Assembly (NCBI RefSeq): GCF_030317115.1
Contig: NZ_JASZYF010000007.1
Span: 186,001 to 250,000 of the forward strand
Source of the DNA: Variovorax gracilis
GTDB lineage: Bacteria > Pseudomonadota > Gammaproteobacteria > Burkholderiales > Burkholderiaceae_C
Direction: 5' to 3'
DNA length: 64,000 nt
Positions 1 through 64,000 of the stretch are shown here, in pieces. Both the position numbers and the translations under genes were made by a program. The notes under the pieces were generated by a model. That model was not told where the DNA came from and ran no database searches. It was given only the letters and a program-made list of their open reading frames with translations. The number at the start of each line of letters is the position of its first letter. Within the stretch, counting starts at the first letter, position 1.

Positions 1-1
1 T

Positions 2-652
2 ATGCTCGACCGGGACGGCTTCAGGCCCAACGTCGGCATCATCCTGCTCAACCAGAGAAACCAGGTTTTCTGGGGTAAACGCATTCGCACCCATTCCTGG
101 CAGTTTCCGCAAGGCGGCATCGATCGCGGCGAAAGTCCCGAGCAGGCCATGTTCCGGGAACTGCACGAGGAAGTAGGCCTCCATCCGGAGCATGTGCGCA
201 TCGTGGCCCGTACCCGTGACTGGTTGCGCTACGAGGTGCCGGATCGGTTCATCCGCCGTGACGCGCGCGGCCACTACAAGGGCCAGAAGCAGATCTGGTA
301 TTTGCTGCAACTGATAGGGCACGACTGGGACCTGAACCTGCGTGCCACCGACCATCCGGAGTTCGACGCCTGGCGTTGGCACGACTACTGGGTCCCGCTG
401 GACGTGGTGGTCGAATTCAAGCGCGGCGTCTATGAGATGGCGCTGACCGAACTCGCCCGCTACCTGCCCCGGCAGGATTTCCGTAACCGCTTCCTGCGCA
501 GCAACGTGCGCGCTCGCGAATTCGAGCGCCATCCGCCGGCTGCAGGCCATGAATCCCACTTCGAACTGCCCCCGGGGGCAAGTTTCGACCCGAATCCCAA
601 TGCCTCTCATCCAGCGCCCGACCCCAGCGACCCTCTTCACTTGCAGCGCTAA
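2..652 (+). CDS. rppH: RNA pyrophosphohydrolase RppH (Nudix hydrolase)
   Basis: RppH removes pyrophosphate from the 5' triphosphate end of mRNA and so starts RNase E dependent decay in the cytoplasm. The 216-residue protein opens with the RppH signature [17 protein letters not shown] and carries a complete Nudix box at residues 38-60 ([13 protein letters not shown] followed by REL, HEE and VGL). The catalytic core ends near residue 165. The last 50 residues are a proline-, histidine- and serine-rich tail that is longer than in E. coli and is probably disordered. The ATG is the second base of the window, so the upstream promoter and neighbour (often proS in this group) cannot be seen. The 3' end overlaps the next gene. 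Confidence 0.95.
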
Positions 653-1193
653 GCATGTTCTCGTCCTGACCGTTGCCAGCATGGTCGCCGCGTGCGGTTC
701 GGGTTCAAGAAATACCGACAACCCGGACTGGGCGCAATCCGGCATGCCGCCGCCGCCCAGCGTGACGGCTCAGGCCGATGAATGGAAAGAAGGCGCAGTG
801 CCGCCTCCTCCCGCCTTCGATGAAAAGAGGCTGCTCCCGATCGAGATGCCGCCCCACCTGAGCTTGAAGTACGGGATCGACCCGGCCACCATCGCGTTGA
901 CCGGCGACGGCATGGTTCGCTACGTGATCGTGGCCAGCAACAAGGCCGGCGGCGCCACCAATGCGTTCTACGAAGGCGTGCGCTGCGAGACCGAAGAGGT
1001 GAAGCAGTACGCCCGCTTCAACCAGGGGGCCTGGCACAACGTGTCCAATCCGGAATGGAAGCGTATCAACGACCGAAATTCCCGCTATGCCAAGGAGTTG
1101 TCCGCGCAAGCCCTTTGCCGTGGTCACGCCCCTCGTGCATCGGTCAGCGAGATGATCAGGCAGTTGAAGGAGCCGATCCGCGAGGTCCAGTAG
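600..1193 (+). CDS. CNP1-like family lipoprotein
   Basis: A predicted outer-membrane or periplasmic lipoprotein of the CNP1-like family, first described in Neisseria and common in Burkholderiales beside rppH and proB. No biochemical role is established. The chosen ATG gives 197 residues with a basic/hydrophobic signal ([13 protein letters not shown]) and a lipobox ending at Cys32 (VAAC), followed by a Gly/Ser linker and a proline-rich stretch ([14 protein letters not shown]). The globular part follows from about residue 75. This start lies inside rppH, overlapping it by 53 bases in another frame. An in-frame ATG at 549 would add 17 residues in front of the signal and is less likely. The gene converges with proB, with six bases between the stops. 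Confidence 0.8.
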
Positions 1194-1199
1194 GGTGCT

Positions 1200-2345
1200 T
1201 CAGCGCCCGTCGGGCATCAGCACCATGTTGTCGCGGTGGACCATCTCCGGCTCCGCGACATAGCCCAGCAGACGCTCGAACTCCGACGAAGGCTTGCGGC
1301 ACAGCATCCGCGCTTCGACGCTCGAGTAGTTGGCCAGCCCGCGGCCCAACTCGGCGCCCTGCTGGTCCCGGATGGCGATCACGTCGCCCCGCGAGAATTC
1401 GCCCTCCACCGCGGTCATGCCGATCGGCAGCAGGCTCTTGCCCTCACCGCGCACCTTGGCAGCGGCGCCGGCGTCCACGAGGACAGCGCCCCGCAACTGC
1501 AAATGGTCCGCCATCCAGCGCTTGCGCGCCTGGTGCTTGGCAGTTTGCGCCACCAATAGCGTGCCAATGGGCTCCCCACGCGTCAGGCGCAAGAGCGCAT
1601 CCGGCTCGCGGCCCCAAGCGATGACCGTGGACGCGCCAGAGCCGGCAGCGCGCTTGGCTGCGAGGATCTTCGTGATCATGCCGCCGCGGCCGATGCTGCT
1701 GCCGGCGCCGCCAGCCATCGCTTCGAGCACGGGGTCGCCTGCGGCCGCCTCGTGCACGAAGCGGGCATTGGGGTCCTTGCGAGGATCGGCGCTGAACAGG
1801 CCCTTTTGATCGGTCAGGATCACGAGGGCATCGGCTTCCACCAGGTTGGCGACCAACGCGCCCAGGGTGTCGTTGTCACCGAACTTGATCTCGTCGTTGA
1901 CGACCGTGTCGTTCTCATTGATGACCGGCACGACACCCAGCGCGAGCAAGGTGACGAGGGTGGAGCGCGCGTTCAGATAGCGCTCGCGATCGGCCAGATC
2001 GGCGTGCGTCAGGAGCACCTGGGCGCTGCCGATGCCGTTTTCGCGCAGCTTGGTCTCGTACATCTGCGCCAGACCCATCTGGCCGACAGCGGCAGCGGCC
2101 TGCAGTTCATGGATTTCGTGAGGACGCACACGCCAACCCAGCCGCTTCATGCCTTCGGCGATGGCGCCGCTCGACACCATCACTACCTCCCGCCCGTCGC
2201 GCACCAGCGTGGCGAGTTGTCTGCACCATTCCCCGATGGCGCTCTCGTCCAGGCCACGGCCTTCATTGGTGACAAGGCTGGAGCCGACCTTGACGACGAT
2301 GCGCCGAGCGTCACGAAGGGCAGTGGAACCGGTGCTGGAGGTCAT
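1200..2345 (-). CDS. proB: Glutamate 5-kinase (proline biosynthesis)
   Basis: Phosphorylates the gamma-carboxylate of glutamate, the first and feedback-regulated step of proline synthesis. The 381-residue protein has an N-terminal amino-acid kinase domain with the ATP/glutamate loop [13 protein letters not shown] near residue 17, the conserved [12 protein letters not shown] and [13 protein letters not shown] segments around residues 140-165, and a C-terminal PUA domain from about residue 285 ([19 protein letters not shown]). Length and layout match the full two-domain bacterial ProB. It follows obgE on the same strand after 48 bases and is probably the last gene of the rplU-rpmA-obgE-proB transcription unit. 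proA is not in the window. Confidence 0.96.
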
Positions 2346-2393
2346 TGGAGCTGTTGCGGTCGGGGAATGCTGCCGGAATCACGGTCCCGGCAC

Positions 2394-3461
<1,068 letters not shown>

Positions 3462-3472
3462 TTACAAATGAA

Positions 3473-3496
3473 GAAGCCCCGGCAAAGCGGGGCTTC
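3473..3496 (-). terminator. Hairpin between rpmA and obgE (terminator or attenuator)
   Basis: A perfect 9-bp stem, GAAGCCCCG paired with CGGGGCTTC, closes a 6-base loop. It sits between the rpmA stop and the obgE start. Read in the direction of transcription it is followed by TTCATTTGT, only a weak U tract. It is therefore a candidate partial terminator that lowers obgE-proB expression relative to the ribosomal proteins. The stem is seen directly; function is inferred. Confidence 0.6.
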
Positions 3497-3517
3497 GAAA
3501 AGATCGAAGTGACTGGC

Positions 3518-3775
3518 TCAGGCCGGGGTCACGTTGACCGTGTGCTTGTTCAGTGCACCCTTGGTACCGAACGACACGTGGCCGTCGACCAGGGCGAACA
3601 GCGTGTGGTCCTTGCCCACGCCGACGTTGACGCCGGGGTGGAACTGGGTACCGCGCTGGCGCACGATGATCGAGCCTGCGCTGATCAGTTCACCACCAAA
3701 CGCCTTCACGCCGAGCATCTTGGGCTTCGAATCGCGCCCGTTTCGCGTAGAGCCGCCGCCTTTTTTCTGTGCCAT
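3518..3775 (-). CDS. rpmA: 50S ribosomal protein L27 (bL27)
   Basis: bL27 lies near the peptidyl transferase centre of the 50S subunit, where its N-terminus contacts tRNA. The 85-residue product begins [17 protein letters not shown] and carries the family signature [15 protein letters not shown]. Length is normal and there is no N-terminal extension of the cleaved Firmicutes type. It follows rplU after 12 bases, consistent with a co-transcribed rplU-rpmA pair. Confidence 0.97.
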
Positions 3776-3787
3776 GGAATCAGCTCC

Positions 3788-4099
3788 TTAGCCGGCGATC
3801 GCGCCGATTTGCAGCTCGGTGAACTGCTGGCGATGGCCTTGACGTTTCTGATAGTGCTTGCGACGGCGCATCTTGAAGATGCGAACCTTGTCGTGCTTGC
3901 CGTGCGACAGTACCGTGACTGTTACCGTTGCGCCGGACACCAGGGGCGTACCAACCTTGATTGCGCTGCCGTCGCCGACTGCGAGCACTTGGTCGATCAC
4001 GATTTCCTGGCCTACGTCCGCAGCAATCTGTTCTACTTTGATTTTCTCGCCGGAAGCAACGCGATACTGCTTGCCGCCGGTTTTTATGACCGCGTACAT
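3788..4099 (-). CDS. rplU: 50S ribosomal protein L21 (bL21)
   Basis: bL21 binds 23S rRNA in the large subunit. The start chosen is the ATG giving [19 protein letters not shown], the universal L21 N-terminus. An in-frame start ten codons upstream would add [10 protein letters not shown], which is not conserved. The product is 103 residues, the normal length, and ends with [16 protein letters not shown]. It is the first gene of the rplU-rpmA-obgE-proB unit, and a candidate extended -10 promoter lies just upstream. Confidence 0.97.
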
Positions 4100-4151
4100 G
4101 TTGACCTCTTGGGAATAAGATGGCTCCACGGCGAATTCCGCAGAGCCCTAG

Positions 4152-4160
4152 ATTCTAGCA
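4152..4160 (-). promoter_or_regulatory. Candidate extended -10 promoter of rplU-rpmA-obgE
   Basis: Read on the minus strand the motif is TGCTAGAAT, an extended -10 element (TGn plus TAGAAT, one mismatch from TATAAT) about 50 bases before the rplU ATG. No good -35 hexamer is visible 16-18 bases upstream, which fits the extended -10 class. The motif is seen; use as a promoter is inferred. Confidence 0.5.
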
Positions 4161-4221
4161 CGACAGGCATTTTCCGAGCCACCGGGCGGTAGCGGAGGCG
4201 AATCGGGCGGATTCGTCTCCC

Positions 4222-4227
4222 TATAAT
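4222..4227 (+). promoter_or_regulatory. Candidate -10 box of ispB
   Basis: An exact TATAAT lies 57 bases upstream of the ispB start, in the divergent rplU/ispB gap. The region 17 bases further upstream (around 4199) has no recognisable -35 hexamer. The spacing to the start codon suits a short leader. Confidence 0.45.
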
Positions 4228-4284
4228 CTGCGACTTCCAGCCCTGCCATCGTCGCATCCCACGCAGCGCGCAAGCGCCCTTGCT

Positions 4285-5277
4285 TTGCCAGTTCCCGCCG
4301 CCGACACCTCCCCCGCCGCTGCCGTTCTCGACCTCATCGCTGAAGACATGGCGGGAGTCGACCGCGTGATCAGCCGCCGGCTCGACACCGGCGTGCCGCT
4401 GGTGCGGCAGGTTTCCAAATACATCATCTCCGCCGGAGGCAAGCGGTTGCGGCCCGCATTGCTCCTTCTCATGACCGGCGCGCTGGGTTATCGCGAGGAG
4501 CAGCGCTTCAACCTGGCGGCGGTCGTCGAATTCATCCACACGGCAACCCTGCTGCACGACGACGTCGTCGACGAATCCACGCTTCGCCGAGGCCGCCCCA
4601 CCGCGAACGAGTCGTTCGGAAACCCGGCGAGCGTTCTCGTCGGCGACTTCCTCTATTCGCGCGCCTTCCAGATGATGCTGGATGCCAACGACGTCCGGGT
4701 CATGGAGATCCTGGCGGACGCAACCAACGTCATCGCCGAAGGCGAAGTGCTTCAGTTGATGAACATGCACGACGCCTCCCTCGACGAGGAAGCGTACCTT
4801 CGGGTGATTCGCTCGAAGACAGCCAAGCTGTTCGAAGCGAGCACGCGCCTTGCAGCCGTGCTGGCCGGGGCGACGCCTGAAGTCGAAGAGGCCTGCGCGA
4901 CCTACGGGCAGGCGCTGGGTACCGCGTTCCAGGTCATCGACGACGTCCTGGACTACGCCGGCAACGCCAACGAGACGGGCAAGAACGTCGGCGATGACCT
5001 TCGCGAAGGCAAGACCACGCTGCCGCTGATTCTCGCCATGCAGCGGGGCACACCAGAGCAGCGCGACCTGATCAGCGCAGCCATCGAAGCCGGCGACACG
5101 ACACAATTGCCTCAAATCGTGGCCATCGTGCGCGAAACGGGCGCTCTGGAAGCCACCCGCGCCGCCGCCGCCGCAGAGGCCCAACGCGCAATGGACGCAC
5201 TGCGTGGTTTTCCTGCGAATCCGCACTCCGCGGGTTTGCTACAATTAGCGGCTCAGTTGCTTGAGCGACGCGCCTAA
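4285..5277 (+). CDS. ispB: Polyprenyl diphosphate synthase (octaprenyl type)
   Basis: Trans-prenyltransferase that extends farnesyl diphosphate with isopentenyl units to make the ubiquinone side chain. It has both aspartate-rich motifs, HDDVVDE near residue 92 and DDVLDY near residue 218, and the GGKRLRP substrate-binding segment near residue 51. The predicted start is a TTG giving 330 residues, close to the E. coli IspB length of 323. A start a few codons either side cannot be excluded because no strong ribosome binding site is visible. It is divergent from rplU, the usual arrangement in proteobacteria. tRNA-Pro lies 39 bases beyond its stop. Confidence 0.92.
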   Translation: MPVPAADTSPAAAVLDLIAEDMAGVDRVISRRLDTGVPLVRQVSKYIISAGGKRLRPALLLLMTGALGYREEQRFNLAAVVEFIHTATLLHDDVVDESTLRRGRPTANESFGNPASVLVGDFLYSRAFQMMLDANDVRVMEILADATNVIAEGEVLQLMNMHDASLDEEAYLRVIRSKTAKLFEASTRLAAVLAGATPEVEEACATYGQALGTAFQVIDDVLDYAGNANETGKNVGDDLREGKTTLPLILAMQRGTPEQRDLISAAIEAGDTTQLPQIVAIVRETGALEATRAAAAAEAQRAMDALRGFPANPHSAGLLQLAAQLLERRA

Positions 5278-5316
5278 GTCACCACGAAGGACGACTCTCT
5301 CTCTTTTTGCAACCAT

Positions 5317-5393
5317 CGGGGTGTAGCTTAGCCTGGTAGAGCGCTACGTTCGGGACGTAGAGGCCGGAGGTTCGAATCCTCTCACCCCGACCA
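5317..5393 (+). tRNA. tRNA-Pro (anticodon CGG)
   Basis: A 77-base cloverleaf can be folded by hand. The acceptor stem CGGGGTG pairs with CACCCCG, the D arm is GCTTAGCCTGGTAGAGC, the anticodon stem CTACG/CGTAG encloses the loop TTCGGGA with anticodon CGG, and the T arm is GGAGG TTCGAAT CCTCT. The discriminator A and the CCA end are encoded. It lies between ispB and pilB. No insertion or att-like duplication of its 3' end was noticed nearby. Confidence 0.97.
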
Positions 5394-5511
5394 GCCTTTT
5401 GGGCTGTAATTGCCAAATGCTGCGCGCTCAATTGCACGCGCAGCGGTTTACAGTCCATGGGCGATCAGCGATGATCGTGAAGCAATTTTTCACGTCTCTT
5501 ACATTCGTTGA

Positions 5512-7245
5512 ATGGCCGCCGCCGAACCCCTCGTCAAAGAAAGCACGTCGATCGCCCTTCCCGGGCTCGCACGCGCGCTGGTCTCGGCCGGAAAGCTGGC
5601 CGCGAAGGCCGCGGAAGACATCTACCAGAAGTCGCTGAGCGCGCGGACCAGCTTCATTGCGGAATTGACCGGTACCGGCGCAGTGTCGGCGGCCGACCTG
5701 GCCCACACCCTGTCGAGTGCGTTCGGCGCTCCCCTCCTCGATCTGGACGCCATCGACCCCCAGCGCCTTCCGAAGGACCTTCTGGACGCCAAGCTGTGCC
5801 AGGCCTACCGGGTTGTCGTCCTGAGCAAGCGCAACAATCGTCTCATTGTTGCAACAGCTGACCCTTCGGACCAGCAGGCCGCGGAAAAAATAAAGTTCGC
5901 GTCCCAGATGGGCGTCGACTGGGTCATTGCGGAATACGACAAGCTCTCTCGCATGATCGAAGCGGCGGCAGTCACTGCAGCCGAGACCATCGACAGCATC
6001 GTTGGCGCCGAGTTCGAGTTCGACGAAGTCTCCGCGGATACCTCCAACGAGACCGCCGACCCGGCAGTTGCCGAGGTCGAGGACGCTCCGGTCGTCCGGT
6101 TCCTGCACAAGATGCTGCTCGATGCATTCAGCATGCGGGCGTCGGACATTCATTTCGAACCCTACGAGCACAACTACCGCGTGCGCTTCCGTGTCGACGG
6201 CGAGCTGCGCGAGATCGCGAGTCCGCCAACGGTCATCAAGGACAAGCTCGCGTCGCGCATCAAGGTCATTTCCCGGCTGGACATCTCCGAAAAGCGAGTG
6301 CCCCAAGACGGCCGGATGAAGCTCAAGATCGGTCCGGAACGCGTGATCGATTTTCGGGTGAGCACCCTGCCCACGCTGTTCGGCGAGAAGATCGTGATCC
6401 GTATCCTGGATCCGAGCAGCGCACGCCTCGGTATCGATGCACTCGGCTACGACGCTGACGAAAAGGAGCGCTTGCTTCACGCCATCGGTCGACCGTATGG
6501 CATGGTTCTGGTCACCGGTCCGACCGGTTCCGGCAAGACCGTGTCGCTCTACACCTGCCTGAACCTGCTCAACAAGCCCGGGGTGAACATCGCCACGGCG
6601 GAAGATCCGTCCGAAATCAACCTGCCGGGCGTCAACCAGGTCAACGTCAACGAACGGGCGGGCCTGACTTTCGCTACGGCGCTGCGCGCCTTCCTGCGAC
6701 AGGATCCGGACATCATCATGGTCGGCGAAATTCGCGACCTCGAAACCGCCGACATCTCTATCAAGGCCGCGCAGACGGGCCACCTGGTCCTCTCGACCCT
6801 GCATACCAACGATGCGCCGACAACGCTCACACGGATGCGCAACATGGGCATCGCGCCCTTCAACATCGCGTCCAGCGTCATCCTCATCACCGCGCAGCGG
6901 CTTGCGCGGCGACTGTGCACCGTTTGCCGCGCTCCCGCCGATGTACCGAAGCAGGCATTGATCGACGCCGGCTTCAAGCCTCACGATCTGGACAATTCCT
7001 GGAAGCCCTATCACCCGGTCGGTTGCTCGGCGTGCAATGGCGGGTACAAGGGTCGTGTCGGCATTTATCAGGTGATGCCGATCAGCGAAGAGATCCAGAA
7101 GATCATCCTTCGCGATGGAAGCGCGCTCGACATCGCGCGGCAGGCCGAAGCCGAAGGCGTGCGCTCGCTGCGCCAGTCGGGCCTCAAGAAAGTCATGCAG
7201 GGACTGACCTCACTGGAAGAAGTGCTGGCAGTCACCAACGAATAG
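5512..7245 (+). CDS. pilB: Type IV pilus assembly ATPase PilB
   Basis: Cytoplasmic hexameric ATPase that powers pilus extension through PilC. The 577-residue protein has an N-terminal T2SSE_N/MshEN-like domain (about 1-180) and then the motor domain: Walker A GPTGSGKT near residue 338, Walker B IIMVGEIRD near residue 402, the His box STLHTNDAP near residue 425, and a zinc-binding tetracysteine (CTVC and CSAC) between residues 470 and 510. The start is the ATG giving MAAAEPLVKESTS. It heads the pilB-pilC-pilD-coaE run, with pilC 20 bases downstream. The retraction ATPases PilT and PilU and the pilins are not in the window. Confidence 0.96.
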   Translation: MAAAEPLVKESTSIALPGLARALVSAGKLAAKAAEDIYQKSLSARTSFIAELTGTGAVSAADLAHTLSSAFGAPLLDLDAIDPQRLPKDLLDAKLCQAYRVVVLSKRNNRLIVATADPSDQQAAEKIKFASQMGVDWVIAEYDKLSRMIEAAAVTAAETIDSIVGAEFEFDEVSADTSNETADPAVAEVEDAPVVRFLHKMLLDAFSMRASDIHFEPYEHNYRVRFRVDGELREIASPPTVIKDKLASRIKVISRLDISEKRVPQDGRMKLKIGPERVIDFRVSTLPTLFGEKIVIRILDPSSARLGIDALGYDADEKERLLHAIGRPYGMVLVTGPTGSGKTVSLYTCLNLLNKPGVNIATAEDPSEINLPGVNQVNVNERAGLTFATALRAFLRQDPDIIMVGEIRDLETADISIKAAQTGHLVLSTLHTNDAPTTLTRMRNMGIAPFNIASSVILITAQRLARRLCTVCRAPADVPKQALIDAGFKPHDLDNSWKPYHPVGCSACNGGYKGRVGIYQVMPISEEIQKIILRDGSALDIARQAEAEGVRSLRQSGLKKVMQGLTSLEEVLAVTNE

Positions 7246-7265
7246 CATCGAGAAGCGGAGATTCA

Positions 7266-8489
7266 ATGGCAACGGCAGCAGCATCCAACCGAACCTTCAA
7301 GGAATACGTCTTTGAGTGGGAGGGCAAGGATCGAAACGGCAAGACGGTGCGCGGTGAAGTACGCGCGGCCGGCGAGAACCAGGTGCAGGCGGCACTGCGG
7401 CGCCAGGGCGTGCTCACGACCAAGATCAAGAAGCGGCGCATGCGCTCCGGCAAGGCCATCAAGCCGAAGGACATCGCCATCTTCACCCGCCAGTTGGCAA
7501 CCATGATGAAAGCCGGCGTCCCGCTGCTGCAGGCTTTCGACATCGTCGGTCGCGGCAATGCGAATCCCAGTGTCGCCAAGCTGCTCAACGACATCCGCAG
7601 CGACGTCGAAACGGGCACATCGCTGTCGTCCGCGTTCCGCAAGTTCCCCAAGTACTTCGACAGTCTCTACTGCAACCTGGTCGAGGCCGGCGAGGCCGCA
7701 GGTATTCTGGAAGACCTGCTCGACCGCCTCGCCACCTACATGGAGAAGACGGAGGCGATCAAGTCGAAGATCAAGTCGGCGCTCATGTACCCGACGTCGG
7801 TGATCGTCGTGGCGTTCGTGGTGGTGGCGATCATCATGATCTTCGTGATCCCGGCATTCAAGCAGGTGTTCACTTCATTCGGCGCGGACCTGCCCGCTCC
7901 GACGTTGTTCGTCATGGCGATCAGCGAGTTCTTCGTGGCCTATTGGTGGTTGATCTTCGGCGTGATCGGCGGTGGCCTCTACTTCTTCATGCAGGCCTGG
8001 AAGCGCAACGAACGCGTCCAACAGGTCATGGACCGTCTCCTTTTGCGTGTGCCGATCTTTGGCGACCTGATCGACAAATCGTGCGTCGCGCGCTGGACCC
8101 GGACGCTGGCGACCATGTTCGCCGCGGGCGTGCCGCTGGTCGAAGCGCTCGATTCCGTCGGGGGTGCATCGGGCAACTCCGTGTATGCGGAAGCCACGAC
8201 CAAGATCCAGCAGGAAGTCTCGACCGGGACCAGCCTCACGACGGCGATGACCAACGCCAACCTGTTCCCATCGATGGTGCTGCAGATGACCGCCATCGGC
8301 GAGGAGTCGGGCTCGATCGACCACATGCTGGGCAAGGCGGCCGACTTCTACGAATCCGAGGTCGACGACATGGTGGCCGGCCTTTCCAGCTTGATGGAAC
8401 CCATCATCATTGTGTTCCTGGGTGTGATCATCGGCGGGATCGTGGTCTCGATGTACCTGCCCATCTTCAAGCTCGGCCAGGTCGTCTGA
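7266..8489 (+). CDS. pilC: Type IV pilus inner-membrane platform protein PilC
   Basis: Polytopic inner-membrane protein on which PilB drives pilin polymerisation. The 407-residue product has two T2SF repeats (FTRQLATMMKAGVPLLQAFD and ARWTRTLATMFAAGVPLVEA), each followed by hydrophobic helices, including VIVVAFVVVAIIMIFVIPAF near residue 180 and a last helix ending MYLPIFKLGQ. The start chosen is the ATG giving MATAAASNRTFKEYVFEWEG. The frame stays open upstream into pilB but those codons read a shadow of pilB. The stop TGA shares its last base with the pilD ATG, so translation is probably coupled. Confidence 0.96.
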   Translation: MATAAASNRTFKEYVFEWEGKDRNGKTVRGEVRAAGENQVQAALRRQGVLTTKIKKRRMRSGKAIKPKDIAIFTRQLATMMKAGVPLLQAFDIVGRGNANPSVAKLLNDIRSDVETGTSLSSAFRKFPKYFDSLYCNLVEAGEAAGILEDLLDRLATYMEKTEAIKSKIKSALMYPTSVIVVAFVVVAIIMIFVIPAFKQVFTSFGADLPAPTLFVMAISEFFVAYWWLIFGVIGGGLYFFMQAWKRNERVQQVMDRLLLRVPIFGDLIDKSCVARWTRTLATMFAAGVPLVEALDSVGGASGNSVYAEATTKIQQEVSTGTSLTTAMTNANLFPSMVLQMTAIGEESGSIDHMLGKAADFYESEVDDMVAGLSSLMEPIIIVFLGVIIGGIVVSMYLPIFKLGQVV

Positions 8490-9331
8490 TGCTCGTTTCG
8501 CAGGGGGTGGACGCCGCGCTGGCCGGCGTGCTGGGGCTCTTGATCGGCAGTTTCCTCAATGTCGTGATCTATAGGCTGCCCAAGATGCTCGAAGCACAGT
8601 GGGCGGCCGAATGCGCCAGCGCAGGCGGCGGCGACGCCGCGCCTGCCGAGCGATTCAACCTCATGGTTCCGCATTCGCGCTGCCAGCAATGCGGGCATGC
8701 GATTCGCTGGTATGAGAATGTCCCCGTGCTGAGCTATCTCGTGCTGCGCGGAAAGTGCTCGGCTTGCGGGACATCGATCAGCATGCGCTATCCGGTGGTC
8801 GAACTGGTGACCGGCGCGCTCTTCGCCTGGTGCGTGTGGCGCATGCCCGGGCAGATCGGCAGCCTGGCGTGGTGCGGCTTTGCGGCGGCGCTGCTTGCAT
8901 TGGCGCTCATCGATTGGGACACGACGCTGCTGCCGGACGACATCACGCTCCCCTTGCTGTGGGCCGGCCTTCTGGCCTCCATCGCCGGCTTTACCGGAGT
9001 GCCGCTTGCGAGCGCCGTCTGGGGTGCAGTCGCGGGCTATCTCTCCCTATGGGCCATCTACTGGCTCTTCAAGCTCACCACGGGCAAGGAGGGCATGGGC
9101 TATGGAGATTTCAAGCTCTTCGCCGCTTTCGGAGCGTGGTTCGGATGGCAAGCGCTGGTGCCCATCATCCTGATGGCGTCCGTCATCGGCGTGGTCGTCG
9201 GCCTTGCGCTCAAGTTCAGCAGCAGGTTGCGCGAAGGTGGCTACGTGCCCTTCGGACCCTTCCTCGCCGGTGCCGGCTTGACGGCCATGATCTTCGGACC
9301 GGACGCGATTCTCCGCGTGGCCGGCCTCTAG
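8489..9331 (+). CDS. pilD: Prepilin peptidase / N-methyltransferase PilD
   Basis: Inner-membrane aspartic protease that cleaves the leader of type IV prepilins and type II pseudopilins and methylates the new N-terminal residue. The 280-residue protein has the GSFLNVVIYRLP segment near the N-terminus, the two CxxC pairs of the methyltransferase loop (CQQCGHAIRWYENVP and CSACG), and both catalytic aspartates, in ALIDWDTTLLPDD and in the GxGD-type motif GYGDFKLFAAFG. Several transmembrane helices are evident. The start overlaps the pilC stop by one base, and coaE begins 11 bases after its stop. Confidence 0.96.
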   Translation: MLVSQGVDAALAGVLGLLIGSFLNVVIYRLPKMLEAQWAAECASAGGGDAAPAERFNLMVPHSRCQQCGHAIRWYENVPVLSYLVLRGKCSACGTSISMRYPVVELVTGALFAWCVWRMPGQIGSLAWCGFAAALLALALIDWDTTLLPDDITLPLLWAGLLASIAGFTGVPLASAVWGAVAGYLSLWAIYWLFKLTTGKEGMGYGDFKLFAAFGAWFGWQALVPIILMASVIGVVVGLALKFSSRLREGGYVPFGPFLAGAGLTAMIFGPDAILRVAGL

Positions 9332-9342
9332 GGCGAGAGGCC

Positions 9343-9945
9343 ATGCGCATCGGCTTGACCGGCGGCATCGGCAGCGGCAAGAGCACTGTCGCGAGCATGC
9401 TGGTCTCGTTGGGCGCGAAGCTGGTCGATACGGATGCGATTGCGCGGTCGGTTGCCGAGCCCCGGGGGGCCGCAATGCCGGCCCTCGAAGCAGAATTCGG
9501 CCAGTCCATCCTTGCCGAGGACGGAGGCATGGACAGGGCGCGCATGCGAAGCCTGGTGTTCGCCGACATTCAAGCCAAGAAGCGGCTTGAGTCGATCCTT
9601 CATCCTCTCATCGGCGCGGAATGCGAGCGCCAGGCAGCCGCGGCGGCCTCGGGGCAAGCCATCGTATTCGACGTACCTCTCCTGGTCGAATCAGGACGCT
9701 GGCGCGCCATCGTCGATCGGGTGCTCGTGATCGACGCCACTGAAGAAACCCAGTTGCGTCGCGTCTTGACGCGTTCGGGCTGGGCGTCCGAGGCGGTTCG
9801 TGCGGTCATCGCGCAACAGGCCGAGCGTGCCCACCGCAGGGCCGCGGCCGACGCCGTGATCTTCAACGAGAACCTGGCGATGCCGGAACTCGCCTCCGAA
9901 GTACAGGATCTGTGGACGCGGTGGACAGGTATCGTCGCGCGATAA
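9343..9945 (+). CDS. coaE: Dephospho-CoA kinase
   Basis: Catalyses the last step of coenzyme A synthesis, phosphorylating the 3'-hydroxyl of dephospho-CoA. The 200-residue protein has the P-loop GLTGGIGSGKST at residues 4-15, the substrate segment LVDTDAIAR near residue 27 and FDVPLLVESG near residue 108, all typical of CoaE. The chosen ATG follows GAGAGGCC, a plausible ribosome binding site, 11 bases after pilD. coaE next to pilD is conserved in beta- and gammaproteobacteria. Here its usual downstream partner zapD is displaced by two acyltransferase-type genes. Confidence 0.95.
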   Translation: MRIGLTGGIGSGKSTVASMLVSLGAKLVDTDAIARSVAEPRGAAMPALEAEFGQSILAEDGGMDRARMRSLVFADIQAKKRLESILHPLIGAECERQAAAAASGQAIVFDVPLLVESGRWRAIVDRVLVIDATEETQLRRVLTRSGWASEAVRAVIAQQAERAHRRAAADAVIFNENLAMPELASEVQDLWTRWTGIVAR

Positions 9946-10023
9946 TCAGTCGGCCGACCGGCCCATGCGCCGGATAACAAGAATGCGGAGCGCGAGACGG
10001 CTCCGCGAGCCACTTCCCACAAG

Positions 10024-11517
10024 ATGCTCTTCAATTCGTACGCGTTCATATTCTGTTTTTTCCCGATCGTCTTTTTCGGGTTCTTCCTGATCGGTAAGCA
10101 GAACGCGCGTGCGGCAGCCGGCTTTCTCGCCCTGGCGTCGCTGTTCTTCTATGGCTGGTGGAGCGTCCAGGCGCTGCCGCTGCTGGTGGGATCGATCTGC
10201 TTCAACTACTGGGCGGGACTGCGCCTGACGCGAGGCCCCGGACGAACCGATGCTGGGCGAAAGCGCATGCTGGTATTTGCGCTGGTGGTCAATCTAGGGG
10301 TCCTCGCGACCTTCAAGTATGCGAATTTCTTCGTCAGCAATGTGAATGAGGGGCTCGGCGCGGCCGGGTACTCGCCGTTGCCGCTTCTGCATGTGGCCCT
10401 GCCCATTGGCATTTCCTTCTACACCTTCACGCAGATCGCCTTCCTGGTCGACTGCTGGCAGGACAAGGTCCACGAGCGCAGCTTCATTCACTACGTGCTG
10501 TTCGTCACCTATTTCCCGCACCTGATCGCCGGGCCGGTGCTTCATCACGCGCAAATGATGCCGCAGTTCGCGAATCCGGCGACCTACCGGATGGACTTGA
10601 ACAAGGTTTCGCTGGGGCTCGCGATCTTCGTCTTCGGCCTGGCCAAGAAGCTCCTCATCGGCGATCGGATGGGAGAGTACGCGGACCTGATGTTCACCGG
10701 GGTGCACAACGGCACCCTTCCGACGCTGTACACCGCGTGGCTCGGCGTGATGGCCTATACGCTGCAGATCTACTTCGACTTTTCAGGCTACTCGGACATG
10801 GCCGTGGGCCTGTCGCTGTGCCTGGGCGTGCAGTTGCCGCTCAACTTCAATTCGCCCTACAAGTCGACCAGCATCATCGAGTTCTGGCGCCGCTGGCACA
10901 TTTCGCTGTCCACCTTCTTGCGCGACTATCTTTATGTACCCCTGGGTGGGAACCGAAAGGGGCCGGCGCGGCGCTATCTGAACCTATTCCTCACCATGCT
11001 GCTGGGCGGACTCTGGCACGGCGCTGCCTGGACGTTCGTGATCTGGGGTGCGCTGCATGGCACCTTCCTGATGATCAATCACCTGTGGAACGCAAAGGTG
11101 CGCCGCAACGCGGCGCCCGGGCGCCTGGCCCGCGTGCTTGGCTGGCTCCTCACCTTCATCTGCGTGATGATCGCGTGGGTAGTCTTCCGTGCCGAAAGCA
11201 TGAATGCGGCGATCGACATCTACAAAGGCATGCTGGGAATGCACGGTACCGCGCTTGGGGCTTTCCATGAATTCGGGCCCGTGCCGATCCGCAAGCCGGA
11301 GTTCTTCCAAACCATGCTGGTGGGTCTGTTCATCTGCCTCGTATTGCCGCCTACCATCACGCTGCAGCGCTGGGTACCTCAAGCCCAGGCGCTGGCCGGA
11401 CGCCCGCGCGTCGCCAGGATCTTCACCGCGCTGATGGCGCTTGCGACAGTGATCCTGCTCGGACTCTGCGTGTCGAAGCTGGGCTCCTACAGCCCCTTCC
11501 TCTATTTCCAGTTCTGA
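10024..11517 (+). CDS. MBOAT-family membrane O-acyltransferase (AlgI/DltB-like)
   Basis: Membrane-bound O-acyltransferase of the kind that, with a periplasmic AlgJ/AlgX or DltD partner, acetylates an extracellular polysaccharide. The 497-residue protein starts MLFNSYAFIFCFFPIVFFGFF and has about ten hydrophobic segments. It carries the MBOAT core FWRRWHISLSTFLRDYLYVP, LGGNRKG and the catalytic-histidine segment GGLWHGAAWTFVIWGALHG. The gene is one base upstream of an SGNH-type protein, its likely partner. Its substrate cannot be told: no glycosyltransferase or export genes are adjacent. It separates coaE from zapD, genes usually adjacent in this family. Confidence 0.9.
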   Translation: MLFNSYAFIFCFFPIVFFGFFLIGKQNARAAAGFLALASLFFYGWWSVQALPLLVGSICFNYWAGLRLTRGPGRTDAGRKRMLVFALVVNLGVLATFKYANFFVSNVNEGLGAAGYSPLPLLHVALPIGISFYTFTQIAFLVDCWQDKVHERSFIHYVLFVTYFPHLIAGPVLHHAQMMPQFANPATYRMDLNKVSLGLAIFVFGLAKKLLIGDRMGEYADLMFTGVHNGTLPTLYTAWLGVMAYTLQIYFDFSGYSDMAVGLSLCLGVQLPLNFNSPYKSTSIIEFWRRWHISLSTFLRDYLYVPLGGNRKGPARRYLNLFLTMLLGGLWHGAAWTFVIWGALHGTFLMINHLWNAKVRRNAAPGRLARVLGWLLTFICVMIAWVVFRAESMNAAIDIYKGMLGMHGTALGAFHEFGPVPIRKPEFFQTMLVGLFICLVLPPTITLQRWVPQAQALAGRPRVARIFTALMALATVILLGLCVSKLGSYSPFLYFQF

Positions 11518-11518
11518 T

Positions 11519-12532
11519 ATGACGCCCGCAAAACTCTGGCTGCAGATCTTTCTGGCCGGCTTTGCCATCATCGTGGCGATGCTGGTCACCACCTTGGCAA
11601 CGACCGTTCCGTATGGCGATCTGTCCCGGATCGGCCAGATTTCGGATAACGAGTTCGGGTGGCAACTGGCCCAACCACACGTCGAACCGCAATACCTCCG
11701 CGCGTCGCCAGTGTCCGAAGCGGACATCCTTGTCATCGGCGACAGCTTTTCAATGACTTACCGATGGCAATCGGTGCTCACCAGAGCCGGCTATCGCGTC
11801 ACGACAATCTACTGGGGCCAGATCGGAGAAGCGCTCTGTCAAGATTTCGACGCGTGGCTGGATAGCGCCGGGTTCCGCGGCAAGCTGGTCGTGCTCGAAA
11901 GCGTCGAGCGCCTACTCGGCGATCGCCTCGCCAAGACACAAAATTGCGCGAAGATGCAAAAGCCATTCGAATCCAAGACCGAGCCCTTCGTCTCGCCTCC
12001 CGAGCAAGTGCCAGGCTTTGAACTCAACTGGAAAGGCAAGCTGACAACCGGCTACAAGACCTACAGGAATACGCAAAAGGCCAAGGAATCGGCCGGCGAG
12101 ACCCTGGCAAGCAAGCAAACATGGGCCCGCCCCGTCGTCGACGGCTGTTCGATGTTCAGCAGCCGTCTGTGCAACAAGGCATTGTTCTTCAAGGACGACG
12201 ACGACAATGGCGAGATCACGCCGGAGAATGTGCGGCAAATGCGCGCGTTCTCCGACGCTCACCCAACCCGCTCCATCATGTGGATGGTGATTCCGAACAA
12301 GACGACGATCTACGTCAAGCCGGATCATTCGAAAGATTTTGTGACGGCGTTTCGCGACGCGGGCCTCGGCCCCGACCTTTTCACCTTTGCCATGGAGCAG
12401 AAGACGAAGGTTCGTGACTTCTATTTCCCCAATGACACCCATTTGTCGATGCATGGCCAATTGATCCTCGGGCAGCGCATGCTGGAGTCGGTGCGCAAGA
12501 TACTGCCCGAGCCGCGCGCCAAGGCGTCTTGA
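11519..12532 (+). CDS. AlgJ/AlgX-like SGNH-hydrolase-type acetyltransferase partner
   Basis: Predicted membrane-anchored periplasmic protein that would work with the preceding MBOAT protein in O-acetylating a polysaccharide. The 337-residue product starts with a short cytoplasmic end and one transmembrane helix (LQIFLAGFAIIVAMLVTTLA). It then has the SGNH nucleophile motif VIGDSFSMTY near residue 77 and a C-terminal Asp-x-x-His-like site in YFPNDTHLSMHG near residue 306. That catalytic pair is typical of AlgJ, AlgX and related proteins. A DDDDNGEI loop near residue 225 might bind calcium, which is speculation. The gene starts one base after the MBOAT stop, so the two are surely co-translated. 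Confidence 0.82.
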   Translation: MTPAKLWLQIFLAGFAIIVAMLVTTLATTVPYGDLSRIGQISDNEFGWQLAQPHVEPQYLRASPVSEADILVIGDSFSMTYRWQSVLTRAGYRVTTIYWGQIGEALCQDFDAWLDSAGFRGKLVVLESVERLLGDRLAKTQNCAKMQKPFESKTEPFVSPPEQVPGFELNWKGKLTTGYKTYRNTQKAKESAGETLASKQTWARPVVDGCSMFSSRLCNKALFFKDDDDNGEITPENVRQMRAFSDAHPTRSIMWMVIPNKTTIYVKPDHSKDFVTAFRDAGLGPDLFTFAMEQKTKVRDFYFPNDTHLSMHGQLILGQRMLESVRKILPEPRAKAS

Positions 12533-12562
12533 AGCTATCATCCCGACAGGAAGCCCTCACGC

Positions 12563-13318
12563 GTGATCCTTTACGAGTACCCATTCAACGAGCGCATCCG
12601 GACCTACTTGCGGCTGGAGCACCTGTTCCGCCGTCTTGGGGAACTGGTCCCGGCCGATTCGGCCCTCTTGCACCACTACGCCCTCGTCACGATCTTCGAG
12701 ATCATGGACGTGGCAGCGCGTGCCGATCTGAAGGCCGATGTCCTGAGGGACTTGGACAAGCACAAGAACGTGTTCAACAGCTACCGCGGCAATCCGGCTA
12801 TCGCCGAAACGGTGCTGGATCAGGTGGTGAGCAAGCTGGAGAGCAACTTCACCACGCTCAACACGGTACCGGGCAAGGCCGGCCAGGCGTTGACCGAGAA
12901 CGAATGGCTGATGAGCATCCGCAGCCGTGCCGGCATTCCCGGCGGTACCTGCGAATTCGACCTGCCCGCGTACTACGCCTGGCAAAACCGCCGGGCTCCG
13001 GAGCGGCGAGCCGACCTCGAGCGCTGGTCCTCCACGCTCGCACCCTTGGCCGAGTCCATCTACCTGCTGCTCAAACTGCTGCGCGATGCCGACGTTCCCT
13101 ACAAGGTCATCGCAACGAATGGACAGTTTCAGCAAACCCTGCCACAAGGTCGGAGCTTCCAGCTCCTGCGCCTGCGCATCGACCCGAAACTGGGCCTGAT
13201 TCCCGAGATCAGCGGCAATCGGCTGATGGTATCGGTGCGACTGATGCGCCACGAGGCCGACGACCGCCTGCACCACAGCACGGATGACACACCTTTCGAA
13301 CTGACTCTCTGCGCATGA
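12563..13318 (+). CDS. zapD: Cell division protein ZapD
   Basis: ZapD (formerly YacF) bundles FtsZ protofilaments and helps hold the Z ring together. The 251-residue product opens [20 protein letters not shown], the family hallmark, after a GTG start, and continues as an all-helical N-terminal half and a beta-rich C-terminal half. Its stop overlaps the yacG start (ATGA), so the two are translationally coupled as in most beta- and gammaproteobacteria. Confidence 0.95.
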
Positions 13319-13527
13319 GCGGCACCCCTTCCTTTGGCGAGCGCATCGTGCGCTGTCCGGCGTGCGGCCAGGACAGCATCTACGCACCGAGCAACCCCTA
13401 CCGGCCCTTCTGCAGTGCGCGCTGCAAGGGCATCGATCTGGGTGCCTGGGCAAGTGAAGAGTTCAGGATGCCAGCAGATGCGCCGCCGGACGACGACCCG
13501 TTCGGCGACCCCAAGCGGCAGCAATAG
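13315..13527 (+). CDS. yacG: DNA gyrase inhibitor YacG (zinc protein)
   Basis: Small zinc-finger protein that binds GyrB and inhibits supercoiling in E. coli. The 70-residue product has the four zinc ligands in CPACG and CSARC spaced as in the family, then [16 protein letters not shown] and an acidic tail. It overlaps zapD by four bases. Length is normal. Confidence 0.93.
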
Positions 13528-13554
13528 CTCGTCCGCGCGGGCAGCGCATGGCGA

Positions 13555-13986
13555 TCAACGCGCTACCGCATGTGGATCGGGCATGCCGCGTTCGTCGGCA
13601 AGCCATCCCAGGACGGGCAGCGCACCGGGGAGCACCGGCTCGACCTCGAGCGGCAGTTGCTGCCAGCACATCGACTGGCCTTCGCGCATCTCGAAGTCGC
13701 CGTCCCAAGCCTTGACCTTGCACCAGTGAAGACGCACCAGCGCATGCGGATAGTCGTGCTCGGTGACCTTCCAGACCTCGGCGCCCGCAATGGTGATGCC
13801 GAGTTCTTCGTGCAATTCACGCCGCAAGGCCTGCTCGACCGTCTCACCCGCCTCGATCTTGCCGCCGGGAAACTCCCAGTACCCGGCGTAGGGCTTGCCT
13901 TCCGGTCGGGTCGAAAGCAGCAAGGCATCGTCCTCACGGATCAGGATGCCCACGGCGACTTCGGTGTGCTTGCGCAAATCCGTCAT
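13555..13986 (-). CDS. NUDIX hydrolase, MutT-like (8-oxo-dGTP diphosphatase type)
   Basis: Nudix pyrophosphohydrolase, probably cleaning oxidised nucleotides such as 8-oxo-dGTP. The ATG used gives 143 residues beginning MTDLRKHTEVAVGILIREDD, with a complete Nudix box at about residues 41-63 (GGKIEAGETVEQA followed by REL, HEE and LGI) preceded by the MutT-like YAGYWEFP. In E. coli mutT lies close to yacG, zapD and coaE, which supports the MutT assignment; substrate choice is still inference. The gene is convergent with yacG and follows the DUF815 ATPase after 8 bases. Confidence 0.82.
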   Translation of the reverse strand: MTDLRKHTEVAVGILIREDDALLLSTRPEGKPYAGYWEFPGGKIEAGETVEQALRRELHEELGITIAGAEVWKVTEHDYPHALVRLHWCKVKAWDGDFEMREGQSMCWQQLPLEVEPVLPGALPVLGWLADERGMPDPHAVAR

Positions 13987-13994
13987 CACGAGAC

Positions 13995-14870
13995 TCAGGC
14001 GGCGGCGCGGCCGGCGTAGTCGCGCGCGAACTGGTAGGCCACACGCCCGCTGCGCGAGCCCCGCTCGAGCGCCCAGACCAACGCCTCCGGCCGGGCGGCC
14101 TCGATGGCTTTCGCGTCCACACCGAAAGAGGACAGCCATTGCGCGACGATGGTCAGGTACTCGTTCTGGCTGAACGGATAGAAGCTCACCCAGAGACCAA
14201 AGCGCTCGGAGAGCGAGATCTTCTCTTCGATCACCTCGCCGGGATGCACTTCGCCGTCCTCGGTATGCGTGTAGCTGAGGTTTTCCTTCATGTACTCAGG
14301 CAGCAGGTGGCGCCGATTGCTGGTCGCGTAGATCAGCACATTGGGCGTGGCCGCGGCGATGGAGCCGTCGAGGATCGACTTGAGCGCCTTGTAGCCCGGC
14401 TCCCCCTCGTCGAAGCTCAAGTCGTCGCTGAAGACGATGAACTTTTCGGGTCGATTCGAGACCACTTCGACGATGTCCGGCAAGTCGGTGAGTTCGGCCT
14501 TGTCGACTTCGATGAGCCGCAGGCCTTGCGGCGCATAGGCCTGCAGGCAGGCACGGATCAGCGACGATTTGCCGGTGCCGCGGGCGCCGGTCAGCAGTAC
14601 GTTGTTGGCCGGCCTGCCTTCGACGAATTGACGCGTGTTGCGTTCGATCTTCTCCTTCTGGACGTCGATTTCCTTCAGCGCATCGAGCGGCATCGTCGCC
14701 ACGTGGCGCACCGGCTCCAGGGTGCCGTGGCCCGAACTGCGGCGACGATAGCGCCAGGCGATGGAAGCACTCCAGTCGGTGGGGGCGGCCAGGGGCTGCG
14801 GGAGGATCGATTCGATGCGGCTGATCAGTTGTTCGGCGCGCTCGATCAGGCGTTCGAATTTTTCGTTCAT
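13995..14870 (-). CDS. DUF815 family AAA ATPase
   Basis: Cytoplasmic P-loop ATPase of the DUF815 family, whose function is unknown. The 291-residue product starts [20 protein letters not shown], has Walker [10 protein letters not shown] near residue 90, a Walker B-like [11 protein letters not shown] near residue 138, and the sensor-like [13 protein letters not shown], then the family signature [20 protein letters not shown]. The frame continues upstream but only as a shadow of argJ. The start overlaps the argJ stop by four bases, so it is the second gene of an argJ operon. DUF815 next to argJ and a Nudix gene is common in Burkholderiales. Confidence 0.88.
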
Positions 14871-16096
14871 GACCTGTAGTCGGCGTTGATCGACACGTAG
14901 TCGTGGCTCAGATCGCAAGTCCAGACGGTGTCGGCGGCATTGCCGCGGCCGAGCGCGATGCGCACCGTGATCTCGCTCTGCTTCATTACGCGCTGGCCAT
15001 CCTCCTCGCGGTAGGTCGGATTGCGCCCCCCCTTGATGGCCACATGAACGTCGTCGAGGTAGAGATCGATGCCCGTCTGGTCCAGATCGGCAATGCCCGC
15101 ATAGCCGACGGCGGCCAGAATGCGGCCGAGATTCGGATCGCTCGCGTAGAACGCCGTCTTGACCAAAGGCGAATGCGCGACCGCGTAGGCCACTTGCCGG
15201 CACTCCGCCGCATCGCGTCCACCTTCGACACGGATGGTGATGAACTTGGTCGCGCCTTCGCCGTCACGCACGATGGCCTGCGCCAACTGGCGTGCAACGC
15301 CCTGCATCGCTTCCACCAACGCACGTCCCTCGGCGGATTCGAGCGAGGTGATGGTGCTGTGATCTGCCTTCTGCGTGGCGATGACCACGAAGGAATCGTT
15401 GGTCGACGTATCGCCGTCGATCGTCACCCGGTTGAATGACGCGTCAGCCAAGGCCTTCGCAAGCGGTTGGATCAAGGACGCATCGATCTTCGCATCGGTA
15501 GCCATGAAGCCGAGCATCGTCGCCATGTTCGGCCGGATCATTCCGGCGCCCTTGCTGATGCCGGTGATCGTGACCGTGGCGCCGCCGACCTGCACCTGCT
15601 GGCTGAAGGCCTTGGGCACCGTGTCCGTCGTCATGATGCCTTCAGCGGCGCGCGCCCAGTTCGACGGCGAGGCGTCGGCCAGCGCGGCTGGCAGCCCCGC
15701 CTCGATCCGGTCGATCGGCAGTGGCTCCATGATCACGCCGGTGGAAAACGGCAGGATCTGCTCCGGTGCGAGATTGAGCTTGCGCGCCAGCGCGATGCAG
15801 GTGGCACGCGCGCGCGCCAATCCGTCTTCGCCCGTGCCGGCGTTCGCATTGCCTGTATTGATCAGCATGGCGCGAACACCGAAGTTCGCGGCCAGGTGGT
15901 CACGGCAAAGCTGAACGGGTGCGGCGCAGAAGCGGTTCTGCGTGAACACACCGCCCACTGCGGCGCCTTCGTCGATCAGCACCACGGTCAGGTCTTTGCG
16001 GTTGGCCTTGCGCACACCGGCTTCGGCGACGCCGATGCGAACGCCGGGCACCGCGTGCAACGCCGAGGGATCTGGAGCGGAAAGATTCACGGGCAT
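14867..16096 (-). CDS. argJ: Bifunctional ornithine acetyltransferase / N-acetylglutamate synthase
   Basis: ArgJ recycles the acetyl group from N-acetylornithine to glutamate, closing the cyclic arginine pathway. The 409-residue precursor starts [20 protein letters not shown] and contains the self-cleavage site in NMATMLGF, where the threonine becomes the new N-terminal nucleophile of the beta chain. The GDTSTNDSF segment and the C-terminal [16 protein letters not shown] are diagnostic. An in-frame start 36 codons further upstream is unlikely because it lies beyond the end of secA. Whether it is mono- or bifunctional cannot be judged from sequence. Confidence 0.95.
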
Positions 16097-16124
16097 GGAG
16101 GGGTCCTGCTGACGGATACGGAAA

Positions 16125-18902
16125 TCAGGTGAGCTTGCCGTGGCAATGCTTGAACTTCTTGCCACTGCCGCAGGGGCAGGGATCGTTGCGGCCCACTCGC
16201 GCAAAGGCGGCGGCGCCGGCGCTCAGGCCACCTGCGGCCTGGCGACGCAGGCTTTCTTCATCGACGCGCACTTCGACTTCACCGGTTTCGGTGGGTGCCG
16301 TGTAGGTGATGTTCGCCACGTTCTCGCCGCGGCTCTCCATGGCTTCGGCGGCCTGCTCGAGCTGCTCGGTGGACTGCACGCGCACGGTCATGAGCTGGCG
16401 CGTGACTTCGTTCTTCACCGAGTCGAGCAATTGGCCGAACAACTCGAAGGCCTCACGCTTGTATTCCTGCTTCGGTTGCTTCTGCGCATAGCCGCGAAGG
16501 TGGATGCCCTGGCGCAGGTAATCCAGCGACGCCAGGTGCTCGCGCCAATGCGTGTCGATGCTCTGCAGCAGGACCATACGCTCGAACTGCGTGAAGTTCT
16601 CCTGGCCGATCAGCGAGACCTTGGCATTGAATGCCTCGTTGGCCGCAGAGACGACCTTCTCGACCACGTCTTCGTCGCCGATCGCAGTCGCAGCCTCCAC
16701 ATCCTTGCGAAGCGGCATGTCGATGTGCCATTCGTCGGACAGCACCTTCTCGAGACCGGCGAGGTCCCATTGCTCCTCGACCGATTCGTTGGGGACGTAC
16801 TGGCGGACCAGGTCCCCAAAGCAGCCCTCGCGCAGCCCTTCGATCTGAGCCGTCAGGTCGCCCGCATCGAGGATGTCGTTGCGCTGCTGGTAGATCACCT
16901 TGCGCTGATCGTTCGACACGTCGTCGTATTCGAGCAATTGCTTGCGCACGTCGAAGTTGCGTGCCTCGACCTTGCGCTGGGCACTCTCGATGCTGCGCGT
17001 CACGATGCCGGCTTCGATCGCCTCGCCGTCGGGCATCTTGAGCCGGTCCATGATCGCCTTCACGCGGTCGCCCGCGAAGATGCGCATCAGCGGATCGTCC
17101 AGGCTCAGGTAGAAGCGCGAGGAACCCGGGTCGCCCTGGCGGCCCGAACGGCCGCGCAACTGGTTGTCGATGCGGCGCGATTCATGCCGCTCGGTCGCGA
17201 TGATGCGCAGGCCGCCCAGCGACTTCACGAACTCGTGATCCTTGTCCCATTGCGCACGCAGTCGGGCAGTCTCGGCGGCCTTGGCTGCGGGATCGATTTC
17301 CTCGTTGACCTCCACGGCTTCGATCGCCTTCTCGACGTTGCCGCCGAGCACGATGTCGGTACCACGACCCGCCATGTTGGTCGCGATCGTGATCATCTTG
17401 GTGCGGCCCGCCTGCGCCACGATTTCCGCTTCGCGTGCGTGCTGCTTGGCGTTGAGCACCTGGTGCGGCAAACCGGACTTCTCGAGCAGTCCGGCGATGA
17501 TTTCGGAGTTCTCGATCGACGAGGTGCCGACCAGCACCGGCTGGCCGCGCTCGTAGCACTCACGGATGTCCTGGATGGCTGCGTCGTACTTCTCCCGGGT
17601 GGTCTTGTAGACCCGGTCCAACTGGTCCTCTCGCTTGCTCGGCCGGTTCGGCGGAATGATCATGGTCTCCAGGCCGTAGATCTCCTGGAATTCATAGGCC
17701 TCGGTATCGGCCGTACCGGTCATGCCCGCGAGCTTGGCGTAAAGACGGAAGTAGTTCTGGAAAGTGATCGACGCGAGGGTCTGGTTCTCCGCCTGGATCT
17801 CGACGCCTTCCTTGGCCTCGACGGCCTGGTGCAGGCCGTCGCTCCACCGGCGGCCCGTCATCAGGCGGCCGGTGAATTCGTCGACGATGACCACTTCGCC
17901 CTGCTGTACGACATAGTGCTGGTCGCGGTGATACAGGTGGCGTGCACGCAGGGCCGCATTCAGGTGGTGCATCAACGTGATGTTGGCCGGGTCGTAGAGC
18001 GAGGCGCCCTCGGGCAGCAGCTTGAACTCGGAAAGAATCTGCTCCGCCTTCTCATGGCCGTCCTCGGTCATGAAAACCTGGTGCGTCTTCTCGTCGACGG
18101 TGAAGTCACCGGGCTTGGTGACGCCCTCGCCGGTGCGCGGATCGGCTTCGCCTTCCTGGCGGACCAGCAGCGGCACGACCTTGTTGATCGCGAGGTACAG
18201 CTCCGTGTGGTCCTCGGCCTGGCCGCTGATGATGAGCGGCGTGCGTGCCTCGTCGATCAGGATGGAGTCCACTTCGTCGACGATGGCGTAGTTCAGCCCG
18301 CGCTGGACCCGGTCGCCCGGCTCGTAGACCATGTTGTCGCGCAGGTAGTCGAAGCCGTATTCGTTGTTCGTGCCGTAGGTGATGTCGCTGCCGTAGGCCT
18401 GCTGTTTTTCCTCGCGCGGCATCTGCGGCAGGTTGATGCCGACGGAAAGGCCCAGAAAGTTGTAGAGCCGGCCCATCCAGGTTGCATCGCGGCTGGCGAG
18501 ATAGTCGTTCACCGTGACCACGTGCACGCCCTTGCCTGTGAGCGCGTTCAGGTACACCGGCAGCGTGGCGGTCAGGGTCTTGCCCTCGCCCGTGCGCATT
18601 TCCGAAATCTTGCCGTTGTGCAGCGCCATGCCGCCCAGCAACTGGACGTCGAAGTGGCGCATTTTCATGACCCGCTTGGACGCTTCGCGGACTGTCGCGA
18701 AGGCCTCGGGCAACAAGTCGTCAAGCGTTTCGCCCTTGGCGACGCGATCCTTGAATTCCTGCGTCTTGGCGCGCAGCGCATCGTCATCGAGCTTCTCGAA
18801 CGATGGTTCCAGCGCGTTGATGCGTTCAACCGTCTTGCGATACTGCTTCAGGAGCCGGTCATTGCGACTGCCGAAAATTTGAGTCAGGAAGTTGGTGGCC
18901 AT
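16125..18902 (-). CDS. secA: Preprotein translocase ATPase SecA
   Basis: Motor of the Sec pathway, pushing unfolded preproteins through SecYEG. The 925-residue product starts [20 protein letters not shown]. An ATG six codons upstream (MLRSPF) is possible but not conserved. Nucleotide-binding motifs include [28 protein letters not shown] and [18 protein letters not shown]. The extreme C-terminus carries the zinc motif [14 protein letters not shown] that binds SecB. It lies between argJ and a divergent DciA-like gene, and its size is normal. Confidence 0.97.
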
Positions 18903-19079
18903 GAATGGAGATCGAAGCAAACTCGCTGCATGCGACTACTTCGACCGAAATCCCTAAGATAGACGAGAAGGAACTTGGGCGCGCTTTGCCAGAAAGCAAG
19001 CCGACCGGCCCGCAGGATTGCTGGCAAACCGTTGATTTTAGCCGCCTTGTCCGGCCCCACCGACCGCAGACCTTTCCCC

Positions 19080-19385
19080 ATGAACCGCCGTTTCAACGCC
19101 GTCACCTTGCTCGAGGCCACAGAGGGCTCTCCCACCCTGGCCAGCCTGGCTGCGCGTGCGCGCGAATCAGGCGAGCGCCTGGCTGCGGTGCAAGATCTGA
19201 TCCCCCCTGAAATGCGTGCCGGCGTCAAGGCCGGCCCTGCCGATGGGGACGTCTGGTGCGTGCTGGTCTACGGGAGCGCCGCGGCCGCAAAGCTTCGGCA
19301 GTTGGCGCCGATCCTCCTGGCGCGGCTGAAATCACGCGGATGGGATGTCGCGACGATCCGCATCAAGGTGCAATCGCGCCATTGA
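19080..19385 (+). CDS. DUF721 / DciA-like protein
   Basis: Member of the DUF721 family, which includes DciA, the ancestral loader of the replicative helicase DnaB. The 101-residue product begins MNRRFNAVTLLEATEGSPTLA and has the family's N-terminal helices and C-terminal KH-like part (LLARLKSRGWDVATIRIKVQ). It is divergent from secA, the usual position in Burkholderiales. A role in helicase loading is inferred from the family. Confidence 0.75.
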   Translation: MNRRFNAVTLLEATEGSPTLASLAARARESGERLAAVQDLIPPEMRAGVKAGPADGDVWCVLVYGSAAAAKLRQLAPILLARLKSRGWDVATIRIKVQSRH

Positions 19386-19401
19386 GCGCGGCGCGCGCCC
19401 C

Positions 19402-20169
19402 TCAGAGTTGCGCGACCACCAATCCCAGCGTAAGCGCAATCGACGTGCCGAAGATGACGAGGCCGACACGCCGGCGCCGATGGGTCAGCATCCAAAGCGC
19501 CACCCCAGAGATCGACAGGAAGATCAAGCTGCCCGCCAGAGTGTCCACCAGCAGGATCCACGCAACAGGCATTCCAACGCCCTTGTGCAGATTGGCCAGC
19601 GTCGCAACGAAACCGTTGCTCGTGGTCGTGACGCCCACAGAACGATTGCCGCGCCAGTAGTCAGCCTGCACGATGGCATCGGGGCCGCCGAAATTGAAGA
19701 TCCAGCGTTCCGGCTGCATCAGGGGCTTCGTCGGGGCCGCACCATCGGCCGTGTCACCTGCCGGCGTGCGCTTCCCCTTCTCGGTCCACGCAACGGGTTT
19801 GGCGGGCTCGGTGCGTGTGGAATTCGGCGGTCCACTCTGGCCAAGCGCCTCCTGCAACCATGTGGCCATTTCTTCCGCAGTGGCTGGTGCCGGTTCGGGC
19901 AAGGTCAGTTGGGCATTGATACGCTGCTGCGCCATCGGCAGCTTGAGTACGGCGCGGTGATTGAGCCAGATGCCCGCCGTGCCGAAGATCAATCCCAGGA
20001 TCGCACCCCACAGGCCGAAGCAGCCGTGAGTCTTGCGAATCCATTGCACGATCGTGGAGCGGCGCTGTTGCGAGCGCCTTCGGGCTTCGGTCGAAATGGA
20101 CGAGGTGAAGGCGGTCACGCCTTGATCGGCGAGGCCGCTGTCAACGTGCTGCTGGATGGCGTTGTCCAT
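19402..20169 (-). CDS. PepSY-associated transmembrane protein
   Basis: Predicted inner-membrane protein of the PepSY_TM-like group, often linked to iron uptake or thiol/redox systems but without a defined role. The chosen ATG gives 255 residues starting MDNAIQQHVDSGLADQGV. It has three hydrophobic segments: GLWGAILGLIFGTAGIWLNH, WILLVDTLAGSLIFLSISGV and VGLVIFGTSIALTLGLVVAQ. The RKTHGCFGLWGAILGL segment fits the PepSY-associated helix. An open frame continues 49 codons further upstream without resemblance. It is the last gene that looks like core genome before the island. Confidence 0.72.
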   Translation of the reverse strand: MDNAIQQHVDSGLADQGVTAFTSSISTEARRRSQQRRSTIVQWIRKTHGCFGLWGAILGLIFGTAGIWLNHRAVLKLPMAQQRINAQLTLPEPAPATAEEMATWLQEALGQSGPPNSTRTEPAKPVAWTEKGKRTPAGDTADGAAPTKPLMQPERWIFNFGGPDAIVQADYWRGNRSVGVTTTSNGFVATLANLHKGVGMPVAWILLVDTLAGSLIFLSISGVALWMLTHRRRRVGLVIFGTSIALTLGLVVAQL

Positions 20170-20505
20170 GTCGTCTGGCCGAGTCCGCCCCCGCTGGCGG
20201 GGACTGGAAACCGGGAGCGATCTCGGGATGGTGATGGTGCGCCAAGTTGGACGTGTCTGGGCACTGGTGCGAGCATTTTCTAGTCCCATTCGGACGCACG
20301 GTAAAACAACCAACAAACTAGCCGGGCGGCGTAGGCGGGCTGAATCACGACCCTCGCCCTGCAGACACTGGGTAGGAGCGCAACTTACTCGTTGAACCGT
20401 TCAACGGCACGAACCAACTCAGGGCACGTTGACGTGATACTGGCGGACAGACAATATGTGGTCCGGGGCTCTTGGTGGGCTCCAATCAGGAACCGAGCAG
20501 TACAA
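20170..20505. other. Gap between the last core-like gene and the island
   Basis: No gene is supported here. On the plus strand TTGACG at 20429 and CAATAT at 20452 are 17 bases apart and could be a weak promoter for the MerR-like gene, but the -10 match is poor (3 of 6). No direct repeat or tRNA fragment marking an island boundary was found by eye. Confidence 0.4.
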
Positions 20506-20991
20506 ATGAACTTGGCTGAACTAAGCGCCCTTACGGGCATATCACCAAGAATAATCAAGAGGTACATTTTGGAGCGATTGCTTTCCCCGCCTGTAGGGAA
20601 AACGCGGGCCGCCGTCTACAACGATGAGCATCGCCGCGAACTGATTCGTATCCGGGCGCTTCATATGAGTGGATGGAAACTTGACGAGATTCGCGACGAA
20701 GTGCGCCGGGGGCCGCGAAATGCAAAATTGAATCACCTGAAGTCCAACGCAGCATGGATTGTTGAACATCGAATTGTTCTCGCGCCCGGTATCAGCCTGC
20801 TTTTTGACAGTAGGGTGCCATATCAGCAAGCACAAATGGATGAAATCGCGACAAGGACTCGTCGATCACTCGAAAGTCTCAATCTGCCTCTCTTTGCCGA
20901 GGCGAAGGCGCCAATCGGCGGCGTAGGTCGAAGGCGAACAGGGGATCCGGCGCCACCGGAGGAGCAGGTGCGCCAACTGAGCGAAGGGTGA
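20506..20991 (+). CDS. MerR-like transcriptional regulator
   Basis: A 161-residue protein with a MerR-type winged helix-turn-helix at residues 1-65 (LAELSALTGISPRIIKRYI, ERLLSPPVG, YNDEHRRELIRIRALHMSGW). The LSPP and YNDEHRREL pattern is the classic first wing and second helix of the family. The C-terminal part, with VLAPGISLLFDSRVPY, resembles MerR proteins that lack a metal or drug domain. No conserved cysteines for metal sensing are seen. The ATG was chosen because the HTH starts there; an earlier in-frame start would add 38 unconserved residues. It is the first accessory gene and its target is unknown. Confidence 0.72.
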   Translation: MNLAELSALTGISPRIIKRYILERLLSPPVGKTRAAVYNDEHRRELIRIRALHMSGWKLDEIRDEVRRGPRNAKLNHLKSNAAWIVEHRIVLAPGISLLFDSRVPYQQAQMDEIATRTRRSLESLNLPLFAEAKAPIGGVGRRRTGDPAPPEEQVRQLSEG

Positions 20992-21282
20992 CATGCACGG
21001 TAACAGCTGCATTCGCCGACCTCCAGTGTTCCATTCGCGCTATCCAGTCTGAAAACGGAACTCCCTCACAGAACTGCGCAAGATCCAAGATCAAGGCAAG
21101 TCCGACGCCTCCACGGCCAAGTGCACTAACAAGCGGAGGCGGACCCCGCTCGCTACGTTGACCTCCAACTAAGCATTCGAGGAGGCCTCGCTCTCCTTCG
21201 GAGCAGGATCAACTTCGAGGTAGAAGGTATTCGCTTCAAGCCGCAAATTTTCGGCGGGAAGCACTTGACGAGGCGCAGATAC
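20992..21282. other. Stretch with no supported gene
   Basis: About 290 bases downstream of the MerR-like gene hold no open frame with recognisable coding character. The sequence runs into the decayed dnaE2 remnant and is probably degraded former coding DNA. Confidence 0.4.
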
Positions 21283-21590
21283 TTAGCGTTGTAGGTGATG
21301 CCGCAAATCAGGCACGCCTCGGCGACACACGCGCAGTTGTCCAAGCAATTCTGTGTGATCCACGAGTTTCATGGCCACGAGCGAATGAACCCCCTTCTCG
21401 CTCTACCATGTGCCTTCGACGCTCAACAGCTTTGCGCCGAGCAGCACTGTGCGCTGCTTCTCGGCGATCTGCGGCCAGACGATGATGTTCACGGTTCCGG
21501 TCTCGTCTTCGAGCGTCGCGAAGATCACGCCTTTCGCGGTGCTCGGCCGTTGCCGATGCGTCACGATCCCGCTCGCACGAACCTTTTGTC
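21283..21590 (-). pseudogene. Remnant of error-prone DNA polymerase dnaE2 (3' end)
   Basis: Read on the minus strand, this piece encodes the C-terminal OB-fold of DnaE2: VRASGIVTHRQRPSTAKGVI, then FATLEDETGTVNIIVWPQIA and LLGAKLLSVEGTW. At 21403-21405 a TAG interrupts the frame where relatives have Gln after the Trp. The same frame then continues as VHSLVAMKLVDHTELLGQL, again DnaE2-like, before diverging. Nothing of the N-terminal 900 or so residues is present. This is a translesion polymerase gene (imuC/dnaE2) reduced to its tail by an amber codon and truncation. Confidence 0.75.
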
Positions 21591-22148
21591 GATCCTTGGC
21601 CTTGCAACGAAGTTGCTGGGGGGATTCGAACGACCCGAGCGCGTGAACTCGGGCGAAGGCTGAAAAAGTGCGCTGCCTTCCGATTTCGGATTCGATTTCT
21701 CCAGCAGCGTCACTCGCGTTCCAAACACGGAGCAACCGCCACGTCCCCTCAACGTACCCGGGGCCATTTCCGTCGACGCCTCGACAGGCACTGGCCCATG
21801 TCCGAGAAGGTCTGTGTCAAGCACTCGCCGACCGAGCTGTGTACAGGCTGATTTTACCGCAGCGCCTGAGGCGAGCGCCACCCCCGACGAGCCATGCGGA
21901 CCACCCCGACCCGCCATGCGCGGCCACGGGTGCAGGCTGTGCTCCGGCACCCTGCTGCTGCGTGCTTTGCCCTGCCCTCCTTGTCCTTCTCCGGGGGGTT
22001 CGCTCCGCCTTTTGGGCGCCGTTGGGCGAAGCGAAGCGCGGACCTTGAAACCGTCCAACAGACGCCAGACTCGCCGGGCCGAACCCACCGCATGTACCTC
22101 CTTCGGACAGCGACACCGCACGAAAGGGGCAAGCCACACTTCACCCTG
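21591..22148. other. Stretch with no supported gene
   Basis: Open frames occur on both strands here but none shows family motifs, a convincing start, or residues conserved with anything I recognise. High GC gives long spurious frames. It may contain further decayed DNA upstream of the dnaE2 remnant. Confidence 0.4.
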
Positions 22149-22173
22149 AATTAATGTCAAAAAGACATTAATT
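22149..22173. repeat. Perfect 25-bp palindrome, possible operator or partition-like site
   Basis: AATTAATGTC and GACATTAATT form perfect 10-base arms around AAAAA. Just downstream a second inverted repeat, TTTCAAT and ATTGAAA at 22188-22207, has 7-base arms. A further half-site CATTAAT lies at 22254-22260 by the putative transcription start. The tract is very AT-rich against its GC-rich surroundings. It precedes the ParB-like gene and could be an operator or a centromere-like site; this is inference. Confidence 0.65.
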
Positions 22174-22220
22174 GGCGATGTTGCTATTTTCAATAAATCA
22201 ATTGAAATCAACGGGTTGCA

Positions 22221-22249
22221 TTGACATGCGCTGGGCGACTATGCATACT
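22221..22249 (+). promoter_or_regulatory. Strong sigma-70 type promoter upstream of the ParB-like gene
   Basis: A perfect -35 TTGACA (22221-22226) and CATACT (22244-22249, 4 of 6 matches to TATAAT) are spaced by exactly 17 bases. It reads toward the ParB-like gene and lies just after two palindromes. A CATTAAT half-site of the first palindrome overlaps the expected start of transcription, suggesting repression by whatever binds there. Confidence 0.62.
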
Positions 22250-22315
22250 TTTGCATTAATCGAAGTCCAGGCATCGGCTTGGGCGCTGCCTTCAGCCAAC
22301 GTCGGGGGATTGACC

Positions 22316-22534
22316 ATGTCGCGTCGCCGCAGGGGTGAACTGTCAAGCGTTGCGTTCCTCACGCAGCCGTCGAAGGGGGCAGCGTTACTCCAGGGCAGCG
22401 CGGTCGACCATCGGGGCTGGCGATGGGCGACGGCTCGGCGTTCCATCGGCTTCACGGCCCCACGATCCGAAGCGGCCGTTAGCGCGCACCGAGGCACCTG
22501 CGGATACGTTTTCATCGGAGCGGCAAGACCATGA
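22316..22534 (+). CDS. Possible small basic ORF coupled to the ParB-like gene
   Basis: A 72-residue frame beginning MSRRRRGELSSVAFL starts 60-70 bases after the promoter, behind a GGGGGAT ribosome-binding-like sequence, and its TGA overlaps the ATG of the ParB-like gene. The product is basic and has no recognisable domain. Position and coupling argue for translation, possibly as a leader peptide, but composition does not prove it. It may be a chance frame. Confidence 0.35.
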   Translation: MSRRRRGELSSVAFLTQPSKGAALLQGSAVDHRGWRWATARRSIGFTAPRSEAAVSAHRGTCGYVFIGAARP

Positions 22535-23235
22535 CCGGCGCCGACCTGGAGGGTCCCGGCCTGCGCCTCCTGAACCCCACGAACATCGTCTCGTCCCCAT
22601 GGACGGACAGAGACCCTCGCGCGTTCACAACGAGCGAGTTCGACAATCTCAAAAAAAGCATCTGTTCCACGGGCAGGAACATCGTTCCAATCAAGGTCAG
22701 GCTCCTACAGGCCCCGCCCCCTGAATCGCCGACTGCACTCCGGCCGGAAGGCGACCGCAGGCCTGTGTACGAGATCGTCTACGGGTACCTTCGATGCCGC
22801 GCGTGTCTGGAACTCGGGATCGGCGTGCTGGCCATCGTCGCGGATGTTTGGTACGGGGACATGTTGATCGAGTACGTCCGAGAGAACCGGTGCCGCAGCG
22901 GTCCCAGTCCCTACGAAATGGGCCAGATGTATGCGCGGGCTGTGGGCACGGTCTTCCCCACTGCAAGGCGGCTCGCCGCGGCCATGGGCGACGACCACGC
23001 GGTGGTATTACAGTACCTGGACCTGGCGCAATTGCCACCTGAAGTGGTCCGCGCATTCGCCTCACCGCTCGATTTGCAACTTCGATGGGCAGCCAAGCTA
23101 CGCTGCGCCCAAGAGCATGACCTGCCGGCGCTCTTGGCGCGCGCCGCTGCGCTGGAGGGCCGTGGGCTTCCCGCCCATCAAGTCATGGCTGCCCTCGTTC
23201 CAACTCCTGCTCGCTTCAACAGATCGAAGGAATGA
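22531..23235 (+). CDS. ParB-like nuclease/partition-domain protein
   Basis: A 234-residue protein with a ParB/Sulfiredoxin-type N-terminal domain: NPTNIVSSPWTDRDPRAF, then LKKSICSTGRNIVPIKVR and YEIVYGYLRCRACLELGIG, matching the ParB pattern of NPR, GQ-x-PI-x-VR and YE-x-V-x-G-x-RR. A ParB box II-like IEYVRENRCRSGPSPYEMGQ and a helix-turn-helix-like region (GTVFPTARRLAAAMG) follow. The usual GER motif is GYL here, so CTPase activity is doubtful. There is no parA nearby. It overlaps the following unknown gene and probably belongs to a replication, transfer or regulatory module of an integrated element. Confidence 0.68.
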   Translation: MTGADLEGPGLRLLNPTNIVSSPWTDRDPRAFTTSEFDNLKKSICSTGRNIVPIKVRLLQAPPPESPTALRPEGDRRPVYEIVYGYLRCRACLELGIGVLAIVADVWYGDMLIEYVRENRCRSGPSPYEMGQMYARAVGTVFPTARRLAAAMGDDHAVVLQYLDLAQLPPEVVRAFASPLDLQLRWAAKLRCAQEHDLPALLARAAALEGRGLPAHQVMAALVPTPARFNRSKE

Positions 23236-23237
23236 CG

Positions 23238-23705
23238 ATGGCCACGGTGCGTTCGCTCAGAGGGGCTGTCGCCGGCTCAAAGAACTACTGGGTCTGGTGT
23301 GTCCCTGGCAGGAAAAGTCCCAGGACGATGCCGATCAGCATCCTGTGCATGACGGACGAAGGGCCGCGGTACTTGCCCACATCCATTGCGGCACCGCACA
23401 GCCTGCGCTCACGACCTGTACCGTACAGCGAAGTCAGGCCCGCGCAGGGCGACACCGACCTGGCGGAGGCCGTCTACGAATGGCAGATGGTCGGCGCAGC
23501 AGAAGTGTCGTTGGCAGAACAAGCGCTCGCCTACGAAGCGGCCACGGCGAGGCGATTTTTGGCGCCGGCGTCCCTCGTTTTCGCGCCCGCTTCAGCCCCG
23601 GTCGCGGACGAGAACCCGTATCTCGGCAGGAGCCTGTGGGTGCAAGTGACCGGGCGAGAAAGCGATGTCTCGGGCTTGGCTCGCCAGTGTGCACGAGCCC
23701 TTTGA
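23238..23705 (+). CDS. Unknown protein, first of two tandem paralogs
   Basis: A 155-residue protein of no family I recognise. It starts behind a GAAGGA ribosome binding site inside the end of the ParB-like gene; an ATG two codons earlier overlaps that stop (ATGA). It is clearly related to the next gene. Shared positions include W-x-WC near residue 18, P-x-x-I-x-C, GP-x-x-x-PT-x-I-x-AP-x-SLR, Y-x-E-x-x-P, AVY-x-W, ARRFL-x-P, FAPA, GRS and the C-terminal LAR...ARAL. No signal peptide or membrane segment is seen. A conserved Trp/Cys pair and ending suggest a compact domain. Confidence 0.65.
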   Translation: MATVRSLRGAVAGSKNYWVWCVPGRKSPRTMPISILCMTDEGPRYLPTSIAAPHSLRSRPVPYSEVRPAQGDTDLAEAVYEWQMVGAAEVSLAEQALAYEAATARRFLAPASLVFAPASAPVADENPYLGRSLWVQVTGRESDVSGLARQCARAL

Positions 23706-23805
23706 AATCATCGTTGCCCGGGGCATCAGGGCGGCGAGGTGCTCGATTCCAGCTGAATGGTTGAATGAAGATGGCAACGCCGCCAACGTCCGATAGGAGC
23801 CGTCC

Positions 23806-24294
23806 ATGTCCAATGTCTACTACGGCGATTTCGCAGAGACAGAGCGCGACTGGACTTGGTGCAGCCCCGTCGCGTGCAGCCCGAAGAACACGCCGCTCGC
23901 CATCAGGTGCCTGCCTCCTGACCGTGGGCCGTTCTTTGTGCCCACGACGATCATTGCGCCTGAAAGCCTGCGTCACCCAAACCTCCTCTACACCGAGATC
24001 GCCCCCACAAGCGACGACCGAAGGTTCACCCGCGCCGTCTACCAATGGTGCTTCTTGTGCGATCCGGCGTTGGACATGCGCGACGAGGTCGATCTGTGGC
24101 GCGCCCGGCTAACCGCGCATGCGGTCTGCACCGCCAGGCGCTTCCTGAGGCCGACCGACGCCCAATTTGCGCCCGCGAAGAATCCAATCCGGATCCCAGA
24201 CTTGCATGTCGGGAGATCAATCCCTTCTCGTTCGAAAAAAGGGCTCTACGCACACGCTGGAAGGTTGGCTCGGAAGTCGGCGCGCGCCCTTTGA
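23806..24294 (+). CDS. Unknown protein, second of two tandem paralogs
   Basis: A 162-residue protein homologous along its whole length to the preceding gene: WTWCSPVACSPKN, IRCLPPDRGPFFVPT, IIAPESLRHPNLLYTEIAP, RAVYQWCF, ARRFLRPTDAQFAPA, GRSIPSR and the ending LARKSARAL. It differs by extra cysteines (CFLCDP) and a basic segment SRSKKG. It starts behind AGGAG, 100 bases after its sister, so it may have its own initiation. Function unknown. Tandem duplication followed by divergence suggests either a heteromeric complex or selection for variation. Confidence 0.65.
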   Translation: MSNVYYGDFAETERDWTWCSPVACSPKNTPLAIRCLPPDRGPFFVPTTIIAPESLRHPNLLYTEIAPTSDDRRFTRAVYQWCFLCDPALDMRDEVDLWRARLTAHAVCTARRFLRPTDAQFAPAKNPIRIPDLHVGRSIPSRSKKGLYAHAGRLARKSARAL

Positions 24295-24971
24295 GGTCTT
24301 GATTTTCACGCGGACGAAGCATCCCGAAAAGTGCCTCGTACCGATTGGCTGCCTCGGCGAAGACGGTTCTGCGTTTCGCTTTGCCGAGTTGGTACTCCGG
24401 CCCGCCCTACGCGGTGGCAAAGCAAGTGTTCGACGAGGATCATTTTGAAGGGTGCTCACGGACGACGGCCGACTGAACGTGTCACGTTGGGGGGGGCCGG
24501 GATGCGCGTGGCGAGCGCGGGCAAATGACAAGACATGACGACCGAGCCTGGAGCGAGCAGATCGAGCCCTGGCAGATGGGCCGCAAGAACTGGCTCTTCG
24601 CCCGTAGTTCCCGGACACCACGCGCGCGTCGATGTACTCGCGCATCTCGTCTGGCAGGACCAGCGTCAGGGTGTGTCGCCGCATGAGGCCAAAGATCGGC
24701 GTAGTCCCGACGGGTTGTCATCTCGACCTCTCCGGCGCGCTGTCGCTCACGAACCTCAGGAAAACGTGCCCCGGGTTCGCGCCGAACAAGCAACCTACAG
24801 CCTAGGCGCACCTACGGTCGCAGGGCCGCAAGCCGAGCGGATTCGGGGCCCATAAACATGCTGAGTGGTGGCCAACCTGCGAGTGCTCACCAGGAGGAAT
24901 CGGACGGCCACGACCTTGACCTGGTCACCCTGCGGGCGTCCACTTGAAGGCTGTCCTCCAGGAGTGCATGC
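24295..24971. other. Degraded gap before the integrase
   Basis: Apart from a short antitoxin remnant (24604-24684) no gene is supported. Open frames here read through without motifs. It is probably the scar of lost genes between the ParB-like operon and the integrase. Confidence 0.4.
24604..24684 (-). pseudogene. Remnant of a ribbon-helix-helix (ParD-type) antitoxin
   Basis: The minus strand encodes MRRHTLTLVLPDEMREYIDA and then RVVSGNYG, the beginning of a ParD-like antitoxin (T-x-x-LPDEM-x-x-YIDA-x-V-x-SG-x-YG is the family pattern). Immediately after this, where relatives have SEYIRDLIRRD, all three frames lose similarity. No RelE/ParE toxin follows. I read it as the first 27 codons of a broken toxin-antitoxin locus. 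Confidence 0.55.
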
Positions 24972-26249
24972 ATGGCGGCACGCAGACCGTTCTCCTCTTC
25001 CAGGCCGGGCGTCGTCCGGCGATCAGCGGCGCAGGCGCCCCGACCAGATCCGGCCAGCCAGCCTGACCTGCCGGCGGTGGCAAATGAGCGCCCTCCTCCG
25101 ACCGAATCCCGTTCTGCAAGGCAAGGCAGGGAAGCCCAAGCGTTGGCGGAGTTGCGGCCGCTCGCAGTGCCCCTGCTGGACCCGCAAGCCGTCTCCGGTC
25201 TGACGCAGGCGGCGGTGGGCCAGTTTCTTCTGCAGGGGCAGTCGCCCAACACGGTGGCGTCGTACGGCACCGCCACGCGCTACTGGTCAGCCTGGTTTGC
25301 CGCACGCTACGGGCAGCCGCTCGCGCTGCCGGTGAGCGTCCCCGTGGTCTTGCAGTTCATCGTGGACCATGCCGAGCGCCTGGCGGACAGTGACGATGGC
25401 CCGGCGGCCTCGGGGCGTCCCGCGCGACTTGTTCATGATCTGCCCGAGGAGATCGATCGGCTGCTGGTGGCTACGCACTTCAAGGGGAAGGTCGGGGCGA
25501 TAGCACTAGGAACCCTCGCTCACCGCATTTCGGTGCTCTCCAAGGTTCATCAGCTCAGGGGCCTAGACAATCCTTGCGCGTATCCGAGCGTGCGGCAACT
25601 GCTTCGCAAGGTACGGACGAGCTACGCACGACGTCAAGTTCGGCCACATCAACAGAAGGCGCTCACGCGCGACCTGCTGGAAGAAGTGCTCGCGACATGC
25701 GACACGCCCCCTATCGGGATCCGTGATCGCGCACTTCTGCTGTTTGCGTGGTCAAGCGGAGGTCGTCGGCGATCCGAGGTCGCGGAAGCCACGATGGAAA
25801 ATTTGCAGGACCACGGGGATCGCGGTTATGTCTACGTGTTAGGACACTCGAAGACCAATCAGGAAGGACGTGCAACTGACTCGATGCAGAAGCCGATCGC
25901 TGGTCGCGCTGCTGCGGCACTGCGAGCTTGGCTGGACCTGAGCGGAGTGCGGTCGGGTCCCATCTTTCGGCGCGTCATCAAGGGCGGGCGGATCCTTGCA
26001 GAGCCTCTGGCGCCTCGCGCTGTGCGCACGATCGTCATGAACCGAGCAACGCGTGCCGGCCTCCCTGGGCACTACTCGGCGCATTCCCTACGCTCCGGAT
26101 TCGTCACGGAGGCGGGGCGTCAACAGGTCCCCGCAGGCGATGCAATGAAGATGACGGGGCACAAAAATTGGGAAGCCTTCATGGGGTATTACCGAGTCGG
26201 CGACCTGCTGAGCAGCGAGACAGCCAGGATGCTTGATGGTCCCGGATGA
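24972..26249 (+). CDS. Tyrosine recombinase (integrase)
   Basis: Site-specific recombinase, the likely integrase of the island. The 425-residue protein has a SAM-like DNA-binding region (SPNTVASYGTATRYWSAWFA) and a catalytic domain with the first Arg in SSGGRRRSEVAE near residue 262, the Lys region GHSKTNQEG, HSLRSGF (His-x-x-Arg) near residue 371, TGHKN near 396 and the nucleophile in FMGYYR near 406. All five catalytic residues appear intact. The first 70 residues are Arg/Pro-rich and unconserved, so the true start may be later. The gene is not adjacent to a tRNA and no excisionase is evident. Confidence 0.88.
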   Translation: MAARRPFSSSRPGVVRRSAAQAPRPDPASQPDLPAVANERPPPTESRSARQGREAQALAELRPLAVPLLDPQAVSGLTQAAVGQFLLQGQSPNTVASYGTATRYWSAWFAARYGQPLALPVSVPVVLQFIVDHAERLADSDDGPAASGRPARLVHDLPEEIDRLLVATHFKGKVGAIALGTLAHRISVLSKVHQLRGLDNPCAYPSVRQLLRKVRTSYARRQVRPHQQKALTRDLLEEVLATCDTPPIGIRDRALLLFAWSSGGRRRSEVAEATMENLQDHGDRGYVYVLGHSKTNQEGRATDSMQKPIAGRAAAALRAWLDLSGVRSGPIFRRVIKGGRILAEPLAPRAVRTIVMNRATRAGLPGHYSAHSLRSGFVTEAGRQQVPAGDAMKMTGHKNWEAFMGYYRVGDLLSSETARMLDGPG

Positions 26250-26339
26250 AACGCGCCTGGCTGAGCACTTTGTGGGCTTCGACCATCCGTTGGTGGCGTG
26301 GACCGTTGAAACGCGCCGCCGACGCGGCATCATCGGAAC

Positions 26340-26606
26340 ATGGCCGACGACGACCGCTGCAACGATTTGGATACTTTCCTGCCGCCCCTGAGCCAGGCCG
26401 CCCAGCGCGCGGGCAGATCGCTGATGAAACTGAGCGAGGCCGAACTCCTCGCCGTGCTGGGCGTCGAGTTGCAACGCCGCGGCCTGCAGGAACTCGGCGC
26501 GCTGCCAAAGCCCCGCGCTCGTCCACCCAGGCGCTTGAAACCCGTTCAGCGCGAGCAGATGCTGCTCCTGCTACCCGTGCATGACGACATGACCGACGGC
26601 CGGTAG
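26340..26606 (+). CDS. Small hypothetical protein downstream of the integrase
   Basis: An 88-residue frame starting MADDDRCNDLDTFLPPLSQA, with an amphipathic helix (LSEAELLAVLGVELQRRGLQ) and a basic tail of RPPRRLKPVQR type. It lies 90 bases after the integrase on the same strand. It has no recognised domain; position suggests an accessory factor of the integrase, which is speculation. Confidence 0.45.
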   Translation: MADDDRCNDLDTFLPPLSQAAQRAGRSLMKLSEAELLAVLGVELQRRGLQELGALPKPRARPPRRLKPVQREQMLLLLPVHDDMTDGR

Positions 26607-26824
26607 CGAGCCGAAGCACACAGCGCTCCAGCCTTCTGCGGCTGGCCACCCCGGATGGCCCACCAGCGAGCCAGACCGGAGGCCCCATGCCCCGCGACCG
26701 ACCGCCCGCCTCCATGCCGGCCTGTGTGAAGCAGTACCAAAGACGGTGCCAGCCACTGATGGCGACGGTCTCTCACCGCCGAGCCAACGCCTGCACGCAA
26801 GTGGCCCGGGTCATCCCCATGCGA

Positions 26825-28189
26825 TCACTGCGTGGCGAGGCTGGCGGATTGCGAAGTTGCAGGGACGTTGGGTGCAGATACTTGGGATAGGCTTTGGCGA
26901 TATTCCATGGCTTCAGGGATGTCCTCGAATTCCAGCAGTTCGCCAGCGAGCGCGCTCAGATGCATCTTGGCCTCCAGCGGCGTTGCGCGGAAGAACTCGC
27001 GTCGGCGGTTGACGGCGTTGACCCGCCGCTCGCTCAGACGCGCATGCATCTGGCCCTCGATGCCCACGGCATCCTTGGAGAAGAAGAGCGCGTGCACGTC
27101 GAAATTGAACGGCACCGACGCGTCGCTCAGTTCGCGGATGCGATCCCTTGGATCGAGTCGGCGAGTCATACCGACCTTGACCATCGTCTCGCCAAATGAG
27201 CCGATGTTGGAGATCACGTAGACATAGCCGGCACGGATATTGGCGGCTCGATAGTCGACATCCGCCAGTGCCCGATCCACGTCGGCGAGTTGATCGCGCA
27301 TGCGTGCAACCGCCTCCAGATCCCCCTTTGCTTCAAGCGCCGCAAGCGCGTTGGCGTAGTGTGTGCGCTCCTTCTCAAGGCGTTCGCGTTCGCGCTCCAA
27401 CTCCTGCTGAGCCTTTCGCTCCTCCTTGAGCCGCTCGCGCTCGGCGCGATCGGCCTCCTTCTCTTCGGCCTGCTTTTGCAGAAAGTCGGCGGTCAAGGAC
27501 AACTCGTCGATGCGGGCGCGCAGGTATTGCGCTGAAACCTGGATGTCCATGCTGCGACCGAGGCGCTCGATGGTCGAGGCCACCTTGCGCAGTCGTTCCA
27601 CGGCGGCATCGAGCTTGTACGGCTTGAGCGAGCGGACGAGGTTGTCTGCCTCGGCATTGAAGGCGCGCAGCATAAGCTTGGAAAAGTCGCGCACCATCGC
27701 CTTGCCCTCGGTGGTGGAGCCGTTGACCGTCCAATTGGTGGTTGCTTGGATAGCGCCGCCATCCTTCTTGGCCATCTCCTTGATCGTCGCCTGCACGACG
27801 TCCAGAGCGAGGCGAAACGACACAGCATCGGTCAGCGGATGGCGATACTCGTAGATGCCTACCTCTTGGAGCATCACGACATCTTCCGTAACCACGATCG
27901 CTTGGCGTAGTTCTTCCTGTCTACGCAGCAAGAGGCTGATCGCCTCCTTGGCTTCCTCGCGCTCGCGCGCCAGGGCGTGCTTCTGGCGAAGCATTTCGTT
28001 CTCAATTTCCTTGGCCCGCTCTTCCAACTCTAGGAACGAGAAGGCGCCGAGCCGTTCGAGACGGTCCGTCGCTTCGCGCAATTCATGACGCAATTCCTGG
28101 ATCTTGATGGACTGCTCGGCCGCCATGCGGCGAGCGCCGAAAAGGGGGACTTTGACGGCCTGGAAGTTGGTCTGGTCGTTGTTGTTCAT
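26825..28189 (-). CDS. DUF4041 and T5orf172 (GIY-YIG-type) domain protein
   Basis: A 454-residue protein with an N-terminal coiled coil (ELRHELREATDRLERLG and following), a central DUF4041 region (TEDVVMLQEVGIYEYRHPL to about residue 260), a second charged coiled coil (QAEEKEADRAERERLKEE), and a C-terminal T5orf172 domain with GYVYVISNIGSFGETMVKVG, DPRDRIRELSDASVPF and the acidic residue in GIEGQMHARL. T5orf172 is a branch of the GIY-YIG nuclease fold. Such proteins occur in phages and defence islands. The ATG giving MNNNDQTNFQAVKVPLFG was chosen. It stands alone on the minus strand; function is inferred only as a DNA-acting accessory protein. Confidence 0.82.
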   Translation of the reverse strand: MNNNDQTNFQAVKVPLFGARRMAAEQSIKIQELRHELREATDRLERLGAFSFLELEERAKEIENEMLRQKHALAREREEAKEAISLLLRRQEELRQAIVVTEDVVMLQEVGIYEYRHPLTDAVSFRLALDVVQATIKEMAKKDGGAIQATTNWTVNGSTTEGKAMVRDFSKLMLRAFNAEADNLVRSLKPYKLDAAVERLRKVASTIERLGRSMDIQVSAQYLRARIDELSLTADFLQKQAEEKEADRAERERLKEERKAQQELERERERLEKERTHYANALAALEAKGDLEAVARMRDQLADVDRALADVDYRAANIRAGYVYVISNIGSFGETMVKVGMTRRLDPRDRIRELSDASVPFNFDVHALFFSKDAVGIEGQMHARLSERRVNAVNRRREFFRATPLEAKMHLSALAGELLEFEDIPEAMEYRQSLSQVSAPNVPATSQSASLATQ

Positions 28190-28476
28190 GTGCTCTGCAA
28201 ATTGACGAAGCCTCGATGGTCGAGATATTTGGGGCGGGTACCGGGCCTCCACGGTCCACGAGGTCGACGCGATCCCGGCATTGCGTGAATGGTTCACGAA
28301 CTGGGCCGAAAGATGCGGGTCGAGCCAAGAGGTCTCGCGTGACTACAGGGCAGCGAAGCGGGCTGGCCCACCTCGTCGTTCGGCCTCATGCTGGCGCGCC
28401 GCCTTTCGTGGGGGTTTCGACTCCGGCGGATCTATACCCGTCCCTCGGGGCCACACGCAGGACGCACGGGCGCCCC

Positions 28477-29241
28477 TTAGCGAGTCTCAGCCATTGGCGG
28501 GCCATATCCCAGCTTGTCGTTGGCCAGGTGGATCACATCGCTGGTGAGCAAGCGATCAACCATCTGTTGGACCTTTTGCGGAACCGGTGCCAGGCCGAAC
28601 TTGGTCTGGATGTGACGCTCCAGGGCCGGCAGACTCTTGGGGCGATTGGGAGCGCCAAGGTCCTTGACAAGATCACGATACATCTCGATCAGCGGCTTTT
28701 GGACGGGCCTCTTCTTGGCAAGTGGCCTTGCTTGCGGTGACGCCTTCGAATCTGCAGTCGGAGCCTTCCGCTTTGCCGGCTTCGCGCCGCTTGCGGCCTC
28801 CTTCTTGGCGACTGCCGCGCGCTTGCTCTGCTTGACCGTGCTGGACGAAGAAGGCTTGGAAGGCGCGGCGGTCTTGGTCGCCACTGCGGGCAGCGCCCTC
28901 ATGCGCTTCACGGAGAACGCCAGCGTTCGTGCATGGGCAATTGGCGGGTCGTACCCGGTGTCCTTGGCCAACACCACGAATCGACCCTGAGGCTGCTTGG
29001 CGGCAAGGTAGCCAAGGTAGAACACCAAATGGAAATCCAACGAGTTCGCGCCGGTTCGCGAGATCGGAATGAGGGTCGACCGCGGGCTGTTGAGCTCGAA
29101 GTCCGCCTTGCGTTTGAGCTGGTTTGGGCCGTAGAAGACCCATGCCTGCCCTGCATCTCCCAGCCACGCCTCCACATCGCCTGGAGAGGGTTGGACATTT
29201 TCCAGATCCACCAGCAAGTGGACGCTGGTCGACGTGGTCAC
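28477..29241 (-). CDS. PIN-like domain protein with basic linker
   Basis: A 254-residue protein whose first 115 residues form a PIN-like nuclease domain: HLLVDLENVQPSPGDV with the first acidic pair, NSLDFHLVFYLGYLAA with the next aspartate and VVLAKDTGYDPPIAHAR with the last. A Lys/Ala/Ser-rich linker (about 117-185) follows, then a helical C-terminal domain (LIEMYRDLVKDLGAPNRPKS). The linker probably contacts nucleic acid. The start overlaps the stop of the Mrr-like gene by four bases, so the two are co-translated. RNA or DNA as substrate cannot be decided. Confidence 0.78.
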   Translation of the reverse strand: MTTSTSVHLLVDLENVQPSPGDVEAWLGDAGQAWVFYGPNQLKRKADFELNSPRSTLIPISRTGANSLDFHLVFYLGYLAAKQPQGRFVVLAKDTGYDPPIAHARTLAFSVKRMRALPAVATKTAAPSKPSSSSTVKQSKRAAVAKKEAASGAKPAKRKAPTADSKASPQARPLAKKRPVQKPLIEMYRDLVKDLGAPNRPKSLPALERHIQTKFGLAPVPQKVQQMVDRLLTSDVIHLANDKLGYGPPMAETR

Positions 29242-30104
29242 GCCGTGCCGCGGCAGCGCGGGTAGTCCGAGCAGCCCCAGAACTGTTGGCCAGCATTGGC
29301 ACCCTTCTTAGCCGTCCGTCGCACCATCGCCTGCGCACACCTGGGACAGCTCGGCGCAGATACGTTCGCCGAACCGGTGCCTGACCCAGAGGAGCGTCCT
29401 GCTTCCCTGTCAGGCTTGGTCTGTGCTGCGCTCGTGGCAGCCTTGGCCTGCTTGAGTAGCTGGTGCAGCTTCGCCCCATCGATCAGCCGGACGTTGCGTC
29501 CGCTGGCGAACTCTTGTGCCTCGGCGGTGAACTGGCCGGAGGTGACGACAAACCCACCCGCCGCGCCCATGGCCGCCATCGCGCCATACAGCTCCCGCAC
29601 CACGGGCACGCCGACCTTGAAGGCCCGCCATTGCTTGCACTGCACGAGGTAGCGCTCCCCGCTCTTGCGAAGCACCAGATCGACACCGCCGTCTGGGCCC
29701 GGCGTGTCGTTCTCTTCGACGGCATAGCCCTGGACTCGAAAGCCCTCGCCCACCAGCATCTCGAATTCGCGCCAACTCATGCCGTCCAGGACGCTAGGGG
29801 CGTCGGAACGCGTGGCGCTGGTCACCAACGACCTGCGCATGCGGCGTCGCCAGGCAGAGGCCGCGGCGCCAGCCAGACAAATAAGCGGCAGGATGTACTG
29901 GCCAACAGAAGCGAGCCCGCGCCCGACGCCCCCGACCATGGCACCGCTTAAGTCGCCCGGCTTGAACGCCACCAATGGCGCCGCTGCGATCCTATGAAGC
30001 AAGACGTAGCCAACAACAGCCAGGACGACACCTACATACCAAGGCAGTCGTGCAACCAGATCAATCAGGTCTTCTGCGGGGCTGGACTTCTTGCGGCGGG
30101 CCAT
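29238..30104 (-). CDS. Membrane-anchored Mrr-like restriction endonuclease with zinc ribbon
   Basis: A 288-residue protein with two N-terminal transmembrane helices (WYVGVVLAVVGYVLLHRIAA and QYILPLICLAGAAASAW), then an Mrr-type PD-(D/E)xK domain (MSWREFEMLVGEGFRVQGY, PGPDGGVDLVL, and the Gln-x-Lys in YLVQCKQWR), and a C-terminal topoisomerase-type zinc ribbon (CPRCAQAM, then FWGCSDYPRCRG). The catalytic Asp and QxK are present. Mrr-like enzymes usually cut modified DNA. The ATG after the TTG-initiated extension was preferred. It overlaps the PIN-like gene and is divergent from a helicase that carries the same zinc ribbon. Confidence 0.85.
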   Translation of the reverse strand: MARRKKSSPAEDLIDLVARLPWYVGVVLAVVGYVLLHRIAAAPLVAFKPGDLSGAMVGGVGRGLASVGQYILPLICLAGAAASAWRRRMRRSLVTSATRSDAPSVLDGMSWREFEMLVGEGFRVQGYAVEENDTPGPDGGVDLVLRKSGERYLVQCKQWRAFKVGVPVVRELYGAMAAMGAAGGFVVTSGQFTAEAQEFASGRNVRLIDGAKLHQLLKQAKAATSAAQTKPDREAGRSSGSGTGSANVSAPSCPRCAQAMVRRTAKKGANAGQQFWGCSDYPRCRGTA

Positions 30105-30492
30105 CGACGATTCCGTTGTTTGGGCCAATTCTCACCGCGAGGCGCTAGCGATCACGCGGCGTTGAAGTTCGAGTGGGCAATACTTCACACTCCGCTGTGG
30201 GCTGCATGCCACGTGATTGCAGATCCCCTCGTGAAGTAGCGACCCATGGGGGCGGAAAATCCAGTGCGAGTTCCATCCCTGGCGCCACTGGTGGCGAACT
30301 AGGACTGCCGACCGGGAGGCGTCATCGGGTCGACTGCCTCGCGGCCATGGAGAGCAACGTCTACACTGCGATCGTGCCCGCGCGAGCCTTGCGCAATCCA
30401 AGGCAACGCGGCGCACTTCCGCAAGGAGTTGTACGCCAGCGTCCCCCCGAGGGAGGACCGATCTCTCCTTTTAGGTAATGCGTTCATAGCCA
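30105..30492. promoter_or_regulatory. Divergent control region between the Mrr-like and helicase genes
   Basis: This gap must hold the promoters of both divergent units. The only structured element noticed is a short palindrome, CGCCAC-TG-GTGGCG at 30283-30296, a possible operator. No clear -35/-10 pair was found by eye on either strand. Confidence 0.4.
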
Positions 30493-33180
30493 ATGACGAC
30501 TACCTGGAAACCGTCAACGCTGGGCAAGTTGCTCACTCGCGCACCTGACTGGACGCTCGAGCTGGACGGCGAGCGCCTTCGCCTCACGATTCGGGGTGAG
30601 ACGACCCATTTCGACATCGGCCAGTTAGAACGGCTTTCCGTCAAACCGGGCCTGATCTGGGGCACGCTGATCATTCCGTTGGGCGATGCCGACAAGCTGG
30701 CACTCGACGGAATCTCCAACCATGACGCCAAGCAGTGCAAGCGCGCGATCGGCGAAGCCCTTGCGGCCAAGCGCCAATGCGACCAGATCGTCGGTTGGGT
30801 GGGAACGACCCTCGAAGCCTTCAAGCGGCAGATTGCTCGACGCGGTTGGCTCGGCCGCGAGTTTGCGCAGCGATTGGAGGCGTCGAAGCCTTCGTTCCCG
30901 ACCTCGATCGCAGACTCCACAGCAGGCCGGCATCACCTGAGCCGCCAGCCGCAATCAGTTCAGGACGCAGTGCGGACGTGGCAGCGTCGCTTCGAAGAAT
31001 TCGTCACGGAAGTGAACGAGCGGCACGCGGCCCAGGTGGCCGAGATGGATCGATCGTTCTTTGATCGGGTGGAGAAATCGCCACTGACCGCGGAGCAGCG
31101 CAAAGCGGTGATGTGCTTCGACAACCGCATGCTCCTGGTGGCCTCCGCCGGTTCGGGAAAGACCTCCACCATGGTCGCCAAAGCCGGCTACGCGCTTCGA
31201 CACGGGTATTTTTCTCCCGAGCGCATACTGCTTCTTGCCTTCAACACGGACGCGGCAGCGGAACTGCGCGAGCGCGTCCGTGCAAGGCTGGGACCCTTGG
31301 GCCTACCCGCTGATCTAGTTGTCGCGAAGACCTTCCACGCCTTCGGCCTGGATGTCATCGGCGCGGCGGCCGGACGAAAGCCATCCCTCGCACCCTGGCT
31401 GGAAAGCGGCGAGGATCTGGCGACCCTGGTCGGTCTGATTGACGACCTGAAGGACCGCGATCCCGAGTTCCGAGTCCAGTGGGATCTGTATCGCATCGTG
31501 CTTTGGCAGGACCTCCCCAAGTTTGGCAAGGAAGAGGAGAACCCCAACGCTTGGAGCAGCGAGTCGCGTCGCGATGGCTTCTGGACGCTCAATGGGGAAG
31601 TCGTGAGAAGCCAGGGCGAAGTGGTGCTGGCCAACTGGCTCTTCTACAACGGAATTCGATACGTCTATGAGGGCGACTACGAACACGACACGGCCGATGC
31701 GAACTACCGACAGTACCGGCCGGACTTCTACTTGCCGGACGCCAAGGCCTACCTGGAACACTGGGCCTTGGACGAAAACGGCGACCCCCCGAAAGCGTTC
31801 GCGAGCTACAGGGAGAGCATGGCCTGGAAGCGTGCCCTGCATCAGCAGCATGGGACGATCCTGCTGGAAACCACCATGGCGCAGCTCTGGTCAGGTGAGG
31901 CGTTTGAGTATCTGAGCCGTGAACTCCCCAAGCTGGGCGTCAACTTAGACCCGAACCCCGATCGGGCAGTGCCCGGCCGCCAGCCCGTCGAGAATCCGCG
32001 CCTCGCGGTCACCTTCAGAACCTTCCTCACACATGTGAAGAGCAGCAGGTTGTCGATGCAGGACCTGCGCGAACGGCTGCAGCAACGGATCGCCGGCGAC
32101 TTTCAATTCCGCCACGGAATGTTCCTGCGCCTGTTTGAGAAGATTCTGGGTGCCTGGACGGACAAGCTTCGCTCAGGCGGGTGCATCGACTTCGAAGACA
32201 TGCTCAACATGGCCACCGATTGCGTGGAGTCGGGCCAATGGACCAGCCCCTATGAGTTGGTCATGGTGGACGAGTTCCAGGATGCAAGCCGAGCACGCGC
32301 CCGAATGGCAGCCGCGTTGGTCCACGGCGAAGATAAGTACCTCTTCGCGGTCGGGGACGACTGGCAGGCAATCAACCGCTTCGCGGGGGCCGACCTCGGG
32401 GTGATGACCGAGTTCGAATCTCTCTTTGGCAAAGGCGTCACACTGAAGCTGGAGACGACCTTCCGCTGCCCTCCTTCCCTGTGCGGCATCAGCAGCAAGT
32501 TCGTGCTGAAGAACCCGCGTCAGATCGCCAAGGAAGTGCGCTCGCCCATTCCCGACATCACGGAGCCAGTGCGCATCATCCGCGTAGAAGATGAACGATT
32601 CATCCGCGGGGCTATCGAGCGACGTCTCCAAGAGATCTCGAAGGAGTCGGCTGCAAGCGGAAGCAAAGTCAAAGTTCTTCTCCTAGGCAGGTACCGAAAG
32701 GACCAGGTCTACATGCCGGACTCGTACGATCGCCGTTGGGTAGAACCGTCTTTCCTCACCGTCCATTCATCCAAAGGACTTGAGGCCGATCACGTCATCA
32801 TTCCGCGGGTCACGTCGGAGACGCTGGGGTTCCCCAGCAAGGTCGCAGATGACCCTGTGCTGCAATTGGCGATGCCGACCGGCGATGGATTTGAGTACGC
32901 GGAGGAACGGCGACTCTTCTACGTCGCCCTCACCCGCGCTCGCTCAACGGCAACGCTCATCACCGTTCGCCACATGGAGTCGGCCTTCGTCACCGAACTG
33001 CTTAAGGGTCAGGGCCTGCGCATTCTCAACGCCGATGGCTCTGAAGCTGATTCCGAGCTCTGCCCGAAGTGCGGCAACGGATTCCTCAGGCTCAAGAAGT
33101 CGAAGTACGGGCCGTTCATGGGTTGCAGCACTTTCCCGCGTTGTAGCTACACGCGCGATGCCCGCCGGCTTTCCGGATGA
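30493..33180 (+). CDS. UvrD-family helicase, helicase IV-like, with nuclease-like insert
   Basis: An 895-residue superfamily 1 helicase. The N-terminus resembles helicase IV (WTLELDGERLRLTIRGE). Motifs: Walker A VASAGSGKTSTMVAK near residue 217, Walker B VMVDEFQDASRARA near 590, motif III VGDDWQAINRFAG, motif IV-V VHSSKGLEADHVIIP near 757 and motif VI YVALTRARS near 812. A segment at about 373-425 (GEVVLANWLFYNGIRYVYEG, YRPDFYLPD, YLEHWALD) looks like a PD-(D/E)xK module inserted in the helicase core. The C-terminus is a topoisomerase-type zinc ribbon (CPKCGNGFL, MGCSTFPRCSYT). It is longer than E. coli HelD (684 residues). Its setting suggests defence or repair. Confidence 0.88.
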   Translation: MTTTWKPSTLGKLLTRAPDWTLELDGERLRLTIRGETTHFDIGQLERLSVKPGLIWGTLIIPLGDADKLALDGISNHDAKQCKRAIGEALAAKRQCDQIVGWVGTTLEAFKRQIARRGWLGREFAQRLEASKPSFPTSIADSTAGRHHLSRQPQSVQDAVRTWQRRFEEFVTEVNERHAAQVAEMDRSFFDRVEKSPLTAEQRKAVMCFDNRMLLVASAGSGKTSTMVAKAGYALRHGYFSPERILLLAFNTDAAAELRERVRARLGPLGLPADLVVAKTFHAFGLDVIGAAAGRKPSLAPWLESGEDLATLVGLIDDLKDRDPEFRVQWDLYRIVLWQDLPKFGKEEENPNAWSSESRRDGFWTLNGEVVRSQGEVVLANWLFYNGIRYVYEGDYEHDTADANYRQYRPDFYLPDAKAYLEHWALDENGDPPKAFASYRESMAWKRALHQQHGTILLETTMAQLWSGEAFEYLSRELPKLGVNLDPNPDRAVPGRQPVENPRLAVTFRTFLTHVKSSRLSMQDLRERLQQRIAGDFQFRHGMFLRLFEKILGAWTDKLRSGGCIDFEDMLNMATDCVESGQWTSPYELVMVDEFQDASRARARMAAALVHGEDKYLFAVGDDWQAINRFAGADLGVMTEFESLFGKGVTLKLETTFRCPPSLCGISSKFVLKNPRQIAKEVRSPIPDITEPVRIIRVEDERFIRGAIERRLQEISKESAASGSKVKVLLLGRYRKDQVYMPDSYDRRWVEPSFLTVHSSKGLEADHVIIPRVTSETLGFPSKVADDPVLQLAMPTGDGFEYAEERRLFYVALTRARSTATLITVRHMESAFVTELLKGQGLRILNADGSEADSELCPKCGNGFLRLKKSKYGPFMGCSTFPRCSYTRDARRLSG

Positions 33181-33244
33181 TTCGGCGCGATCTGGCGAGC
33201 AGCAGAATTCGTCTTGTGATTGGCTGGTCAGGTTTCCACCACCT

Positions 33245-33268
33245 CGCCTTTGTGAGCTCTCAAAGGCG
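33245..33268. repeat. Inverted repeat downstream of the helicase gene
   Basis: CGCCTTTG and CAAAGGCG form perfect 8-base arms around TGAGCTCT, 65 bases after the helicase stop. No T run follows on either side, so it is at best a weak terminator. Confidence 0.4.
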
Positions 33269-33338
33269 GGCGCGTGGCATACTGAATCGAGGCTCGGCCC
33301 AGATCGGGCCGCCGTAACCTGCCTCAGAGGAGACGCTG

Positions 33339-33704
33339 ATGCTGACGATGGAAAAGACGGCCGACTACGTGAAGCGCTGGGTCGACGCGTTCGAGTCGAA
33401 GGACCTCGAACGCGTTCTGGGCTTCTACGCCAACGACGTGATCTTCCACTCCCCATTGGTTGCGCGGCTGAGCCACGACCCCAGCGGCACCGTGCAAGGC
33501 AAGGCCGCGCTGCGCGCCTACGTGAAGAAGGGCTTCGAGGTCTTCGACCACATCAAGTTCACCGTGCTTGACGTGCTGCGCGGCGTCGACAGCATCGCGA
33601 TCCACTACAAGGGCATCACGGGTACACATGTTGTCGAGGTGCTGTTCTTCGACAAGGACGGCGTGGTCCGCGAGTCGTACGTGCACTACTCGTCTCCCGA
33701 GTAG
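33339..33704 (+). CDS. SnoaL-like / NTF2-family protein
   Basis: A 121-residue protein with the cone-shaped NTF2/SnoaL fold signature: DYVKRWVDAFESKDLERVLG, FYANDVIFHSPLV, GKAALRAYVKKGFEVF and VVEVLFFDKDGVVRESYVHY. Relatives include isomerases, dehydratases and polyketide cyclases; no substrate can be given. ATGCTGACG was taken as the start, though MEKTAD three codons later is equally possible. It is preceded by AGAGGAGAC, a good ribosome binding site. It lies alone between the helicase gene and the IS91 element and may be passenger DNA. Confidence 0.75.
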   Translation: MLTMEKTADYVKRWVDAFESKDLERVLGFYANDVIFHSPLVARLSHDPSGTVQGKAALRAYVKKGFEVFDHIKFTVLDVLRGVDSIAIHYKGITGTHVVEVLFFDKDGVVRESYVHYSSPE

Positions 33705-34003
33705 CATCAAAGTCCCATGGGGCTGTTCATACTGTTCATCGCGGGGCGCGAGTTCCGCCCAAGGCATTAGGCCGACCTGTCGGCGAATGTTTTCTTTCAG
33801 CCGACTTGCAGGATCGCCGAAGCCCGTTCTGCAGTGCGATAGCCGACCTTCAGCGGAACGCCCGATCGCGACCGCTCAGTGCCCTTGGACTAAACCGCTC
33901 GCGCGGTAGCCCGCCGCTGAGGCTGCTGTAATGGCAAACATTGCGCCCCTGTCTATGTTGAGGAGCGAGGCAATCGGCCTCGTTCTTCGACAGGAGCACG
34001 ATC
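33705..34003. other. Left flank of the IS91-type element
   Basis: No gene is supported. The element's left end should lie here, since its recombinase starts at 34004, but no terminal motif could be fixed by eye. IS91-family elements lack terminal inverted repeats and target duplications. Confidence 0.4.
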
Positions 34004-34879
34004 ATGACCCCTTCGACACCAGCGGTTTCTCCGCTGCGTCAGCGCATGCTCGACGATATGCGCATGCGCAAGCTCGGACCCAAGACCCAGGCTGCCTACG
34101 TTCGCGCGGTTCGGTACCTCGCCGGCTTTCTTCAACGCGCCCCCGACACGGCCACCGCAGAGGATCTGCGGCGTTTCCAGTTGCACATGGTCGATCGAGG
34201 CGTTTCGCCGATCACACTCAATGCAACCATCACCGGCTTGAAGTTCTTCTTCGACGTCACGCTCGACCGTGGCGAACTGATGGCCAGGATGAGCTACGTG
34301 CATGTGCCCCAGAAGATGCCGGTGGTTCTGAGTCGCGATGAAGTCGCACGCCTGATCGCCGCGGCCGCCAACTTGAAGTACCAGACGGCACTGTCCATCG
34401 CCTACGGCACGGGACTGCGTGTCAGTGAGATCGTTGCGCTGAAGGTCGGCGACATCGACAGCCAACGCATGACCTTGCGCGTCGATCAGGGTAAGGGCCA
34501 CAAGGATCGCTACGCCATGCTGTCGCCGGTGCTGCTCAAGCGGCTGCGCGACTGGTGGCGGTACGCCAACGCGAAGGGCAAGATGCTGCCCAACGGCTGG
34601 CTGTTCCCGGGCATGAACCCGGTCGACCCGCTGACCGCACGCCAACTCAACCGCGCCGTTCACGACGCCGCCGAGGCGGCCAAGATCGACAAGCGTGTGA
34701 CCATGCACACGCTGCGCCACACGTTTGCCACGCACCTGCTGGAGCAGAAGGTCGACATCCGCGTGATCCAGGTGATGCTGGGCCACAAGAAGCTGGAGAC
34801 GACATCGGTCTACACGCACGTGGCCACCGAGATCCTGCACGAAGTGGTCAGCCCGCTGGAGAGGCTTGAACACGCGTAG
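34004..34879 (+). CDS. Tyrosine recombinase of the IS91-type element
   Basis: A 291-residue XerC/integron-integrase-like recombinase. The N-terminal SAM-like domain reads MRMRKLGPKTQAAYVRAVRY; the catalytic domain has YGTGLRVSEIVALKVGDI with the first Arg, GKGHKDRYAML with the Lys, MHTLRHTFATHLLE with His-x-x-Arg, LGHKKLETTSVYTHV with the last His and Tyr. All catalytic residues are present. Its partner transposase follows after nine bases. Whether it resolves transposition intermediates or is a passenger is not known. Confidence 0.9.
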   Translation: MTPSTPAVSPLRQRMLDDMRMRKLGPKTQAAYVRAVRYLAGFLQRAPDTATAEDLRRFQLHMVDRGVSPITLNATITGLKFFFDVTLDRGELMARMSYVHVPQKMPVVLSRDEVARLIAAAANLKYQTALSIAYGTGLRVSEIVALKVGDIDSQRMTLRVDQGKGHKDRYAMLSPVLLKRLRDWWRYANAKGKMLPNGWLFPGMNPVDPLTARQLNRAVHDAAEAAKIDKRVTMHTLRHTFATHLLEQKVDIRVIQVMLGHKKLETTSVYTHVATEILHEVVSPLERLEHA

Positions 34880-34888
34880 AGCATCTCC

Positions 34889-36085
34889 GTGGCGCATTGC
34901 GCCCTGGAAGTCGCCGACATCTTCCGCATCCACGGTCCCGGCTGGCGCAAGGCGCAGCGTGGGCATCTGAGCCTGGGCCAGCTCAAGGTGATGTCGGCCA
35001 TTGAACAGTGCCGCAGCGCGGCGCTGGGAGGCCACGTGTTGCGTTGCGAAGGCTGCGGGCTCGACCAGATCGCCTACAACTCCTGCCGCAACCGGCACTG
35101 CCCGAAGTGCCAGGCCAGCGCAGCGCAACGCTGGCTCGAGGCGCGTCAAGCCGATCTGCTGCCGGTGGACTACTACCACGTCGTCTTCACCTTGCCGGCG
35201 CCGATCAGCGCCATCGCGTACTACAACAAGGCAGAGATCTACGCGTTGCTGTTCGACGTGGCCGCCGAGACCTTGATGACCATCGCGGCGGATCCGAAGC
35301 ATTTGGGTGCCAGCATCGGTGCGACCCTGGTGCTACACACTTGGGGATCGGCGCTGACGCATCATCCCCATGTGCACGGCATCGTGCCGGGCGGTGGCCT
35401 GTCGCCGGACGGGGAGCACTGGGTCGCGTGCAAGCCCGGCTTCTTCTTGTCGGTGCGCGTGCTGTCGCGGCTGTTCCGGCGCCGCTTCCTTGAAGCGCTC
35501 GAGCACGCTCACGACGCCGGCCGCCTGCATTTCTTCGGCGAGGACACAACGCTCGCTGACGCAAAGGTGTTCGCCGACTGGCTCGCGCCACTGCGCAAGT
35601 GCGAATGGGTCGTCTACGCCAAGCGCCCGTTCGCTGGCCCCGAAGCGGTGCTAGTCTATCTGTCGCGCTACACCCACCGCGTCGCCATCTCGAACAGCCG
35701 ACTTCTAGCCATGGACGAGCGAGGCGTCACATTCCGCTGGAAGGATTACCGCGCCAAGGGCCGGACTCGCCACAAGACGATGACGCTCGATGCCGACGAG
35801 TTCATGCGTCGCTTCCTTCTGCACGTCCTGCCGAGTGGGTTCCATCGCATCCGCCACTACGGGCTGCTGGCCAACGGCAACCGAACCTCCAGCCTCACAC
35901 GCATTCGCGAGTTGCTGCTACAGCAAGCCGATGCCGTTGCCCGAACGCCGGCCTCTGATGCCGAGGTCGAATCGGCGCGACCGAGCTTCTTCTGCCCACA
36001 CTGCGGCGCGCCGATGATCGTCTTGCAGACCTTCGCTCGCGCTCAGCCCATACGCGCGCCGCCTCAACAGGCTTGGGCACCATGA
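34889..36085 (+). CDS. IS91-family rolling-circle transposase
   Basis: A 398-residue HUH-type (Y1/Y2) transposase. It starts at a GTG and shows the N-terminal zinc-binding segment CEGCGLDQIAYNSCRNRHCP and CQ, the HUH motif in THHPHVHGIVPGGGLS near residue 155, and the tyrosine region VLVYLSRYTHRVAISNSR near 255. The C-terminus has an extra CPHCGAPM zinc pair. IS91-like enzymes transpose single-stranded DNA by rolling-circle replication and can mobilise flanking genes. Length matches the family (about 400), so it is probably functional. Confidence 0.93.
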   Translation: MAHCALEVADIFRIHGPGWRKAQRGHLSLGQLKVMSAIEQCRSAALGGHVLRCEGCGLDQIAYNSCRNRHCPKCQASAAQRWLEARQADLLPVDYYHVVFTLPAPISAIAYYNKAEIYALLFDVAAETLMTIAADPKHLGASIGATLVLHTWGSALTHHPHVHGIVPGGGLSPDGEHWVACKPGFFLSVRVLSRLFRRRFLEALEHAHDAGRLHFFGEDTTLADAKVFADWLAPLRKCEWVVYAKRPFAGPEAVLVYLSRYTHRVAISNSRLLAMDERGVTFRWKDYRAKGRTRHKTMTLDADEFMRRFLLHVLPSGFHRIRHYGLLANGNRTSSLTRIRELLLQQADAVARTPASDAEVESARPSFFCPHCGAPMIVLQTFARAQPIRAPPQQAWAP

Positions 36086-36525
36086 GTACACATCTGCATC
36101 AGCCTTCCGTCCGAGCCTGGATGCGGGGCGGTCTTGCCCCCGCACCGGCGGACGGCCTTGTCGCCGGTCGCGTCGCTGGGCGACTCAACGTGCCGGCATC
36201 GATCCGCAGCGCCTCAATGACGCCATCTGTCGAATTCTTGAGTCGCGCCCCCAGTACCACCTCGATTCACGCCGCCGGAATCCCCATAGCCTCGTAGCCT
36301 TCTCAGGCCTCAGTGGCGCATTCCGCGGTTTCCTCCATGGAGGCTTGTCCAACACCTGCCCTCAGGCCGTTGGCGCGCTCAACGCTGTCACGCCGCGCGA
36401 GCAGGTATCGGACAACCCTAAACCGTTGCAGACATCTGCGTGAGCTTGTTTAACTGGGGCAACCGGCCCAGAAGCCGCCGTTCAGCGACGCGGCTCGATT
36501 CTCGAAAGCGGTCATTGCGCCCCAG
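36086..36525. other. Right flank of the IS91-type element
   Basis: No gene is supported. The terminus of the element should fall in this stretch. Short palindromes such as CTCCATGGAG at about 36337 are seen, but no established oriIS motif could be matched. The junction lies directly behind the response regulator gene. Confidence 0.4.
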
Positions 36526-36903
36526 CTATCGCGTGCCGGTCCCGCCCAAAGCTTTGTTAATAGCATCCATCAATTGCAGCCCAGGGTAGGGCTTCTGCAA
36601 AAAGTCCGAGGCGCCGTCTCTGATGGCTTGGACGGCCGCCGAAATTTCTACGCTGCCACTGATGAAAACTATGGGTATGTTTGCGCCCATCTCTCGCAGG
36701 CGCTTTTGCAGCGCGAGCCCATTCATCCCGGGCATGTGCAGGTCCAATACCAGACAGCCTCGCCAAGTCGGGTCCAAGGCATTCAGGAACTCCAACGCCG
36801 AACCGTAGACCCTTGCTGCGAGCCCGACGGAATCCACCAACTCGCGAATCGAATCGCGACAAGCCTCGTCATCGTCAATGATGAATACGGTGGGTTCGCT
36901 CAT
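36526..36903 (-). CDS. FixJ-type response regulator receiver domain, no output domain
   Basis: A 125-residue CheY-like receiver domain: the acidic pocket FIIDDDEACRD near residue 10, the phospho-acceptor in CLVLDLHMPGMNGLALQK near residue 53, the Ser in VFISGSVEI and the Lys in FLQKPY. The sequence is of the FixJ/NodW class, which normally continues into a LuxR-type helix-turn-helix. Here a stop follows INKALGGTGTR, exactly on the side of the IS91 element. It is either a true single-domain regulator or a FixJ truncated by the insertion. No histidine kinase is nearby. Confidence 0.82.
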   Translation of the reverse strand: MSEPTVFIIDDDEACRDSIRELVDSVGLAARVYGSALEFLNALDPTWRGCLVLDLHMPGMNGLALQKRLREMGANIPIVFISGSVEISAAVQAIRDGASDFLQKPYPGLQLMDAINKALGGTGTR

Positions 36904-37307
36904 GCGGGCCGTGCACCTTTCGTTAAGGCCCTAGGCAGCACCCGGCCGTTAGGCTTCCGCCCTGCAAAACCGCTCCAACATTGACCGCTTTTTATCATAG
37001 TGAACATCATTTTGTTAACACTCTTAACATAGACTTCCAATTAAGTCCAAGAGGGCCGCGGCCGAGGAGGCGTCCGTTCTAAACTCGGTTCTTTTTCCGC
37101 TTTGGGACGCAATAGATGCCTGCCAACTCCCTCTCCAGATGTCGGCGGCGTGAAGCGCGTGCAGCCCCACTCGAGGTAGGGCAGGATGCGGCCCACACGC
37201 AGAAGTACGCGAACGTCGCCTTTCGGGAGCGCTACTTTCCGCCGACCCCAAGGCAGCCGGTGAATGCGAAGAATTTCTGAATCGGCCCACTTCGCTACTG
37301 CATTCGG
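36904..37307. other. AT-rich gap with a possible 3' gene remnant
   Basis: The segment 36990-37040 is AT-rich, with TGTTAA repeats (TGTTAACACTCTTAACA), and may hold the promoter of the response regulator. At the other end the plus strand encodes, up to a TGA, the string YANVAFRERYFPPTPRQPVN then AKNF, which looks like a natural C-terminus of a lost gene. No family was assigned. Confidence 0.35.
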
Positions 37308-38132
37308 TCACACGACCATTCCGCCGTTCGGGCTGATCGTCTGCCCGACCAGATAGTGCTCGTCGGACGCGAGGTAGACGGCCAGCGATGCGTACTCTTC
37401 CGGCTTGCCAAGGCGTCCGAGCGGGATCAGTTGATGCACGCCGGCCCGGGCTTCCTCGGACAGCGTCGCCAGGAAATGCTCCATCGGCGGTGTCAGCATG
37501 CCGCCAGCAGCGATGGCATTAACGAAGATGTTGGCCCCGGCGACTTCGATCGCGACGGATCGCGTGAACGCAAGCACCGCGCCCTTGGTCGCGCAGTAGG
37601 CCGGGTGGAAGGCGCTGAATCCGCCGGTGCCGGCAATCGAAGCGATGTTGATGATCTTGCCGGCCTTCTTCGCCTCCATGATGCGCAACGCCTCGCGGGT
37701 GCAATAGAAAACGCCATGCACGTTGACGCCCCAATACCTGTGCCACTCCTCGTCGGTGAAATCCTTGGTCACTCCCAGCGATTCCTTGGCCACGGGAGTC
37801 GTCATCATCCGGTAGAACTTCGAGCGCATCAGCTCATTGCGCTCGCCTGACTGCACCAGTGCGGCGTTGTTCACCAGGATGTCGAGCGTGCCAAAGGTCG
37901 CGACGATGTTCTTGAAGAGATTGGCGACGCTCTCCACCGACGAGACATCGAACTGCACGCGCAGGCAGCGAGCGCCGGTCGCCTCGATCTCGGCCTGCGC
38001 GCCGGACAGCGTCTCGGCGTTGATGTCAGCAATAACGATGTCAGCGCCTTCCCTGGCCATGGCAAGCGCAATGGCCTTCCCCAAGCCCTGGGCGCCGCCT
38101 GTGATCAGTGCAACTTTGCCTTTCAGCTTCAT
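37308..38132 (-). CDS. Short-chain dehydrogenase/reductase
   Basis: A 274-residue NAD(P)-dependent oxidoreductase of the SDR family. It has the cofactor motif ALITGGAQGLGKAIA (TGxxxGxG), the acidic residue VIADIN that favours NAD, VNNAALVQ, a catalytic Ser in NIASIAGTGG, and Tyr-x-x-x-Lys in YCATKGAVL. The ATG follows GAGGAA with good spacing. It is the last gene of the minus-strand unit BKACE, receptor, acyl-CoA ligase, YeiH-type exporter, SDR. It probably oxidises a hydroxy intermediate to a keto compound, perhaps the BKACE substrate; this is inferred from context. Confidence 0.85.
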   Translation of the reverse strand: MKLKGKVALITGGAQGLGKAIALAMAREGADIVIADINAETLSGAQAEIEATGARCLRVQFDVSSVESVANLFKNIVATFGTLDILVNNAALVQSGERNELMRSKFYRMMTTPVAKESLGVTKDFTDEEWHRYWGVNVHGVFYCTREALRIMEAKKAGKIINIASIAGTGGFSAFHPAYCATKGAVLAFTRSVAIEVAGANIFVNAIAAGGMLTPPMEHFLATLSEEARAGVHQLIPLGRLGKPEEYASLAVYLASDEHYLVGQTISPNGGMVV

Positions 38133-38163
38133 TCTCAATTCCTCGAGTTTGAGTGTGTCGGAC

Positions 38164-39177
38164 TCAGGCCAGCCAATGCATCAATGCCAGCGCCAGCACG
38201 ACTAGGAAAACCGTCTCGCCAACCATCAGCATCACCGGCTTGAGCCCGACGGCGACCAGGTCCTTCAATTGCGTCTTCATGCCGATGCCCGCGATGGCCG
38301 CCACCAGGCACCAGCGCGAGAAATCGCTGCCGCCTTTAGCGACGAGCGTCGGCAGCCAGCCCGTGCTGTTGATCGCCACCAGGAGCACGAAGCCGATGAC
38401 GAAGCCTGGAAGCAGTGGCGGTCGCTTGCCACCGGTATCGCCGGCTTGGCGGCGCGACAGCATGACCGCAAATACGACTACCGGCACCAGCATGGCCACG
38501 CGCATCAGCTTGACCAGGGTGGCCACGTCGCCCGTCTGCTGCGACATGCTGTAGCCGGCGCCGACCACCTGGGCCACGTCGTGGATCGTCGCGCCGAGAA
38601 ATATCCCGGCGGCACGCGGATCCAGCCCGACGGCCTGCGCGATCATCGGGTAGACGATCATCGCCAGCGTCGACAACGCCGACACGCCGACCACAGTGAA
38701 CAGCGTCGCACGCTCTTTCAAGGGATGGTTCGGCAGCGCGGCTGCCAGCGCCATCGCCGCCGAGGCCCCGCAGATCGCGGTGGCCCCGCCACTGAGCAAG
38801 CCGAACACGGTCTGGAAGCCCATGAGCCGCGCCGCCAGCATCGACACCCCGATCGTCAGTACCACTGCCAGAACGACGATCACCACGGGCTGCCATCCGA
38901 GCTCGGCGACCTGGCCGACGGTGATCCGCAGTCCGAGCAGCGCGACGCCGATACGCAGCAGCGTCCGACCCGCGAATTCGATGCCCGGCTTGCAGGCACC
39001 CTCGCCGGAGAGGAAGTTCATCGCAATGCCCAGCAGTAGCGCGAACAGCATCACCGGCGCACCGTAGTGCTGCGACAGGAAGGTTGATGCCGCAGCGACC
39101 ACGCCACAGGCCAGCACGCCGGGAAACAGCAAGCGCACGCGGCCGGGGACCGCGCCGATCGTGAGTGTGGTGGTCAT
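38164..39177 (-). CDS. YeiH-family putative exporter
   Basis: A 337-residue membrane protein of the YeiH (Cons_hypoth698) family, annotated as putative sulfate exporters. About ten hydrophobic helices are evident, with the family motifs LLRIGVALLGLRITVGQV, GGATAICGASAAMALAAAL and FLGATIHDVAQVVGAGY. The ATG giving MTTTLTIGAVPGRVRLLFPG was used. It starts four bases downstream of the acyl-CoA ligase stop and is followed by the SDR after 31 bases. In a CoA-acid operon its cargo is unclear; a small anion or acid is possible. Confidence 0.83.
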   Translation of the reverse strand: MTTTLTIGAVPGRVRLLFPGVLACGVVAAASTFLSQHYGAPVMLFALLLGIAMNFLSGEGACKPGIEFAGRTLLRIGVALLGLRITVGQVAELGWQPVVIVVLAVVLTIGVSMLAARLMGFQTVFGLLSGGATAICGASAAMALAAALPNHPLKERATLFTVVGVSALSTLAMIVYPMIAQAVGLDPRAAGIFLGATIHDVAQVVGAGYSMSQQTGDVATLVKLMRVAMLVPVVVFAVMLSRRQAGDTGGKRPPLLPGFVIGFVLLVAINSTGWLPTLVAKGGSDFSRWCLVAAIAGIGMKTQLKDLVAVGLKPVMLMVGETVFLVVLALALMHWLA

Positions 39178-39181
39178 GGCA

Positions 39182-40810
<1,629 letters not shown>

Positions 40811-40833
40811 GATGTGTGTTCCTTGATTCGTGT

Positions 40834-41826
40834 TCATTCAGGCTGGAAGCCGATGGCCTTCAGGTTGGCAGCGTGCCTGTCGGACGCCGCACGCAGCGAC
40901 TTCGACAGCTCGTCGGGCGTCAGCGGCAGGCCGATGTCCTGACCCTGTTCCTTGAAGCGCTCGATCACCTTCGGCTGCTGGAGCACCTTCAGCGTGGCCT
41001 CGCGAACCTTGGTTTGCACATCGGCCGGCACGTCGGGGGTGGTCCACAGGCCCATCCAGGCGACGTCGCCGATCTTTGGGTAGCCGAGTTCAGTGAAGGT
41101 AGGCACGTCGGGCAGCGCAGCCAGCCGCTTGGGCGCGCCGACCGCGAAGGCCTTGAGCTTGCCTGCCTTGATCAGCGGAACAGAAGTCGCTGGGCCGTCG
41201 AACATCAGTGCCACATGGCCGCCCATCACATCTTGGAGTGCGGGCGGCGAGCCCTTGTAGCCGACATGGGTCATGTCCAGGCCGGCCAGCTTGTTCAGCT
41301 CCTGTCCCATCGTGTGCGACATCGAGCCGGTGCTGTAAGAGGCATAGCTCACCTTGCCCGGATGGGCCTTCGCGTAGGCGATGACTTCCTGCAGGTTCGA
41401 TGCCGGCAGCGACGGAGTGCCGACGAGCAGCAGGCCGGTTTGGGTGAGCTGGGCCAACGGCTTGACGTCCTTGAACATGTCGATGCGGGATTTCGCGACG
41501 TGCGGGATCTCGCTGACCAGTCCGTTGACGCCGACCATGAAGGTGTAGCCGTCGTGCGGCGATTGGATCAGGTCCTGGGTGCCGATGGCACCCATGCCAC
41601 CCGCCTTGTTGTCAACGATCACCGGCTGGCCAAGCAGTGGCGTCAGTCCTTCGGCCAATGTGCGCGCGACGATGTCGGCGGTGCCGCCGGCTGGGGCGCC
41701 GACGACCAGACGGATCGGCTTGCTGGGCCAGGTCTGGGCCAGTGCGGTGGGTGCCATGGCCAGCAGGGAAGCGACCGTCAGGGCGCCGAGCATCGCGCGG
41801 CGCTGGGGTTTCGTGAACTGTTGCAT
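40834..41826 (-). CDS. Tripartite tricarboxylate transporter receptor (Bug family)
   Basis: Periplasmic solute-binding protein of the TctC/Bug type. The 330 residues include a Sec signal (MLGALTVASLLAMAPTALAQ), WPSKPIRLVVGAPAGGTADI, IVDNKAGGMGAIGT, DGYTFMVG and HVGYKGSPPALQDVMGG. No membrane subunits (TctA, TctB) are in the cluster, as is common for such orphan receptors in this group. It lies between BKACE1 and the ligase, so it probably presents the acid used by this operon. Confidence 0.9.
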   Translation of the reverse strand: MQQFTKPQRRAMLGALTVASLLAMAPTALAQTWPSKPIRLVVGAPAGGTADIVARTLAEGLTPLLGQPVIVDNKAGGMGAIGTQDLIQSPHDGYTFMVGVNGLVSEIPHVAKSRIDMFKDVKPLAQLTQTGLLLVGTPSLPASNLQEVIAYAKAHPGKVSYASYSTGSMSHTMGQELNKLAGLDMTHVGYKGSPPALQDVMGGHVALMFDGPATSVPLIKAGKLKAFAVGAPKRLAALPDVPTFTELGYPKIGDVAWMGLWTTPDVPADVQTKVREATLKVLQQPKVIERFKEQGQDIGLPLTPDELSKSLRAASDRHAANLKAIGFQPE

Positions 41827-41928
41827 TCGTGTCTCCGGAAATTGAAATGTGGTGTTCGTGTCGTCTGGCTGGAACAGTTGATTGCGTCGCCGAGTTCGAA
41901 GGTCGAAGCGCAGGCCGTGTGCGGGGCA

Positions 41929-42984
41929 TCAGGCGGCGACGCGCATCGGCACGCCGCGCTGGCCCTGAGCCCGGTTGGGTGCGAATCCGACCCGTGCCAG
42001 CGTCTCTTCGGTGCTGCCGTAGGTCTCGCCGATCCGGTAGATGCTGTGCGCCTCGTCGCCGCTGGCGATGTCGCGGTTCAGAACCCGCGCGATGGCCACC
42101 ATGGCCTCGATCTGCTGCACCGAGGTCATGCGCTCGCCGGTCGGACCGAACAGTGTGTCCTCGATGCCTACGCGCACATGCATGCCCATCGCGATGGCCA
42201 TCGTGTTCATCGGATAGATGTGACGGTTCAAGGTCTCGAGCGTGAGCACCGCGCCGTCGGGCGTGCGGCGCACGAACTCCATCATGTCCGCCGGATTCAG
42301 ACCGGCGAAGCCGCCGCCGATTGCCACGTAGTTCAGGATCAGCGGACCCATGTACACGCCGCGCCGAATGAGTCGCTCCACCGTCTCAAGCTGGGCCACG
42401 TTGCCGAGCATGAAATGTGGCTGGATTCCGCTGGCCGTGAGGCGCTTCAGGTGCTCGACATGCCACGATGGATTCGATGGCACGATCATGTCGGTGTAGG
42501 CTGCCTGCAAGGCGGGATTGGTGAGCGAGGTGCCAGCGACATCGGCCTCGGTCATCAGCTCCATCACATTCATCTGGCTGGTGTTGATCGCGATCGTCAC
42601 CTGGTCGGGACGCGGGTTCAGGTCGGCCAGCATGTGGCGCGTGTCGTCCGTCATCCACTTGGCGGCCTGGCCGTCATCTTCCGGGGCGAAGGAGATGGAG
42701 CCGCCCACCTGCAGGATCATCTTGGGCACCGCTTCGCGAAGGCGCGCCAGCATCTCGTTGAACTTGGACAGGCGCTTGCTGCCCTTGCCGTCTTCTTCAC
42801 GCACGTGCACGTGAAGCACGGTGGCACCCGCGTTCCAGCAATCGACCGCTTTCTGCACCTGGTCGTCCATCGACACGGCGATGTCGTCGGAGTCGCTGGC
42901 ATCCCACTGGGGGCCGTAGGGCGCGACCTGAATGACCAGGGGCTGCTGGTTTTCGGGCAGGAGGGAGTCGTCGAAGAATTGCAT
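41929..42984 (-). CDS. Beta-keto acid cleavage enzyme (BKACE, DUF849), copy 1
   Basis: BKACE enzymes convert a beta-keto acid and acetyl-CoA into acetoacetate and a new acyl-CoA. The 351-residue protein has the zinc-binding His-x-His in TVLHVHVREEDGKGS near residue 58, the ILQVGGSISFAPEDDG segment, and the Glu-Asp of HVRVGIEDTLFGPTGERM, corresponding to catalytic residues of Kce. It differs from copy 2 at 24 positions (about 93% identical by my count). The first gene of a five-gene minus-strand operon, it is read away from the AraC1 gene across a shared operator. The beta-keto acid used is unknown; glycine-rich variants process 3-keto-5-aminohexanoate or dehydrocarnitine. Confidence 0.9.
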   Translation of the reverse strand: MQFFDDSLLPENQQPLVIQVAPYGPQWDASDSDDIAVSMDDQVQKAVDCWNAGATVLHVHVREEDGKGSKRLSKFNEMLARLREAVPKMILQVGGSISFAPEDDGQAAKWMTDDTRHMLADLNPRPDQVTIAINTSQMNVMELMTEADVAGTSLTNPALQAAYTDMIVPSNPSWHVEHLKRLTASGIQPHFMLGNVAQLETVERLIRRGVYMGPLILNYVAIGGGFAGLNPADMMEFVRRTPDGAVLTLETLNRHIYPMNTMAIAMGMHVRVGIEDTLFGPTGERMTSVQQIEAMVAIARVLNRDIASGDEAHSIYRIGETYGSTEETLARVGFAPNRAQGQRGVPMRVAA

Positions 42985-43026
42985 GATGTGGGTCCTTGGG
43001 GTTCAGAAGGTGGGTTGCTGCAGGAG

Positions 43027-43104
43027 GATTGTTCCGGGCAAGGGGAGATGCCGATTGACCCGCTGTGACAGGCCTTTAACCTGTTGTGACACTACGCGTT
43101 AACC
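43027..43104. promoter_or_regulatory. Shared operator region, copy 1 (BKACE1/AraC1)
   Basis: This 78-base block matches the region 53373-53450, inverted, at 71 positions without gaps. It contains two TGTGACA boxes (43064, 43085) and two TTAACC boxes (43076, 43099) in alternating order, plus GATTGACCC. It separates the divergent BKACE1 and AraC1 genes. The repeated boxes are the obvious candidates for binding by the AraC-type regulators. Confidence 0.75.
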
Positions 43105-43134
43105 CCGAGCATCAACAAGCAACGGAAGGTGGGT

Positions 43135-44166
43135 ATGGAGCGAGACCGCCCCACGAGAGGCATGATCCGCAGCGCTGCGCTGACGGACTTTGCTGCGGTC
43201 GCCCGCTCGGTCGGCGTGGACCCTATTCGGATGCTGGACGCAGCGGGGCTGGACCGCTCGTGCCTGATCGACCCCGAGATCCGTATTCCAGGCGATACCG
43301 TGCGCGGCCTGATCGCCAGTACGGCGCGTCTTTCCGGCATCGAAGACTTCGGGCTTCGAATGGCCGAGAACCGCTCCCTTTCAAACCTCGGTCCATTGGG
43401 GCTCGTGGTCAAGGAGGAACCGACGCTGCGCGAGGCGCTGCACGCTGTGGTTCGCTACATGCGCCTGCACAACGAATCTTTGCTGCTGCGAATCGAGGAG
43501 GCAGACGGCCGCGTCACGATCCATCAGCAACTGATCACGGCCCAGCCCAACCAGATCCGCCAGTCGGTTGAACTTGGCGTTGGCGTGCTGTTTCGCATCA
43601 TGCAGCTGTTCCTGGGAACGGATTGGAAGCCGCTGTACGTCTGCTTCGTTCACACCGCCCCTGCCGATTTCACCCGGCACAGGCGCCTGTTCGGGCCGGT
43701 CGTTCAGTTCGATGCCGACTTCGACGGCATCGTGTGCCGCTCGGAGGATCTCGATATGCCGATCCGCGACTCCGATCCGGTCCTGGCCCAGTATGCGCGC
43801 GCATATCTCGACTCTCTGCTTGCAGCTAAGAAGGAAAACACCTTCGCCGACAAGGTGCGGGAACTGGTGGTCGTGCTGTTGCCTGCAGGCCAGTGCACCA
43901 CGGCGCGTGTCGCACAGCACATGAACGTCGATCGGCGCACGCTCCACCGCCACCTGGCAGCAGAGGGCAGGCCCTTCACCTCGCTGGTCGACGAGGTGCG
44001 CAGCGAGTGGGTCATGCGGCATCTTCCCGCAGGCAACCGTGCTCTCAGCGATATTGCCGAGTTCCTAGGTTTCTCGGGGCTGAGTTCGTTCTCGAGGTGG
44101 TTCCGTACGCACTTCGGATGCTCCGTCACGCAATGGCGGGCGAACCAGCAAGCTCCCGAGGGCTGA
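43135..44166 (+). CDS. AraC-family regulator, copy 1
   Basis: A 343-residue transcription factor with an N-terminal Arabinose_bd-type (PF12625-like) domain (SAALTDFAAVARSVGVDPIR, GLRMAENRSLSNLGPLGLVV) and a C-terminal AraC helix-turn-helix pair (VAQHMNVDRRTLHRHLAAEG, LSDIAEFLGFSGLSSFSRWF). The ATG follows AAGGTGG; a GTG two codons upstream is possible. It is divergent from BKACE1 across the operator block and is followed on its own strand by CMD1, a receptor, a TauD-type oxygenase and an SDR. About half of the HTH-region residues match AraC copy 2. The inducer is presumably the acid degraded. Confidence 0.9.
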   Translation: MERDRPTRGMIRSAALTDFAAVARSVGVDPIRMLDAAGLDRSCLIDPEIRIPGDTVRGLIASTARLSGIEDFGLRMAENRSLSNLGPLGLVVKEEPTLREALHAVVRYMRLHNESLLLRIEEADGRVTIHQQLITAQPNQIRQSVELGVGVLFRIMQLFLGTDWKPLYVCFVHTAPADFTRHRRLFGPVVQFDADFDGIVCRSEDLDMPIRDSDPVLAQYARAYLDSLLAAKKENTFADKVRELVVVLLPAGQCTTARVAQHMNVDRRTLHRHLAAEGRPFTSLVDEVRSEWVMRHLPAGNRALSDIAEFLGFSGLSSFSRWFRTHFGCSVTQWRANQQAPEG

Positions 44167-44317
44167 AGCGCAGAGCAGGAGCCGCCGCGCCTCTGTCGCG
44201 AATTGACAAAGCGGTGTCACAACATGTCAACAGTGCGGCCCTTCAATGTCTGATGCTTGCACCCATGGGAACCAGGAACCGGCCCATCGCCTGCCTCGAC
44301 ATTCCAAGGAAGCCGCC

Positions 44318-44731
44318 ATGAACACAGAGTCGCCGACTCGATCACCTGCCCTGTCGCATGGGGCCACACCCATCTGCGACCAGATGCGCGCAAGCGGCAA
44401 CTGGAATCCGCTGTGGAATGAGTTCGCGGCCATGGATCCGGTGTGGACCGAGAAATTCATGACGATGAGTGCCCACTCCAAGTCCAGCGGCAGGCTCGAC
44501 GCGAAGACGATCGAGTTCATCGCGATCGCCGTCGACGCCTCGTGCACCCACCTGTATGCGCCAGGCGTTCGGCGCCACATCCGCAGGGCCCTTCAGTTGG
44601 GAGCGACGAAAGAGGAGATCCTCTGCGTGCTGGAGTATGTCAGCGTGCTAGGCCTGCATTCCATGAGCCTCGGCGCTCCCATCCTCGCCGAAGAGATGCT
44701 GGCTGCCGCCGCGCATGCCGACACCGATTGA
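44318..44731 (+). CDS. Carboxymuconolactone-decarboxylase-family protein, copy 1
   Basis: A 137-residue AhpD/CMD-family protein. The conserved helix pair reads TIEFIAIAVDASCTHLYAPG and VRRHIRRALQLGATKEEILC, then VLEYVSVLGLHSMSLG. The CxxC of the AhpD peroxidase type is absent (only one Cys before His), so disulfide reductase activity is unlikely. It starts with ATG behind AAGGA. It follows AraC1 and precedes a receptor gene by 21 bases. The relative in copy 2 sits beside BKACE2 instead. The reaction is unknown. Confidence 0.82.
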   Translation: MNTESPTRSPALSHGATPICDQMRASGNWNPLWNEFAAMDPVWTEKFMTMSAHSKSSGRLDAKTIEFIAIAVDASCTHLYAPGVRRHIRRALQLGATKEEILCVLEYVSVLGLHSMSLGAPILAEEMLAAAAHADTD

Positions 44732-44752
44732 ACAACATCCATTGGGGACTCC

Positions 44753-45775
44753 ATGAAGCTCGATTCATCCCGCCGCCGGTTCGTACTGGCGTCTTGCGCA
44801 TCAGCAGGATCGGCGCTCCTGCCGCTGGCATTCGCGCTACCCGTGGATTCCGCAGCGCAGGCGGCCCGGCCCTCTGACTGGCCAACGCGACCTGTCCGGA
44901 TCGTCGTGGCGAGTTCGGCCGGCAGCATGTCCGATACCTTCGCGCGCATCATTGCCGACCATCTGACCAGGACCTTCGGGCAACCCTTCATCGTCGACAA
45001 CAAGCCCGGCGGCAGCGGAGCCATCGCCAGCCTGGCGGTCGTGAAGGCACCCAACGACGGGCACACCCTTCTTTTCACAAACGCTTCGTTCACCGCCGTA
45101 CTGCAGGCGATCAGCCCGCCGAAGAGCTATGACCTGATGCGCGACCTGACGCCTGTGGTCCAGATCGGGGCCAGTGGGCAGTTCCTGGCCGTCGTCCCCG
45201 CGTTCCCGGCCCACAACCTGAAGGAGTTGATCGCGCTGGTCCGCGCCCATCCGGACAAGTACACCTTTGGAACATTGGGCAACGGCTCGGTGGGCCACCT
45301 GGCCATGGCAGCACTGCAAAACCAGGAAGGGCTCAAGATCGGTCACGTGCCCTACAAGGCCGGCAACGAAGTCGTCCGAGACATGGTGGGCGGTGTTCTC
45401 GAGATCGGGTGGGTGGACGTCTCATCGTCGGTCGGCGCGATCCAGGCGGGGCAGATCCGTCCGATCGCGATCAGCGGCACGTTCCGCGCGCCCGCCAATC
45501 CCGAGGTGTTGACCATGACGGAGCAGGGCTATCCGTTCAAGTTGAACGGATGGACGGGCCTCTTCGCGGCGGCGGGTACTCCACCGGCAGTGATCCGCGC
45601 GATCAACTCCGAAGTCAACGCCCTTCTGCAGACGGAAGCGGTGAAGCAGCGCATGTTCCAGATGAACGTGGGCCTGGTGCCGGCCAACACGCCGGAGCAG
45701 TTTCAGCAGACCCTGCGCGACGACATCCAAGGCTGGACCCGGATCGTCGTCGCCAACGGCATCAAGCCCGAATGA
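44753..45775 (+). CDS. Tripartite tricarboxylate transporter receptor with Tat-like signal
   Basis: A 340-residue periplasmic Bug/TctC receptor: WPTRPVRIVVASSAGSMSDT, IVDNKPGGSGAIASLAVVKA, DGHTLLFTN, HVPYKAGNEVVRDMVGG. The signal peptide SSRRRFVLASCASAGSALLP has a twin-arginine motif (SRRRF), so it may be exported folded by Tat, unlike the receptor near 41 kb. Its TGA overlaps the upstream possible start of the following oxygenase (ATGA). Ligand unknown; the operon setting suggests the same acid or a relative. Confidence 0.88.
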   Translation: MKLDSSRRRFVLASCASAGSALLPLAFALPVDSAAQAARPSDWPTRPVRIVVASSAGSMSDTFARIIADHLTRTFGQPFIVDNKPGGSGAIASLAVVKAPNDGHTLLFTNASFTAVLQAISPPKSYDLMRDLTPVVQIGASGQFLAVVPAFPAHNLKELIALVRAHPDKYTFGTLGNGSVGHLAMAALQNQEGLKIGHVPYKAGNEVVRDMVGGVLEIGWVDVSSSVGAIQAGQIRPIAISGTFRAPANPEVLTMTEQGYPFKLNGWTGLFAAAGTPPAVIRAINSEVNALLQTEAVKQRMFQMNVGLVPANTPEQFQQTLRDDIQGWTRIVVANGIKPE

Positions 45776-45798
45776 CATCCTCGACGACGAAAGCGGCC

Positions 45799-46866
45799 AT
45801 GAACATCAACGCACCTTCTACCCACCGCGCCTATGCCCATCGAAGCGCCTGGCATGGCGACAGCATGGCCCAGCGTGACGACTGGATCGTCATGCTGACG
45901 CCCAAGCACAACGCCGAAATACGCGCGGCGCTGTCGCGCGCGAAACAGCAGGGAGCGCGCATTCCAGCACTCGGCAAGCAGCATTTCGCCCTTCCAACTT
46001 TGGGAGCAGAGTTGCTCGCCATCCGCGACGAGATCGTCAACGGCGTCGGCTTCGCGTTGGTGCGCGGTCTCGAGATTGACGAGTTGACGCTCGAGGACAC
46101 GGCCCTGGTCTATTGGGGAATCGGCAGCCATCTTGGAGCCGGCAAGGCCCAGAACGCCCAGGGTGACATGCTCGGTCATGTCACCGACCTGGGTGTCGAC
46201 TACCGCACAGACATGAACGTCCGCGGCTACCAGACGCGCCTGGGCCTGCCCTTTCACAACGACGCGCAGGACGTGGTGGGCCTGCTCTGTCTTCGCCCTG
46301 CGCGCGAGGGCGGCAAGTCCCGCATCGTCAGTTCCACCGCCATTCACAACGTTGTGCTTGAGCGCAGGCCGGACCTGCTGGCGGAACTCTACCGTCCCAT
46401 CGCCGTGGATCGAAGGGGCGAGGCGCCAGAAGGAAAGCTCCCCTATTACCGCGGCTGCGTCTTCGAGTGGATCGGGGAGCGACTTTTTTGCCGATACAAC
46501 CGGACGTACATGGAGAGCGCGCAACGCTTCGACGGCGTACCCGCGCTCACTCCCCTACAGATTGAAGCCTTCGAGTTGGTGGATGAACTATGCCGCGACC
46601 CGGCGTTGTATCTCGACATGGACTTCCAGCGTGGGGACATGCAGTTCATTTCCAACTACAGCGTGCTTCATTCCCGCACCGAGTACACCGACTGGCCCGA
46701 GCTGGATCGGCGCCGCTACCTCCTGCGCCTGTGGCTGGACACCGGCCTGATCGCGCAGTTGCCCGAGTCCTATCGGGATCGCTACGAGGACATGAAGTTC
46801 TGGGGAGCCAACCCCAAGCCCCCGATCTTCGATCACTCCGCACGCAGTGCCGAGCTCGCCCACTGA
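45799..46866 (+). CDS. TauD/TfdA-like Fe(II)/2-oxoglutarate dioxygenase
   Basis: A 355-residue oxygenase of the TauD/TfdA superfamily. The iron ligands are His and Asp of LPFHNDAQDVVGLL near residue 152 and the distal His in ISNYSVLHSRTEY near residue 290; RRYLLRLWLD carries the 2-oxoglutarate-binding Arg. The N-terminal part resembles the TauD cap (NGVGFALVRGLEIDEL). Such enzymes hydroxylate unactivated carbons, sometimes cleaving sulfonates, ethers or betaines. A start at 45772 overlapping the receptor stop is equally possible. It is followed by an SDR that could oxidise the new hydroxyl. Confidence 0.82.
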   Translation: MNINAPSTHRAYAHRSAWHGDSMAQRDDWIVMLTPKHNAEIRAALSRAKQQGARIPALGKQHFALPTLGAELLAIRDEIVNGVGFALVRGLEIDELTLEDTALVYWGIGSHLGAGKAQNAQGDMLGHVTDLGVDYRTDMNVRGYQTRLGLPFHNDAQDVVGLLCLRPAREGGKSRIVSSTAIHNVVLERRPDLLAELYRPIAVDRRGEAPEGKLPYYRGCVFEWIGERLFCRYNRTYMESAQRFDGVPALTPLQIEAFELVDELCRDPALYLDMDFQRGDMQFISNYSVLHSRTEYTDWPELDRRRYLLRLWLDTGLIAQLPESYRDRYEDMKFWGANPKPPIFDHSARSAELAH

Positions 46867-46877
46867 AGGGCATGCGG

Positions 46878-47666
46878 ATGACCACGACACATAGCGAATT
46901 CCTGTCGCAGAACTTCAGCTTGGCCGGACACACCGCCATCGTGACAGGCGCTGGCTCCGGAATTGGGCGCGCAGGCGCGCTTGCATTGGCAATGGCCGGC
47001 GCGCGACTGATCCTGGTCGGACGTCGCTCTGAACCCCTAAATGACACCGCGCGGGCCATTCGTGCGGCAGGTGGGTTTGCGGAACCGCTACCCCTCGACG
47101 TCTCGGATACCGAACGATTCGAAGCTGCCCTCGCCGCGTCGGAGAATGAAGGCACGCCTACCATCCTCGTGAATAACGCGGGCGTCGGGGGCAGGGCACC
47201 CCTCTTCAATGTGCGGGCAGATCAGTTCGATCACATCTTCGGCGTCAACGTGCGCGCCGCAGCCCTGCTCGCGTCGGCCTTTGCGCGTCACCTGATCCGC
47301 CTGGAAAGTCCTGGACGCATCATCAATATCTGTTCGCTTGCAGCGCAGTCCCATCCGCATGGCCTGGGCGTTTACGGCGCCAGCAAGGCTGCGCTGGAAC
47401 ATCTGACCCGGACGATGGCCAGCGAGTGGGCGCACCACGGGATCAACGTCAACGCCATCAGCCCGGGCTACATCGAGACGGACATCAACCAGGCCATGTT
47501 CCAGACGCCGGCCGGCAAGGCGATGATCGACACACTGCCGCGAAAGCGTCTCGGGACGCCCGATGTTCTCAACGGCGCCCTGCTGCTATTGGCTGGGCCG
47601 GCGGGCGCTTTCATCAACGCGTCGACCTTGACGGTGGACGATGGGCAGAGGTTTGGTGTCCGGTGA
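46878..47666 (+). CDS. Short-chain dehydrogenase/reductase
   Basis: A 262-residue SDR with the cofactor loop IVTGAGSGIGRAGALALA, VNNAGVGGRAP, the catalytic Ser in INICSLAAQSHP, Tyr-x-x-x-Lys in VYGASKAALEHL and the family ending NGALLLLAGPAGAFINASTL. GRRSE after the second strand suggests NADP preference. The ATG chosen lies at good distance from GAAGGG; another ATG two codons earlier is too close. It closes the AraC1-side operon and probably oxidises the product of the oxygenase before it. Confidence 0.85.
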   Translation: MTTTHSEFLSQNFSLAGHTAIVTGAGSGIGRAGALALAMAGARLILVGRRSEPLNDTARAIRAAGGFAEPLPLDVSDTERFEAALAASENEGTPTILVNNAGVGGRAPLFNVRADQFDHIFGVNVRAAALLASAFARHLIRLESPGRIINICSLAAQSHPHGLGVYGASKAALEHLTRTMASEWAHHGINVNAISPGYIETDINQAMFQTPAGKAMIDTLPRKRLGTPDVLNGALLLLAGPAGAFINASTLTVDDGQRFGVR

Positions 47667-47871
47667 TGGCGTCACCGGACTTTCGCTGCTCGCGGCTTCA
47701 GGCCGGCGAAGATCGAGCGCTCGACCATAGTGGCGCCCGGACGGCCCGAGCAGCGCAACGCGATACATCACTCAGTTCGCAGGCGGTGCGAACTAGACCC
47801 AAGTCCACGCAAGGGTAAATCCGGCATCGCGACCTGCGCGACGTCGTCCGGTCGCTCCGACAATCAGGCTC

Positions 47872-48759
47872 ATGTCTACAGTCACACTCCAACATCTCCC
47901 CGCAGCGCGCGGTGCAACGCGGCGCACCAAGTCCGGCCCTGCGCAAGGCCCGTTTGCCATCGAAATGATGGAACTTGGCACGCCAACCAACCCCATGCGC
48001 GTGCGCGTCGGCCGCAAGCCGGGCAACGGCAAGGGCGTGCCCCTGCTCCTGTTCAATGGCATCGGCGGGAACATCGAGTTGCTGGCGCCGCTCGCGGAGC
48101 GGATGCCCGAGCGCGAAATCGTCGTCTTCGACATTCCCGGCGTGGGCCAGTCGGAGCTGCCTCGCTGGCCCTACCGGCTTGGCGGCATCGCACGGCTGGC
48201 TGCGCAGATCCTGGACCGGTTCGGTATCGACGACGTGGACGTGCTGGGCGTCTCCTGGGGCGGCGCCGCCGCGCAGGAGTTCGCCTATACCTGCCGCAAG
48301 CGCTGCCGCAGGCTCATCCTCTGCGCGACCGCCCCCGGCGTGGTGATGGTTCCAGCCAGCCCGAGCGTGCTGTGGAAGATGGCGACGCCGAAGCGCTACA
48401 TGAACGCCGAGTACTCGCGCAGCATCAGCGGCGACATCTACGGCGGTGATTTCCGCAAGAACCCTGCGCTGGCCACCGAACTGTTTCGCCACGTCAAGTA
48501 CAAGTCGCGGCTGGGCTACTACCTGCAGCTTCTCGCCGCCTCGGGCTGGACCAGCGTGCACTGGCTGCCGGGGCTGCGCCAGCCCACGCTGCTGATGGCG
48601 GGCGCGGACGACCCCCTGGTGCCGCTCGCCAACGCGCGGCTCATGCACATGCTGATTCGGCATTCGGAACTGAAGGTCCTCGACTGCGGCCACATGTTCC
48701 TGATGACCCGTGCCGATGAATCCGTCGCGGCCATCCGCGAATTCCTGGACAGGCCCTGA
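47872..48759 (+). CDS. Intracellular polyhydroxyalkanoate depolymerase-like alpha/beta hydrolase
   Basis: A 295-residue alpha/beta hydrolase close to medium-chain-length PHA depolymerase PhaZ. Nucleophile Ser in LGVSWGGAAAQEF, acid in MAGADDPLVPLA and His in LDCGHMFLMTR; the cap has ATAPGVVMVPASP and GDIYGGDFRKNP, typical of PhaZ. No signal peptide, so it acts on granules inside the cell. It begins a same-strand set with a MaoC hydratase and a PHA synthase. It could also be another esterase, but the two neighbours favour PhaZ. Confidence 0.8.
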   Translation: MSTVTLQHLPAARGATRRTKSGPAQGPFAIEMMELGTPTNPMRVRVGRKPGNGKGVPLLLFNGIGGNIELLAPLAERMPEREIVVFDIPGVGQSELPRWPYRLGGIARLAAQILDRFGIDDVDVLGVSWGGAAAQEFAYTCRKRCRRLILCATAPGVVMVPASPSVLWKMATPKRYMNAEYSRSISGDIYGGDFRKNPALATELFRHVKYKSRLGYYLQLLAASGWTSVHWLPGLRQPTLLMAGADDPLVPLANARLMHMLIRHSELKVLDCGHMFLMTRADESVAAIREFLDRP

Positions 48760-48816
48760 AGTCTTCGGGGTGCCTGGCCGTTCCTCTCATTCATTCATTG
48801 ATTGCCCCCCATCGCC

Positions 48817-49281
48817 ATGAGCACCCCTGAGTTCACCTTCCAATCCCTCGCCGGCCTCGTTGGCCAACGCATCGGCTCGTCGTCCTGGATCACCATCGAC
48901 CAGGCCCGCATCGACGAGTTCGCCCACTGCACGAACGACGCGCAGTGGATCCACGTCGACGCGGAACGCGCCGCCAAGGAGAGCCCCTTCGGCGGCACCG
49001 TCGCGCACGGATTCCTGACCCTGTCGCTGCTGGCGCCCACGGCCTTCGATGTCCTGATCTCGCACATGCAGCTCAAGCAGGCGGTGAACTACGGACTGGA
49101 CAAGACCCGCTTCATCGCACCCGTGCGCGCCGGCAAGCGGGTGCGAAACCACATCAGCGTGGTGTCGATCGAGGACAAGGGCAACGGCCGCCACCTGCTC
49201 ACCACCGAGAACACGGTGGAGATCGAGGGCGAGGACAAGCCCGCCCTGGTGGCCCACTCCATGGCCATGCTGATGGCCTGA
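48817..49281 (+). CDS. MaoC-like (R)-specific enoyl-CoA hydratase, PhaJ type
   Basis: A 154-residue hot-dog hydratase with the catalytic Asp and His in NDAQWIHVDAERA (D-x4-H) and the following GTVAHGFLTLSLL. Such enzymes add water to trans-enoyl-CoA giving (R)-3-hydroxyacyl-CoA, the substrate of PHA synthase. It lies between depolymerase-like and synthase genes, 28 bases upstream of the latter, which supports a PhaJ role. It is a paralog of the MaoC gene at 56.4 kb. Confidence 0.85.
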   Translation: MSTPEFTFQSLAGLVGQRIGSSSWITIDQARIDEFAHCTNDAQWIHVDAERAAKESPFGGTVAHGFLTLSLLAPTAFDVLISHMQLKQAVNYGLDKTRFIAPVRAGKRVRNHISVVSIEDKGNGRHLLTTENTVEIEGEDKPALVAHSMAMLMA

Positions 49282-49309
49282 TCCCCGAAGAAGCACAAGG
49301 AGACAGAGA

Positions 49310-51190
49310 ATGGCGACAACATCATCGGCCGTTGACAAGGCACCCCTGAAGAAGAAGGCGGCCATGCCGAAGCCGGCATCGCCGCCCGCGCGCAAGCGCG
49401 CATCGGCTAAGGCCGGCGCGCAGACGCCCCCGAAGGACGCGCCACCCACGGCGGCGAAGCCGGCCAGGAGGCCCGCCCGCACGACGCCCGATCCCACGAC
49501 CGTGGTCAACGAACTCAGCGACCTGGTGGCCCGCGCCAGCGAAAACACCCTGGCGCCGAACCCGCTGATCGGGCTGCGGGCCAGCGATTTTGCGGAGGCC
49601 GCGCAATCGCTGCTCAAGCTGACGGCAGTCTCTCCGGGCGCCACGATCGGCTCGCTGGCCAAGTACGCAAAGTCCCTGGGCCAGATCGTGCAGGGCCGCT
49701 CCGAACTGGCGCCGGACCCCAAGGACCGACGCTTCGCGGACCCGGCCTGGCAGGGCAATTTCGCCTACAAGCGCCTGATGCAGAACTACCTGCTCGCGCA
49801 CAACGAATTCAACAGCCTGATCGCCGGCTCCAAGCTGGGCGAGCGCGAAAAGGGGCAGGCGCAGTTCCTCACTGCGCTCGTGACGGACGCCCTCGCGCCG
49901 AGCAACTGGCTGATTGGCAATCCCGCCGCGGTGCGCAAGGTCGTCGACACCGGCGGCGCGAGCCTGGTGAAGGGCGTCAAGAACCTCGTGAGCGACATGC
50001 GGCACAACCACATGATGCCGATGCAGGTGGACAGCACGCCGTTCAAGATCGGCGAGAACATGGCCGCCTCGGCAGGCCAGGTGGTCTATCGCTGCGAGAC
50101 CTTCGAACTGATCCAGTACACGCCCAGCACGCCGAAGGTGTACCAGCGCCCGCTGGTCATGGTGCCGCCGCAGGTCAACAAGTTTTATGCGGTCGACCTC
50201 GCGCCGGAGAAGAGCCTCGTCAAGTGGACGGTGGACAGCGGCGTGCAGATGTTCATGATCAGCTGGCGCAATCCCACGGCCGAGCACCGCGACTGGGGGC
50301 TCGAGCACTACGCGATGGCGGTGAACGAGGCGGTCGACGTGGCGCGCCAGGTCACCGGCAGTCCCGACGTCAACATGTGGGGCTCCTGTTCGGGTGGCAT
50401 GACGCTGGCGGCCTACCTGGGCTACCTCGCTGGCATCGGCGACACCAAGGTGGCGAACGTGTCCTGGGCGGTGTGCGTGCTCGACGGCGCCCGCGCGATG
50501 GACGACACCACGCTGGGCCTGTTCAACTCACCCGCGGCGGTGCGCGCGGCGCGCGCCCGCTCGCGCAACAAGGGCGTGGTGGAGGGCTCCGAGATGGCCA
50601 CCATGTTCGCCTGGCTGCGGCCCAACGATCTGATCTGGAACTACTGGGTCAACAACTACCTGCTGGGCAACAAGCCGCCGGCCTTCGACATCCTGGCCTG
50701 GAACGCCGACACCACGCGTCTGCCGGCGCGCTTCCATTCGGACCTTCTGGACATCATCGAGAAGAACCCCTACGTCAAAGCCGGCTCGATGACCATCAGG
50801 GGCGTTCCGATCGACATGTCGAAGGTGGACATCGGCGCCTATGTGATTGGCGGCATCACCGACCACATCACGCCGTGGAAGAGCTGCTATGCCACGGCGC
50901 GCGTGTTCGGCGACGACGCCACCTTCGTGCTAGCCAACGCGGGCCACCTGCAGAGCCTGATCAACCCTCCGGGCGCGCCCAAGGCCTACTTCTCGACCGC
51001 ACCCAGTCGCCAGGCCGATCCCGAGGAATGGACTCGCGCTGCGGTGCGCCAGGAAGGAAGCTGGTGGCCGCACTGGCGGGCATGGATGCAAGAGCGCTCG
51101 GGCAGTCAGGTCGAGGCACCCAGAAAGCCAGGCTCAAGAACCCATCGCGCGCTCTGCGCGGCGCCAGGAGAGTACGTGCTCGAACGTTGA
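49310..51190 (+). CDS. phaC: Polyhydroxyalkanoate synthase PhaC with long basic N-terminal tail
   Basis: Polymerises (R)-3-hydroxyacyl-CoA into PHA. The lipase-like box GSCSGGMTLA has the catalytic Cys; Asp lies in GGITDHITPWKSC and His in ANAGHLQSLINPPG. Sequence features (RPNDLIWNYWVNNYLLG, FDILAWNADTTRLPARFHSD) match class II-like synthases. The protein is 626 residues, longer than the class II norm near 560, owing to about 60 N-terminal residues rich in Lys, Ala and Pro (PLKKKAAMPKPASPPARKRA). That tail looks like the DNA-binding tails of PhaF/PhaM granule proteins. It ends the PHA set and converges with the broken acyl-CoA dehydrogenase. Confidence 0.9.
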   Translation: MATTSSAVDKAPLKKKAAMPKPASPPARKRASAKAGAQTPPKDAPPTAAKPARRPARTTPDPTTVVNELSDLVARASENTLAPNPLIGLRASDFAEAAQSLLKLTAVSPGATIGSLAKYAKSLGQIVQGRSELAPDPKDRRFADPAWQGNFAYKRLMQNYLLAHNEFNSLIAGSKLGEREKGQAQFLTALVTDALAPSNWLIGNPAAVRKVVDTGGASLVKGVKNLVSDMRHNHMMPMQVDSTPFKIGENMAASAGQVVYRCETFELIQYTPSTPKVYQRPLVMVPPQVNKFYAVDLAPEKSLVKWTVDSGVQMFMISWRNPTAEHRDWGLEHYAMAVNEAVDVARQVTGSPDVNMWGSCSGGMTLAAYLGYLAGIGDTKVANVSWAVCVLDGARAMDDTTLGLFNSPAAVRAARARSRNKGVVEGSEMATMFAWLRPNDLIWNYWVNNYLLGNKPPAFDILAWNADTTRLPARFHSDLLDIIEKNPYVKAGSMTIRGVPIDMSKVDIGAYVIGGITDHITPWKSCYATARVFGDDATFVLANAGHLQSLINPPGAPKAYFSTAPSRQADPEEWTRAAVRQEGSWWPHWRAWMQERSGSQVEAPRKPGSRTHRALCAAPGEYVLER

Positions 51191-51255
51191 GGCTCTCTCA
51201 AAGGCGCTTTTGCTCCGTTGTGGCTATCAGCGGTGTTTTCGTGGATGCCCCGCAC

Positions 51256-52358
51256 CTAGCCCGTGATGTCCTTGCCGAAGATGGAGCGCGCAATCACCAG
51301 TTTCTGGATTTCGTTGGTGCCTTCATAGATCTCGGCGATCTTGCAATCTCGGTAGATCTCCTCGACCCGGTAGTGCGAACCGTCAGCCGCCAGTTCCGAC
51401 ATGAACCCGTAGCCGCCAAATATCTGAACCCCATCGCGTGCGAACTCCGCAGCAAGGTTGGTCGCGTACCACTTCGCCATCGCGGCCTCTGGCTCCGGGA
51501 AGGCCTCCCCCGCATCCATGCGCAGCGCAGCCTTCATGTAGAGGTTGCGCGCGTTCTCGATCTCGGTGGCGCGCTCCGCGAGCTTGAACTGCCAGTGCTG
51601 GAACTGCGCGATCGCCTTGCCGAATGCCTGCCGCGGCTTCAGCCGCTCGACGCTGTGATCGAAGGTCGCCTGAGCCATGCCGACGCCGCTGGCCGCGATG
51701 CCGATGCGGCCGTAGGTCAATGTCTGCAGTGCGATCTTCAAGCCGCCACCCACTGCGCCAACGACGTTCTCGGCGGGAACCTGCACGTTGTCGAATAGAT
51801 GTCCGCCGTGAGCTGGCCGTGGTTGCCCATCTTCCGGTCCGGTGCGCCGACGCGCACGCCCGGCGCATCAAGATCGATGACGATCTCCGTCATGCGCCCT
51901 TCCTCCGCGCACAGCAGAACGACGAAATCGGCTACCGGCGCGTTCGTGATGAAGCGCTTGCGGCCATTGACCACATAGCCCGCGCCTTCGCGGTTCGCAA
52001 AGGTCTGCATCGTCTTGATGCTCAGGTCCGTGCTCGCGTCGGGTTCGGTGGTCGCGAAGCTGCCGATCTTCTCGCCGGCCAGGAGCGGTGCGAGGTAGCG
52101 CTGCTGCAACTCGGGCGAAGCATGCTCCAGCGCATGGCCGGCCAGGATGCAATGCACATCCACGACGGCAGCGACGGAGTTCGAGTGGTAGGCCAGTTCC
52201 TCGATAAGCGCGGCGGTCGCGCAAGCGGGGTACTTCAATCCACGGCCCCCCACTTCGGCCGCGAAGGGAATGCGGAACAGACCCGCCTCGGCCATCTTGC
52301 GAAAGAGCTCGCGAGGGAAGTCGACTTGAGAGTTCGTAGTCAGACGACGCTCAGGCAT
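51256..52358 (-). pseudogene. Broken acyl-CoA dehydrogenase (frameshift, short N-terminus)
   Basis: Two frames together make one acyl-CoA dehydrogenase. The first reads DFPRELFRKMAEAGLFRIPF to GAPDRKMGNHGQLTADI, then shifts near 51800; the second begins at VPAENVVGAVGGGLKIALQT and runs to YEGTNEIQKLVIARSIFGKD. At the joint the DNA reads ATCTATTCGACAACGTG, which becomes the expected F-D-N-V-Q if one base is restored. The N-terminus starts abruptly, lacking the usual 30-50 residues, and overlaps the end of AraC2 by eight bases. So both truncation and a one-base deletion are present, unless the latter is a sequencing error. Confidence 0.8.
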
Positions 52359-53370
52359 CGGGCCGTTCCGCGACGACGTTCATGCGGTGTCGCAGCCCGG
52401 CAACCTCGCCGAACTGCTGCTTGTACCACCGCGAGAAAGCACTCAACGCAGAAAACCCGAGCAGCTCGGCAATCTGCGACAGTGGCCGCGTGCCGTCGTC
52501 GATGTAGTGCACGGCCAGTTCCCGACGGATGGTGTTCACAACCTCTCGGAACGCCGTGCCCTCGCGGACGAGACGCCGATGCACGGTCTGCCTATCGACG
52601 CCAAGTTGCTGCGCCACCTGCTCGATCGAGCATTTGCCAGAAGGCAGCAGCACCAGCAGGATGTTGCGCACGTTGTCGACCGTGCTCATGCGCGCCGAAC
52701 CGGCGGAAGCTTCCAGAACCTGTCGCGCGTAGCGCGCCATCACCGGGTCGGCCATCGGATTCGGTGCATCCAGGTCGCTTGTCGTGCAGACGAGCCCGTT
52801 GAAATCCTGTCCGAAGTAGACGCCGTAGCCAAAGAGCTGAAAGTGCAGGCTCGGATCGCGCGGCGGTGCGTGCGCGAAGCAGACCCTCAACGGGTTCCAC
52901 GCCGGCCCGAGGAAAAACTTCAGGTTCCGGAACATCACCCCGACAAGCAGTTCCGTCGACTGACGCGACGAGCCACCCTGGCCCACGAGAAATTCCTCCC
53001 GCATCACGGCGATGCCATTGGCCTCTTCAAGCTCCACGAACAACGATTCGTTGAGCACGTGGCTGTAGCGCATCATCGCCCGCACGACGCGCCGCACTGT
53101 CGGCTCCTCGCGCGCCACCAGCGCGACCGCGCCGAGGTTTGAAAGTTGCCGCGTTTCGGCCATGCGCAGGCCGAAGTTGTCCATGCCGCTGGCGGTCGCC
53201 GAGGTCTCGAGCAGGTCTCGAACCGCCTGGCTCGGAATGCGCATATCGGGATCGTGAAGGCAGCTCGGATTCAAGCCTACCGCAGCCAGCAAAGCCAGCG
53301 GATCAAGTCCGACCGCACGCGCCACCTCGGCGTAGTTGGTCAGGCTGGCACTGCGGACGAGGTTTGACAT
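52351..53370 (-). CDS. AraC-family regulator, copy 2
   Basis: A 339-residue AraC-type factor with the same layout as copy 1: N-terminal Arabinose_bd-like domain (SASLTNYAEVARAVGLDPLA, GLRMAETRQLSNLGAVALVA) and C-terminal HTH (VAQQLGVDRQTVHRRLVREG, LSQIAELLGFSALSAFSRWY). A GTG upstream would start inside the operator; the ATG (MSNLVRSASLTN) is far more likely and puts the last TTAACC box only three bases before the start, so binding there should block its own expression. It is divergent from CMD2-BKACE2. Confidence 0.9.
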   Translation of the reverse strand: MSNLVRSASLTNYAEVARAVGLDPLALLAAVGLNPSCLHDPDMRIPSQAVRDLLETSATASGMDNFGLRMAETRQLSNLGAVALVAREEPTVRRVVRAMMRYSHVLNESLFVELEEANGIAVMREEFLVGQGGSSRQSTELLVGVMFRNLKFFLGPAWNPLRVCFAHAPPRDPSLHFQLFGYGVYFGQDFNGLVCTTSDLDAPNPMADPVMARYARQVLEASAGSARMSTVDNVRNILLVLLPSGKCSIEQVAQQLGVDRQTVHRRLVREGTAFREVVNTIRRELAVHYIDDGTRPLSQIAELLGFSALSAFSRWYKQQFGEVAGLRHRMNVVAERPDA

Positions 53371-53372
53371 CG

Positions 53373-53450
53373 GGTTAACGCGAAGTGTCACATCAGGTTA
53401 AGCAGCTGTCACAGCGGGTCAATCGGCATCTCCCCTTGCTCGGAACAATC
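53373..53450. promoter_or_regulatory. Shared operator region, copy 2 (AraC2/CMD2-BKACE2)
   Basis: The inverted counterpart of 43027-43104, identical at 71 of 78 bases without gaps. It carries the same boxes, here as GGTTAA (53373, 53396) and TGTCACA (53386, 53407) on the plus strand. The block ends three bases from the AraC2 start codon and lies 66 bases before CMD2. Confidence 0.75.
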
Positions 53451-53516
53451 AGTCTTCCGAATCAGCTGCAGACGCGAAGGCAACGGGCAGCGACAACCTC
53501 AAGGAGACATGACCCG

Positions 53517-53897
53517 ATGGATCGAAACAACGCACCAACACCCACACCGGTTTGCGACCGCCTGCGCGAGAGCGGCAACTGGAACCCCAACTGGGAACCC
53601 TTTGCCGAACTCGACCCGGCCTGGACCGAGAAGTTCATGGCGATGGGCATCACGCCCATGGTCTCGGGCGTGCTCGATGCAAAGACCATCGAGTTCATCT
53701 CCATCGCCGTTGACGCCTCGTGCACCCACATGTACGGGCCGGGCGTGCGCCGCCACATCCGCAAGGCTCTGGCCCTCGGCGCCACGAAGGAAGAGATCAC
53801 CGCCGTGCTGCAGTGCGTGAGCGTGCTGGGCATCCACACCATGAGCCTCGCCGCGCCCATCCTGCTGGACGAACTGGCGTCCGTATCCACGCGCTGA
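53517..53897 (+). CDS. Carboxymuconolactone-decarboxylase-family protein, copy 2
   Basis: A 126-residue AhpD/CMD-family protein related to copy 1: SGNWNPNWEPFAELDPAWTE, TIEFISIAVDASCTHMYGPG and VRRHIRKALALGATKEEITA. As in copy 1 no CxxC pair is seen. AAGGAG lies a little far upstream; an ATG eight bases earlier is in another frame. It is the first gene after the operator and is followed by BKACE2 after 47 bases. Close association with BKACE in this copy suggests it acts in the same step or on the same compound. Confidence 0.83.
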   Translation: MDRNNAPTPTPVCDRLRESGNWNPNWEPFAELDPAWTEKFMAMGITPMVSGVLDAKTIEFISIAVDASCTHMYGPGVRRHIRKALALGATKEEITAVLQCVSVLGIHTMSLAAPILLDELASVSTR

Positions 53898-53944
53898 CCG
53901 GCCGCCTCCAGCACTTCATTTTCTGAACCCCAAGGACCCACATC

Positions 53945-55000
53945 ATGCAATTCTTCGACGACTCCCTCCTGCCCGAAAACCAGCAGCCCCTGGTCATTCA
54001 GGTCGCGCCCTACGGCCCCCAGTGGGATGCCAGCGACTCCGACGACATCGCCGTGTCGATGGACGCCCAGGTCCAGAAGGCGGTCGATTGCTGGAACGCC
54101 GGTGCCACCGTGCTGCACGTGCACGTGCGCGAAGAAGACGGCAAGGGCAGCAAGCGCCTGTCCAAGTTCAACGAGATGCTGGCGCGTCTGCGCGAAGCGG
54201 TGCCCAAGATGATCCTGCAGGTGGGCGGCTCGATCTCCTTCGCCCCCGAGGACGACGGCCAGGCCGCCAAGTGGATGACGGACGACACGCGCCACATGCT
54301 GGCCGAGCTGAACCCGCGCCCCGACCAGGTGACGATCGCGATCAACACCAGCCAGATGAATGTGATGGAGCTGATGACCGAGGCCGACGTGGCGGGCACG
54401 TCGCTCGCCAATCCGGCCCTGCAAGCGGCATACCGCGACATGATCGTGCCCTCCAACCCCTCCTGGCACGAGGAGCACCTGCGCCGCCTGGTGGCCAACG
54501 GCATCCAGCCGCACTTCATGCTCGCCCATCTCAGTCAACTCGAGACGGTGGAGCGACTCATTCGGCGCGGCGTGTACATGGGCCCGCTGATCCTGAACTA
54601 CGTGGCGATCGGTGGCGGTGCCGCCGGCGTCAATCCGGCCGACATGATGGAGTTCGTGCGCCGCACGCCCGACGGCGCGACGCTGACGATCGAGACGCTG
54701 AACCGCAACGTGATCCCGCTCAACACGATGGCGATTGCGATGGGCATGCATGTGCGCGTGGGCATCGAGGACACGCTGTTCGGGCCGACCGGCGAGCGCA
54801 TGACTTCGGTGCAGCAGATCGAGGCCATGGTGGCCATCGCGCGGGTTCTGAACCGTGACATCGCCAGCGGCGACGACGCGCGCAGCATCTACCGGATCGG
54901 CGAGACCTACCGCAGCACGGAAGAGACGCTGGCGCGGATCGGATTCGCACCGAACCGCGCGCAGGGCCAGCGCGGCGTACCGATGCGCGTGGCCGCCTGA
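53945..55000 (+). CDS. Beta-keto acid cleavage enzyme (BKACE, DUF849), copy 2
   Basis: A 351-residue BKACE, identical in length and about 93% identical to copy 1. The His-x-His (TVLHVHVREEDGKGS) and Glu-Asp (HVRVGIEDTLFGPTGERM) motifs are intact. Differences cluster in two areas that may line the substrate pocket or surface: SWHEEHLRRLVANG versus SWHVEHLKRLTASG, and TLNRNVIPLN versus TLNRHIYPMN. The 24 bases before the ATG are identical to those before copy 1. It is followed after 46 bases by an MFS carrier. Confidence 0.9.
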   Translation: MQFFDDSLLPENQQPLVIQVAPYGPQWDASDSDDIAVSMDAQVQKAVDCWNAGATVLHVHVREEDGKGSKRLSKFNEMLARLREAVPKMILQVGGSISFAPEDDGQAAKWMTDDTRHMLAELNPRPDQVTIAINTSQMNVMELMTEADVAGTSLANPALQAAYRDMIVPSNPSWHEEHLRRLVANGIQPHFMLAHLSQLETVERLIRRGVYMGPLILNYVAIGGGAAGVNPADMMEFVRRTPDGATLTIETLNRNVIPLNTMAIAMGMHVRVGIEDTLFGPTGERMTSVQQIEAMVAIARVLNRDIASGDDARSIYRIGETYRSTEETLARIGFAPNRAQGQRGVPMRVAA

Positions 55001-55046
55001 GGCCTGGTCTCGTCCAGGAAGTGACAAGAAACAAGAGACAACCGCC

Positions 55047-56360
55047 ATGAACCCCTCCCTGTCAGCCGCCGCGGCCTCCGTACCTTCACACGATCCAGGC
55101 CGCTTATCGCGCGTCTATGCGTGGGCGGTCTTTGCGCTCACCTTCGGGCTGATGCTGTCTGACTACCTGTCGCGACAGGTCATCGGCGCCGTGATTCCGG
55201 TCCTCAAGCTCGAGTGGGGGCTGCTGGACTCGCAACTCGGGATGCTGGTGAGCGTGGTCGCGCTCGTCGTTGGCCTGTTGACGGTGCCGATCTCGCTGAT
55301 CGCCGATCGTTGGGGACGGGTCAAGAGCATCACGGTGATGGCCTTCGTGTGGTGCCTGGCGACCATCGCCTGCGGCCTAGCGCAAAGCTACGGACAGTTG
55401 CTCGTGGCTCGAGCTTTCGTGGGCGTGGGTGAGGCGGCCTACGGCGCGGCCGGTGCCGCGTTGCTGGCACATGTATTTCCCGCACGGCAGCGTGCGGCAG
55501 TTCTGGGCGCTTTCCTGTCGGCCAGCTTGTTCGGCTCGGTGCTCGGCGTGGTCCTCGGCGGCGCAGTCGCTGCGCAATCGGGCTGGCGCATGGCCTTCTT
55601 CGTCGTCGGCGCGCCAGGACTGGTATTGGCCCTGATCTATCCATTTGTCGTGCGTGACTACAAGACGGTCGAATTTGCTCCCCAGGGCAAGGGCAATGCC
55701 GCCACGGCGCGATTGAGCCTCGCCCGGATGGCGCGCGAGGTGTTCGCCGCCCGCTCCGGCAACTTCGCTTATCTCGCAAGCGGCCTTCAGATGGCGATGC
55801 CGGCGATGCTGATCGCCTGGCTGCCCACCTATTTCATCCGCTTTTACGGAATGGACGTCAAGAAGGCTGCCTTGATGGCTGGCGTGGCAGTTCTGGCAGC
55901 AGGCGTCGGCATGATCTTCGGCGGCGGCATGGCGGACCGCTTGAGCGCCCGGCATCCCAGGCGCCGCGCCCTGGTACCGGCTGTCTATTCTGTGCTCACG
56001 GCAGTGACCCTGATCGCTGGGTTTGCGTTACCGCCCGGTCCGCTGGGACTGGGCCTGATCTTCCTCGGCGCCCTGTTTGCGGCTGCACAGGGCGGGTGCT
56101 CCACGGCCCTCGCATGCGATGTCACTCACCCCGGGGTGCGTGCGACGGTCACTGCGACGATGACGCTGGCCAACAACCTGCTCGGCCTCGCTCCGGGCCC
56201 GATCATCGTTGGCATGCTCTCGGACACATTTGGGCTGAAGGTTGCGCTGACGCTGACACCGGTCCTGGCGCTCGCGGCGGCTGTCTTCTTTGTGCTGGCC
56301 TCGCGCAGCTACGAACGGGACACGGGGCGCCATCTCATCGACGGCGCTCAACCCGCCTGA
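55047..56360 (+). CDS. Major facilitator superfamily transporter
   Basis: A 437-residue MFS carrier with about twelve hydrophobic helices. The loop 2-3 motif reads ADRWGRVKSI, followed by helix 4 with ARAFVGVGEAAYGAAGAALL. It resembles organic-acid/aromatic-acid or glycerol-3-phosphate-type permeases. The ATG chosen gives MNPSLSAAAASVPSH. Lying between BKACE2 and MaoC2, it probably imports the compound degraded by this operon. Confidence 0.85.
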   Translation: MNPSLSAAAASVPSHDPGRLSRVYAWAVFALTFGLMLSDYLSRQVIGAVIPVLKLEWGLLDSQLGMLVSVVALVVGLLTVPISLIADRWGRVKSITVMAFVWCLATIACGLAQSYGQLLVARAFVGVGEAAYGAAGAALLAHVFPARQRAAVLGAFLSASLFGSVLGVVLGGAVAAQSGWRMAFFVVGAPGLVLALIYPFVVRDYKTVEFAPQGKGNAATARLSLARMAREVFAARSGNFAYLASGLQMAMPAMLIAWLPTYFIRFYGMDVKKAALMAGVAVLAAGVGMIFGGGMADRLSARHPRRRALVPAVYSVLTAVTLIAGFALPPGPLGLGLIFLGALFAAAQGGCSTALACDVTHPGVRATVTATMTLANNLLGLAPGPIIVGMLSDTFGLKVALTLTPVLALAAAVFFVLASRSYERDTGRHLIDGAQPA

Positions 56361-56420
56361 GCGCACCTTTGCGCGCACAAGTTCATCGAACCCATTTCCA
56401 TTTTCTTGCCGGAGCCTCCA

Positions 56421-56897
56421 TTGGCCTATCCAACAAACTACTGTGTCGACACCTTGCATGACCACCTCGGTCATGATTTCGGCTGTTCGACTTCCACGCT
56501 GCTCGACCAGAGCCGCATCAACCACTTCGCCGAGTGCACCGGCGATGACCAGTGGATCCACGTCGATGTCGAACGTGCCCGCTTGCAGACGCCGTTCGCC
56601 AGCACGATCGCACACGGGCTTCTCTTGCTGTCGCTTGTTCCCACGGCGCAGTTCGAGTTGGGCGTGTACCCGCACGACGCCACTAACGTCCTGAACTATG
56701 GATTCGACAAGGTGCGCTTTCTCGCACCGGTGCCAGCAGGCTCGCGCGTTGTGGTCCAGGTGGAGCTGGCCGAAGTGGAGGCCAAGGGCCCTGGCCGCAC
56801 GTTGGTGCGCTGCCGCAACACGGCCTTCATCGAAGGAGCACAGGAGCGCCCGGTCATGGTGGCTGAATCGATGGGCATGGTGCTCATGGATGCCTGA
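56421..56897 (+). CDS. MaoC-like enoyl-CoA hydratase, copy 2
   Basis: A 158-residue hot-dog hydratase with the catalytic segment [14 protein letters not shown] and [18 protein letters not shown] at good distance behind GGAG is preferred as start ([12 protein letters not shown]); an earlier TTG would add five residues. It is a paralog of the MaoC gene in the PHA set. Located upstream of etfBA and an acyl-CoA dehydrogenase, it probably hydrates the enoyl-CoA made by the latter. Confidence 0.83.
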
Positions 56898-56970
56898 CAA
56901 AGATCGGTTGCCGGCTCGTTCGCTAAGCACGGGCTGTCGACTTGTTATGAAAATAGATGGAGATAAAGCA

Positions 56971-57720
56971 ATGAAAGTTCTCGTAGCTGTCAAGCGTGTC
57001 GTTGACTACAACGTCAAGGTGCGCGTCAAGTCCGATGGTTCTGGCGTGGACATCGCCAATGTGAAGATGAGCATGAACCCCTTCGACGAGATCGCCGTCG
57101 AAGAGGCCGTGCGTTTGAAGGAGAAAGGCGTTGTGACCGAAGTCGTCGCCGTGTCCTGCGGCGATGCGAAGTGCCAGGAGACCCTGCGCACGGCCATGGC
57201 CATCGGTGCCGATCGCGGCATCCTGGTCGAGACCACTGAAGAGCTCCAGCCGCTGGCCGTCGCCAAGCTGCTGAAGGCGCTGGTCGACAAGGAACAGCCC
57301 CAACTGATCATCCTCGGCAAGCAGGCGATCGACGACGACGCCAACCAGACCGGCCAGATGCTGGCTGCGCTGGGCGACCTGCCGCAAGCGACGTTTGCCT
57401 CCACGGTCGAAGTCTCGGGCGACAAGGTCAATGTGACCCGTGAAGTGGACGGCGGCCTGGAGACCATCTCCCTGTCGTTGCCCGCAGTCATCACCACCGA
57501 CCTGCGCCTGAACGAGCCGCGCTACGTGACCTTGCCCAACATCATGAAGGCCAAGAAGAAGCAGCTCGACACCGTCAAGCCCGAGGACCTCGGCGTGGAC
57601 GTCAAGTCGCGCCTGAAGACCCTGAAGGTCTCCGAGCCCCCGAAGCGCGGCGCCGGCATCAAGGTGCCCGACGTGGCCACCCTCGTCGAGAAGCTGAAGA
57701 ACGAAGCCAAGGTGATCTGA
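56971..57720 (+). CDS. etfB: Electron transfer flavoprotein beta subunit
   Basis: A 249-residue ETF beta subunit: [20 protein letters not shown], the AMP/ATPase-like signature, and the recognition loop near [20 protein letters not shown]. With EtfA it carries electrons from acyl-CoA dehydrogenase to ETF-ubiquinone oxidoreductase. The ATG follows GGAGATAAA. It is two bases upstream of etfA. Because the operon also encodes a dehydrogenase, this pair may be dedicated to it. Length is normal. Confidence 0.95.
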
Positions 57721-57722
57721 TC

Positions 57723-58661
57723 ATGACCGTACTTGTTATTGCCGAACACGACCACGCCACGCTCAAGCCGGCGACCCTGAACACCGTGACCGCGGGCATT
57801 GCCTGCGCGAGCGGCGATGTCCACGTGCTGGTGGCCGGCGCGAACGCCGCCGAAGCCGGCAAGGCGGCCGCCCAGGTCGCAGGCGTTGCCAAGGTGATCG
57901 TGGCCGACAGCCCGAGCCTGGCCGAGAACCTCGCGGAGAACGTCGCAGCACAGGTGCTGGCGATCGCCAGGAACTACAGCCACATCCTGTTCCCGGCCAC
58001 GGCCAACGGCAAGAACGTCGCGCCGCGCGTGGCCGCCTTGCTCGACGTCGCCCAGATCAGCGACATCACCAAGGTCGACAGCCCGGACACCTTCGAGCGC
58101 CCCATCTATGCGGGCAATGCCATTGCCATCGTGCAGAGCAGCGATGCGATCAAGGTCGCGACGGTGCGCACGACCGGCTTCGATGCCGCAGCGGCGACGG
58201 GCAGCAGCGCAGCAGTGGAAGCCGTCGACGGCGTGGCCGACAGCGGCAAATCGAGCTTTGTGGGCCGTGAAGTCACCAAGAGCGAGCGCCCCGAACTGAC
58301 CGCAGCCAAGATCATCGTCAGCGGTGGCCGGGCGCTGGGCAGCGCCGAGAAGTTCACCGAAGTGATGGCGCCGCTTGCGGACAAGCTCAACGCAGGCCTG
58401 GGCGCCAGCCGCGCTGCAGTGGACGCGGGCTACGCCCCGAACGACTGGCAAGTGGGCCAGACGGGCAAGATCGTCGCTCCTCAGCTCTACATCGCCGCTG
58501 GCATCTCGGGCGCGATCCAGCATCTGGCCGGCATGAAGGACTCCAAGGTGATCGTGGCGATCAACAAGGACGAAGAAGCACCGATCTTCAGCGTGGCCGA
58601 CTACGGCCTCGTGGCTGACCTGTTCACGGCCGTGCCGGAACTGATCAAGGCTCTGGACTGA
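57723..58661 (+). CDS. etfA: Electron transfer flavoprotein alpha subunit
   Basis: A 312-residue ETF alpha subunit. The N-terminal part is [20 protein letters not shown]; the FAD-binding domain has [31 protein letters not shown] and [18 protein letters not shown], with [18 protein letters not shown] at the end. All family motifs are present. Two bases separate it from etfB; the acyl-CoA dehydrogenase follows after 27 bases. Confidence 0.95.
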
Positions 58662-58688
58662 CCCAGTATCGAATTCAAGGAAATCCCC

Positions 58689-60479
58689 ATGAGCTATCAA
58701 GCCCCCATCAAGGACATGCTGTTCTGCATGACCGAACTTGCCGGACTCAACGAGGTGGCCACGCTGCCTGGCTTCGAGGAGGCTGGCGCCGACACCGCGC
58801 AGGCAGTGCTCGAAGAATGCGCGCGCTTCAACGAAGGCGTGATCGCACCGCTCAACGCGGAGGGCGACAGGAACCCCTCCACCTGGAAAGACGGTGTCGT
58901 GACCACGACGCCCGGCTTCAAGGACGCTTATCGCCAATATGCCGAAGGCGGATGGCAGGGCCTGCAGCACCCTGCCGACTTCGGCGGCCAGGGACTGCCG
59001 AAGACGATAGGCGCGGCCTGCATCGAGATCAACAACAGCGCCAACCTGAGCTTCGCGCTGTGTCCGCTGCTCACCGATGGCGCGATCGAGGCGCTGCTGA
59101 TCGCCGCCTCCGACGAACTGCGCCAGACCTATCTGCCGCGCATGGTCTCAGGCGAATGGACCGGCACGATGAACCTGACCGAGCCGCAAGCCGGCAGCGA
59201 CCTCTCGCTGGTGCGCAGCCGTGCAGTACCGCAACCCGACGGAACCTACAAGGTCTTCGGCACCAAGATCTTCATCACCTACGGTGAGCACGACATGGCC
59301 GAGAACATCGTGCATCTTGTGCTCGCACGTGTCACCGGCGCGCCCGAGGGTGTCAAGGGCATTAGCCTGTTCGTGGTGCCGAAGTTCATGGTTGGCAGCG
59401 ACGGAGGCCTGGGTTCCCGGAATGACGTGCACTGCGTCAGCATCGAACACAAGCTGGGCATCAAGGCCAGCCCCACCGCCGTCCTGCAGTTCGGCGATCA
59501 CGGAGGCGCCGTGGGCTACCTCGTCGGCCAGGAGAACCGCGGACTGGAGTACATGTTCATCATGATGAATGCCGCGCGCTACGCGGTGGGCGTGCAGGGC
59601 ATCGCAGTGGCTGAACGCGCTTACCAGAAGGCTGTCGCGTACGCGAAGGATCGCGTACAGGGCCGACCGGCCGACGGCTCGCTGCCGGGCGCCGGTGCGA
59701 TCATCCATCACCCCGACGTGCGCCGCATGCTGCTGACGATGCGCGCGCTGACCGAAGGCTGTCGCGCGATGGCACTCACCGCCGCGTCGGCATACGACAC
59801 CGCGCACGCGCATCCCGACGCGCAAGTCCGCGAGCGTGCTCAGGCCTTCTACGAATTCCTGGTGCCGCTGGTCAAGGGCTACAGCACCGAAGCGAGCGTG
59901 GAAGTGGCCAGCCTCGGCGTGCAGGTGCATGGCGGCATGGGCTTCATCGAGGAGACTGGAGCGGCGCAGTACCTGCGTGATGCCAGGATCCTCACGATCT
60001 ACGAAGGCACGACCGCGATCCAGGCCAACGATCTCGTGGGCCGCAAGACGGCGCGCGACGGCGGTGCCTTCGCGCAAGCCATCGCCAGCGAGATCGAGGC
60101 GACGGAGACGGCACTGGTCCGTTGCGACAACGAGGAGGCGCATGCGGTGGCAGCCCGTCTGGCTGCGGCGCGCCATGCCTTTCTCGAAGTGGTCGACTTC
60201 GTCGTCATCCGCGGAAAGACGGACCCCAACGCGGTCTACGCCGGTTCAGTGCCCTATCTGATGCTGGCCGGCAATCTCGTGGCGGGCTGGCAGCTCGGCC
60301 GCGCGCTGATGGTGGCGGAGCGCAAGCGGGCCGACGGCGAGGATGCCGAGTTCATGCGACAGAAGATTGCATTGGCACGCTTCTACGCGGACCACCTGCT
60401 GACGCGCGTGCACGGCTTGCGCGACAGCATCGTGGACGGCGCGTACTCGATCAATGAATTCCTGCCGGAAGCGTTCTGA
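58689..60479 (+). CDS. Acyl-CoA dehydrogenase (DmdC/FadE-like, long form)
   Basis: A 596-residue flavoprotein of the long acyl-CoA dehydrogenase class. It has the N-terminal MSYQAPIKDMLFCMTELAGL, the flavin loop MNLTEPQAGSDLSLVRSRAV, KIFITYGEHDMAENIVHLVL, HGGMGFIEETGAAQYLRDAR and TIYEGTTAIQANDLVGRK, then a C-terminal extension typical of this class. Such proteins are commonly annotated 3-methylmercaptopropionyl-CoA dehydrogenase, but the group is broad and the substrate is unknown. It follows etfBA, so it probably hands its electrons to that pair. Confidence 0.9.
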   Translation: MSYQAPIKDMLFCMTELAGLNEVATLPGFEEAGADTAQAVLEECARFNEGVIAPLNAEGDRNPSTWKDGVVTTTPGFKDAYRQYAEGGWQGLQHPADFGGQGLPKTIGAACIEINNSANLSFALCPLLTDGAIEALLIAASDELRQTYLPRMVSGEWTGTMNLTEPQAGSDLSLVRSRAVPQPDGTYKVFGTKIFITYGEHDMAENIVHLVLARVTGAPEGVKGISLFVVPKFMVGSDGGLGSRNDVHCVSIEHKLGIKASPTAVLQFGDHGGAVGYLVGQENRGLEYMFIMMNAARYAVGVQGIAVAERAYQKAVAYAKDRVQGRPADGSLPGAGAIIHHPDVRRMLLTMRALTEGCRAMALTAASAYDTAHAHPDAQVRERAQAFYEFLVPLVKGYSTEASVEVASLGVQVHGGMGFIEETGAAQYLRDARILTIYEGTTAIQANDLVGRKTARDGGAFAQAIASEIEATETALVRCDNEEAHAVAARLAAARHAFLEVVDFVVIRGKTDPNAVYAGSVPYLMLAGNLVAGWQLGRALMVAERKRADGEDAEFMRQKIALARFYADHLLTRVHGLRDSIVDGAYSINEFLPEAF

Positions 60480-60545
60480 CGACGAGAGCAGCCGCGCGAA
60501 GCAGGTCGTTCTTGATCGATCACTGAATCTTTGCTGAAAAACACC

Positions 60546-61801
60546 ATGACGACCGCCAGCACGACGCTAGACCACGCTCCCTCACCGGCCACCCCCATCA
60601 AGGCCGCTCACATGCTGCTATTGCTGGGGTTCATGGGTGTGCTTACATCCCTGTGGAACGACATGCTGATTCCCATGTTGCCTGCTCTGCAGAAGGATCT
60701 GGGTGCGTCCCCACCGCAAGCGCAGCAGGTGCTGTCCCTGTCATTGTCGGCCAGCGCCTTCATGGCTCTGTGGCACGGGGTGCTGGCCGATGCGTTGGGC
60801 CGCCGAGTGGTGTTGCTCGCCTCGCTTGGGGTACTCACCGTGACTTCCCTCGCATGCTTGCTGGCGACTCGCATCGAACACTTGTGGGCGCTGCGCAAGT
60901 GCAGGGATTGGCGGCGGGCTCGGGTCTGATCCTCGGGCGCGCCATCATCCGCGATCTGTACAGCGGCGAAGCCGCACAGAAGATGATCGCCCGCACCAGC
61001 TTGATCCAGACCGCGGGCCCCATAGATCTGCCGGTATTGGCGGGCTGGCTGACCGTATTCTGGGGGTGGCGCGCGGTGTTCGCCTTTCTTGGTGCGGTCG
61101 GCGCGCTGATGCTGATCGTGTATGCGCGCAAGTTGCCGGAGTCGTTGCCGCCGGAGCGCCGTCAGCCCCTCAATGCCCGCAACATCCTGTCCGGCTACCG
61201 TGCCGTGTTTGGTTCGGCGCAGTTCATGCGCGTGTCGCTTGCGCATGGGCTCAATTGGGTCGCCATGTTCGTCTATGTGGCAGGCGCCGCGCAGTTCCTC
61301 GTGACGCTTCTTGGCCGTTCGGTGACGGAGATGTACCTGGTCTTCGGGCCGATCATGGTGGCGATGAGTCTGGGCTTTGCGACTCTGCCACGATGGCTGG
61401 AGCGCTTTCGCATGCGGGGCGCGATACGTATCAGCTATAGCTTTTTCTTGCTGGCCATCCTATTGAACCTAGGGCTGGCAAGTGCGGTCCCTCCAGGCTT
61501 GGCGCACTTGCTTCCCCTCGCGGTGGGGTCGTATGCCATCGGCATGTCCATGCCGCTACTCCTGGGCCATGCACTGCAGCCCGTGGGCAACAACGCGGGC
61601 CTGGCCGCATCCACCCAGATGTTCATTCAGTTCGCCCTCATGGCACTGGGTTCGGGCCTGATCGCGCCACTGCTGTGGGACTCGCTACTGCATTTAGCGC
61701 TGGGCAATGCGGCGCTGATTGTGTCTGGAGCCTTCTTCCTGCTGTGGCAAGGCCACGCCGAGCGCAAAGCCCTGAGTCAAAGTGCGACCGGCCCGGCCTA
61801 G
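60546..61801 (+). pseudogene. Frameshifted MFS transporter (Bcr/CflA-like)
   Basis: Two overlapping frames together make one MFS drug/organic-solute carrier. The first reads MLLLLGFMGVLTSLWNDMLI through LGRRVVLLASLGVLTVTSLA and ends at 60929. The second continues from AAQVQGLAAGSGLILGRAII (near 60895) through helices to the end. Reading passes from frame one into the other by a -1 shift around 60890-60905. The first half has loop LADALGRR of Bcr/CflA type. Each half alone is useless, so it is broken or a sequencing error. Confidence 0.75.
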
Positions 61802-62567
61802 CGCCTGGGCACGACGACTTACAAGTGGGGATCAGGGAAAAAGCAACTCGTGGCGAGCACCGATTCGCCGGCCGTGTCGACGATGCGCCGCCATGTTCGG
61901 CGACGCGCTCGCGAAAGACTTAGCGTGCCGCATCGAACTCGTCCAACATGGCAAGCTCATCTTGTACCATCCGACGCGAATACCCCCACGCGTCACCGCA
62001 GAGGATCGCCCGCCCGTATGCGCAGCAGCCTCGTAGTCCTCGTGTGGGGCCCTGTGCGGCGCGCGCCGCCCGTCCGGCCGCGCCTAGCGGTCACCGACGC
62101 CGCGCCGAACCGCTCGCCACGACGGCAGTATCGGGCGCGGATCCGGCAGCCACTGCCCTACATCGGCGGCTCGCGCGACCCCGGAAGATGAAACGGCATT
62201 GAGTGACCGCTTTATGCCAGCGAATTCGTCGCCTCGGTTGACCGGATTGGGGCCCGGAATTGCCGTCCAAAGGCCGAAGGGGAAATGCCGTTCTGCAGCG
62301 TTTGCCGCCCTTCGCGTCGCAGCGACCTGCGACTCAGGTCGGCCAACAGCCGTCCTTCGTAGCGGACCGCTTTCAGAGCACAAATCGATCGACCAAGACC
62401 CCCGCTGCTGTGCCGATCAACTCGGGCCGCCACGAAGCCAATCGCGCTGCCAAAGGTGATCCAGCAAAGCTGCCTCTGAACATGCGCCCGTACACCGTCC
62501 GGGGGGCTCGAAAAATAACCTCTGACAAAACACAAACCCCAGAGTAGATTGAACGGTGAGCGAAAGG
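61802..62567. other. Non-coding gap before the TPP enzyme gene
   Basis: About 770 bases without a supported gene. Frames on both strands lack motifs and starts. It may hold the promoter of the following gene: between 62520 and 62556 the sequence is AT-richer (CTGACAAAACACAAACC), but no clear hexamers were fixed. Confidence 0.4.
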
Positions 62568-62576
62568 ATGGTCGTT

Positions 62577-64000
62577 ATGAATGGCGCACAAGCATTGTTC
62601 AAAGCACTCATCGATGCGGGGCTCGACACCTGTTTCGCCAATCCCGGCACCTCCGAGATGCAGCTCGTCTACGAGATCGGGTTGACCCCGGGCGTCCGCG
62701 CCGTTCTCTGCCTGCAGGAGAACACGGTCACCGGCGCCGCCGACGGATACGCGCGCATGGCGGGCAAACCCGCCTTTACGCTGTTGCATGTGGGCAGTGG
62801 TTTTGCCAACGGCATGGCGAATCTCCACAACGCGGGCCGGGCCAACACGCCCATCGTCAACATCGTGGGCGCCAACGCGAGCTACCACCAGCCCAATTAC
62901 CCCGAGCATGAACTGATCAACGGCAGGATCGTCGACCTCGCGCGCGTCGTTTCGCATTGGGCGCACGAAGCCAAGTCCGCCAGCGACCTGGCCGTCCTCG
63001 GTGCGCTGGCCGCGCGTTATTCCCGGATCGGTGCCGGGAAGATCTGCACGTTGATCGCGCCGACCAACTGCCACTGGGATCCTGCCGTCGCTCCACCGGT
63101 AGTTGCCGGAGCGATGGAGACACCGAAAGTCTCGCCAGAGGCCATCCAGGAAGTCGCGGCGCTGCTGGCCAACGGGAAGAGAACGGGGATCGTGTTGGGG
63201 AGCCACGCGATGTATGGCGAAGGGCTGGAACTGGCGGGGCGCATCGCCGCGAAAACAGGGGCCGTCCTGCTCGGCGAGACCTTTCCGTCCCGCTTCGCCC
63301 GGGGAGAAGGCCGCGTGCGGGTCGAGCTGATCGAGTACATGCTCGAGATGGCCGTCAAGGTCCTTGCGCCGTATGAGCAACTCCTCCTCGTGGGTGCGCT
63401 GCCCCCTGTTTCCACGTTCGCCTATGAAGGCCAGCCGCTCACGAAAGTGCCGGACGGCTGCCAGTTGGCCACGCTGGCGACCGTCGAACACGACCTGCAG
63501 GCTGCGCTCGGCGATCTCGCCAATGCGGTCGGCGCGCCATCCGCGGCGGTGACGCGCCAGTCGCGTTCAACAGCTCCCGCTCCGACGGGCGCACTGACGC
63601 CGAGCGCCATCGGAAAGAGCCTCTGCGCGTTGCTCCCCGAGAACGCGATCCTCGTGGACGAAGGGGCCACGATGTCATCGCCGATCTTTCATGCCACCGA
63701 AGGGGCACGCGCGCACGACTACCTGCATGCGGTGTGCGGTGGCGCCATCGGCGGCGGACTCCCCCTGGCCTTGGGCGCCGCGGTGGCGTGCCCGGATCGC
63801 AAGACGGTGGTCTTCCAAGGCGACGGCTGCGGGATGTACACAGTCCAAGCGCTCTGGTCGATGGCGAGGGAGCAGGCCAATGTCATCGTCGTCCTACTCA
63901 GGAACGACGCGTATGCGATCCTGGAAGTGGAACTCGCGCGGGTTCGCGAAGGCGACGCTAACGAAAGGATGGAATCAATGATGCATCTGAGCGATCCGAC
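62577..64000 (+). CDS. Thiamine-diphosphate enzyme, acetolactate-synthase-like (partial)
   Basis: An open frame of 474 codons without stop, cut by the window end. It is a ThDP-dependent enzyme of the acetolactate synthase/benzoylformate decarboxylase family: FANPGTSEMQLVYEIG, the catalytic Glu in LCLQENTVTGAADGYARMAG, a central domain, and the ThDP motif FQGDGCGMYTVQALWSMARE ending in LLRND (GDG-x-N). The start with MNGAQALFKALIDAG follows AAAGG; ATG at 62568 and GTG at 62556 are in frame alternatives. Whether it makes acetolactate, decarboxylates a 2-keto acid or acts on another substrate is open. Confidence 0.85.
   Translation, partial: MNGAQALFKALIDAGLDTCFANPGTSEMQLVYEIGLTPGVRAVLCLQENTVTGAADGYARMAGKPAFTLLHVGSGFANGMANLHNAGRANTPIVNIVGANASYHQPNYPEHELINGRIVDLARVVSHWAHEAKSASDLAVLGALAARYSRIGAGKICTLIAPTNCHWDPAVAPPVVAGAMETPKVSPEAIQEVAALLANGKRTGIVLGSHAMYGEGLELAGRIAAKTGAVLLGETFPSRFARGEGRVRVELIEYMLEMAVKVLAPYEQLLLVGALPPVSTFAYEGQPLTKVPDGCQLATLATVEHDLQAALGDLANAVGAPSAAVTRQSRSTAPAPTGALTPSAIGKSLCALLPENAILVDEGATMSSPIFHATEGARAHDYLHAVCGGAIGGGLPLALGAAVACPDRKTVVFQGDGCGMYTVQALWSMAREQANVIVVLLRNDAYAILEVELARVREGDANERMESMMHLSDP

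Follow-up and report, generated by a model that had tools for sequence, protein, structure and literature searches.

Organization of the locus

The window (the whole stretch of 64,000 nucleotides that was analysed) carries on its forward strand a ParB-like gene and two tandem genes, designated P2 and P3, which lie where the initial annotation had placed them and which, from their spacing, apparently form one operon. The features of the locus and its surroundings are as follows.

20234-20240: left junction of the apparently foreign DNA, ATGGTGC, common to the tRNA end on contig C28
20392-20991, + strand: MerR-type HTH protein (MerR_1, E=3.7e-10)
21403-21735, - strand: gene fragment, OB fold, with 60 aa 58% identical to an ORF of contig C28
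22149-22173: palindrome 1, AATTAATGTC-aaaaa-GACATTAATT, with perfect 10-bp arms and a 5-nt spacer
22188-22207: palindrome 2, with 7-bp arms
22221-22249, + strand: sigma-70-like promoter TTGACA-17-CATACT, 3' of both palindromes
22316-22534, + strand: possible leader ORF, 72 aa, after GGGGGA, with an ATGA overlap with the start of the ParB-like gene
22531-23235, + strand: ParB-like gene, 234 aa, ParB core and HTH region
23232-23705, + strand: P2, 157 aa (the alternative start ATG 23238, after AAGGA, gives 155 aa)
23806-24294, + strand: P3, 162 aa, start after AGGAG, 100 bp 3' of P2
24972-26249, + strand: tyrosine recombinase (Phage_integrase, E=1.3e-16)
26825-28297, - strand: PD-Lambda-1-type defence protein, DUF4041 and T5orf172 (PADLOC, E=9.7e-110)

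The gene starts overlap or lie close together, as had been proposed: P2 begins at 23232, inside the end of the ParB-like gene at 23235, and P3 follows 100 bp after P2. The 72-aa ORF may be a fourth gene of the operon, judging from its position, its ribosome-site-like stretch and the ATGA overlap; it had no Pfam match at E<=0.1 and no PHROG match at E<=1 and, its own copies aside, a single weak match among the collected loci (E=0.038), which was not convincing. A simple caller based on codon usage and trained on ten ORFs of the window (two left and eight right of the junction, not a clean host set) called none of the ParB-like, P2, P3 and recombinase genes, so that their codon usage is unusual and their coding status stands on homology.

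A promoter behind two palindromes had also been described, and both palindromes and the promoter are present. The promoter is the only sigma-70-like site between 22000 and 24700 (shuffle mean 0.3). When the AT-rich 123 bp were shuffled 2000 times by mononucleotide, 0.5% of the shuffles had arms of at least 9 bp, and seven distinct perfect repeats with arms of at least 9 bp and loops of 0-12 occur across the 64 kb, while the core of palindrome 1 has no further exact copy in this 7.8-Mb genome. Both palindromes lie 5' of the -35 box and not across the promoter, and simple repression is therefore not implied. A palindrome-like site with three mismatches, spotted post hoc and regarded as a lead only, was seen at C28:16520-16540, about 135 bp 5' of an HTH-type ORF and 1.1 kb 5' of a ParB relative beside which parA is not visible.

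Genomic context

Homology of the window to its two closest relatives ends at 20240, within the final few bases of the tRNA-Thr(TGT) gene that they carry, at its 3' end, and the operon thus begins roughly 2 kb into DNA that is apparently foreign. The PepSY gene to the left of the operon is present in 24 of 61 genus genomes (own included), and in all four genomes fetched from the 23 others its distance from tRNA-Thr(TGT) is no more than about 100 bp. In the genome studied here, on the other hand, the intact tRNA-Thr gene and its other flank are found on contig C28 (G000:C28:23605). Flanks that are side by side in four of four relatives are therefore on different contigs here, which places a large insertion or a rearrangement at this tRNA gene. 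The C72 and C28 flanks both lie at the tRNA-Thr junction, and we infer that they are the two ends of one island, although their contigs are not joined in the assembly and a rearrangement may instead be responsible.

The C28 side of the junction also bears the ParB relative that has no visible parA and, adjoining the tRNA gene, a recombinase-like ORF that is presumably of the serine recombinase type. On the same side lies a 1032-aa ORF (C28:6812-9910), which we take to be DnaE2-like, and it is to residues 941-1000 of this ORF that the fragment at 21403-21735 is 58% identical. The tyrosine recombinase encoded 3' of the operon shares 49.6-57.6% identity with integrases in its ten best plasmid records. 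Beyond it, a defence-type cluster occupies 26825-33180 and comprises the PD-Lambda-1 gene and genes for a PIN7 protein, an Mrr-type nuclease and a UvrD/helicase IV-type protein, the last two with a zinc ribbon.

A shortened member of a plasmid ParB family

The ParB-like protein matches TIGR00180 (E=3.8e-14) and SopB_HTH (E=4.8e-5), in both cases below the curated cut-offs, and it matches 685 plasmid records at E<=1e-3, with 37-45% identity in the 30 shown. These matches place it, on sequence grounds, in a plasmid ParB family common among Burkholderiales (for example on plasmids of Variovorax, Hydrogenophaga and Simplicispira) and Rhizobiales, and a ParB of this family is, as such, ordinary plasmid material. 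From the plasmid relatives the host may be placed in Comamonadaceae, close to Variovorax. The same homology is what the locus shares with ParABS systems; it differs from them in that no adjacent parA was found, and no match to parA, rep or transfer genes was obtained among the 12 ORFs scanned between 19.4 and 33.2 kb. No relative of the ParB-like protein was found in viral contigs or phages, and the DNA of the operon matches a single plasmid record, over 63 bases within a ParB gene.

Among 399 family genomes, 60 (own included) carry a ParB match at E<=1e-30, in a survey that scored at most seven candidates per genome and that short divergent copies could escape; the query aside, these matches show 37-48% identity, and those listed have frames of at least 324 codons, compared with 250 here. 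Likewise, 36 aligned relatives are 308-446 aa long, counted from the first Met of the frame, compared with 234 aa. The protein has neither the N-terminal extension nor the C-terminal tail of these relatives, and no C-terminal dimerisation domain was recognised, the alignment stopping short of their C-terminal tail. The ParA-binding motif [LFI]G[KR]G[LFI] is absent, as it is in all 36 relatives. Besides both missing ends and the lack of parA or rep among the scanned neighbours, the protein differs from the Burkholderiales plasmid ParBs in Box II, which reads GYLR in place of their GHRR or GSRR.

Three further, full-length ParB relatives with 41-47% identity are encoded in the same genome. Those on contigs C36 and C16 each adjoin a ParA-type ATPase gene and a replication-type gene (neighbours named by eye, not by family search), and no parA ORF is visible next to the third, on contig C28. 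With ParA-type genes on C36 and C16, a partition or stability module that borrows its ParA from another replicon in the cell can be envisaged, but we consider this the least probable of the readings discussed here: the N-terminal extension of the relatives, the expected site of ParA contact, is missing, identity to the genome's other members is only 41-47%, and the contig of the window bears host genes (secA-type and others) on its left side. The initial annotation had held that this is not an ordinary partition locus, and in this it was right, as it was about the altered nucleotide motif and the lack of a parA partner next to the gene.

The alteration of that motif lies in one residue. Position 87 is L here and R in 36 of 36 aligned relatives, all of which have G-x-R-R at Box II. 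The changed GER motif (GYL) that had been noted is therefore genuine as to the loss of the arginine, the relatives having GHRR or GSRR and not GERR. G85 and R88 of GxxR, the Box III residues E118, N119 and R122 and the HTH region are retained. According to the available parts of two reports, substitutions in GERR of the Streptomyces coelicolor ParB, including R142A, abolished CTP binding (PMC12207404), and the R93A and R94A variants of VirB lost regulatory activity (PMC10653881); we matched these residues to position 87 through the G-x-R-R pattern. The nucleotide switch of the ParB-like protein may accordingly be dead. In the part of PMC12704722 available, on the other hand, Box II of the wider fold is written GxxR, and homologs are reported to bind CTP, ATP or GTP, with no means of predicting from sequence which one. 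Taken with the mutant data, this makes a dead, a weakened and a changed switch all possible.

Of the positions conserved at 85% across the 36 relatives, 53 of 70 are kept, whereas at the columns conserved at 90% the protein departs from the others in 11 of 54, a proportion exceeding that of 34 of the 36 relatives. This also fits decay, and the second reading to be weighed is that the locus is what remains of an integrated plasmid in decay, with a ParB gene trimmed at its ends and drifting and with P2 and P3 as passive cargo. We give this reading serious weight, short of preferring it. It would account for the loss of both ParB ends and the high share of changed conserved residues, for the polymerase-gene fragment 0.8 kb 5', for codon usage unlike that of the ten training ORFs, and for the failure to find a second copy of the trio in the genomes and loci searched. 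It sits less well with three intact frames preceded by ribosome-site-like sequences, a good promoter and the palindromes, and with the retention of those 53 positions, the Box III residues included.

P2 and P3 define a very rare protein family

P2 and P3 are 39% identical to each other (E=2.3e-22), and they had no accepted match in Pfam, NCBIfam, PHROGs or PADLOC, nor did their profile have one among the PDB sequences, the profile search being one that the initial annotation had proposed; its description of them as tandem paralogs of an unfamiliar family is thus upheld. Weak matches of P3 in NCBIfam (E=0.03) and of P2 in PHROGs (E=0.054) were taken as chance, and the absence of Pfam and PADLOC matches provides no sign of a toxin-antitoxin pair. 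Over 153 codons the two genes differ at 78 first, 63 second and 84 third positions, a pattern that mildly favours purifying selection. Structures predicted for P2 and P3 from two-row alignments (A1 and A4) reached mean pLDDT values of 31.1 and 32.4, too low to be of use.

Relatives were sought in genome sets that partly overlap. P2 alone gave no accepted match in 198 relative genomes, its match in genome G111 (E=4.6e-4) lying within a 3289-codon frame; the P2/P3 profile gave one accepted relative among 399 family genomes, in genome G311 (E=1.3e-21), and a three-row profile gave none among 399 order and 369 class genomes. No P2 relative was found when 40 loci surrounding relatives of the ParB-like protein, relatives of the recombinase or other matches were rescored, in genome contigs or viral contigs, by tblastn of P2, P3 and the G311 protein against plasmids (E<=0.1) or of P2 against phages, or among the proteins encoded next to relatives of the G311 neighbour gene. 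Degenerate-codon scans pointed to at least 118 and 15 places, which were then scored again against the A2 profile; the top-ranking one, L048 (E=4e-4), covers the region demanded by the pattern itself and was taken as chance. The same judgement was made of three weak matches elsewhere: in G795, where the match overlaps an ORF that we take to be msrB-like and stops inside; in G189, where it also stops inside; and in G951 (20-21 bits). P2, P3 and the G311 protein thus make up a small family for which none of the libraries searched gave an accepted match.

The G311 relative is the last of five same-strand ORFs with overlapping or close ends (L018:2820-8890), in the order NACHT protein, two unfamiliar genes, a 120-aa ORF and the P2 relative. 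The NACHT gene, whose PADLOC matches are weak (best three E=1.8e-6 to 1e-5), ends 2.2 kb before the P2 relative, and a RES gene lies 3.7 kb beyond it. G311 has a single ParB match, which lies 4.1 Mb off along a 5.6-Mb contig (about 1.5 Mb if circular). The only accepted P2 relative therefore stands without a ParB, and on present evidence the three genes are not conserved together as a unit; that P2 and P3 were nowhere else found beside a ParB-like gene counts, on this single locus, against the operon as originally conceived. The combination with a ParB-like gene is unusual and known from one genome.

The surroundings of both loci bring in a third reading, in which the operon is a module directed against phages or plasmids, the ParB-like protein sensing or marking DNA and P2 and P3 serving as effectors or regulators. 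The PD-Lambda-1, PIN7, Mrr-type and helicase genes start 2.5 kb 3' of P3, and the G311 relative has the NACHT and RES genes near it; from this neighbourhood, the operon possibly has a role in defence. As a full account of the locus we nevertheless judge such a module unlikely, since the ParB-like protein, P2, P3 and the G311 relative have no PADLOC match at E<=0.1, no effector domain was recognised, there are two loci only, and the recombinase gene separates the operon from the defence genes. The PD-Lambda-1 gene itself is on the opposite strand, as a separate gene with no sign of belonging to the operon.

A putative regulator of its own operon

The shortened ParB-like protein is probably either a local regulator or a plasmid leftover. 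Regulation of its own operon is the most economical reading, with decay a close second, and we tentatively prefer it while granting it somewhat less than an even chance: an orphan ParB core of plasmid origin, having lost its partition parts, would sit on a foreign segment inserted at the tRNA-Thr site, where its HTH may bind one or both palindromes just 5' of its own promoter and so control the operon. The nucleotide switch would perhaps be weakened or changed, and P2 and P3, expressed from the shared transcript, would be accessory proteins, possibly related to defence.

Several lines of evidence speak for this reading: the ParB family matches and the three full-length relatives, two of them by a ParA-type ATPase; a frame shorter than theirs that keeps G85, R88, E118, N119 and R122; palindromes directly 5' of the sole promoter-like site, together with the ATGA overlap; a recombinase akin to plasmid integrases and a junction at tRNA-Thr; and the codon-position differences of P2 and P3. 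A further line is that orphan ParBs are linked to mobile elements in the part of the PMC12704722 survey available. Against it we count that the sole other locus of the P2 type has no ParB nearby, and dimerisation without the C-terminal domain is uncertain. Noc and VirB retain that domain.

Several non-partition homologs also retain it, according to the available text of PMC12704722. The ParB-like protein resembles the orphan ParB-CTPase proteins of that survey, and Noc and VirB, in having a ParB core and HTH with clear ParB similarity outside a parAB operon, in its association with mobile DNA and in keeping GxxR at Box II; it differs from them in the apparent loss of the C-terminal dimerisation domain and in the two unfamiliar genes of its operon. 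A shortened orphan ParB carried by a mobile segment is in this respect a variant of a kind already published (PMC12704722, from the part available). A bolder proposal, and a very unlikely one at present, is that a ParB core without this domain, its Box II (GYLR) being re-tuned, works as a DNA-binding switch under nucleotide control; it would recognise either its own palindrome or incoming DNA and govern two proteins from an undescribed family that take part in defence or in competition between elements.

Both P2-family loci found lie near defence-type genes. If the ParB-like protein is active, it would be a natural test of the first Box II arginine and would show how little of a ParB suffices for a DNA-binding switch once partition has been lost.
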